Assembly: GCA_019744845.1 (NCBI GenBank)
Contig: JAIETW010000001.1
Span: 241,999 to 282,175, forward strand
Direction of reading: 5' to 3'
DNA from: Patescibacteria group bacterium
Lineage (GTDB): Bacteria > Patescibacteriota > Minisyncoccia > Phycocordibacterales > Phycocordibacteraceae
DNA length: 40,177 nucleotides
The notes beneath the pieces are model-generated. The model ran no database searches and was not told the DNA's origin. It saw only the letters and a list, made by a program, of their open reading frames with translations. Position numbers and translations under genes: made by a program. The first letter of the stretch is position 1; every line of letters begins with the position of its first letter. This document shows, piece by piece, positions 1 through 40,177 of the stretch.

Positions 1-488
1 GTCGCCACAATCTTCTGACGTTCCCCTATGGCTCGCTCTAAAGTCTGCGTCTCTTTAAGACGTGCGAGTTCTGCAGCACGCACCTGCGCTAACTCACTCT
101 CTGCGTACACCTCAAGATCTCCGTCTCCGAGGAGTGCTTTGGCAATACGGAGTTCCTTGGTGACCGTAACATCCTTCCAGACGTAATCCATCACATCAAT
201 AGTGTCAAACTCATACGTAAGATAGTAATACTCCCCATCTTCTGCAATCTCTGTGATACGCATGCGGAGGTTATAGTCCTCTACATTTACTGACAAGATA
301 TAGGAGTTATCGACGGAACGCACCACCGCCTCTTCGTCGTACACCAACTCACGTGCTTCTTCGCTTGCTGCAAAGGTTGCGGTCATAGACAGGAATATGA
401 ACCCAAGTGCGATGGGGACTGCATTGTGATACTTAATGAAGTGCGCAATTGAGTTCTTTTGCTCCATACGTTCGTTAGTATACGACAT
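1..488 (-). CDS. Partial CDS (runs off window start): exported/membrane-anchored protein of unknown function
   Basis: Reverse complement reads MSYTNERMEQKNSIAHFIKYHNAVPIALGFIFLSMTATFAASEEARELVYDEEAVV... open to base 1; signal/TM segment near the N-terminus; begins 4 nt after the stop of the 493..1668 gene. Confidence 0.7.
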   Translation of the reverse strand, partial: MSYTNERMEQKNSIAHFIKYHNAVPIALGFIFLSMTATFAASEEARELVYDEEAVVRSVDNSYILSVNVEDYNLRMRITEIAEDGEYYYLTYEFDTIDVMDYVWKDVTVTKELRIAKALLGDGDLEVYAESELAQVRAAELARLKETQTLERAIGERQKIVA

Positions 489-492
489 ATCT

Positions 493-1668
493 CTAAAAGT
501 CCTGGAACTGCCAAAATGCACTAGCGCTTGCTGTGTAGGTAACAGCGAGATACGGATCCTGTGAAGTGCCCGTTTGCTCAGATGCATAGTATGCGACACC
601 GCTGTATGCACCGTTAAGCACAAACGCATCGGTCACATCATGTCCCTCTCGTATCCCAAAACAGGACACGCCAGCCGTTGCACTACACGTGGACGCTTGC
701 CCATTTTTCTTAATCCAACTCAACCCTGTCGCGTTCAAGGAAAAAGAGGTGTACGCAACGGTAGAAATAGAAGTAATATCTTTGCGCTCTCCTATATCTA
801 TTCCCTCTGTTGGGTTATCAATAGCACCACAGTTGTTGTAATCTGTCGCCACAACAGTTATATGCCCCGCATGATCTGTCTGCACTATGGTCATGAAATC
901 AATCCCATCGTTGTCTCCAGTATATTTAGTATTCACATACACATTAAGCGTCGCAGCAGTAATGGTTGCTCCAGTAGGAATAGATGAAGTAATGATGGGA
1001 AGAAATCCTCTTAAAATCTCCGAAAAACATTCGTCTGTTTCATTAAATACATCTCTTACTCGCTCTGCATATCCGTACACATATGCGCTTGTGAAGGTAT
1101 AGTTTGCCACGGATCCTGCATCATCGTGCACAGTGTTCCAAATACTGCCAACCGTACAGTCTCCAAGAGCACCGAAGAAGCTCTCACTTGCTCCAGCATA
1201 TCCATCTCCAGTTTCTGCATATAGATCAGCAGCGTACGCTTCTTTCCAAAATAGGGATGCCACTGGGTTTTGCGCTCGTGCTTTGTAAAACGCAGCTTCA
1301 GTTGTGGTGGCGCGTTCTAGGTAATACCATTCTCCCCCGTGCTGTATAAAGGCAGGTTGTGCAAAAAAAATTCCTTCATATATTCGCTCTTTCCCTTTCC
1401 CCGCAGTACCTACCACCCGTGTGTACGACGAGTCAGTCCGCTTACTTACATCTTCATCTGGTGCAAGTTGTGGAGGAAGTTTCTCTCCACGATATTCATA
1501 CCGTACTACCGCTTCGTTTGATATCACTTCATACGAAGTAACATCTCGTGTAAACACGGGGTCATCCCCTGGTTCAACGACAACAAAGAGCGCTCCCACC
1601 GCTACGACACAAGCAGCTAGTATGCCACTTGCCACTAAGAGAAAAGGTGTAGAGGTGGGAGCTTGCAT
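493..1668 (-). CDS. Secreted/membrane-anchored surface protein with a C-terminal beta-sandwich (DNRLRE/CBM96-like) region
   Basis: 391-aa ORF; N-terminal hydrophobic anchor (FLLVASGILAACVVAVGALFVVV); C-terminal half has 'IPTGATITAATLNVYV...DPYLAVTYTA' typical of DNRLRE-like beta domains; collinear with the upstream surface protein. Confidence 0.7.
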   Translation of the reverse strand: MQAPTSTPFLLVASGILAACVVAVGALFVVVEPGDDPVFTRDVTSYEVISNEAVVRYEYRGEKLPPQLAPDEDVSKRTDSSYTRVVGTAGKGKERIYEGIFFAQPAFIQHGGEWYYLERATTTEAAFYKARAQNPVASLFWKEAYAADLYAETGDGYAGASESFFGALGDCTVGSIWNTVHDDAGSVANYTFTSAYVYGYAERVRDVFNETDECFSEILRGFLPIITSSIPTGATITAATLNVYVNTKYTGDNDGIDFMTIVQTDHAGHITVVATDYNNCGAIDNPTEGIDIGERKDITSISTVAYTSFSLNATGLSWIKKNGQASTCSATAGVSCFGIREGHDVTDAFVLNGAYSGVAYYASEQTGTSQDPYLAVTYTASASAFWQFQDF

Positions 1669-1671
1669 GTG

Positions 1672-4629
1672 TTAGAAGTTCGCATTCTGCGAACCAAATA
1701 TCTTAAGCGTGGACGTTGCAACCGTCGCAAGGAAGCTCCACACATCGCATTTGTTTGCGGTCGTCGTTTGTGTTGGTGCAGACGCACTCGGCCAGAGAAT
1801 TTGCGTGCCCCATGAAATAGCACCGGCGGTTGCGTTCGGATTACATACGGTAAGCGCGAGCTTCTGACCTTCCACATACCCGGAGAAGCTAATGGTTGTG
1901 GCCGCAGTACCAAGGCGAACCAACTGCTGGTTTCCGTTACGCCAGTCAATGGTCATAGAGGTACTTGTGGCGAGTGTGTTCTCGCCGACCACAATTGCCT
2001 TACCAGAAGCAACCCCAAGACCTGCCCACGGTGTAGAAGAAGCAATACCAATTGCGGTTTCGGCAATGACATTGCCATTTCCAGACGGAGTGCCCGTCGG
2101 ACATGATCCTCCCGTACACACAAAGAGGTTCTCATCAAGAAGTGACACGTCTCCTCCTTGTGCATCAATCACCAAGTCTCCCACTGAAGTACTCTGAAAT
2201 TGCGCATAGCGAGTCGCATCATAGGAAACCTTAAGTTGTGAGGCTCCTACAGTATTAAAAATCTCAAGCTTGGTATCAGGGTCAGTCACACCAATGCCCA
2301 CCAGGTTCCCAGCATTGTCTCCAAAGAGAAGTCCACCATCAAAGTTGAAGTTGCCGCCCCCAACAACGGAGAGAGTGGCGCCTGCGGAACCCACTTGGAA
2401 CGTGCCGCTCGTCGTCACGGTGCCTGATGAATCAACAGAGATACCTTCATCACCACCATCACCTGACAAGAAGTTAGAGCCAAGAAGTATGTTTGCAGCA
2501 GAACCAGAAAGAGTAAACGAAGAAGAGAGCGTTGCAGCGGCGGCGGAGATGGTGCCGGTAAACGTCGGACTTGCAGAAAATACAACTGAGCCCGTTCCCG
2601 TCTCATCGGACAATGACGCCGCAAGATCTGCAGAAGCACAGGTGACAGTAAGTGCGCCGCCAGTCGTCGTACAAACGGCCCGTGCAGAAGTAAGACCCGA
2701 GAATGTAATCGTACCGGAAGAGGTAAGGCCGGTAAGAGATCCAAGCGTACCCACGATCGTAGAGTTACCCGTTGCGGCAAGACCTCCGGAAGACACCGTA
2801 AGAGTGGTTGGGGTCGTGATGGCACCCGTAGTTGCAATCGTGGTACTTGCTGACCCTCCTATAGAGAACAGGTTACCCGTAAGCGTGCCAGAGAAGAGCG
2901 TGGTAGAGGTGGCGTTTGCAAGAGAGGTGTTGCCCGAGAGGGTCGTACCAGAAAGTGTAGGACTGGTACCAAACACGAGTGCCCCAGAACCCGTCTCCCC
3001 TGTGACCGCGCTCGCGAGGTTTGCTGTTGAAGGGGTTGCAAGGAAAGTTGCGACTCCAGTGCCAAGACCAGAGATACCCGTTGAGACGGGAAGTCCGGTG
3101 GCATTTGTAAGCGTGAGTGCAGATGGTGTGCCGAGGTTTGGAGTGACCAGCGTCGGACTCGTTGCAAATACAAGGGAGCCTGAACCCGTTTCATCAGAAA
3201 TAGAGTTTGAGAGCGCTGCAGACGCTGCGGTGGTGGTGAGCTCTCCACCAGTCGTCGTAAACACGGTGCGATCCGCAGTAAGTCCGGAGAAGGTAATGGT
3301 GCCAGATGAGGTCACTCCCGTGAGTGAACTCAAAGTACCCACGATCGTTGAGTTACCCGTCACAGTGAGACCTCCGGAAGATACAGTAAGCGTAGTTGGT
3401 GTGGTGACGGCACCCGTGGAAGAAATAGTGGTACTTGCACTTCCACCTACTGCAAGCGATGTACCAGTAAGTGCACCAGAAAAGAACGTGGTGGACGTCG
3501 CGTTGGTAAGTGAGGTGTTACCCGAAAGAGTGACTCCGGAGAGTGTCGGGTTCGTTCCAAACACTGCAGCACCTGAACCAGTTTCGTCGGTGAGCGCAGC
3601 CGCAAGGTTTGCACTTGAAGGAGTGCCGAGAAGAGTTGCAACACCAGTGCCAAGACCAGCGATACCCGTTGAGACCGGGAGTCCACTCGCATCCACGAGA
3701 TTAAACGCAGGGGTTGCATCGCTTCCGCCAAGCGCAACGGAAACACCTCCGTATGACACTGAGGTATTCGTCAAACTAAGCGCACCTGCAGTCACCGAAA
3801 GACCAGTACCACTTAGATCAGTGACCACATCTCCGCCAAGCGCGAGACGCGTAATCTCTGCGTTCGGGAACGTAGAAGTGGCGACTGAAGAAGTAGCAGT
3901 AAAGATGAGTCCGGTGGTAGTCCCATATGTGCTCACCTGGTTACGGAAGAGTGCGTTTCCTATCACCTCCAAAATATTTCCGGTAGTTGAAGTTGCACTT
4001 CCTCCCACGATCACTACATCTGACGTGTCATCAGGATAGACGGCAAGACTGTCACTTGTGGTTGCCCATGCACCACTTCCTCCCCCTCCAACTGAGTCTG
4101 GCTCCCATGACGGTACACCACCGAGCACCTTAAGCACTTCTCCTGCTGATCCAATCCCAAGCTTGGTCAGCGTGGTTGCGTTTGATGCATACAAAAGATC
4201 TCCCGTGGTGTAGCTCGTCTGCCCTGTTCCACCATAGATTGCCTGAATAGAGGTTGTGGCCGACACAACGCCTGCATTAGCCTGCAGTGGACCATTCAAA
4301 GATCCAACAGTCAGCGTGGATGATACGCCGATAGTTTCAATGGAAATGTCACCAATCGTGGCGGTCTCCGCAATAAGATCAGTGGTGCTTGCAGTACCAG
4401 ACACTGTAATCGCAGTGCTTGAAGCATACGGGAATGTGCTTGCCTGACTGGTAGAAGTAGCAGTGAAGTACGGCGCCTCTACTTCTCCGCTTGATGAGAA
4501 TCCAGTCGCACTGAACGTGCCGTCAACGGTAAGATCGCCCCCAATCGTTGCGTTCCCCGTGACCGTAAGGGTGATGGTCGTAAATGCCTCTGCAATACTA
4601 TCCATCGCTCCGTCAATGCTGTTCGTCAC
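1672..4629 (-). CDS. Large Ser/Thr/Gly-rich repetitive surface/fibre protein (phage tail-fibre-like repeats); GTG start, probably the C-terminal part of a protein starting at 5150
   Basis: 985 aa, low-complexity beta-repeat composition; contains 'NLGTPSALTLTNATGLPVSTGISGLGTGVATFLATPSTANLASAVTGETGSGALVFGTSPTL'; no signal peptide of its own. Confidence 0.75.
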   Translation of the reverse strand: MTNSIDGAMDSIAEAFTTITLTVTGNATIGGDLTVDGTFSATGFSSSGEVEAPYFTATSTSQASTFPYASSTAITVSGTASTTDLIAETATIGDISIETIGVSSTLTVGSLNGPLQANAGVVSATTSIQAIYGGTGQTSYTTGDLLYASNATTLTKLGIGSAGEVLKVLGGVPSWEPDSVGGGGSGAWATTSDSLAVYPDDTSDVVIVGGSATSTTGNILEVIGNALFRNQVSTYGTTTGLIFTATSSVATSTFPNAEITRLALGGDVVTDLSGTGLSVTAGALSLTNTSVSYGGVSVALGGSDATPAFNLVDASGLPVSTGIAGLGTGVATLLGTPSSANLAAALTDETGSGAAVFGTNPTLSGVTLSGNTSLTNATSTTFFSGALTGTSLAVGGSASTTISSTGAVTTPTTLTVSSGGLTVTGNSTIVGTLSSLTGVTSSGTITFSGLTADRTVFTTTGGELTTTAASAALSNSISDETGSGSLVFATSPTLVTPNLGTPSALTLTNATGLPVSTGISGLGTGVATFLATPSTANLASAVTGETGSGALVFGTSPTLSGTTLSGNTSLANATSTTLFSGTLTGNLFSIGGSASTTIATTGAITTPTTLTVSSGGLAATGNSTIVGTLGSLTGLTSSGTITFSGLTSARAVCTTTGGALTVTCASADLAASLSDETGTGSVVFSASPTFTGTISAAAATLSSSFTLSGSAANILLGSNFLSGDGGDEGISVDSSGTVTTSGTFQVGSAGATLSVVGGGNFNFDGGLLFGDNAGNLVGIGVTDPDTKLEIFNTVGASQLKVSYDATRYAQFQSTSVGDLVIDAQGGDVSLLDENLFVCTGGSCPTGTPSGNGNVIAETAIGIASSTPWAGLGVASGKAIVVGENTLATSTSMTIDWRNGNQQLVRLGTAATTISFSGYVEGQKLALTVCNPNATAGAISWGTQILWPSASAPTQTTTANKCDVWSFLATVATSTLKIFGSQNANF
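2580..3684 (-). repeat. Degenerate tandem repeat inside the fibre gene, period 588 bp (196 aa)
   Basis: GLPVSTGI[A/S]GLGTGVAT... recurs with its first base at 3684 and at 3096 (588 bp apart); downstream modules (SGNTSL.NATSTT, TPTTLTVSSGGL, GNSTIVGTL, TSSGTITFSGLT) repeat in the same order. Confidence 0.8.
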
Positions 4630-5150
4630 GGAGTCATAAAACGATCCACCTGATTTGAAAAATTCTCTTGCGACACTCCAGAAGAACTTCCACCACCCCC
4701 CGACGCAGACTCTCGGATAATTGTGGTTGGGTTATTCGTGACGTACGTATTTTCTACGACCGTGGTGTACGTCGGCGTACCACTCGGAGACGTAGAAACG
4801 GTATACGACGGTAGTACTTCTGCAGGAGGAGGAATAGTGGTGGTCACTACCGTCGAAGGTACCGTAGGAGTAGCAGGTGCGGGAGAAGACGATGGTGTAC
4901 GTGGCGCAATCGGCTCTGCTTCCTTACAGAGATCAAGACTCAACCAACTGGTCACCCCGCACCACACATCTACAAAGAGATTGCCCGTCAATGCGGCTGC
5001 AGCAGAGAGAGACTCATGCGCGGCTGCGGCGAACTGCACACCTGGTGACTTCTCCAGCACCTCTGCCTCCACCGAGATCGGAAAAGAGCAGAAGAGGGTC
5101 ACGGCTACCGCAATAGCCGCCCCACCCCGTGGATCGGTCAGGCGAATCAT
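4626..5150 (-). CDS. Signal-peptide-bearing N-terminal segment of a surface protein with Pro/Ser/Thr stalk and Gly/Ser linker
   Basis: From ATG at 5150: MIRLTDPRGGAAIAVAVTLFCSFPISVEA... then PRTPSSSPAPATPTVPSTVVTTTIPPPAE... and GGGGSSSGVSQENFSNQVDRF; TATAAT box 7 nt upstream of the ATG. The ORF-track extension to 5288 is not needed. Confidence 0.65.
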   Translation of the reverse strand: MIRLTDPRGGAAIAVAVTLFCSFPISVEAEVLEKSPGVQFAAAAHESLSAAAALTGNLFVDVWCGVTSWLSLDLCKEAEPIAPRTPSSSPAPATPTVPSTVVTTTIPPPAEVLPSYTVSTSPSGTPTYTTVVENTYVTNNPTTIIRESASGGGGSSSGVSQENFSNQVDRFMTP

Positions 5151-5208
5151 CCTCCTTATTATATGCTTTATTCGTGAAAAACTGGAATCAAAATCTGTGG
5201 GGAACGTG

Positions 5209-5652
5209 CTATACGCTCGTCTTTGAAAGACCGTGCGGGAGTGGACAGGTTCCCACCGCTGCCTTTTGTGCGCCGTACACGGACACATAGAGAAGACCCG
5301 CGATGATCTGGAGACAGCTGAAGAAGGTCATCATCTGCATTTGATCACTTAGATCACGGCCAAAGAACACCGCAATGAGTGCCGTGAACACAATCAGTAC
5401 CGCAGCAGCCGTACGCGAGTTGTACCCGACGATAAGTGCGATACCCGCACCGACTTCAACAATGAAAGCGAGGGTCACTGCGATCATCGCAAACGGAATG
5501 CCGACCGCAGCAGACATCTCTACCTGTCCTGCAAATGTTTCCGTGCCTGGGATTTTGTAGAAGGCGCTGTACAGAAAGAGCGCACCGAAGAGCACGCGCG
5601 CGACAACGGGAGCCCACTGTTCATACGGACGGGTAAGATGTGGAAGGGTCAT
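5209..5652 (-). CDS. DoxX family membrane protein
   Basis: 147 aa; VARVLFGALFLYSAFYKIPGTETFAGQVE... four TM helices typical of DoxX. Confidence 0.8.
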   Translation of the reverse strand: MTLPHLTRPYEQWAPVVARVLFGALFLYSAFYKIPGTETFAGQVEMSAAVGIPFAMIAVTLAFIVEVGAGIALIVGYNSRTAAAVLIVFTALIAVFFGRDLSDQMQMMTFFSCLQIIAGLLYVSVYGAQKAAVGTCPLPHGLSKTSV

Positions 5653-5681
5653 AGGAATGAAAATAGATTAATACTCTACTC

Positions 5682-7229
5682 ATGGTACCCTTCCTAAGAT
5701 TCAAATCAACTCTTCCATTGGGAGATCCAGTCATGTTGTATTTCACCATTTTCTCAACCAACGCTGCGATTCTCATATTTGAAATTGCCGGTGCACATCT
5801 TCTTGCCCCCTATCTCGGCACCTCGGTAGAGGTGTGGTCTGGCACTATTGCGGTCATTTTGGGTGGTATGGCTATCGGGTATTGGGTGGCAGGTATCATT
5901 GCCGATCAGCGCTCATCGCGCGCCATGCTTTCACTCTTGATGTGCGCGAGTGGTCTTGCCGCACTACTTGCCTGGAGCACACGTGATCTTATCCCCTCCC
6001 TTTTTGCGACTTCGTTCAGTCTCCCTCTTACGTTTACTGCAATGGCGACCGCAGCCCTGCTGTTTCTCCCGACGACTATTCTTCTTGCCTCTATCTCACC
6101 CTTCGTCGCAAAAGCACTTATTGTGCATCTTGAGTCATCTGGCCGAGTCGTAGGTCGTTTGAATGCGATAGGAACACTCGGAAGTATTACGGGTGCAGTG
6201 ATTACCAGCACCTTCCTTATTCCTTCTTTTGGGGTCGGTGCCATCTTTCTTTGTATTGCACTATTTTTGCTCGCTCTTTCGTTTGTCCTTGGAGTGAGTC
6301 ACCTCAAAATGAAACTAGCCGCACTGGTGATCGTAAGTGCGATCTCATTCAGTTTGTACTACGGACCTACGCATACACAGGACGCAATTGCTGATATCTC
6401 TACCACCTATAACCGGATCTGGATTGTAGAAGATGAATACAGAGGAGAGATGCTGCGTATGCTTAAAACAGATCCCTTCGGCATACAGTGCGCAATGCTT
6501 CTTCTTCCCGACGGTACAGTGGATGAAACCACCCTCTCTTTTAACTACCTCCGAGGGTTTGAGGCAGTCGCACGCGAAGTCGCTCCACAGGAAGAGGTAA
6601 ACGCACTTTTTCTTGGAGGATGTAACTACTCACATCCCCGTGCCTTCTTATCCGCTCGTCCTGACGCGCGCGCGACCGTAGTGGAGATTGATCCCGGCAT
6701 GACCGAAGTTGCGGAAACCTATTTTGGATTTGTGCCCGAGAACTTCCCTTCTCTTTCCATTGCACACGCAGACGCACGCAGATTTCTTGTAGAACACGAA
6801 CAAGACTACGATCTTATTTTCATGGATGTGTTTAACGCCTCTTCAAACACCCCCTACCATCTCACTACCACTGAGATGTTTACCCTTCTGTCGGAGCGCG
6901 TGACACCAGAAGGAGTGGTGATGGTGAATCTCATAAGTCCGCTTGAAGGAGGGGCGGGCGCCTTTGCCTCCTCCATGCTTGCCACCGCACGCACTGCATT
7001 CCCTTATGTGGAACTTTACGCACAAGACAATACTGCCCTGTCTCAAACACAAAATGTACTCTTGGTCGGAAGCACCGTCCCTCTCGCAGAAAGATACGGC
7101 TCAACACGCGTAGATGGCGTTCGTCTCTCTCGTGTTGATGACGCTCTTTTGCCTCCGTCTATTATCTTGAATGATGATTTTGCACCCGTAGAATTCCTTA
7201 CTCGTCAGATTCGTGGATCGTCATTGTGA
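5682..7229 (+). CDS. Fused MFS/spermidine synthase-like protein
   Basis: 515 aa; N-terminal TM region (NAAILIFEIAGAHLLAPYLGTSVEVWSGTIAVILGGMAIGYWVAG) plus C-terminal spermidine-synthase-like domain (LFLGGCNYSHPRAFLSARPDARATVVEIDPGMTEVAETYFG...YDLIFMDVFNASSNTPYHLTTTEMF). Confidence 0.85.
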   Translation: MVPFLRFKSTLPLGDPVMLYFTIFSTNAAILIFEIAGAHLLAPYLGTSVEVWSGTIAVILGGMAIGYWVAGIIADQRSSRAMLSLLMCASGLAALLAWSTRDLIPSLFATSFSLPLTFTAMATAALLFLPTTILLASISPFVAKALIVHLESSGRVVGRLNAIGTLGSITGAVITSTFLIPSFGVGAIFLCIALFLLALSFVLGVSHLKMKLAALVIVSAISFSLYYGPTHTQDAIADISTTYNRIWIVEDEYRGEMLRMLKTDPFGIQCAMLLLPDGTVDETTLSFNYLRGFEAVAREVAPQEEVNALFLGGCNYSHPRAFLSARPDARATVVEIDPGMTEVAETYFGFVPENFPSLSIAHADARRFLVEHEQDYDLIFMDVFNASSNTPYHLTTTEMFTLLSERVTPEGVVMVNLISPLEGGAGAFASSMLATARTAFPYVELYAQDNTALSQTQNVLLVGSTVPLAERYGSTRVDGVRLSRVDDALLPPSIILNDDFAPVEFLTRQIRGSSL

Positions 7230-7257
7230 TTCCTACCATAGTGGTAAAATCCATTCT

Positions 7258-8196
7258 ATGAGTCGCCTCCTTGTTGCAGGGTCTTTGGCCTATGACCGGA
7301 TCATGGTATTTCCTGGGCGATTTGAGCAGCATCTTCTCAAAGACGCCCTCCATTCTATTAATGTGTGTTTTTCCGTCACTCCGCCAAAAGAAGAATTTGG
7401 AGGTTGCGCAGGTAACATCGCATACACCCTTTCCCTTCTTGGTGGCGCTCCCGTCATCTTGGCAACTGCAGGTAATGACTTTGCGCGCTACGAGGAACAT
7501 TTAAAAGAAGAAGGAGTCGCCACCACTCCCATTCAAGTCTATGGCGATGTACCTTCTTCATCGTTCTATGTGATTACCGATGAAGGAAATAACCAGATAG
7601 GCGCCTTCTCACACGGCGCTGATGCGAAGCCCTACACCTATGACATTGATTTTAATGATGTGGTACTCGCCATTGTGGCGCCCACAGGCGTAGAAGACAT
7701 GCGTGAGTTCCCAGAAAAGTTTAAAGAGGCAAATGTTCCGTACCTCTTTGATCCAGGGCAGCAAATCACGAGCTTGTCTGCGGATGAACTCCGAAGTGGA
7801 ATCTCCAGTTCGCGAGCACTTCTCGTGAATGATTACGAGCTTGCCCTCATTGTGGAAAAGACGGAATGGGATGAGGAGCGCATTGCCTCTGAAACAGAAA
7901 TGCTCATTGTCACCCTTGGAGGAGCAGGATCGCGGATTCGTACTCGTGATGAGGCATTCCATATAGAGGCGGTAGCCGCAAAGTCAGTCGTAGATCCAAC
8001 AGGTGCAGGTGACGCATATCGTGCAGGTTTTATGCATGCACTTGCGGAAGGCCTCTCTGCCCGAGAAGCAATGCAGGTAGGAAGCGCGGTAGCCGCGTAT
8101 GCCGTGGAGTGCTATGGTACTCAAAACCACCGCTTTACCCTTGATGAACTGAAGACCCGCTACGAAGATACCTACCACTCTTCCTTCCCTCTCTAA
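7258..8196 (+). CDS. PfkB-family carbohydrate/nucleoside kinase (adenosine kinase-like)
   Basis: [16 protein letters not shown] and C-terminal [13 protein letters not shown] motifs; start taken at [15 protein letters not shown] with a TGGTAAAAT box 7 nt upstream. Confidence 0.85.
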
Positions 8197-8197
8197 T

Positions 8198-9448
8198 ATG
8201 GACTACGACATTGCAAATCCTGATCTTTCGGCCGAAGGTGCCACGCGTCTTGCCTGGGCTGACAATGACATGCCCGTGCTCCGCGCAATTCGTGAACGCT
8301 TTGAGAAAGAACAACCATTCAAAGGAAAAAATCTTGCTGCCTGTCTCCATGTCACTGCGGAAACCGGAAACCTAATGCGCACCCTCAAAGCAGGAGGAGC
8401 GAATGTAGTTCTCTGTGCGTCCAACCCTCTTTCTACGCAAGATGACATTGCGGCCACCCTCGTAAAAGATCACGACATTCCTGTGTACGCAAAGAAAGGG
8501 GAAGATCGTGATACCTTCTTTGCCCATCTGAAGAAAGTGATCTCCTACAACCCACATCTCACCATGGATGATGGCGCGGATCTGGTTTCCACCATTCACA
8601 AAGAACATCCAGACCTCATTCCTTCTATTGTCGGCGGTACTGAAGAAACAACGACGGGCGTCATTCGCCTTCGTGCGATGGCAAAGAATGGTGCACTCAA
8701 GTTCCCCATCGTTGCAGTGAATGATGCAAAGACCAAGAATATGTTTGATAACCGCTATGGTACAGGCCAATCAACACTTGATGGCATTGTGCGCGCCACC
8801 GATGTACTTCTTGCAGGAAAAGTATTTGTCGTTGCGGGATATGGCTGGTGTGGTCGTGGTCTCGCACTTCGTGCACGCGGCATGGGTGCACAAGTAATCG
8901 TGACCGAAGTAGATGCAATCAAAGCGCTTGAAGCATCTATGGATGGCTTCCGTGTCGCAACCATGGAAGAGGCTTCTCCAATCGGTGATATTTTCTGTAC
9001 GGCAACCGGGAACATTCATGTCATCCGTCTTGAGCATTTGAAGCGTATGAAAGATGGTGCAATCGTTGCGAATACCGGACACTTTGATGTGGAGATAGAT
9101 GTGGCAGCACTCAAGAACGCGGCGACCTCAGTACGTGAGAACGTACGTCCTTCAGTAGATGAGTACATGCTTGGGAAGAATCGCATCAACCTTCTTGCTG
9201 AGGGTCGTCTCGTGAATCTTGCCGCTGCAGAAGGACATCCTGCCTCCGTGATGGACATGAGCTTTGCGACTCAGGCACTCTCTGCTGCGTGGATGGCAAC
9301 GCAGGCACTTACTCCTCAGGTATACGAAGTGCCAGAAGAAATAGAAGAGACCGTCGCCACTCTTAAGCTTTCTGCTATGGGTATTACCGTTGATACGCTT
9401 ACTCCTGAACAGCAGAAGTATCTCTCCGATTGGGAGAGTGGTACTTAG
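8198..9448 (+). CDS. ahcY: Adenosylhomocysteinase (S-adenosyl-L-homocysteine hydrolase)
   Basis: 416 aa; [124 protein letters not shown]. Confidence 0.95.
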
Positions 9449-10068
9449 TATCCAAGTTCTTCGCGTGGAATTGCTCCCTCACGCAAAATGCGTGGCGTAT
9501 CGCCGTGGGCAAACGATATCACCGTAGAGGACACTCCTCCTCCGCATTCACCTCCATCAATAATTACGGATACGTGTTCAATGTCAGGGCCAAAGTGTTC
9601 AATCATACTTTGGATGTCGCGCGGTGTAGGAATGCCCGCACGGTTCGCGCTCGTAGAAGTAATTGGTCCACCAAAGGCTGCACCAAGTGCACGTGAGAAC
9701 GTGTCACCAGGCACACGAATACCGACCGCATCATTCAAAAGCACTTCTTTCGGTGCATGCTCTGTCGCGGGGAGTACGAGGGTAAGTGCGCCTGGCAGAT
9801 GGCGCTCTGCGATGGCACGGGCCTCAGGAGAAAGTTCTCCATAGCGTTCTATGTGATCAATGGTGGGGACCAATATAGATACTGGCTTCTTCTGTTCACG
9901 GACCTTAAGTGTACGCAGACGCACAAGCGCGTCAGGATCAAGCGCGTTCACCCCGAAGCCGTAAATGGTATCGGTGGGATAGATGATTATCCCTCCCTGA
10001 GCAAGAGCTTCAGCCGCTGCCCGTGCAGCCTCTTCAAGGTTTTCGTCAGTTAAACGTATGATCTTCAT
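9445..10068 (-). CDS. tsaC: L-threonylcarbamoyladenylate synthase (Sua5/YciO/YrdC)
   Basis: 207 aa; [20 protein letters not shown]...[13 protein letters not shown]...[10 protein letters not shown]...VGIRVPGD...[17 protein letters not shown]. Confidence 0.9.
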
Positions 10069-10118
10069 ACGGTTTGAATACTATCTGAAAGTGCGATATT
10101 GTGCGAGGGCCGTAGCAT

Positions 10119-10194
10119 GCGCGGTTAGCTCAGTTGGTAGAGCATTCCCTTGACGTGGGAAGGGTCAGAGGTTCGAATCCTCTATCGCGCACCA
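10119..10194 (+). tRNA. tRNA-Val(GAC), CCA encoded
   Basis: GCGCGGT TA GCTCAGTTGGTAGAGC ATTCCC TTGACGT GGGAAG ... GGTTCGAATCC ... ATCGCGC A CCA; 7-bp acceptor and cloverleaf close. Confidence 0.95.
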
Positions 10195-10195
10195 A

Positions 10196-11968
10196 TCATT
10201 CCTCCAAGAAGCCGCCGGCCTGATGGTTCCAGAGGTCTGCGTAGACTCCCTTCTTTGCAATAAGATCGTCGTGCGTCCCGTCTTCAATAATCTTTCCTTG
10301 AGAGAAGATGATAAGACGATCCATGGCACGAAGTGTGGACAGACGATGAGCAACCGCAATCACCGTACGTCCTTCCATCAGATTGAGAAGTGCTTTCTGC
10401 ACAAGCACCTCGCTTTCACTATCAAGAGCACTGGTGGCCTCATCAAGAAGGAGGATTGGCGCGTTCTTGAGAAGTGCACGGGCAATCACAATGCGCTGGC
10501 GCTGGCCTCCGGAGAGCTTAATACCGCGCTCGCCTACCAATGATTCATAGCCTCCCGGGAGCTTTTCAATAAATTCATGTGCCTGTGCCTGTGTTGCAGC
10601 GGCAATTACTTCTTCGCGGGTGGCCTCCGGTCTACTGTAGGCAATATTTTCATGAATCGTGCGATGGAAAAGGGATGGCTCCTGTGGTACCACCGCAATC
10701 TTTTCGCGCAAACTTTCTTTGGTGACCTCTGCAATATTTTCGTCTCCAAGGAGAATGGCGCCGCCACTCAAGTCATAGTGACGAAGAAGAAGCTTCACGA
10801 GTGTGGTTTTTCCGGCACCACTTCTACCGACGAGACCGACGCGCTGCCCCGCAGGGATAGTGAAGGAGAGATTGTTAAACACCTCTGTTCCTTCATACTT
10901 AAACGACACCTTATCAAACGCAATGCTTGCCTCTGTAAGCGCAAGTGTGCTCGCGCCCTCCCGATCCGACACGGTGTGCGGGCGCACAATATCTGCAAGA
11001 CTCTCTGAAAGCTGACCCCATACCTCCGTAAAGTGATTGAACTGACTTCCGAGGAAGATAAAGCGTTCTTCAAGAAGCCATACCATCGCAAGCATAAGAA
11101 CGACATCTCCTGGCGTGAGTACCCCCTGTATGGCGAGATACACCGACGCAAACACAATTGCCGCCATGAAGAAGTTGATAATCACTCCGTTCCAGAGAAG
11201 AGTCCATTCACCAAACTGCCAGTTCTTCATACCGAGCTCGCGACGTTTCAAAAGGAAGGTCTTCAAGCGAATATCTTCAAAGTTACGCTTTGCAAATTCA
11301 TGCACCGAAAGAATATTGGTGAGAGAGTCTACGGTTGCACCATTCAACTCAGTTTCTGCATCCTGTGCAGCAATAGAAAGCGGAATACGCTTTTTTGAGT
11401 AGTAGTAGTTGTACGGAATGATAATGACAAAGAGACTGAGAAGAATGAAGCCGATGAGTGGGCTTGTGAGAAAGACCACAATAAAACTAGTAAGCACTGA
11501 GATCACGAACGAAAGGAGCTGCCAGAGGAACCCTTCCACCATGTCTCGTGCACCATCCCCCGCTTGTTTAATGCGGCTCAAGAGCGATCCTGCAAAACGA
11601 TCAGAGAAATATTGATAGCTGTGTCGTGAAAGGTGCGCAAAGAGTGCAGAGCGCGCCGTCGCACGTACACCCGTGGCCCATCGCATACCCGCAAACCCGC
11701 TTCCACGCCACAGCAGGTGACCAGTGAGTGCAATTACAAAATAGAGAGTCACTGCCCACACGAGTGGCATGTAAATACCATCATTTAGCATGAACGCACT
11801 GTCGGTAATGAGCTTATAGAGGTATGGAGCGACGCCATTGGTGATGGCCGCAAGCGTTACAAAGAAGGTCGCAAGGAGTGCCATCTTCCTATGAGGACGA
11901 GAGATGAAGAGAAAAAACGAAATTGGATTCAATTTCGTTGGGAGGTCATCACGCCACATAGATTTCAT
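10196..11968 (-). CDS. ABC transporter, fused permease/ATP-binding protein (exporter type)
   Basis: 590 aa; Walker A GRSGAGKTTL, signature LSGGQRQRIVIARALLKNAPILLLDEATSALD; N-terminal TM domain. Confidence 0.92.
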   Translation of the reverse strand: MKSMWRDDLPTKLNPISFFLFISRPHRKMALLATFFVTLAAITNGVAPYLYKLITDSAFMLNDGIYMPLVWAVTLYFVIALTGHLLWRGSGFAGMRWATGVRATARSALFAHLSRHSYQYFSDRFAGSLLSRIKQAGDGARDMVEGFLWQLLSFVISVLTSFIVVFLTSPLIGFILLSLFVIIIPYNYYYSKKRIPLSIAAQDAETELNGATVDSLTNILSVHEFAKRNFEDIRLKTFLLKRRELGMKNWQFGEWTLLWNGVIINFFMAAIVFASVYLAIQGVLTPGDVVLMLAMVWLLEERFIFLGSQFNHFTEVWGQLSESLADIVRPHTVSDREGASTLALTEASIAFDKVSFKYEGTEVFNNLSFTIPAGQRVGLVGRSGAGKTTLVKLLLRHYDLSGGAILLGDENIAEVTKESLREKIAVVPQEPSLFHRTIHENIAYSRPEATREEVIAAATQAQAHEFIEKLPGGYESLVGERGIKLSGGQRQRIVIARALLKNAPILLLDEATSALDSESEVLVQKALLNLMEGRTVIAVAHRLSTLRAMDRLIIFSQGKIIEDGTHDDLIAKKGVYADLWNHQAGGFLEE

Positions 11969-12012
11969 GCTCTCTAGTATACCGCGTCTAAATACGTTAT
12001 AACGGCCTATAT

Positions 12013-12861
12013 ATGGCTCGTACCGTAATCCTCTATCACGGTGACTGCCCCGATGGCTTCGGGGGTGCCTTTGCTGCCTGGAAGAAGTTTGGCGGTGCTG
12101 CAGAGTATGTGCCCGTAAAGCATGGGCGCCCTGTGCCGGATGGACTTGCAGATGCAGATCTGTACTTCATAGACTTCGTCTACAAGAAACCGGAGATGGA
12201 TCAGATTGCGAAAGAGGCAGCATCTCTCGTCGTGCTTGATCATCATGAAGGTGTGCGCGATGTAGTGGAATCTCTTCCACACCATATATATGATGCGAAT
12301 CGTTCAGGGGCGACTATTGCCTGGAGCTACTTCCATCCTCAAACCCCTGTCCCTACCCTGCTCTCGTATGTAGAGGACGGAGATCTCTATCGTTTTGTGC
12401 TTCCAGATGCCCGTGCACTCCTCTCCTATATATATACGGAGCCGTTCACCTTTGACTCCTGGGACACTATTGCCAGTGAGTTGGAGAACCCTGAGAAGCG
12501 AGCAGAGATGATTGCACGGGGAGAAATCTACCGTCGCCATTCTGATCTCATCATTGATGAGCTTGTAACTGACGCAAAGCTCGTGAAGTTTGAGGGCTAC
12601 ACCTGCTACTTCGCTCCTACCCTAAGTATCTTTGCATCTGATCTTGGAAATCGTCTTGCAAAGAAACGCGGACCCCTTGCCCTTGCCGTGCAAGCACGAC
12701 CCGACGGCCTTCGTGTCTCACTTCGTGGAGATGGTTCCGTAGATGTATCAAAGATTGCACAAAAGTATGGTGGCAATGGCCACCCGAACGCATCCGCATT
12801 CTCGCTTCCATGGGGCACTCCTATCCCTTGGGAAGAAGTCTATGAAGATCCTCGCAATTGA
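12013..12861 (+). CDS. DHH-family phosphoesterase (DHH/DHHA1)
   Basis: 282 aa; ILYHGDCPDGFGGAFAAW, VVLDHHEG, C-terminal GGNGHPNASAFSLP. Confidence 0.82.
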   Translation: MARTVILYHGDCPDGFGGAFAAWKKFGGAAEYVPVKHGRPVPDGLADADLYFIDFVYKKPEMDQIAKEAASLVVLDHHEGVRDVVESLPHHIYDANRSGATIAWSYFHPQTPVPTLLSYVEDGDLYRFVLPDARALLSYIYTEPFTFDSWDTIASELENPEKRAEMIARGEIYRRHSDLIIDELVTDAKLVKFEGYTCYFAPTLSIFASDLGNRLAKKRGPLALAVQARPDGLRVSLRGDGSVDVSKIAQKYGGNGHPNASAFSLPWGTPIPWEEVYEDPRN

Positions 12862-13999
12862 AACAAGCTGCGACGAGACCGCCATCACCATACTTGAGGC
12901 GACAGGCGGAGAGGGTGATGCCACCTTTCGTATTCGCGGGAATGCACTGCTCTCACAAATAGATATTCATAAAGAGTACGGTGGTGTGTTTCCTGCACTT
13001 GCCAAGCGTGCGCATGCAATAAATCTCACCCCGCTCCTGACTGCCGCACTCAAAGATGCCGATATGCTTAACGAGGGATCAGTCTCTCTTTCTCCCGACG
13101 CCGCAACCTTTCTTGCTCGTGAGTATGAGCTCGCAGAAGAATTGAAGGCATTTCTGAGCGCCCACGCCACTCCTGATATAGACGTGATTGCAGTCACGTA
13201 TGGTCCTGGTCTTGAGCCCGCGCTCTGGGTAGGCGTGAACTTCGCGCAGGCACTCGCTCGTGCCTGGAACAAACCGCTTGTCCCTGTAGATCACATGGAA
13301 GGACACTTGCTCGCCTCTCTTGTAGAGGGTGATCTAAAAGAATTCACGTTGCGTGGCGTTGATCTTCCTGTGCTTTCACTTCTCGTCTCGGGAGGACACA
13401 CGGAACTGATACAGATGCCTTCATGGCTCTCCTACACACTCCTCGGTTCTACGCGCGATGACGCAGTAGGTGAAGCATTTGATAAGGTTGCGCGTATTCT
13501 TGGGCTTCCGTATCCAGGAGGACCAGAAGTATCAAAGCTTGCAGAACGTATGCGAGGCACACCCTCTACCGTGACGCTTCCACGCCCTATGATCACGTCT
13601 GATGATCTGGATTTCTCCTACAGCGGACTCAAAACTGCAGTGTTGTATATGGTGAAAGGTCGCGAGCTCTCAGAAGACGAGAAAGCAACGATTGCACGTG
13701 AGTTTGAAGACGCAGCAATAGACGTACTCTGGGCAAAGTCATCTCGTGCACTGCAAGAGAGTGGTGCAAAAACGCTTGCGGTTGGTGGAGGGGTATCTGC
13801 AAACACACACTTGCGACGCTTCTTTGCAGAAAAGATTGCACACGAGTATCCAGAGGTTACACTTCGTTTCCCTCCTACTGGCTTCACTGGAGACAATGCC
13901 ATCATGATCGGCGTGGCCGGATATTTCCGCGCCCTTCGGAAGGAGTTTGCGGAGCCAGGAACCGTTCGTGCCTCAGGGACCCTTGCCCTCCATCAATAG
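12842..13999 (+). CDS. tsaD: tRNA N6-adenosine threonylcarbamoyltransferase
   Basis: MKILAIETSCDETAITILE...VTYGPGLEPALWVGVNFAQALA...VPVDHMEGHLLA...LLVSGGHTEL...DDAVGEAFDKVARILGLPYPGGP...VGGGVSANTHLR; overlaps the preceding CDS by 20 bp. Confidence 0.95.
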   Translation: MKILAIETSCDETAITILEATGGEGDATFRIRGNALLSQIDIHKEYGGVFPALAKRAHAINLTPLLTAALKDADMLNEGSVSLSPDAATFLAREYELAEELKAFLSAHATPDIDVIAVTYGPGLEPALWVGVNFAQALARAWNKPLVPVDHMEGHLLASLVEGDLKEFTLRGVDLPVLSLLVSGGHTELIQMPSWLSYTLLGSTRDDAVGEAFDKVARILGLPYPGGPEVSKLAERMRGTPSTVTLPRPMITSDDLDFSYSGLKTAVLYMVKGRELSEDEKATIAREFEDAAIDVLWAKSSRALQESGAKTLAVGGGVSANTHLRRFFAEKIAHEYPEVTLRFPPTGFTGDNAIMIGVAGYFRALRKEFAEPGTVRASGTLALHQ

Positions 14000-14027
14000 G
14001 AGGTATCTGGTACACTTGGCTTCACAT

Positions 14028-16205
14028 ATGGACGAAAAGTTCAAAAAACCCTACGACCCGGCCGCTACAGAACCGCGTATCTATGCGGAATGGGAGAAGA
14101 GCGGGTACTTTAATCCCGACAACCTTCCTGGGGAACGCTCCGATACCTATACGATCATGATGCCGCCGCCAAATGCGACCGGCGTGCTTCACATGGGTCA
14201 TGCGCTTGGTCTCACGATTGAAGATATCCTCATTCGCTATAACCGCCTCCGCGGAAAGGCTACACTCTGGCTTCCAGGTACTGACCATGCCGCAATTGCG
14301 ACTCAGTCAAAGGTGGAGAAAGATATTCAGAAGACGGAAAAGAAAAATCGTCATGATCTTGGACGCGAAGAACTTCTTCGCAGGATTGGAGAGTTTGTAG
14401 AAGAAAGTCGCGCCACCATTCAAGGACAGGTACGTGTCATGGGTGCATCCTGTGACTGGTCACGAGAAGCATTCACGCTTGATATCGCACGTAATCGCGC
14501 CGTGAACGAACTCTTTAAGCGCATGTACACGGCGGGTCTCATTTACCGTGGACACCGCATTGTGAACTGGGATCCAAAAGGTCAGACCACTATTTCTGAT
14601 GATGAGATTGTGTATGAAGAACGTAAGGAGAAGTTTTACTATTTGAAGTACGGTCCGTTCACTATTGGCACGGCACGCCCTGAGACCAAGTTCGGTGATA
14701 AGTATGTGGTGATGCATCCAAATGATGCTCGGTACTCAGAATTCAAAGACGGGCAAAAGATTGATTTGGAATGGATCAATGGCCCTATCACTGCGACCGT
14801 CGTTAAGGACGAGGCAATTGATATGGAGTTTGGTACGGGAGTGATGACGATTACGCCATGGCATGACGTCACTGACTTTGAAATTGCCGAGCGCCACAAC
14901 CTTGATAAGGAACAGATCATAGATGAGCGCGGGAAGCTCCTCCCCGTTGCAGGTGAGTTTGCAGGTATAAAGATCACTGAGGCGCGCGAGAAGATCATTG
15001 AAAAGCTCCGTGTGAAAGGACTGGTAGAAAAGGAGGAGGACTACGTACATAACGTGGCAACTGCAGAGCGTACCGGAGGAATGGTTGAGCCACAGATCAA
15101 ACTCCAGTGGTTTATTGGAGTGAACCGCCCGTTCACGATAGATCACTCAGAGATTCCTGGAATTGAGGCGGGTAGCACCGTCACGCTTAAGGAAATTATG
15201 CGCGCATCCGTCGCAGACGGTGGTGTGCGCATTGTGCCCGATCACTTTAATAAGACGTACTTCCACTGGATAGATAACCTTCGTGACTGGTGTATCAGCC
15301 GCCAGATCTGGTACGGACATCGTGTGCCTGTATGGTATCGCGGCGAAGAGGTTGCAGTCGGAGAAGCACCGACTGGTGAAGGGTGGACGCAAGATGAGGA
15401 CACGCTTGATACGTGGTTCTCCTCTGGTGCGTGGACCTTTTCTACACTCGGATGGCCCGATATCACAGGCGACCTCCGCCGCTTCCATCCTACGAACGTA
15501 CTTGAGACTGGCTACGACATTCTTTTCTTCTGGATTGCCCGCATGATTCTCATGAGCGGGTTTGCGCTCGGGCAGGTTCCCTTCCGCGATGTATACCTCC
15601 ACGGCATCGTGCGTGACGCGCAGGGTCGCAAGTTCTCTAAATCTCTTGGAAACGGTATTGATCCTATTGATGTGGCACAGAAGTATGGTGCGGACGCCGC
15701 ACGCATGAGCCTTATCGTCGGTAACACCCCAGGAACTGATTTCCGTCTTTCGGAAGACAAGATTAAAGGCTACAAACACTTCGCAAATAAGCTCTGGAAC
15801 ATTGCACGCTTTGTGTTTGAAAACGGGAAGTTTGATGGAGATGTGTCTCACGGCACAATCACCGAGGCAGATACCACACTTCTTTCTGAGTTTGAAACCC
15901 TCGCCACAGAAGTGACGAAAGATATTGATGAATACCGCATCTACATGGCTGCTGAGAAGCTCTATCACTATATCTGGAGTCGTTTTGCCGCAGAGATTCT
16001 TGAAGAGAGTAAACTTCTCATCAAAGAGGGCGGGCCTGCTGCTGAATCTCGCCAGACCACATTGGTACATATCCTTGCGAACGTACTCATACTTCTCCAC
16101 CCATTTATGCCGTTTGTGACTGAGGAAATATGGCAGAGCATTCCCCCTCCCCCAGGCACCAAGAAGCGAGATCTTCTCATGGTTGCGTCTTGGCCGGTCA
16201 AATAG
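14028..16205 (+). CDS. valS: Valyl-tRNA synthetase
   Basis: PPPNATGVLHMGHALGLTIEDILIRY, WLPGTDHAAIATQ, KFSKSLGNGIDPIDVAQKYGADAARMSL; start at MDEKFKKPYDP with TGGTACACT 11 nt upstream. Confidence 0.95.
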   Translation: MDEKFKKPYDPAATEPRIYAEWEKSGYFNPDNLPGERSDTYTIMMPPPNATGVLHMGHALGLTIEDILIRYNRLRGKATLWLPGTDHAAIATQSKVEKDIQKTEKKNRHDLGREELLRRIGEFVEESRATIQGQVRVMGASCDWSREAFTLDIARNRAVNELFKRMYTAGLIYRGHRIVNWDPKGQTTISDDEIVYEERKEKFYYLKYGPFTIGTARPETKFGDKYVVMHPNDARYSEFKDGQKIDLEWINGPITATVVKDEAIDMEFGTGVMTITPWHDVTDFEIAERHNLDKEQIIDERGKLLPVAGEFAGIKITEAREKIIEKLRVKGLVEKEEDYVHNVATAERTGGMVEPQIKLQWFIGVNRPFTIDHSEIPGIEAGSTVTLKEIMRASVADGGVRIVPDHFNKTYFHWIDNLRDWCISRQIWYGHRVPVWYRGEEVAVGEAPTGEGWTQDEDTLDTWFSSGAWTFSTLGWPDITGDLRRFHPTNVLETGYDILFFWIARMILMSGFALGQVPFRDVYLHGIVRDAQGRKFSKSLGNGIDPIDVAQKYGADAARMSLIVGNTPGTDFRLSEDKIKGYKHFANKLWNIARFVFENGKFDGDVSHGTITEADTTLLSEFETLATEVTKDIDEYRIYMAAEKLYHYIWSRFAAEILEESKLLIKEGGPAAESRQTTLVHILANVLILLHPFMPFVTEEIWQSIPPPPGTKKRDLLMVASWPVK

Positions 16206-16222
16206 CCTGCTAGAATGGTCTC

Positions 16223-16936
16223 ATGCCTGCGGGAGAGACCATTGCGTACGCACTTATTGGTGGAGTTCTGCCCGCCCTGGTGTGGCTTGACTTCCTTCTT
16301 CAGGAAGATCGTCGTTGTCCTGAACCACGCTGGCTGGTCGCAGTCGCCTTTATCGTCGGTATGGTCTGTGTGCCGCTTGTCATTCCGCTAGAACACATTG
16401 CCTACGAGCGCCTTCCTGAAGGTCTTCCTACCATCATTGCGTGGTCAATGATTGAGGAGACGATGAAGTATCTGCTTGCGGCAATCTTCGTGCTTTCCCA
16501 TGCCGCAGCTCGCCAATCCACGCACATTGTGACCTCCATGATCACGGTTGCGCTCGGATTTGCCGCCGCAGAAAACGCCTTCTTCCTCATTGATCCTATT
16601 TCTCAGGGTCAGTTTATTGATGGTCTCGTTACTGGAAACCTTCGCTTCGTTGGTGCCACTCTTCTTCATGTGGTGGCATCATCTGCGATTGGATTTGCAC
16701 TTGCATTCTCTTTGAATTCAAGTCGCCGAGTACGTATGGCGGCCGCATCGTTCGGACTTATCCTTGCAATCGCATTGCATGCGCTATTTAACTACTTTAT
16801 TATTCAAGAAGATGGCTCTCACACGCTCCTCGCGTTCTTTACGGTGTGGACCGGAGCAGTCGTCTTCTTTGCCGCGTTTGAAGTCTTAAAATATTTCAGA
16901 TACCGTAACTTACCAGCGAATACTTGCGAAACATGA
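16223..16936 (+). CDS. PrsW-family intramembrane metalloprotease-like protein
   Basis: 237 aa polytopic protein; MIEETMKYLL, GFAAAENAFFL and downstream TM histidine segments as in PrsW/CPBP-like families. Confidence 0.72.
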   Translation: MPAGETIAYALIGGVLPALVWLDFLLQEDRRCPEPRWLVAVAFIVGMVCVPLVIPLEHIAYERLPEGLPTIIAWSMIEETMKYLLAAIFVLSHAAARQSTHIVTSMITVALGFAAAENAFFLIDPISQGQFIDGLVTGNLRFVGATLLHVVASSAIGFALAFSLNSSRRVRMAAASFGLILAIALHALFNYFIIQEDGSHTLLAFFTVWTGAVVFFAAFEVLKYFRYRNLPANTCET

Positions 16937-17424
16937 AAAAGCGCTCTTTCTTCCAGAAGCTCACCGGTGGCGTTCCTCTGAACGACGATTTTGACGATTT
17001 TGAGGAAGAACAGGATCCCGCCCCACGTCCAGGGCTTCCAGGACGCGAGCAGGCAGCACAGCGCGTGATGTCCTACCACGAAGAAGAGCCTACCGAAGGT
17101 CAGCTCCCTATTGATATGTATCAGACGCAGGATGAGATCATCATCCGCACCTTTATCGCTGGCGTACGTCCTGATGAAATGAATGTCTCCATTAGCCGCG
17201 ACATGGTGGTGATTGAAGGATCACGTCAGGAGCGTGAGCAGGTCACCGATGGCGACTACTTTAGCCGTGAACTCTTCTGGGGATCATTCACACGAACCAT
17301 TCTTCTTCCCGAAGAAGTAGACGTAGATACCTGTACCGCAACGGCAAAGGATGGTCTTTTGACCCTCGTGCTTCCAAAGCTTGATAAGGCACGTCAGACC
17401 AAGCTTAAGGTTCGCGTAGGCTAA
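16933..17424 (+). CDS. Hsp20/alpha-crystallin family small heat-shock protein
   Basis: QLPIDMYQTQDEIIIRTFIAGVRPDEMNVSISRDMVVIEGSRQ...SFTRTILLPEEVDVDTCTATAKDGLLTLVLPK. Confidence 0.9.
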   Translation: MKKRSFFQKLTGGVPLNDDFDDFEEEQDPAPRPGLPGREQAAQRVMSYHEEEPTEGQLPIDMYQTQDEIIIRTFIAGVRPDEMNVSISRDMVVIEGSRQEREQVTDGDYFSRELFWGSFTRTILLPEEVDVDTCTATAKDGLLTLVLPKLDKARQTKLKVRVG

Positions 17425-18518
17425 AGCACTTTTGTCTCAAGTGGTGGCGGTGTATTCACCTGCATCACCGTAAATCCGATTCGCCCGATGGTCTGCCCAC
17501 CGGGCGTTTCTACAGACACTCTCCACTTCCCAGTAACAAGATTTGATTTCCAGGAGTAGCCACGGTATCCGCCTTCTCGTCCTCCCGTCATCGGGAATGA
17601 GACATTACTTTCAGTAATCCAGCGGCGAGACGTTGGATTGTAATATTCCCATCGGTGCACGATCGCACCTCCACGAAGATTGCCTGGTGCGGCAACCGCA
17701 CTATATGCATACAACGTTTCTCCTGGTGTGGTCTCTATGGTTTCTTCAAAGACCCACCATGGCTCAGGTGCCTCGTCAGTGACTCTGTAGCCGTTCCCTT
17801 CACGTACGAGTGAGTGATAGATGCCTGCGTCTTTAAGCGCGAGCGGAATAGGAGGAATGAGGCCCGCAAAATAGGAAACATTAACCACCAAAAGCACTGC
17901 GGCAGTGGTGATCATCACGCTTCGTACTTCTCCTCGAAAGCGTGCGGGATTGAATACCGAAAGAACCCACAAGAAAAGAGCGAACACCCCTACTGCAATT
18001 CCGGTACTTCCAAGAAACGACCACGGACCTATGAAACCAGTGTAGAACGGGAAGGCGAACACTGCGTAGGCGTACAGCGCAAAGAAAAGTAGGGTCGTCT
18101 GGAAGATAAGAAAGTGCTTATACATGCGAAAGTATTCATTCCCTGCATAGATAAGTCCGAGAATAATAAGGAAAGGCCATGAGACGAGAATGACAGAATG
18201 TGTTGCATAGAACACGGTGAATCCAGAGAAGAGGCCTCCGAATGCATACTGCACTGCAAGCGGGAAAAGTACCGAGAGTGCTTTCTTCCATCTGATCTCT
18301 GAGTCATGACAGGAGGCCGTCGCGTGCGCACCAAGCACCGACACGACGGCGAGTGTGAGATACCCTGCAAATACGAGTACTACTATTGAGAGTGGCAAAA
18401 GCCCAAAGGTAAGAAAGTCAGTGACGAATCCGAACGCGAAAAGGACCGCGCCTAGTTTGCGTTCATTTCTCGCTGCAAATGAAAGTATCCTATCGAAGAG
18501 GTTCATCGATGGACTCAT
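17421..18518 (-). CDS. Polytopic membrane protein with C-terminal DUF2914-like domain
   Basis: 365 aa; multiple TM helices, then GETLYAYSAVAAPGNLRGGAIVHRWEYYNPTSRRWITESNVSFPMTGGREGGYRGYSWKSNLVTGKWRVSVETPGGQTIGRIGFTV. Confidence 0.7.
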   Translation of the reverse strand: MSPSMNLFDRILSFAARNERKLGAVLFAFGFVTDFLTFGLLPLSIVVLVFAGYLTLAVVSVLGAHATASCHDSEIRWKKALSVLFPLAVQYAFGGLFSGFTVFYATHSVILVSWPFLIILGLIYAGNEYFRMYKHFLIFQTTLLFFALYAYAVFAFPFYTGFIGPWSFLGSTGIAVGVFALFLWVLSVFNPARFRGEVRSVMITTAAVLLVVNVSYFAGLIPPIPLALKDAGIYHSLVREGNGYRVTDEAPEPWWVFEETIETTPGETLYAYSAVAAPGNLRGGAIVHRWEYYNPTSRRWITESNVSFPMTGGREGGYRGYSWKSNLVTGKWRVSVETPGGQTIGRIGFTVMQVNTPPPLETKVL

Positions 18519-18519
18519 G

Positions 18520-18592
18520 TGCTTGGACCCGGGCTCGAACCGGGGACCCCTTCCTCTTCAGGGAAGTGCTCTACCAACTGAGCTATCCAAGC
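18520..18592 (-). tRNA. tRNA-Phe(GAA), CCA not encoded
   Basis: GCTTGGA TA GCTCAGTTGGTAGAGC ACTTCC CTGAAGA GGAAG ... CCCCGGTTCGAGCCCGGG TCCAAGC A; followed by C then ATG of the 17421..18518 ORF. Confidence 0.95.
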
Positions 18593-18634
18593 AGGTACGG
18601 GGTACTGTACCTTAAAACCCCGTCTCCGTGAAGT

Positions 18635-18907
18635 CTACATTCCGAACTGTTCCCGGTACTGCTCAAAGAGGCGCTGGAAGTCCTCAGGACGCATTTCTGC
18701 GGCTCCGGTAAACATGTTCAAGAGCGGTGCAAGATACGTCATCGTGATGTAATAGCCACCTGCAAAGATGACGAGCCAGATAACTATACGGATGACACCA
18801 TGAATAAATGCGTCCCGACGCATCGCCTTAAGTATCTTGTTGTTCTCGCGTGTGAGACGAAGAGTCTCCTTTGCCATCTCACCAATTGATTCTGTTTCTT
18901 CGTACAT
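18635..18907 (-). CDS. Small single-TM protein of unknown function (start possibly TTG at 18913)
   Basis: MYEETESIGEMAKETLRLTRENNKILKAMRRDAFIHGVIRIVIWLVIFAGGYYITMTYLAPLLNMF...; between tRNA-Phe and tRNA-Arg. Confidence 0.6.
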   Translation of the reverse strand: MYEETESIGEMAKETLRLTRENNKILKAMRRDAFIHGVIRIVIWLVIFAGGYYITMTYLAPLLNMFTGAAEMRPEDFQRLFEQYREQFGM

Positions 18908-18932
18908 AGCCAAAAGTATAGCACTCCACTAG

Positions 18933-19004
18933 TGCCACCAGTAGGAATCGAACCTACATCTAGGGCTTAGGAGTCCCTTGTTCTATCCATTGAACTATGG
19001 CGGC
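18933..19004 (-). tRNA. tRNA-Arg(CCT), CCA not encoded
   Basis: GCCGCCA TA GTTCAATGGATAGAAC A AGGGA CTCCTAA GCCCT AGAT GTAGGTTCGATTCCTAC TGGTGGC A; anticodon CCT. Confidence 0.93.
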
Positions 19005-19643
19005 TTATGAGGATACTACCCTTTCACGACAATCTTTTCCAATAAGGGAGATTATTGATTGGATAAGAAGTCTGTCTCGTATTCCTGAAATCACTCGCAC
19101 CCTGCACATACCATACGGTAGTTTCCCCTTCTTCTTTCCTTCAATGATCTCTACTCTTTTGATTGATTTAAGAGGCATCCCAATTGTACGAGCCCAGTAA
19201 ACTTTCGCTGGCGTCACCGCGACATCGGTGTGGGTTCTAATAGAAATAGAGAGGCGTTCTTTTGAGATACCTATTGCCCTCAGAGAACATATGAAAGTCT
19301 GAATGAGTGCCGGATCAGAATTGATAATGGAGAAATCACGTTTTGTACCTTCCCCCCAATACAGTGCGACGAGTAAAAGCAAAAGATCTCGTTTTGAAAT
19401 AGCCCCTACTAATGCACGAGCTTCATTTGTTATGTGTTCTCTGAGGGCGGCGGCTCTTTGTTTTGATCCTCCTTGTTTTTGTTTCAATGCCTCTCTAAAT
19501 TTCTCAGGCACTACTACACTTTTAATATGACGTTGCACTGTTGTCTTAGCAATTCCAGTTTCGCGAGAGATTTCTGGAATACTCTTCCCATTCATTCGTA
19601 AATTTACCAGTTGCCTATGAATAGATTGAGGCAATTTGTTCAT
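19005..19643 (-). CDS. Helix-turn-helix protein with LAGLIDADG-like (homing-endonuclease-like) C-terminal region
   Basis: N-terminal HTH (LRMNGKSIPEISRETGIAKTTVQRHIKSV); core LLLLVALYWGEGTKRDFSIINSDPALIQTFICSLRAIGISKERLSISIRTH. Start at 19643 favoured by TGCTATATT + 7 nt (alternative ATG 19664). Confidence 0.5.
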   Translation of the reverse strand: MNKLPQSIHRQLVNLRMNGKSIPEISRETGIAKTTVQRHIKSVVVPEKFREALKQKQGGSKQRAAALREHITNEARALVGAISKRDLLLLLVALYWGEGTKRDFSIINSDPALIQTFICSLRAIGISKERLSISIRTHTDVAVTPAKVYWARTIGMPLKSIKRVEIIEGKKKGKLPYGMCRVRVISGIRDRLLIQSIISLIGKDCRERVVSS

Positions 19644-19700
19644 GTATATGAATATAGCACTCATATACTAGGAATCTTTTGATTTATCCACTAAATATAT

Positions 19701-19740
19701 AAAGAAGCCCCACGATGTTTAATCATGGGGGTTTCTTTTG
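19701..19740 (-). terminator. Rho-independent-type hairpin downstream of the glutaredoxin gene
   Basis: Minus strand CAAAAGAAACCCCCATGATTAAACATCGTGGGGCTTCTTTATAT: long imperfect stem with T-rich end. Confidence 0.7.
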
Positions 19741-19752
19741 TAAGGAGTGGTT

Positions 19753-20007
19753 TTACATTCCTGGCTCGCCTCCGGTGCCAAAGAGCTCGTCAAAGCGACG
19801 CTTGTCAAAGCCGATGATCATTTCATCACCGACAAAGATGACTGGTACACCCATCTGACCGCTCTTCTCAATCATCTCGGCACGCTTCTCCTGATCTGCA
19901 GCCACGTTGATGTCCGTGTACTCAATACCGTTGGCATTGAAGTACTCCTTACTCATCTGGCAGAAGTGACAGGTTGGCGTGCTGTAAATGGTTACTTTCT
20001 TATCCAT
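19753..20007 (-). CDS. Glutaredoxin family protein
   Basis: 84 aa; VTIYSTPTCHFCQMSKEYFNANGIEYTDINV...SGQMGVPVIFVGDEMIIGFD (CHFC active site, cis-Pro VPV). Confidence 0.9.
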   Translation of the reverse strand: MDKKVTIYSTPTCHFCQMSKEYFNANGIEYTDINVAADQEKRAEMIEKSGQMGVPVIFVGDEMIIGFDKRRFDELFGTGGEPGM

Positions 20008-20058
20008 AGTGATATTTCGTTATGTCTCCGAGAGTATATCACCCCCAGTTATCCACAG

Positions 20059-20724
20059 CTATGGGGACGGGTTACCGGGCACCGAAAACCAGACAAACGT
20101 CTCATTGGGACCCTCTTCGGTACCGCTCACAGTAAAACCTGCCTCAACCAGACGTGCTAATCGCTTCTGGCGATCTTTTACATTGTGATCATAAAACCCC
20201 ACCACAAGTGCTCCTCCAGGACTTACGCGTGAATAGAGGTCCTTCACAAATTCAATCTCTTTTGATTTCTCTAGTTTCAAATGATCCCATGCGTTCCAGT
20301 ACACGACATCAAATGTCTTCTGAAGGCTCTCCAGATCCTCTACGGAATGTACGAAGTGTGATTCTTTTCCTGGAAAGAGTTTTTGAGCATCACGTACTCG
20401 TTCTTTTCTCTTATCAAGACCGTACGGTTCTATCGTATGTGTAGACCATTCCTGGAGTGAGCGTAGTAAAAGACCGTTCGCACTTCCATAATCAAGTACG
20501 GAAACAGTCGCCTTGTCTCCTGCAATACGATCAATAATTCCTGCAATTGGTTTCCTTCCCTTCTCCCACCATGCCCACAACTTTTCTGCAGAATCTCGCC
20601 AACTGGTAACGATCTCACTCCCCTTCAATATACGTTGAAGTTTTGCACGATTCGTACGTATATCGTCAAACGTTTCGTCTCGCGACGAGGGACCTCCTTG
20701 ATAAGGAAATTCATTGAGCTTCAT
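20059..20724 (-). CDS. Class I SAM-dependent methyltransferase
   Basis: 221 aa; VSVLDYGSANGLLLRSL...DVVYWNAWDHL...SPGGALVVGFYD; ATG shares its A with the CCA of tRNA-Gly. Confidence 0.75.
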   Translation of the reverse strand: MKLNEFPYQGGPSSRDETFDDIRTNRAKLQRILKGSEIVTSWRDSAEKLWAWWEKGRKPIAGIIDRIAGDKATVSVLDYGSANGLLLRSLQEWSTHTIEPYGLDKRKERVRDAQKLFPGKESHFVHSVEDLESLQKTFDVVYWNAWDHLKLEKSKEIEFVKDLYSRVSPGGALVVGFYDHNVKDRQKRLARLVEAGFTVSGTEEGPNETFVWFSVPGNPSP

Positions 20725-20797
20725 GGTGCGGGATACGAGAATCGAACTCGTGCTTATTGCTTGGGAAGCAATCGTCCTGCCACTAAACTAATCCCGC
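20724..20797 (-). tRNA. tRNA-Gly(CCC), CCA present in DNA
   Basis: GCGGGAT TAGTTTAGTGGCAGGAC GATTGC TTCCCAA GCAAT AAGC ACGAGTTCGATTCTCGT ATCCCGC A CCA. Confidence 0.95.
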
Positions 20798-21151
20798 TCA
20801 TAGACCGAACCAACCGAACACCTTCCTCCACCACGGAAGCGGAGGACCAGCCTCTGACTGGTCTTCAACGACGATAATAACCTCTTCCCCGGGACGTGCA
20901 ACGCCATGCGCCTCCCTGAGTGTTGCTTCCTCCCCACGAGGCGTATTCAGCTCTGCAATGTTCTCAGTCAAGATCTCTTTCCGCTCTGTCAGGGATGCAA
21001 GCTCTGCCTGTGCCTCCATCGCCGCATGTCGTGCACGCTCTTCTTTCTGCATAATTCCCCACAACAACCAGAGAAGCCAAATAAGCACGAGTGCAAGAAG
21101 CGCGATAATCGCTGCTTCACGAAACCTGAGTTTCTCCTTGCGGCGGGCCAT
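20798..21151 (-). CDS. FtsB/DivIC-like septum formation initiator family protein
   Basis: 117 aa; single TM (EAAIIALLALVLIWLLWLLWGI) followed by coiled coil and a short Pro/Trp tail; TGGTATACT box 7 nt upstream of ATG. Confidence 0.6.
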   Translation of the reverse strand: MARRKEKLRFREAAIIALLALVLIWLLWLLWGIMQKEERARHAAMEAQAELASLTERKEILTENIAELNTPRGEEATLREAHGVARPGEEVIIVVEDQSEAGPPLPWWRKVFGWFGL

Positions 21152-21169
21152 TACGGCCAGTATACCAAC

Positions 21170-22969
21170 CTATCGCTCGCTCTCCTGTACCATTTTCATG
21201 AACACCTCTTCAGGGATCTCAACGCGCGCACTGTAGGCGGCACGATGCTTCTTACCTTTCTTCTGTTTCTCCAACAGCTTCTTCTTACGTGTTACGTCAC
21301 CTCCATAGAGATATCCGGTCACGTCTTTACGAAGTGCAGAAAGGGTCTTCGAAGAGATAATACGTCCAAGGGCATGAGCCTGGATCTTTGTGACCTGGAG
21401 CTGACGCGGAAGAATCTCATAGAGCTTCTCTACCATACGCTCCCCCTCTTCCTGCACACGACGACGAGACACCACACGTGCAAAGGCAGGCACCTCTTCT
21501 TCCGCGACCAGAATATCTAGACGCACCACATCTGCAATACGTTCATCAAGGAATTCATAGGAAAGCGATGCGTACCCGGACGATGCGTTCTTCACGCGGT
21601 CGAAGAACCCACGCATAAGCTCACGGAGTGGCATCTCCGCCGTAAGCTCAATACGACCATCAGAATACGTTTCCGTATGCTGAATCACTCCTTCGTGATC
21701 ATGGAAAAGCTGCAGAAGATTAGAAAGAGACTCTGGAGGTGTAATGAGAATGGCTTTCACCCATGGCTCTTCAATCATTTCTATATCTCCATAGGCAGGA
21801 AACTTGGATGGCGTGTATACGGTCTGACGTCCGCCAGCCTTCGTTGTCACGATGTACGCGATGGTAGGAATGGTAACGACAAGAGACAGAGAGAATTCGC
21901 GACGAAGACGTTCGGTCACAATCTCTAGGTGAAGCATTCCAAGAAACCCACAACGGAATCCGCGACCAAGCACACCTGAAGACTCTTCTTCAAAGGACAG
22001 TGAGGAGTCCGAAAGACGAAGCCGCTCCAGTGACTGACGGAGGTCAGCAAGGTCGTCCTGACTTTCTGGATACACAGATGCCCATACCACCGGACGAGGA
22101 CGCGCGAATCCTGGAAGTGCTGGAAGTGTGCCACGTTCAAGTGCAATTGTGTCTCCCACCGCCACCACTCCCGGTTCCTTAATACCGGTGACAATGTACC
22201 CAATCTCTCCGGCAGAGAGAGAATCTGCCGGTGTCTCATCAGGAATAAAGATTCCTGTTTCAAGCGCAGTGAACTTTTTGTCCGCTGCACGGAAGGTAAG
22301 CAAGTCTCCCTTCTTCACTGCCCCATCAAACACACGCACGTACACCGCGATACCGCGATGCGTGGAGAATGAAAAATCAAAGATAGTCGCACGTGCTTCG
22401 TTAGCTTCTGAAGGCCTAGGCGCAGGAACGCGCGCGATAATCGCCTCAAGAAGTTCTTCTACTCCTGCCCCACTCTTTCCTGAGACCGCAAGCACCGAGT
22501 CCGGATCTACGGACAGAAGTGACGCAAGCTCAAGCTTTATTTCTTCCACGCGTGCGTACGGAGAATCAATCTTTGATACTGCAGGAATGATCACACAACC
22601 TGCCTTCTGAGCCATACCAAGCGTGGTGAGCGTCTGCGCCTGCACGCCCTGGGTAGAATCCACGAGAAGAATCACTCCTTCCACCGCGGTAAGTGCACGG
22701 GATACCTCGTATGCAAAATCTATGTGCCCTGGAGTATCAATAAGGTTAAGTACGTAGTCCACTCCATCTTTTGCACGATAATTCATGCGTGCAGGCTGCA
22801 TCTTAATAGTGATGCCGCGCTCCCGCTCAAGATCCATACGATCAAGAACCTGGTCCCGCATCTTACGAGCCTCAATGGTATGGGTACGCTCAAGCATCCG
22901 GTCAGCCAAGGTGGACTTCCCGTGATCTATGTGGGCAATAATGGAAAAGTTACGAATCGGTGCGGTCAT
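21170..22969 (-). CDS. lepA: Elongation factor 4
   Basis: MTAPIRNFSIIAHIDHGKSTLADRMLE...LIDTPGHIDFAYEVSRAL...C-terminal GGDVTRKKKLLEKQKKGKKH typical of LepA. Confidence 0.96.
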   Translation of the reverse strand: MTAPIRNFSIIAHIDHGKSTLADRMLERTHTIEARKMRDQVLDRMDLERERGITIKMQPARMNYRAKDGVDYVLNLIDTPGHIDFAYEVSRALTAVEGVILLVDSTQGVQAQTLTTLGMAQKAGCVIIPAVSKIDSPYARVEEIKLELASLLSVDPDSVLAVSGKSGAGVEELLEAIIARVPAPRPSEANEARATIFDFSFSTHRGIAVYVRVFDGAVKKGDLLTFRAADKKFTALETGIFIPDETPADSLSAGEIGYIVTGIKEPGVVAVGDTIALERGTLPALPGFARPRPVVWASVYPESQDDLADLRQSLERLRLSDSSLSFEEESSGVLGRGFRCGFLGMLHLEIVTERLRREFSLSLVVTIPTIAYIVTTKAGGRQTVYTPSKFPAYGDIEMIEEPWVKAILITPPESLSNLLQLFHDHEGVIQHTETYSDGRIELTAEMPLRELMRGFFDRVKNASSGYASLSYEFLDERIADVVRLDILVAEEEVPAFARVVSRRRVQEEGERMVEKLYEILPRQLQVTKIQAHALGRIISSKTLSALRKDVTGYLYGGDVTRKKKLLEKQKKGKKHRAAYSARVEIPEEVFMKMVQESER

Positions 22970-24629
22970 TGAAAGTAGGGTTGTAGATCGGGGTCTTTGG
23001 GAGCGCAAAACGCTTCAGGGACGAACGTATGTCCTTGAATTCCTTGTTCTCTAGGAGGAAGAGCACTCCCGCAGCCGCTACGACTCCTACGATACCAGCC
23101 GTGAGCCCTTGCGCAAGCACGGAGGCCAAGGTGGAGAGTGGCGCGATGTTCCCCATGAGTGCAAGGGTCCAGTATGCTACCGTACCTCCCACAATCGCGG
23201 CCCCCGTACCTTCCATGATGGGGCGCACCAGTGACCCAGCTACTCCCGGCGCTACGGTGCGAAGCGTGAGAAGTGCCACGATCCCCATAAGGATGTACCC
23301 AAGCATGGCGCCAAAGGCAATGAAAAGAATGTCAGAGCCCTGCACTCCTTCTACACGCATAAGTGCTTCCATGAAGTCACGGGCAAACGGATAGGTCCGT
23401 GCGAGTGCGAGTGTGCCTGCGGCACCACCCACCGATGCAAGGAGGCCAAGAATCTGTATAAGAAATGGCATCCACGAACGACCCGCAGCATAGAAGGCAC
23501 GCGCGGAAAGCAACACAAGACCTTGCGGGACGAGCGCAAACGCAAGAATACCAAGCACTGCCGCAGTGAGGCGCGTATCGTCCCAGTCAAACGCACCAGT
23601 ACCAAGTACCACACGCACAATATGTGCGCGCATCACAATGGTGAGAATGGCAAGAATCGCGGACCAGAAAATAAGATGGCGCGCCGCAGCGGCAAGTGTC
23701 GCCGCAAACGCTTCCATGTGCCCTTCATTCATTTCTTTTGCGAGTACGGGGAATGCGGCAGTGGCATAGGACGCCGCAATCAAGGAAAGTGGCACGGCGG
23801 CAAGATTTCCCGCAAGCGCAAAGACCGCAATGCCTCCTGCGCCCGTAACTGCCGCAAGCATCGTAAGAAGGAAGAGGGTTGCGGCACCCATAGAGAGCGC
23901 AAGTGAGCGCGGCACCGATTCCTTAATCACGCTCACAAGGACTTTCGGTGACGGAACCACGAATGACGGGAATACGCCTGCGCCTGCAACGACGGGAATG
24001 TTAATCAACAAGTGCGCGATGCTTCCAAGAATCACCCCCACCCCAATCCCCGAGAGACCCATCGAGGGATACAAGAAGAGTGCGCCCACAATAATACCGA
24101 TGTTGTAGAGAATTGGAGAGAGTGCAAACAGCAAGAAACGACGGTTCACCTGCGTCACGCTTGCAAGCACACCAGACAATCCAAGAAGGATCGGCTGAAT
24201 GAGAAGCAGTCGCGCAAGCAATATAAATTCATCCGCGCGTGGTGAGTCCACAAAGTTCGGGAAGAGTGCAAAGAGCATCTGTGGCATCAGCCACGCAAGC
24301 ACTGCACAAATAATGCCGCCTCCTATAAACAGGAATGACGCAGCCTGTGAGAGCAGTTTCTGCACTTCTTCTTTCCGCACTCCTGCAATCCGTGGAATAA
24401 GCACATACGCAGAGACAAGTGAGGCGACGAGCGCAAATACGAGGTCAGGAATCTTGAACGCAGCGTAGTAGAGGTCAAGCGTCTCCCCTGCACCAAAGGC
24501 TCCCGCAAAGATGCGATCCCGAAGAAGCGCAAGAAGTTGCGAGGCAAAGGTCAGAGCTGCCAAGAGATACGCAGCCTGATGAAGACCGCGTATCGGCGCC
24601 GTGAGAGTTCCAAAGAGGCGCGTAACCAT
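22950..24629 (-). CDS. murJ: Lipid II flippase MurJ
   Basis: 559 aa, ~14 TM; LLALLRDRIFAGAFGAGETLDLYYAAFKIPDLVF...; overlaps lepA start by 20 bp. Confidence 0.88.
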   Translation of the reverse strand: MVTRLFGTLTAPIRGLHQAAYLLAALTFASQLLALLRDRIFAGAFGAGETLDLYYAAFKIPDLVFALVASLVSAYVLIPRIAGVRKEEVQKLLSQAASFLFIGGGIICAVLAWLMPQMLFALFPNFVDSPRADEFILLARLLLIQPILLGLSGVLASVTQVNRRFLLFALSPILYNIGIIVGALFLYPSMGLSGIGVGVILGSIAHLLINIPVVAGAGVFPSFVVPSPKVLVSVIKESVPRSLALSMGAATLFLLTMLAAVTGAGGIAVFALAGNLAAVPLSLIAASYATAAFPVLAKEMNEGHMEAFAATLAAAARHLIFWSAILAILTIVMRAHIVRVVLGTGAFDWDDTRLTAAVLGILAFALVPQGLVLLSARAFYAAGRSWMPFLIQILGLLASVGGAAGTLALARTYPFARDFMEALMRVEGVQGSDILFIAFGAMLGYILMGIVALLTLRTVAPGVAGSLVRPIMEGTGAAIVGGTVAYWTLALMGNIAPLSTLASVLAQGLTAGIVGVVAAAGVLFLLENKEFKDIRSSLKRFALPKTPIYNPTFNDRTDS

Positions 24630-24638
24630 TGTGTCTCC

Positions 24639-26996
24639 CTACGGCGTAGGCGTTACTCCCGCAGGGGTCGGCTCATCCACTGGAGCGTACGGAATACCGA
24701 AGGCAGCCACGCGTGCGCTTGGGAATGGATTGGTGCCTGCATCAAGCGCGGCAATATCTGCAGCAACCGCTATCGCATTGTCTTCAGAGAATCCTGCAAC
24801 CACGCGGAGCTGCTCTGCTGCGCGAGGATACTCACCTGAAAGGGCGTACATCATTCCAAGGTAGAAGTGTGCGTTTGCGAACTGTGGGTTAAGCGCGACC
24901 GCACGTGTAAGAGCCTCTATTGCTCCTGCCGTGTTCCCTCCTGCATAACGAAGAAGGCCAGTCTGGAGCAATACTCCCGGATCATTTGGTGCGAAGTATG
25001 CAGCAGCTTCTGCGGCCTGGAGCGCTTCGGCGGTTTTACCCGAGGTCACCGCAAGACGTGCGTAGAGGAGAATTGCTTCTGTGTAATCACGCTTGAGGTT
25101 AATTGCCTCAATAAGAAGTGTTTCAGCGGCTGCATTGTTTCCTCGCGTAATCTCAAGCTGTGCCATTACAAAGCGAAGTGCCGGATTGGTCGGCGCAAGT
25201 TCTGCTGCCCGAGTGTATGCCCCCACTGCTTCTTCGTATGCACCCTGCACACCAAGCGGTACCAAACTCCCATAGATATTTCCTAGGAGTGCCCAGTTCT
25301 GGTAGTTCTGGGGATCAATCTTTGCCGCCTCAAGTCCTGCCACAATCGCACTCCCTGCTGCTGCACGAACGCGCTCCTGCATAACGGCTGGTGCAAGCGT
25401 GGTGTCCGCTGCGGCACGGTTCATCTGTGCAAGTGCAATAAGTGAAGTCAGACGGAAGGTCTCATCACGTGGCGCGAGATTTATGGATGCCGTGACTGCC
25501 TCAGCGGCTTTTTCTACGTTCCCAGATCCAAGAGCAGTAGACGCCTGCTGGGCAAGCACACGAGCCGCATATCGTTCAATGACTGCGTATCCTGCCGCAA
25601 TGGAGATGATGAGGAGGAGTGTGAGGAGGAACACGATTCCAAATCCAAGACGTGGATTCTCTGCAAACACAAACACTCGCTTGTGCTCCCCTTCAAGCGA
25701 CGCGATGAAGAGGCCGAGAAGAATGAATCCAACTGCCATAGTGACCGGTCCCGGGAGCGCGAACACCATAAGAAGGAGTACATAGAGTGCGCCAAAGAAA
25801 GATCCCATCATCACAAGACGACCCCAACGATCTTCTGGCAGACGAGCAATGAGTCCACGAACTCCAAAGAAGAGCAGGACGGCGAAAAAGCCCAGCCATG
25901 CAAGCACACCGAGAATGCCAGTGGTGACAAATGACGTTGGCACATGTCCTACCCCTGAACCGAAGTCCACTGCCCAGAAGATGCTGTCGTTAATAGAGCG
26001 ATCGTGATGACGTACCCATTCCTCAAGGAATGAGTTTGGTCCTGTACCGAATATCGGAGACACTGCATAGGTGTGGGTACCAATACCGAAGGTAGCCTGC
26101 CAGGATGGACGTGCATCTATATAGGTAGTGCCAAAGAGGTTCGCGATACTTCCTCCAATCGTGGTACCCCCAAGTACAAACAGAAGCCCGAGCACCAGCG
26201 TGATAAGTGGAAGCACCAAAGGACGAGAGTGTGGTTCCGCTACCGCAACTGAACGATTGCGGTACATCACTGACTCTACGAAGAGCCCAAGCGCAACGAG
26301 AGACACCAAGATCCATACGATCATTGAGTTCACGAGTGTAAGCGCAAAGAGAGAAATCACGACTGCGACTGTGAACTGCATGCGGCGTGCACCTCCGAGC
26401 ATGCGAATTGCAAGAAGACCAAAAATCGCGATAAGGCCTACAAAGGCGCCCATATCAATGAAGGAGCCAATGAAGTTTGAGGTAGGAGACACCGTTGCAG
26501 GAGAGAGAGACCCCACAAGCACAAAGATCACTTCAGACACGAGAACAAGAAGGAACGAGACACCGAGACCTGACAAAAAGAGGCGTTGGGCACGGACAGT
26601 GCGGAGGATAAATGCAGCAAGGGTTGCAAGCAGCGAGAGGACGAGGAAGAGACCAAGGGTGTCGGAGGAGAACCCGTTTCCATAGACTGCCGCATCAAAT
26701 CCAACTCCAGAGAAGAGTGTGGAAAGTGCATAGGCAATCGGCACCAGCCAAAGTGCACCCAAAAGTGGCAAATGAGGCACTGGAACACCGCCGCGCTTAA
26801 GAGATGCAAGTGCAAACACCACGAGCGTGATGAGTGCACCCACCGCAAGTACTACCGTCTTGGTCTGATAAAACGGTATTGAAGAAACGGGAATCGCGAT
26901 AAGTACGGCGATCACCGTCGTGATCGTAAGTGCCCACACCGCAAGTGCTTCAAGTGAGAAGCGGCGCACGCTCGTCGTTGTTGAAATATCCTCCAT
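24639..26996 (-). CDS. O-antigen ligase/polymerase-like membrane protein with C-terminal TPR domain
   Basis: 785 aa; ~12 TM, FGTGPNSFLEEWVRHHDRSIN motif region, then TPR repeats (NYQNWALLGNIYGSL.., NPALRFVMAQLEITRGNNAAAETLL, FANAHFYLGMMYALSGEYPRAAEQLR). Confidence 0.72.
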   Translation of the reverse strand: MEDISTTTSVRRFSLEALAVWALTITTVIAVLIAIPVSSIPFYQTKTVVLAVGALITLVVFALASLKRGGVPVPHLPLLGALWLVPIAYALSTLFSGVGFDAAVYGNGFSSDTLGLFLVLSLLATLAAFILRTVRAQRLFLSGLGVSFLLVLVSEVIFVLVGSLSPATVSPTSNFIGSFIDMGAFVGLIAIFGLLAIRMLGGARRMQFTVAVVISLFALTLVNSMIVWILVSLVALGLFVESVMYRNRSVAVAEPHSRPLVLPLITLVLGLLFVLGGTTIGGSIANLFGTTYIDARPSWQATFGIGTHTYAVSPIFGTGPNSFLEEWVRHHDRSINDSIFWAVDFGSGVGHVPTSFVTTGILGVLAWLGFFAVLLFFGVRGLIARLPEDRWGRLVMMGSFFGALYVLLLMVFALPGPVTMAVGFILLGLFIASLEGEHKRVFVFAENPRLGFGIVFLLTLLLIISIAAGYAVIERYAARVLAQQASTALGSGNVEKAAEAVTASINLAPRDETFRLTSLIALAQMNRAAADTTLAPAVMQERVRAAAGSAIVAGLEAAKIDPQNYQNWALLGNIYGSLVPLGVQGAYEEAVGAYTRAAELAPTNPALRFVMAQLEITRGNNAAAETLLIEAINLKRDYTEAILLYARLAVTSGKTAEALQAAEAAAYFAPNDPGVLLQTGLLRYAGGNTAGAIEALTRAVALNPQFANAHFYLGMMYALSGEYPRAAEQLRVVAGFSEDNAIAVAADIAALDAGTNPFPSARVAAFGIPYAPVDEPTPAGVTPTP

Positions 26997-27076
26997 ATAT
27001 ATGTCCCCTATGCCCGTACTAATCTTCTCAGTATACCCTCTTGCGAGGGGTGTATTTATGAAAAACCGTGGATAGG

Positions 27077-27101
27077 AAAAGCCCGCCGGTTAGGGCGGGC
27101 T
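27077..27101 (-). terminator. Rho-independent terminator downstream of rnpB
   Basis: Minus strand AGCCCGCCCTAACCGGCGGGCTTTTCC: GC-rich stem followed by TTTT. Confidence 0.8.
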
Positions 27102-27111
27102 CTCCATGTGT

Positions 27112-27439
27112 GTCGACCGATACGATAAGCCGAATTCTGTCATGCATTGCTGCACGGACGATTATCTATCTGGGAATGACATTACTGTCACCCTCAAGCG
27201 GCGCTCTCCGGTAAAGGAGCACGGCCTTGCACAGAAGTAAGGATTTGGCCGTTTCATCTTCATCTCTCAATGAAGTTCATCCCGAAGGATGTCATTGGCT
27301 TTCGCCTCCGACGTCACTGTTCGCACCTCGCGCCTCGCGGCGGACGGGCGTTACCCGCTACCATCCTGCAGAATAATCTGCCTGTGTTCGGACTTTCCTC
27401 TCTTATTGCTAAGAGCAATCGTCTGTATCGGTCCGTCTA
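27112..27439 (-). ncRNA. rnpB: RNase P RNA
   Basis: Minus strand has GAGGAAAGTCCGAACAC (P4 5' strand), GGGTAACGCCC, GTGCGAACAGTGACGTC, GACAGAATTCGGCTTATC (P4 3' strand) and closing P1 arms ACCGATAC/GTATCGGT. Ends are approximate. Confidence 0.95.
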
Positions 27440-27441
27440 TT

Positions 27442-27451
27442 ATTATACCAC
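27442..27451 (-). promoter_or_regulatory. Extended -10 promoter of rnpB
   Basis: Minus strand GTGTGGTATAATAATAGACGG: TGG-TATAAT just upstream of the RNase P RNA 5' end. Confidence 0.7.
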
Positions 27452-27452
27452 A

Positions 27453-27914
27453 CTAACGAGGAATCGGAAGAACCGTGCCAACTTCCCACCCCTTACGTCT
27501 TGCCTCTCCTGCTTTGGTTTCAAGTACATACGGAATAGGTACGGGAGGATAGAACGCAGTTGGATACGTGTCCGGTGTGACTGAGTCTTCTATTCCGACA
27601 ATGGTGCCATCTTCAGCAATCCAAATGATGTCTATGGAGATTCGCATGTCTTTCATCCAAAACCCATAGCTTCCTGGTTCAGGAAAAATAAAGAACATGC
27701 CGTAGTTCTCTTCTATATCAGTACGAAAAGAGAGTCCTTTGGTACGACTATCAGGCGTATCGGCGAATTCTATATAAAACGGCTCTTCCTCTATCGTAAC
27801 GGTGGTATCAAACGTGTCTGGTGTCTCGGAGTTCATCCACCAATACGTAATACCGCCTGCAGCGAGTACAAGAATGACAAGAAGAATGTTCCGGATCACG
27901 GCAAGAGTGCGCAC
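27453..27914 (-). CDS. DUF192 family exported protein
   Basis: 153 aa; N-terminal TM, then FYIEFADTPDSRTKGLSFRTDIEENYGMFFIFPEPGSYGFWMKDMRISIDIIWIAEDGTIVGI (DUF192 signature). Confidence 0.9.
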   Translation of the reverse strand: MRTLAVIRNILLVILVLAAGGITYWWMNSETPDTFDTTVTIEEEPFYIEFADTPDSRTKGLSFRTDIEENYGMFFIFPEPGSYGFWMKDMRISIDIIWIAEDGTIVGIEDSVTPDTYPTAFYPPVPIPYVLETKAGEARRKGWEVGTVLPIPR

Positions 27915-28363
27915 ATGAGCGCGGCTGTTGCGGCCTCTACGCCTTTATTATGCTTCCCCGTTGAACGTACGCGCGCCTGGGTAAGAGAGTTCGGCGTAAT
28001 CACCCCGAATGCAATGGGCACCTTGTAGTTGATCGTGAGAGTCGTAATACCCGCAGCAACCGCATTGGAAATGTAGCGATCGTGTTCCGTTTCTCCTTTG
28101 ATGACACAACCAAGCGCAATGATCGCATCAGGTTTTTTCTTTCCTGAGAGAAGTTTTATGCAACCAAATGGAATCTCAAAACTCCCTGGCACATGGATCA
28201 CTCGTATATTCTTTTCCTTTACTCCCCACTGTTTCAGTGTGGTTTGTGCGCCTGTCAAAAGACGCTCCGTCACATCACTATTAAAATCTGAGACGACAAT
28301 TCCGACGGAAAGACGTGATGCATCTTGAGTCTTAACCGTTTTTTCGTAGTGGCTTCGCTGCAT
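27896..28363 (-). CDS. ribH: 6,7-dimethyl-8-ribityllumazine synthase
   Basis: VGIVVSDFNSDVTERLLTGA...VIHVPGSFEIPFGCIKLLSGKKKPDAIIALGCVIKGETEHDRYISNAVAAGITTLTINYKVPIAFGVITPNSLTQA. Confidence 0.95.
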   Translation of the reverse strand: MQRSHYEKTVKTQDASRLSVGIVVSDFNSDVTERLLTGAQTTLKQWGVKEKNIRVIHVPGSFEIPFGCIKLLSGKKKPDAIIALGCVIKGETEHDRYISNAVAAGITTLTINYKVPIAFGVITPNSLTQARVRSTGKHNKGVEAATAALMCALLP

Positions 28364-28949
28364 ATGCGGTAACTCTAGCATGGCCTCTATGGCGGGCCAT
28401 GATGTCGGTTTCTACGTTTACCATATCTCCTACCGTAAGGTTGGTAAGTGTCGTGTGCGCAAGGGTGTGCGGCACGAGCGCCACGGTCACCCAGGGGCCA
28501 TGACGCTTGGCAACCGTAAGCGACACTCCATCAAGCGCTATGGAGCCTCTAGAGATTGCGTAGCGCGCAAGACCCGCAGGAAGCTTGAGGGTGAGCAGTG
28601 TAGAGCGTCCTTCTCTTTTCTTCTCTCCAACCCTTGCCACTCCTTCAACATGTCCCATGACGAGATGCCCGTCCATACGATCACCAAATTGGAGCGAGCG
28701 CTCAAGGTTTACCTCATCTCCTTTTTGTATATTCCCTACCGTAGTGACGCGGAGAGTCTCCGGCATATATTCAACGACTACGCTGGTACTGGTAGAACGA
28801 ACGACCGTAGAGCAGACACCGGACACATTGATGCTTTGCCCGTTCTTCAATTTCCACGACGCAGGCTTTGAGAATGTGACGGTGCGTACCGCTCCCTTTT
28901 TCTCTACCCGAGTGATCTTCCCTTTCTTCTCTATAATTCCAGTAAACAT
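28332..28949 (-). CDS. ribE: Riboflavin synthase
   Basis: MFTGIIEKKGKITRVEKKG...INVSGVCSTVV...LERSLQFGDRMDGHLVMGHVEGVA...SIALDGVSLTVAK; two lumazine-binding repeats. Confidence 0.95.
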   Translation of the reverse strand: MFTGIIEKKGKITRVEKKGAVRTVTFSKPASWKLKNGQSINVSGVCSTVVRSTSTSVVVEYMPETLRVTTVGNIQKGDEVNLERSLQFGDRMDGHLVMGHVEGVARVGEKKREGRSTLLTLKLPAGLARYAISRGSIALDGVSLTVAKRHGPWVTVALVPHTLAHTTLTNLTVGDMVNVETDIMARHRGHARVTAYAAKPLRKNG

Positions 28950-28953
28950 GAGT

Positions 28954-29289
28954 TTAGGAGAGTATGTCTTGTGCACGCACCGCATCACTATGCATCGCCT
29001 CCTTCAATTGTTCATCGTTTTCAAATCGCGCAGTTTCCCGAATCTTTTCTACTAAGATGATGCGGATGTCTTTCCCATAGAGATCCCCAGAAAAGTCAAA
29101 GAGGTGTGCTTCTAGAATGTGGCGCTCGGGATCTGCAAACGCGACTGCGGCGTACATGGTGTCATCAAGTACTACATGTGCAGCATAGATACCCGACACA
29201 CTGGTATCCGTAAGGGGAATGTTCGCGGTTGGGTACCCAAGCGCGTGCGCTTTTGCACTTCCTCCCGCAACAATGCCGTGAAATTCCAT
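28954..29289 (-). CDS. Stand-alone riboflavin kinase domain (RibF C-terminal domain only)
   Basis: MEFHGIVAGGSAKAHALGYPTANIPL...SGIYAAHVVLDDTMYAAVAFADPERHILEAHLFDFSGDLYGKDIRIILVEKIRETARFENDEQLKEAM; no FMN adenylyltransferase domain upstream (a tRNA-Ser gene is there). Confidence 0.85.
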   Translation of the reverse strand: MEFHGIVAGGSAKAHALGYPTANIPLTDTSVSGIYAAHVVLDDTMYAAVAFADPERHILEAHLFDFSGDLYGKDIRIILVEKIRETARFENDEQLKEAMHSDAVRAQDILS

Positions 29290-29378
29290 GGCGGAGGCGG
29301 AGAGATTCGAACTCTCGAGACCCTTTCGAGCCTGCCACCTTTCCAAGGTGGTGCACTAGACCACTATGCGACGCCTCC
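29289..29378 (-). tRNA. tRNA-Ser(GGA), long variable arm, CCA present in DNA
   Basis: GGAGGCG TC GCATAGTGGTCTAGTGC ACCACC TTGGAAA GGTGG CAGGCTCGAAAGGGTCTC GAGAGTTCGAATCTCTC CGCCTCC G CCA. Confidence 0.95.
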
Positions 29379-29387
29379 GTGAGGCTG

Positions 29388-30293
29388 TTATACCACTTCT
29401 TCCGCCTTGCTACCAAGAAGGCGCTTCACGCGATCCTCTACCGGTGGATGGGTCGCAAAGAGCTTGTTCACGAACTTCCCTGCCTCTGCGCCAAAGGGAT
29501 TTGCAATGAACAAGTGCGCAGTCGCGTGACTGGCCTTACGCATTGGTGCGGCGTATCCACTGATCTTTCGGAGTGCACTGGCGAGTCCTTCTGGATAACG
29601 AGTGAGAAGTGCGCCTGACGCGTCCGCAAGATATTCACGACGACGAGAGATCGCAAGTTGAATAAGCTGCGCAGCGATAGGGGCAAGGATGATGGCAATC
29701 ACTGCAAGCACCGCCATGATCGCGCCTCCCTTTCCACTGTCCCGATCATTCCCACCCATAAGCGACATACGAAGGAACATGTCTGCGACAATAGCGATCA
29801 CTCCCGCAAGCACCACCGCAACCGTCATGACCAGCATGTCTTTGTTTTTGATGTGAGAGAGCTCGTGTGCGATCACTCCCTCAAGCTCTGCACGATCAAG
29901 CATTGCAAGAAGTCCGGTCGTGGCTGCCACCACCGCATGCTTCTCATCACGTCCGGTCGCAAACGCATTTGGCGCAGGATCATTCACCACGTAGAGTTTT
30001 GGCATTGGCATGCCGTTTGCGATAGAGAGATTTTCCGTGATGGTGTAAAGATCAAAGTACTCTTCACGAGACGCAGGCTTTGCGCCCGTCATAGAAAGCA
30101 CAATCTTGTCGGAGAACCAATAACTTCCCACGTTCATGAGAAGGGAGAAAATCACTGCCCCATAGAGAATGCTTACGTCTCCGTAATACCAGGAGAGCGC
30201 CCATCCGATTGCAATAACCACGAGCAAGAACCCGAGCATGAGGCCCCAGGTTCTCAGTACATTATTTGATCGTTCTTGATATAAGTTTGCCAT
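29388..30293 (-). CDS. htpX: HtpX-like M48 membrane zinc protease
   Basis: 301 aa; LEGVIAHELSHIKNKDMLVMTVAVVLAG; PNAFATGRDEKHAVVAATTGLL; C-terminal LFATHPPVEDRVKRL. Confidence 0.93.
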   Translation of the reverse strand: MANLYQERSNNVLRTWGLMLGFLLVVIAIGWALSWYYGDVSILYGAVIFSLLMNVGSYWFSDKIVLSMTGAKPASREEYFDLYTITENLSIANGMPMPKLYVVNDPAPNAFATGRDEKHAVVAATTGLLAMLDRAELEGVIAHELSHIKNKDMLVMTVAVVLAGVIAIVADMFLRMSLMGGNDRDSGKGGAIMAVLAVIAIILAPIAAQLIQLAISRRREYLADASGALLTRYPEGLASALRKISGYAAPMRKASHATAHLFIANPFGAEAGKFVNKLFATHPPVEDRVKRLLGSKAEEVV

Positions 30294-30323
30294 AGATAAC
30301 CGCTAGTATACCAAAATCTATTT

Positions 30324-32291
30324 TTACGAGGCACCACCTCCGCCTCCTCCGCCCCCACCACCTGCGCTCCCCCCTCCACCAGAGGCGCCTGACGCTCCTG
30401 AGCTTGCGAAAGTAGACGCAAAACTTGCACTAAAGCCAGCTGCGAATCCTGCAGCAGAAAAGCTGCTTCCGCCGACTGCCGCATGGTGTCCGTGATACCA
30501 AGACGGCGAGGTCATGGTGAGTGAGGAGAAGGCACGGGCCCACTTTTTCTCTACGCCAAATATCATTGCGTACGGCAGATACTTTTCAAATATATCGGGG
30601 GTCAGATTCGCGAGACGATGCTTCTCTGCAGTTTCTAGGTAGAGCTTGAATCCAAGCCACGCTTCTCGCTGGAGATGTCCTTCGTGACTTAGGCGTGCAT
30701 CAAAGACCACACGAGAGACAATGATGATTGCAGACAAGAGGACCACAATTCCCAGAACAGCAAGAGGCCCGAACACTGCTATCTCAAACTGCACGAGCAG
30801 GTAGATAGCCATGACGATGACAAGTACCACCCCTGCGATCACACCTGCACCCTTCGTAAATTCACCAGACAATGATCGTTCATACGCCTTCGTGTCTTGA
30901 TCAGTTTCTGCGTACAACACTTTCTCTAGTGCGCGCATAGCATAGAACATCTGTCGCTGCTGATCAGGCTTTGTACGAAGCTCTTTCGTTGAGAACGTTT
31001 GTTTCCCCGCAGAGAACAGCGTAGTTAACAATTGCACTTCATACCTCTCAAGTGCACTACGATCTTTCTCTGTGGGGGTAAGCGTATAGTCTTTCTGACG
31101 TATGAGGACTCCAAGACTTTTGCCGATTGCAAATCGTGCAAACAAAACGACAAGTGCAATCACGCCAAACAACTTAAGTCCTGCTTCAAATCCTGACCCG
31201 TTCACACCGAATATAAAGTACGCCATCACAAGAAGCACTACTGCCATAAGAATGTAGGCCACCACACTCCCCCATGAAGTAGATTCCGTTTCTTCTATGG
31301 TGAGATAACCATGGGTTGCAAGATCTACAATAGTGGCAGGCCAGGTGCGACGAGACACTCGCTCATGCACGATGAGTTCTGCCATCGCGGGACGAATGGG
31401 TGCTGGTGGCGCGTATTCAGGGATGATCACTCCACGACCTTTCTTATGTCGCTCGGTGTAGTACCAATGCAGAACGCAGAAAAGAATGCTGAGGATAAAT
31501 ATTCCTGCCGCGACTGGGTATGGCCAGTTACGGCTCCAGAAATACTCCTGATACGCACTCTCATCCACGAGCCCTTTCTGCCAACCAACCGCAATCGTGG
31601 CATCATCTCCTGCGTTAAAGCTATGTGCGCTGAATTTCGCTGACTGCAGACTCACATTTTCTATGCGCTCGCTATGTCTGCCTTGATCGTTGGTATACCA
31701 GACCAACTGAGGCGCTGGCACCTCCCCTGGCATGTGTACCGTCGCATACACGTTATAGACCGGGACGTTGAAGTCAGTGAACAGGTCCCAGTAGAGTTCG
31801 TCATGTGTGTCATAGAACGCGAGCCCTCCATGAACGGTGTAGACGAGTGTCCAGGCTTTATACACTTCTCCCGCCTCACCTGGTGTTTTATCCGAGAGAT
31901 CGTAGTACCACTCAATATTCGTCGCGCCATCCTCTACCCATGTCGTGTACTTCCCCCAGCTGGTGGGATCTTCCTTATCAAGACGCTTTGGTGAATACGT
32001 GAGTGGAAACTCTTCGTCCCCACTACTCTCTAGTACCTGTATCTCGGTAATCTCATCAAGTTGGTCATGTGGAATCGTGCGCCATCCCTGGTGGAAAGAT
32101 CCGTGAAATGAATACACTTGTCGCTCACGAACGGTGAAGGTCGTGTCTTCGTGAATCGTGATGTCGTAATCAAGTACTGCATAGGTGTAGTAGCGCGTCT
32201 CCTGTGCAGCGACCGCTCCCGGCATAAGCAACAAAGCCGCCGCAACTACTGCGACGACTTTCGTGCCCGCTTCTTGGAAGCGGTGAATCAT
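30324..32291 (-). CDS. DUF2207 domain membrane protein with glycine-rich C-terminus
   Basis: 655 aa; signal peptide, ITIHEDTTFTVRERQVYSFHGSFHQGWRTIPHD..., TM segments, GGGSAGGGGGGGGGGAS tail. Confidence 0.85.
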   Translation of the reverse strand: MIHRFQEAGTKVVAVVAAALLLMPGAVAAQETRYYTYAVLDYDITIHEDTTFTVRERQVYSFHGSFHQGWRTIPHDQLDEITEIQVLESSGDEEFPLTYSPKRLDKEDPTSWGKYTTWVEDGATNIEWYYDLSDKTPGEAGEVYKAWTLVYTVHGGLAFYDTHDELYWDLFTDFNVPVYNVYATVHMPGEVPAPQLVWYTNDQGRHSERIENVSLQSAKFSAHSFNAGDDATIAVGWQKGLVDESAYQEYFWSRNWPYPVAAGIFILSILFCVLHWYYTERHKKGRGVIIPEYAPPAPIRPAMAELIVHERVSRRTWPATIVDLATHGYLTIEETESTSWGSVVAYILMAVVLLVMAYFIFGVNGSGFEAGLKLFGVIALVVLFARFAIGKSLGVLIRQKDYTLTPTEKDRSALERYEVQLLTTLFSAGKQTFSTKELRTKPDQQRQMFYAMRALEKVLYAETDQDTKAYERSLSGEFTKGAGVIAGVVLVIVMAIYLLVQFEIAVFGPLAVLGIVVLLSAIIIVSRVVFDARLSHEGHLQREAWLGFKLYLETAEKHRLANLTPDIFEKYLPYAMIFGVEKKWARAFSSLTMTSPSWYHGHHAAVGGSSFSAAGFAAGFSASFASTFASSGASGASGGGGSAGGGGGGGGGGAS

Positions 32292-32294
32292 GAG

Positions 32295-32855
32295 TTAGAA
32301 CGCAACTTTCACTGGCTGACGTGCGGCCTGCTCTCCTTCTTCAAGTTCAAAGAACTCGCGCTTTCCAAACTTGAACATGCCTCCAATGATGTTTCCTGGG
32401 AACTGCTCAAGCGCTGTATTAAGCGCCATGACAGTGCCGTTGTAGAAACGACGTGCGGCCTGAATCTTGTTCTCCGTGTCAGAGAGTTCACGCTGGAGCT
32501 CAAGGAAGTTGGTGTTTGCCTTAAGATCAGGATACGCCTCTGCGATCGCAAAGATAGACTTCAACGCACCAGTAAGCATGTTCTCTGCTTCTGCATGATC
32601 AGCCATGCTTGACGCACCCATGGCTGCGGCGCGTGCATTGGAGACGTTCTCAAATGCTGCCTTCTCATGTGCGGCATATCCCTTCACCGTTTCAATAAGG
32701 TTTGGGATGAGGTCGTAACGGCGCTTCATCTGCACCTCTATATCGCTCCATGCTTCCTTTGCACGGTTCACAAGAGTAATGAAGCCGTTGTAGGCCACAA
32801 TCACCCAGAGCACGAGCACCGCAAGTACGGCGAGCACAATCCAAAGAATGGTCAT
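32295..32855 (-). CDS. lemA: LemA family protein
   Basis: 186 aa; YNGFITLVNRAKEAWSDIEVQMKRRYDLIPNLIETVKGYAAHEKAAFENVSNARAAA. Confidence 0.93.
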   Translation of the reverse strand: MTILWIVLAVLAVLVLWVIVAYNGFITLVNRAKEAWSDIEVQMKRRYDLIPNLIETVKGYAAHEKAAFENVSNARAAAMGASSMADHAEAENMLTGALKSIFAIAEAYPDLKANTNFLELQRELSDTENKIQAARRFYNGTVMALNTALEQFPGNIIGGMFKFGKREFFELEEGEQAARQPVKVAF

Positions 32856-32886
32856 AATATCGTTTCGGTTATCCTTCTATTATAGC

Positions 32887-32913
32887 AAAAAGGCTCCATG
32901 TGTGGAGCCTTTT
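32887..32913 (-). terminator. Rho-independent terminator downstream of groEL
   Basis: Minus strand GGAAAAGGCTCCACACATGGAGCCTTTTT; strong stem, T tract. Confidence 0.85.
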
Positions 32914-32915
32914 CC

Positions 32916-34864
<1,949 letters not shown>

Positions 34865-34917
34865 AAATATAGAGTCGTAAATACGCTTTACCTTATAAAG
34901 CTTTGGGGAATGCCCCT

Positions 34918-34934
34918 TCTGGGAAGATCCCAGA
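34918..34934. promoter_or_regulatory. Perfect inverted repeat TCTGGGA-AGA-TCCCAGA in the groES / 34991 divergent intergenic region
   Basis: 7-bp arms, 3-nt spacer, 54 bp upstream of groES ATG. Confidence 0.4.
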
Positions 34935-34990
34935 GACGCTCGCAGTATATTCGTGTGCGTACCTTGTCGCAAGTCGGGTACAATACCGGC

Positions 34991-35965
34991 ATGCAGCCGA
35001 ACTTCATCGAAGGAAAACCCTTCCCTATTCCGCCTGAAAAAGTGCGAGATCTAAAGGAAGATATTGCAAAGCTTATGGCGGGCACCTATGAGATTCCGCC
35101 CGAGCATACTTTCTTAAACTTGTGTGCTCATATGCATGCGTTCAAGACTCGCCTTGTGAATGAGTGGGACGCAGAATCAGTGCCATCTGAAAAACTCTTG
35201 GACGAGTTCACACGTTTGAACGATGCACTCAAACCCGAGAAAAATGCCCTCTTGGCTATCTTCACTTCACAGATTTGGAACGAACCTGAATTTGTGGAAG
35301 ACCGTGCACGACTCCTCCGATATAACGCCGCCATCGCACAGAAGTTAAGTGCATTGGGCGCGCTCTTTTCTGAAGCCTGTGTACGTTGGATAGAAAGTGA
35401 AGAAGCACGATCGCCGTTATATGCCTCAATGATTGCACGCTTTAAAGAAATATATGGCTTTACGAATAGTACACGTCCCCATACGATTCCTGACCGCGTG
35501 ATCACAGAAGTGGTGATGAGTGGTATGTCTACTGCGGAAATCGCTGCGATGAACCTCGCGGACATTGTGATCAGTCACTGCGAAGACCTTGAAGAAAAAG
35601 GAGAGGTGGTAGACCGAGATGAGGCACTACGGGCAATACAACGCGCCTATCGCAATATCGGGATAATGCTAGCCCGGATGAATCAGAACGTTTCGGTTCC
35701 CCTTATGGATGAACTTTGGAGTGATCCTTCATACTTTGAACTTCGCGAAGAGGGCGGTGAGTATGTGCTCTATCTCATACCAACTGACCGCCTCAAGGAA
35801 ATGAAAACTGAAGAAGGTGAATTAGTGTGGGAGACCATGCGCTACGGAGATACGACTGCCTGCCCAGCAATGTATGGTGCTGGGGAACATGGTCCCGTCA
35901 TCACAGAATTCTTCCAAACTGCAGTAGAGTTGATTGGATCTTCAAACGATTTCCCCCAGAAATAG
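34991..35965 (+). CDS. Conserved-looking protein of unknown function
   Basis: MQPNFIEGKPFPIPPEKVRDLKEDIAKLMAGTYEIPPEHTFLNLCAHMHAFKTRLV...; TACAAT box 6 nt before ATG. Confidence 0.65.
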   Translation: MQPNFIEGKPFPIPPEKVRDLKEDIAKLMAGTYEIPPEHTFLNLCAHMHAFKTRLVNEWDAESVPSEKLLDEFTRLNDALKPEKNALLAIFTSQIWNEPEFVEDRARLLRYNAAIAQKLSALGALFSEACVRWIESEEARSPLYASMIARFKEIYGFTNSTRPHTIPDRVITEVVMSGMSTAEIAAMNLADIVISHCEDLEEKGEVVDRDEALRAIQRAYRNIGIMLARMNQNVSVPLMDELWSDPSYFELREEGGEYVLYLIPTDRLKEMKTEEGELVWETMRYGDTTACPAMYGAGEHGPVITEFFQTAVELIGSSNDFPQK

Positions 35966-36009
35966 CACCTTGCCGAGGGTCTGCCCCCATGGTATTCTCG
36001 GGGCTACAG

Positions 36010-36240
36010 ATGGAGACACTCAAGGCGATATTGCCATACATAGAGATAACCCTCTCCCTTCTCCTCATCATCGGCATTGTGCTCCAGCAGCGTGGAGCCG
36101 GCCTCGGTGGAGCCTTCGGGGGGGACAATTTCGCAGCGACGTTTTACAAGCGCCGTGGCGCAGAGAAATTCCTTTTCAATGCGACCATAGTTATTGCGCT
36201 CCTGTTCGTCGCCTCAGCAATCGCTGGATTCCTCATCTGA
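36010..36240 (+). CDS. secG: Preprotein translocase subunit SecG
   Basis: METLKAILPYIEITLSLLLIIGIVLQQRGAGLGGAFGGDNFAATFYKRRGAEKFLFNATIVIALLFVASAIAGFLI. Confidence 0.9.
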   Translation: METLKAILPYIEITLSLLLIIGIVLQQRGAGLGGAFGGDNFAATFYKRRGAEKFLFNATIVIALLFVASAIAGFLI

Positions 36241-36250
36241 ATCCAACCCC

Positions 36251-37966
36251 ATGCCTGGCCAGCTCTCGCGCCTTTTCTCATCTATTTCTCGTTTCTTCTC
36301 CCCGCCGGTTCGGGCGCTTTCAACGCGTCTCGCCACTCTCTCTCCGGGAGATAAGCTCATTGCAAGCGTACTTGGACTTTTCGTACTCATTTCTGGTTTT
36401 ATCGGTCTCTACGCACTAGAGCGTGCTTTTCTTGTAGAAGTACCCGCAAACGGGGGATCTCTAACTGAAGGACTCGTGGGAACACCACGCTTCATCAATC
36501 CCCTTCTCGCACTTTCTGATGCCGATCGTGACCTTACCCGCCTTACCTACGCGGGACTCATGGGTATCGGTGAAGATGGAAATCTCACCCCTGTCCTTGC
36601 CGAATCGTACTCAGTTTCTGAAGACGGAAAGACCTACACCTTCATACTTCGCGAAGATGCAGAATTTTCTGATGGTCGCCCAGTCACCGCAGAAGACATT
36701 GTCTTCACCGTCGGCAAAGCACAGGATCCCGGCCTTAAGAGTCCGGAGCTTTCAAACTGGGCAAACATTCGTGCAGAGGTGGTAGACGCACGCACCGTTT
36801 CTTTCACTCTTCCAAAGGCCTACGCACCGTTTCTTGAAGATACGACACTTGGTATTTTGCCTGCACACCTCTGGCGCAATGTGCCAAATGCAGAATTTCC
36901 ATTTTCTCCTCGCATGGAGAAGCCAATTGGCGCAGGCCCCTTTAAGGTACGGAGCGTTGTCCGTGCAAGTGACGGCACCATTGAGAAGTACGTGCTTGAA
37001 GCGAACAACCGCTACATCCTTGGTCGCCCGTATCTAGATGAGATCACCTTGGTCTTCTTTGACCAGGAAGAAAATCTAGAGAATGCACTTAAGACAGGAC
37101 GCATTGAAAGTGCATACGGCATTGCAACCAAGAACGCACTCTCTGCTCCGTACTCCCGCGTGTTCGGCGTGTTCTTTAACGGAAATGAAAATCCTCTTTT
37201 TGCACGTCCAGAAGTACGCGAAGCCCTTTCTATCGCAATAGATCGTGAAGGCATCATCGCCAACGCACTTGGCGGATACGCCACAGTCGCACAAGGTCCC
37301 GTACCTCCAGGAAGTCTCCCCGCACCTTCTGATCTCATTCTCTCAGAAGAAGAGCGACGCGTCGCAGCCGCAGAAGTGCTTGAAGCGGAAGAATGGGAGT
37401 ACGACGAAGAGACGCGCGCATGGAAGAACGATGGGCTGGTGCTTGAAGTCACTATCAAGACCTCTAATGTTCCTGAACTCAAGGCTGTTGCTTCTGCAAT
37501 ACAAGATCAATGGGGACGCTTTGGTGTTCCTACCTCAATAGAGCTCTATGAGCCGGGGGACCTTACACAGACCGTGATTCGTCCTCGTGCCTTTGATGCC
37601 CTTCTCTTCGGCATGGTGGTGGGTCGTGATCAGGATCTCTTTGCGTTCTGGAATTCATCAGAACGTAACGACCCAGGGCTTAACATATCCATGTACACCA
37701 ATCCGTCCGTGGATCAGCTCCTTGCACAAATCCGTGAAGAAACTGATCCCGAAGAGCGTCAGGAAGCTTTGGAGCGAGTGAACGACCTTATCGCGAGCGA
37801 CTATCCTGCCGCCTTCACACACGCACCAGACTTTTTGTATGCGATTCCCACCGACCTGAGGGGCGTGACACTCACCCGCATTGCCTCTCCGTCTGATCGT
37901 CTGGCGACCGCCGCACACTGGTATCGCCGTACGGAGATGGTGTGGCCGGCGTTTGCACGTGAATAG
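36251..37966 (+). CDS. Oligopeptide-type ABC transporter substrate-binding protein (SBP_bac_5 family)
   Basis: LTEGLVGTPRFINPLLALSDADRDLTRLTYAGLMGIGEDGNLTPVLAESYSVSEDGKTYTFILREDAEFSDGRPVTAEDIVFT...; N-terminal TM anchor. Confidence 0.9.
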   Translation: MPGQLSRLFSSISRFFSPPVRALSTRLATLSPGDKLIASVLGLFVLISGFIGLYALERAFLVEVPANGGSLTEGLVGTPRFINPLLALSDADRDLTRLTYAGLMGIGEDGNLTPVLAESYSVSEDGKTYTFILREDAEFSDGRPVTAEDIVFTVGKAQDPGLKSPELSNWANIRAEVVDARTVSFTLPKAYAPFLEDTTLGILPAHLWRNVPNAEFPFSPRMEKPIGAGPFKVRSVVRASDGTIEKYVLEANNRYILGRPYLDEITLVFFDQEENLENALKTGRIESAYGIATKNALSAPYSRVFGVFFNGNENPLFARPEVREALSIAIDREGIIANALGGYATVAQGPVPPGSLPAPSDLILSEEERRVAAAEVLEAEEWEYDEETRAWKNDGLVLEVTIKTSNVPELKAVASAIQDQWGRFGVPTSIELYEPGDLTQTVIRPRAFDALLFGMVVGRDQDLFAFWNSSERNDPGLNISMYTNPSVDQLLAQIREETDPEERQEALERVNDLIASDYPAAFTHAPDFLYAIPTDLRGVTLTRIASPSDRLATAAHWYRRTEMVWPAFARE

Positions 37967-37993
37967 AAGGTAGTGGGCACAGATACTCACATT

Positions 37994-38023
37994 TTGCCCA
38001 CTTCCCACTGTTCGCGGTATTCT
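37994..38023 (+). promoter_or_regulatory. Putative promoter of RNase J gene
   Basis: TTGCCC-N18-TATTCT; inverted repeat AGTGGGCA (37972-37979)/TGCCCACT (37995-38002) overlaps the -35. Confidence 0.4.
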
Positions 38024-38066
38024 AGAAACACTTACTCAACTACTACTCACTAACCTGACCCGATTT

Positions 38067-39971
38067 ATGTCTTCAGCACCAGCTCCAGCACCTGCGCCCG
38101 CTTCTGGCGGCGCACCAAGCCGCCCAACCGGCCCGCAAAGCGATCGTCCTCGCCCACCATTCCGTGGTGAACGTGGAGGTCGTGGACGCGGAAGCCGTGG
38201 TGGGCGCGGACGTGATACACGCCGTCCCATGAGGAGCGGTCCTTCCCAAGGAGGTGCCGCACCTGAAAAGCGTGTTGCCGATTATTTCCCAGAAAAACCA
38301 GCAGCCGGCATTGTTCGCGTCATCCCTCTGGGTGGCGTAGAAGAAGTCGGTCGCAACATGTGTGCGATTGAAGCCAACAACGACATCTTTGTGCTTGATG
38401 TGGGCTTCCAGTTTATGTCTGAGGGTGATGCCCCAGGTATTGATTACGTACTTCCGAACACGAAGTATCTTGAACAGAATATTGATCGCGTCCGTGCCGT
38501 CATCATTACGCACGGCCACCTCGATCACATCGGTGGTATTCCCTTCCTTATGGGACGCATGGGCAATCCTCCGATCTACACACAGAACCTCACGTCAGTA
38601 ATGATCTTGAAGCGTCAGGAGGAATATCCTGAAATGCCTCGTCCAGAAATGGTGGTGGTAGAGCCAGGATCCGTACACACCATCGGAAACACCAAGGTGA
38701 AGTTCTTCCCAGTGACTCACTCCATTCCTGACTCCATGGGTGTCTCTATCCAGAGTCCAATCGGAAACGTCGTCATTACCGGAGACTTGAAGCTTGACCA
38801 TGAGAATGGTGAGCCGATGCCACACGAAGCAAAGAAGTGGGGTGAGCTTGGTAAGGACAACAACCTTCTTTTCATTGCTGACTCAACCAACGCCGAGCGT
38901 GACGGCTTCTCTATTCCAGAGCGTAAGGTGCACGAGACGCTTGAGAACATCGTCCGCACCGTCTCCGGTCGTCTCATCATCGGTACCTTTGCGTCTCAGT
39001 TTGAGCGCATGATCCACATCATTGAGACTGCCGAGAAGATGGGTAAGAAGATTGTGACTGAAGGTCGTTCAATGAAGACGAACCTTGAGATTGCTCAAAA
39101 GACAGGGCTCTTGAAGATTGATAAGTCCACCGTGATTCCTGCAACGGAGATTGGTGATTACCCTGCCGACAAGATTATTGTCCTTGCAACCGGTGCACAG
39201 GGAGAAGAGTTTGCCGCACTTATGCGTATTGCGACCAAGCAACACAAGAACATTGTGCTTAATCCTCGCGACACGGTGGTGCTTTCCTCTTCCGTCATTC
39301 CAGGAAACGAAATCGCCGTGCAGCGATTGAAGGACAACTTGTACCGTAACGGTGCATCCTTGATCCACTACCGCTCTTCCGACGTGCACTCAACCGGACA
39401 CGGAAACACCGGAGAGCTCGTATGGATCAACAAGCAGGTTGGCGCCAAGTACTTCATGCCTGCCTACGGCTACTACTCAATGACTTCATGTCACGCAAAG
39501 GCGGTTGAACAGGCAGGCTTCCCTCGCGAGAACATCATCCTTGCCGACAACGGTACGGTGATTGATATGGATGGACAAGTGCTAAACATTCACAAACAGA
39601 AAGTACCGTCTTCCCCACTTATCGTGGACGGCTTTTCTATCGGTGATATGCAGGAGGTGGTCATCCGTGACCGTCAGGCACTCGCCAAAGATGGTATGTT
39701 CGTCATCATTGCGACGATCAATCTTAAGACTGGAAAGCTTCGTAAGTCTCCAGACATCATCTCTCGTGGCTTCGTCTATCTTCGTGAATCCCAGGATCTC
39801 TTGAACCAGGCTCGCCTGCTCATCAAGAAGACTGTGGAAGACACGACGGAAGGCATGAATCCTGTTGATCTTGATTACGTGAAGAATACGATCTCAGACA
39901 CCATGTCTGGCTTCCTCTTTACGCGAACCAACAAGGCCCCAATGGTGATTCCGGTCCTTATTGGAGTCTAA
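38067..39971 (+). CDS. rnj: Ribonuclease J with Arg/Gly-rich N-terminal extension
   Basis: IRVIPLGGVEEVGRNMCAIE...VIITHGHLDHIGGIPFL...GDLKLDHENGEPM...; N-terminus RPPFRGERGGRGRGSRGGRGRDTRRP. Confidence 0.95.
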   Translation: MSSAPAPAPAPASGGAPSRPTGPQSDRPRPPFRGERGGRGRGSRGGRGRDTRRPMRSGPSQGGAAPEKRVADYFPEKPAAGIVRVIPLGGVEEVGRNMCAIEANNDIFVLDVGFQFMSEGDAPGIDYVLPNTKYLEQNIDRVRAVIITHGHLDHIGGIPFLMGRMGNPPIYTQNLTSVMILKRQEEYPEMPRPEMVVVEPGSVHTIGNTKVKFFPVTHSIPDSMGVSIQSPIGNVVITGDLKLDHENGEPMPHEAKKWGELGKDNNLLFIADSTNAERDGFSIPERKVHETLENIVRTVSGRLIIGTFASQFERMIHIIETAEKMGKKIVTEGRSMKTNLEIAQKTGLLKIDKSTVIPATEIGDYPADKIIVLATGAQGEEFAALMRIATKQHKNIVLNPRDTVVLSSSVIPGNEIAVQRLKDNLYRNGASLIHYRSSDVHSTGHGNTGELVWINKQVGAKYFMPAYGYYSMTSCHAKAVEQAGFPRENIILADNGTVIDMDGQVLNIHKQKVPSSPLIVDGFSIGDMQEVVIRDRQALAKDGMFVIIATINLKTGKLRKSPDIISRGFVYLRESQDLLNQARLLIKKTVEDTTEGMNPVDLDYVKNTISDTMSGFLFTRTNKAPMVIPVLIGV

Positions 39972-39980
39972 GCAGCAAAC

Positions 39981-40001
39981 CGCCCTCCTGGGCGGTTTTT
40001 T
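39981..40001 (+). terminator. Rho-independent terminator of RNase J gene
   Basis: AACCGCCCTCCTGGGCGGTTTTTTG. Confidence 0.9.
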
Positions 40002-40015
40002 GTTAGAATACCCCT

Positions 40016-40177
40016 ATGACTGCTGAGGATATAAAAAGAGAAACAAGCGTGCCGCACATTGTGTCCTTGCCTGAACACCTCGCGGATGAGTTTGTAGAAG
40101 GTACGTTTGAGCACGCAAGTATGGCCAGCCTGTCGGGCAGAGGCGTGCTGTATGCTGAACGATCAGAGAAAGTGCCA
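40016..40177 (+). CDS. Partial CDS running off window end, unknown function
   Basis: ATG with TGTTAGAAT 6 nt upstream; MTAEDIKRETSVPHIVSLPEHLADEFVEGTFEHASMASLSGRGVLYAERSEKVP... open to end. Confidence 0.55.
   Translation, partial: MTAEDIKRETSVPHIVSLPEHLADEFVEGTFEHASMASLSGRGVLYAERSEKVP

Follow-up and report, generated by a model that had tools for sequence, protein, structure and literature searches.

How is a protein gene expressed when the first letter of its start codon is also the last letter of the tRNA in front of it? In the window, by which we mean the whole 40,177-nt stretch analysed, a divIC/FtsB-like septum formation gene, tRNA-Gly(CCC) and a SAM-dependent methyltransferase gene follow each other on the minus strand (Table 1), and we consider this locus together with the genome that contains it and with the corresponding loci of its relatives.

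The junction and its counterparts in the window

The TGA stop of the divIC/FtsB-like ORF (20800-20798) adjoins the 5' end of tRNA-Gly(CCC) with a gap of 0, and the A of the methyltransferase start codon, at 20724, is the A of the CCA of this tRNA. The stop/tRNA/CC[A]TG junction, first described in a sequence-only reading of this DNA, is real: ARAGORN places the tRNA including CCA at 20724-20797 (-), the Rfam match to the tRNA stops with the discriminator (20727), and the ORF coordinates bear the layout out. The Pfam DivIC match of the upstream ORF (28.5 bits) lies slightly under the curated cut-off of 28.9. The methyltransferase ORF encodes 221 aa of the SAM-dependent class (Methyltransf_23 match, E=3.4e-9), and the junction ATG is the sole Met codon in the whole of it.

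The TATACT box ahead of divIC is likely, judging from its sequence and position, to be a leaderless promoter of this gene that would transcribe tRNA-Gly and the methyltransferase too. Since no TANNNT box is present in the 4-16 nt upstream of tRNA-Gly(CCC) that were checked, this tRNA is probably transcribed from the divIC promoter.

Three of the five tRNAs in the window (Gly, Phe and Ser) have an ATG tight behind the discriminator. The tRNA-Phe junction reads ...TCCAAGC-A-C/ATG and opens the DUF2914 gene at 18518, where a second in-frame ATG 12 nt farther in (+13) leaves the start codon uncertain. The tRNA-Ser(GGA) junction reads ...CCTCC-G-CC/ATG and opens the riboflavin kinase gene at 29289; the Flavokinase profile matches from residue 2, and the junction ATG is thereby fixed as the start of this gene. 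The methyltransferase, DUF2914 and riboflavin kinase genes each lack a TA-like signal of their own, and the ORF behind tRNA-Arg(CCT), which has one, provides the contrast.

Table 1. Features at the tRNA-gene junctions and genes for RNA processing; positions are those of the window unless a contig is named.
Feature	Position	Strand	Remarks and basis
-10 box TATACT	21159..21164	(-)	7 nt 5' of divIC ATG; sequence and genome-wide spacing peak
divIC/FtsB-like septum formation gene	20798..21151	(-)	ORF; DivIC PF04977 E=1.4e-6
tRNA-Gly(CCC), mature body to discriminator A	20727..20797	(-)	ARAGORN, Rfam
CC (C74, C75) separating discriminator from ATG	20725..20726	(-)	sequence
SAM-dependent methyltransferase gene	20059..20724	(-)	ATG 2 nt past discriminator; no SD, no -10 box at the right spacing
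contrast ORF behind tRNA-Arg(CCT)	18635..18907	(-)	own -10 TATACT 18920-18915, 7 nt before ATG
-10 box TACAGT	18604..18609	(-)	11 nt 5' of tRNA-Phe
tRNA-Phe(GAA), CCA not encoded	18520..18592	(-)	ARAGORN, Rfam
DUF2914 membrane-protein gene	17421..18518	(-)	ATG 1 nt past tRNA-Phe discriminator
-10-like TATAAC	29387..29392	(-)	8 nt 5' of tRNA-Ser
tRNA-Ser(GGA), discriminator G	29292..29378	(-)	ARAGORN, Rfam
riboflavin kinase gene	28954..29289	(-)	ATG 2 nt past tRNA-Ser discriminator (CC[A]TG); Flavokinase E=4.2e-24
type A RNase P RNA gene	27110-27434	(-)	
RNase J	38067-39971	(+)	metallo-beta-lactamase protein
aCPSF1-like beta-CASP protein, 467 aa	G000:C1:389282-390682	(-)	60% identity in G030, 42% in G036

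Start signals in the genome

The genome of the window (G000; 760 kb, 99% complete, ~89% coding) is related to Candidatus Kaiserbacteria and other Patescibacteria/Paceibacterota. A simple gene caller, which rewards SD motifs, yields 767 usable starts when it is run on all 760,351 bases. TANNNT is found 6-9 nt before the start codon in 280 of these 767 genes vs 41 expected, and SD-like motifs at 4-10 nt before the start number 44 vs 57-69 at control distances despite the bonus of the caller, that is, no Shine-Dalgarno signal rises above the control positions genome-wide. The same -10 spacing peak, weaker, is present in a genome of a different family in the same order (G036). In bacteria, signals of this TA-like kind are a hallmark of leaderless genes (PMC3160421), and from these start signals leaderless mRNAs appear to be the norm in the genome of the window. 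The tRNA genes carry such boxes as well: 31 of its 41 tRNAs have TANNNT 4-16 nt upstream (background 12%), tRNA-Phe among them and tRNA-Ser nearly so (TATAAC).

Spacing between tRNAs and downstream genes

How general is an ATG tight behind a tRNA? We survey 3.26 Mb, consisting of the genome of the window, parts of two others and many loci of relatives, the last being centred on lepA, divIC or DUF2914 and not drawn evenly from genomes. Among 311 distinct tRNAs, 139 have a same-strand gene starting <=140 nt downstream. The pooled spacing is bimodal: the ATG lies 1-6 nt past the discriminator in 37 junctions from 12 downstream gene families and 7-12 nt past it in 4 junctions from 3 families, and a second pile-up is seen near 19-28 nt. 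Counted by family, the difference (12 vs 3) is only a moderate departure from chance (binomial about 0.02), and many of the tight junctions form one orthologous series, about a dozen tight cases being left when tRNA-Phe/DUF2914 is set aside.

The promoter contrast and this orthologous series are stronger evidence than the family count. A promoter of its own (TANNNT at 6-9 nt) is found for 0 of the 37 genes that start 1-6 nt behind a tRNA and a -10 box for 34 of the 46 that start at 15-40 nt. The tight genes include those for DUF2914, riboflavin kinase, SpoU rRNA methylase, a DHHA1-domain protein, methyltransferases, a hexapeptide protein and DUF1653. The tRNA-Trp(CCA) junction at +3 in the genome of the window, which has an alternative ATG at +24, is doubtful; it is counted within the 37 and not relied on.

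Conservation in relatives

The methyltransferase junction is common only to the genome of the window and its nearest relative (L044). There it reads TAA/tRNA-Gly/CC[A]TG in front of a 236-aa homologue whose start lies 3 codons farther from the conserved LKGS block, so that the frame is kept; the N-terminus of the methyltransferase is poorly conserved. The gene was inserted recently between tRNA-Gly and grx. Because only these two genomes have it, we use the tRNA-Phe/DUF2914 junction as the main conservation test.

The block lepA-divIC-tRNA-Gly-grx-tRNA-Arg-(small ORF)-tRNA-Phe-DUF2914 is widely conserved. The DUF2914 ATG lies 1-6 nt behind tRNA-Phe in 22 of the 32 orthologues, with spacer sequences that differ widely, and in 7 of the 32 the gene has its own TATAGT + 6 nt + ATG. 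On the gene tree the tight state changes at least 6 times, 4 of these changes being forced by well-supported branches. Since the orthologues switch between states, the tight and the own -10 arrangements replace one another, as expected if both led to the same near-leaderless mRNA. The conservation of the junction, which had been raised with the first description, is thus found across the genus for the class of arrangement, above all tRNA-Phe/DUF2914, and in the nearest relative only for the methyltransferase junction itself.

A proposed mechanism and its alternatives

Two routes to a leaderless 5' end are suggested by these patterns: a -10 box of the gene's own 6-9 nt before the start, or a position 1-6 nt behind a tRNA. 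For the second route, we infer that the tRNA and the ORF are carried on one transcript, that RNase P would cut the 5' end of the tRNA and an endonuclease would cut at or shortly past the discriminator, and that the freed mRNA (CC-AUG..., C-AUG...) would be translated by leaderless initiation. The methyltransferase would be transcribed from the divIC promoter, and DUF2914 and riboflavin kinase from the promoters of their tRNAs. We think it probable that tRNA removal by an endonuclease produces near-leaderless mRNA here and so functions like mitochondrial tRNA punctuation; the resemblance and the almost leaderless released mRNA had both been proposed in the sequence-only reading, and the start signals of the genome lend them support.

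The tight spacing might instead have no role. In a genome that is small and compact, spacers would be lost by streamlining, and any translation of the ORFs would start internally on the uncut precursor, independently of SD. The searches for a tRNA 3' endonuclease, which turned up none, speak for this explanation, which we nevertheless hold to be unlikely: a folded acceptor stem against the AUG should block access of the ribosome, the spacing is bimodal and not smoothly short, genes that are not tight usually have their own -10 box, and the DUF2914 spacer drifts in sequence yet stays within 1-6 nt in most orthologues.

A second alternative is that an exonuclease, RNase R, makes the tRNA 3' ends, so that each transcript yields one product or the other, tRNA or protein, with the choice linked through the shared CCA/ATG. 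An RNase R family protein is present, RNase Z is not found in the profile searches described below, and RNase R alone matures tRNA 3' ends in Mycoplasma genitalium (PMC4014445). However, an uncut precursor would yield no leaderless AUG, the tight genes include the essential-looking riboflavin kinase and SpoU rRNA methylase, and the A is shared in only 4 of the 37 tight junctions, all of which makes this explanation improbable. The overlap arises when two C's happen to precede the ATG, and other tight junctions read A-C-ATG, A-CACG-ATG, A-CCGT-ATG and so on; as a selected feature it is rejected at this frequency, and it is a by-product. Of the tRNAs in the genome of the window, 16 of 41 encode CCA. 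A CCA-adding enzyme is present, and a cut after the discriminator could therefore leave both the tRNA and the mRNA usable. The suggestion that the tRNA and the methyltransferase are mutually exclusive products is accordingly not upheld; since RNase Zs in other organisms are able to cleave either behind the discriminator or behind a CCA that is encoded (PMC7479834), exclusivity is conceivable for the four overlap junctions, and it is not a common feature of the class.

Hidden promoters inside the tRNA genes, or internal start codons with their own signals, are most improbable: the TATCCC in the 3' half of tRNA-Gly, 5 nt before the ATG, is a weak partial match and TANNNT at 6-9 nt is seen in none of the tight junctions, while the SD-like AAGGAGGT within the methyltransferase ORF is rejected as a start signal, having no ATG, GTG or TTG at usable spacing in an ORF without another Met, and the Flavokinase domain requires the ATG at the junction.

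Some observations weigh against cleavage by an endonuclease. The searches described below bring up no known tRNA 3' endonuclease. RNase R could trim the tRNA exonucleolytically and destroy the downstream mRNA. Some RNase Zs are inhibited by cytidines past the discriminator (PMC7479834), and nearly every tRNA here has C74. The start codon, moreover, is uncertain for some tight genes, namely DUF2914 (ATG at +13), the gene behind tRNA-Trp (+3 or +24) and the methyltransferase with its variable N-terminus.

Candidate processing enzymes

Which enzyme might make the 3' cut? RNase Z, named as the cutter in the sequence-only reading, is rejected on profile searches of 59 genomes from the genus and order, which a very divergent RNase Z could have escaped: none of the 59 has a match that reaches the cut-off of the curated model (TIGR02651). 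Among control genomes the model is over cut-off in 9 of 14 and gives at least a weaker match in 14 of 14. Those of the weak matches that we inspected turn out to be RNase J and an aCPSF1-like beta-CASP protein. The metallo-beta-lactamase proteins of the genome of the window are these two, a ComEC-like domain and a metal-dependent hydrolase. RNase E/G is found in 0 of 19 genomes, and a PNPase/RNase PH domain is not found in the genome of the window.

The aCPSF1-like beta-CASP protein and RNase J are the candidate 3' cutters. More speculatively, and with a good deal of doubt, tRNA genes may be interchangeable promoter substitutes for leaderless genes, which would lose their own -10 box once 1-6 nt behind a tRNA, and the tRNAs may be excised by a 3' endonuclease other than RNase Z, such as the aCPSF1-like beta-CASP protein, whose cut might fall beside C74. 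The aCPSF1-like protein is bacterial and close to the archaeal termination nuclease. In the genome of the window and its relatives, C74 is present in 309 of 320 tRNAs and C75 in 118 of 320, most genes lacking a full encoded CCA. The near-invariant C74 may serve as a signal that is recognised in 3' processing or by RNase P.

Relation to known systems

As in the mitochondrial tRNA punctuation of animal mtDNA, the tRNAs here adjoin ORFs on both sides without room for a leader, and their excision would leave mRNAs virtually without a leader. The present case differs in that it concerns a bacterium with numerous promoters, in which punctuation affects only a subset of the genes and CCA is encoded in part of the tRNAs; and where RNase P and RNase Z cut the tRNA ends in the mitochondrial type, RNase P RNA is found here and RNase Z is not (0/59). 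The case of the window probably works like tRNA punctuation, and we do not claim membership in the mitochondrial type, because RNase Z is not found and the joint transcripts are predicted from sequence. A tRNA and an mRNA also share one bacterial transcript in operons such as tyrU-tufB of E. coli. The tRNA stands upstream of a protein gene there as it does here, where one transcript is inferred, but such operons keep a leader with SD whereas the leader here would be 1-6 nt.

Bacterial leaderless TA-led genes (Zheng et al. 2011, PMC3160421; Streptomyces, mycobacteria) likewise have TANNNT ~10 nt before the start and no SD. Their 5' end is the transcription start, while the tight class would get its 5' end by tRNA removal. 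The Mollicutes, in which RNase R matures tRNA 3' ends (PMC4014445), are alike in their reduced genome, the lack of RNase Z and the presence of RNase R; unlike them, the genome of the window encodes CCA in only part of its tRNAs and has a CCA-adding enzyme.

The phenomenon is more general than was first seen, and it is partly explained. The open-access papers searched describe neither leaderless expression nor tRNA-punctuated mRNAs for this phylum. If the proposed mechanism is true, a bacterium has reached a mitochondrion-like tRNA punctuation tied to leaderless translation and to the streamlining of its genome, and orthologous genes display both the promoter-driven and the tRNA-driven form. 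A further question would then be which enzyme is responsible for tRNA 3' maturation in Patescibacteria from which RNase Z, RNase E/G and PNPase/RNase PH appear to be missing.

Spacing upstream of the tRNAs

On the 5' side, the divIC stop and tRNA-Gly are separated by -1 to 10 nt in roughly half of the relatives. The gap is 0-3 nt in many relatives, and it is exactly 0 at four loci, that of the window among them. The zero spacing is part of a continuum and is not special to the genome of the window. A tRNA-like fragment lies 5' of tRNA-Gly(CCC) in five relatives (L066, L068, L078, L079 and L100), and one locus (L091) has two tRNA-Gly(CCC) genes; together these are signs of tandem duplication. 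Zero spacing is also seen at tRNA-Arg(CCT) in the window, whose 5' end (19004) adjoins the stop codon of a 219-aa HTH protein (19005-19664, minus strand), the -10 box of this tRNA sitting inside the end of the HTH ORF.
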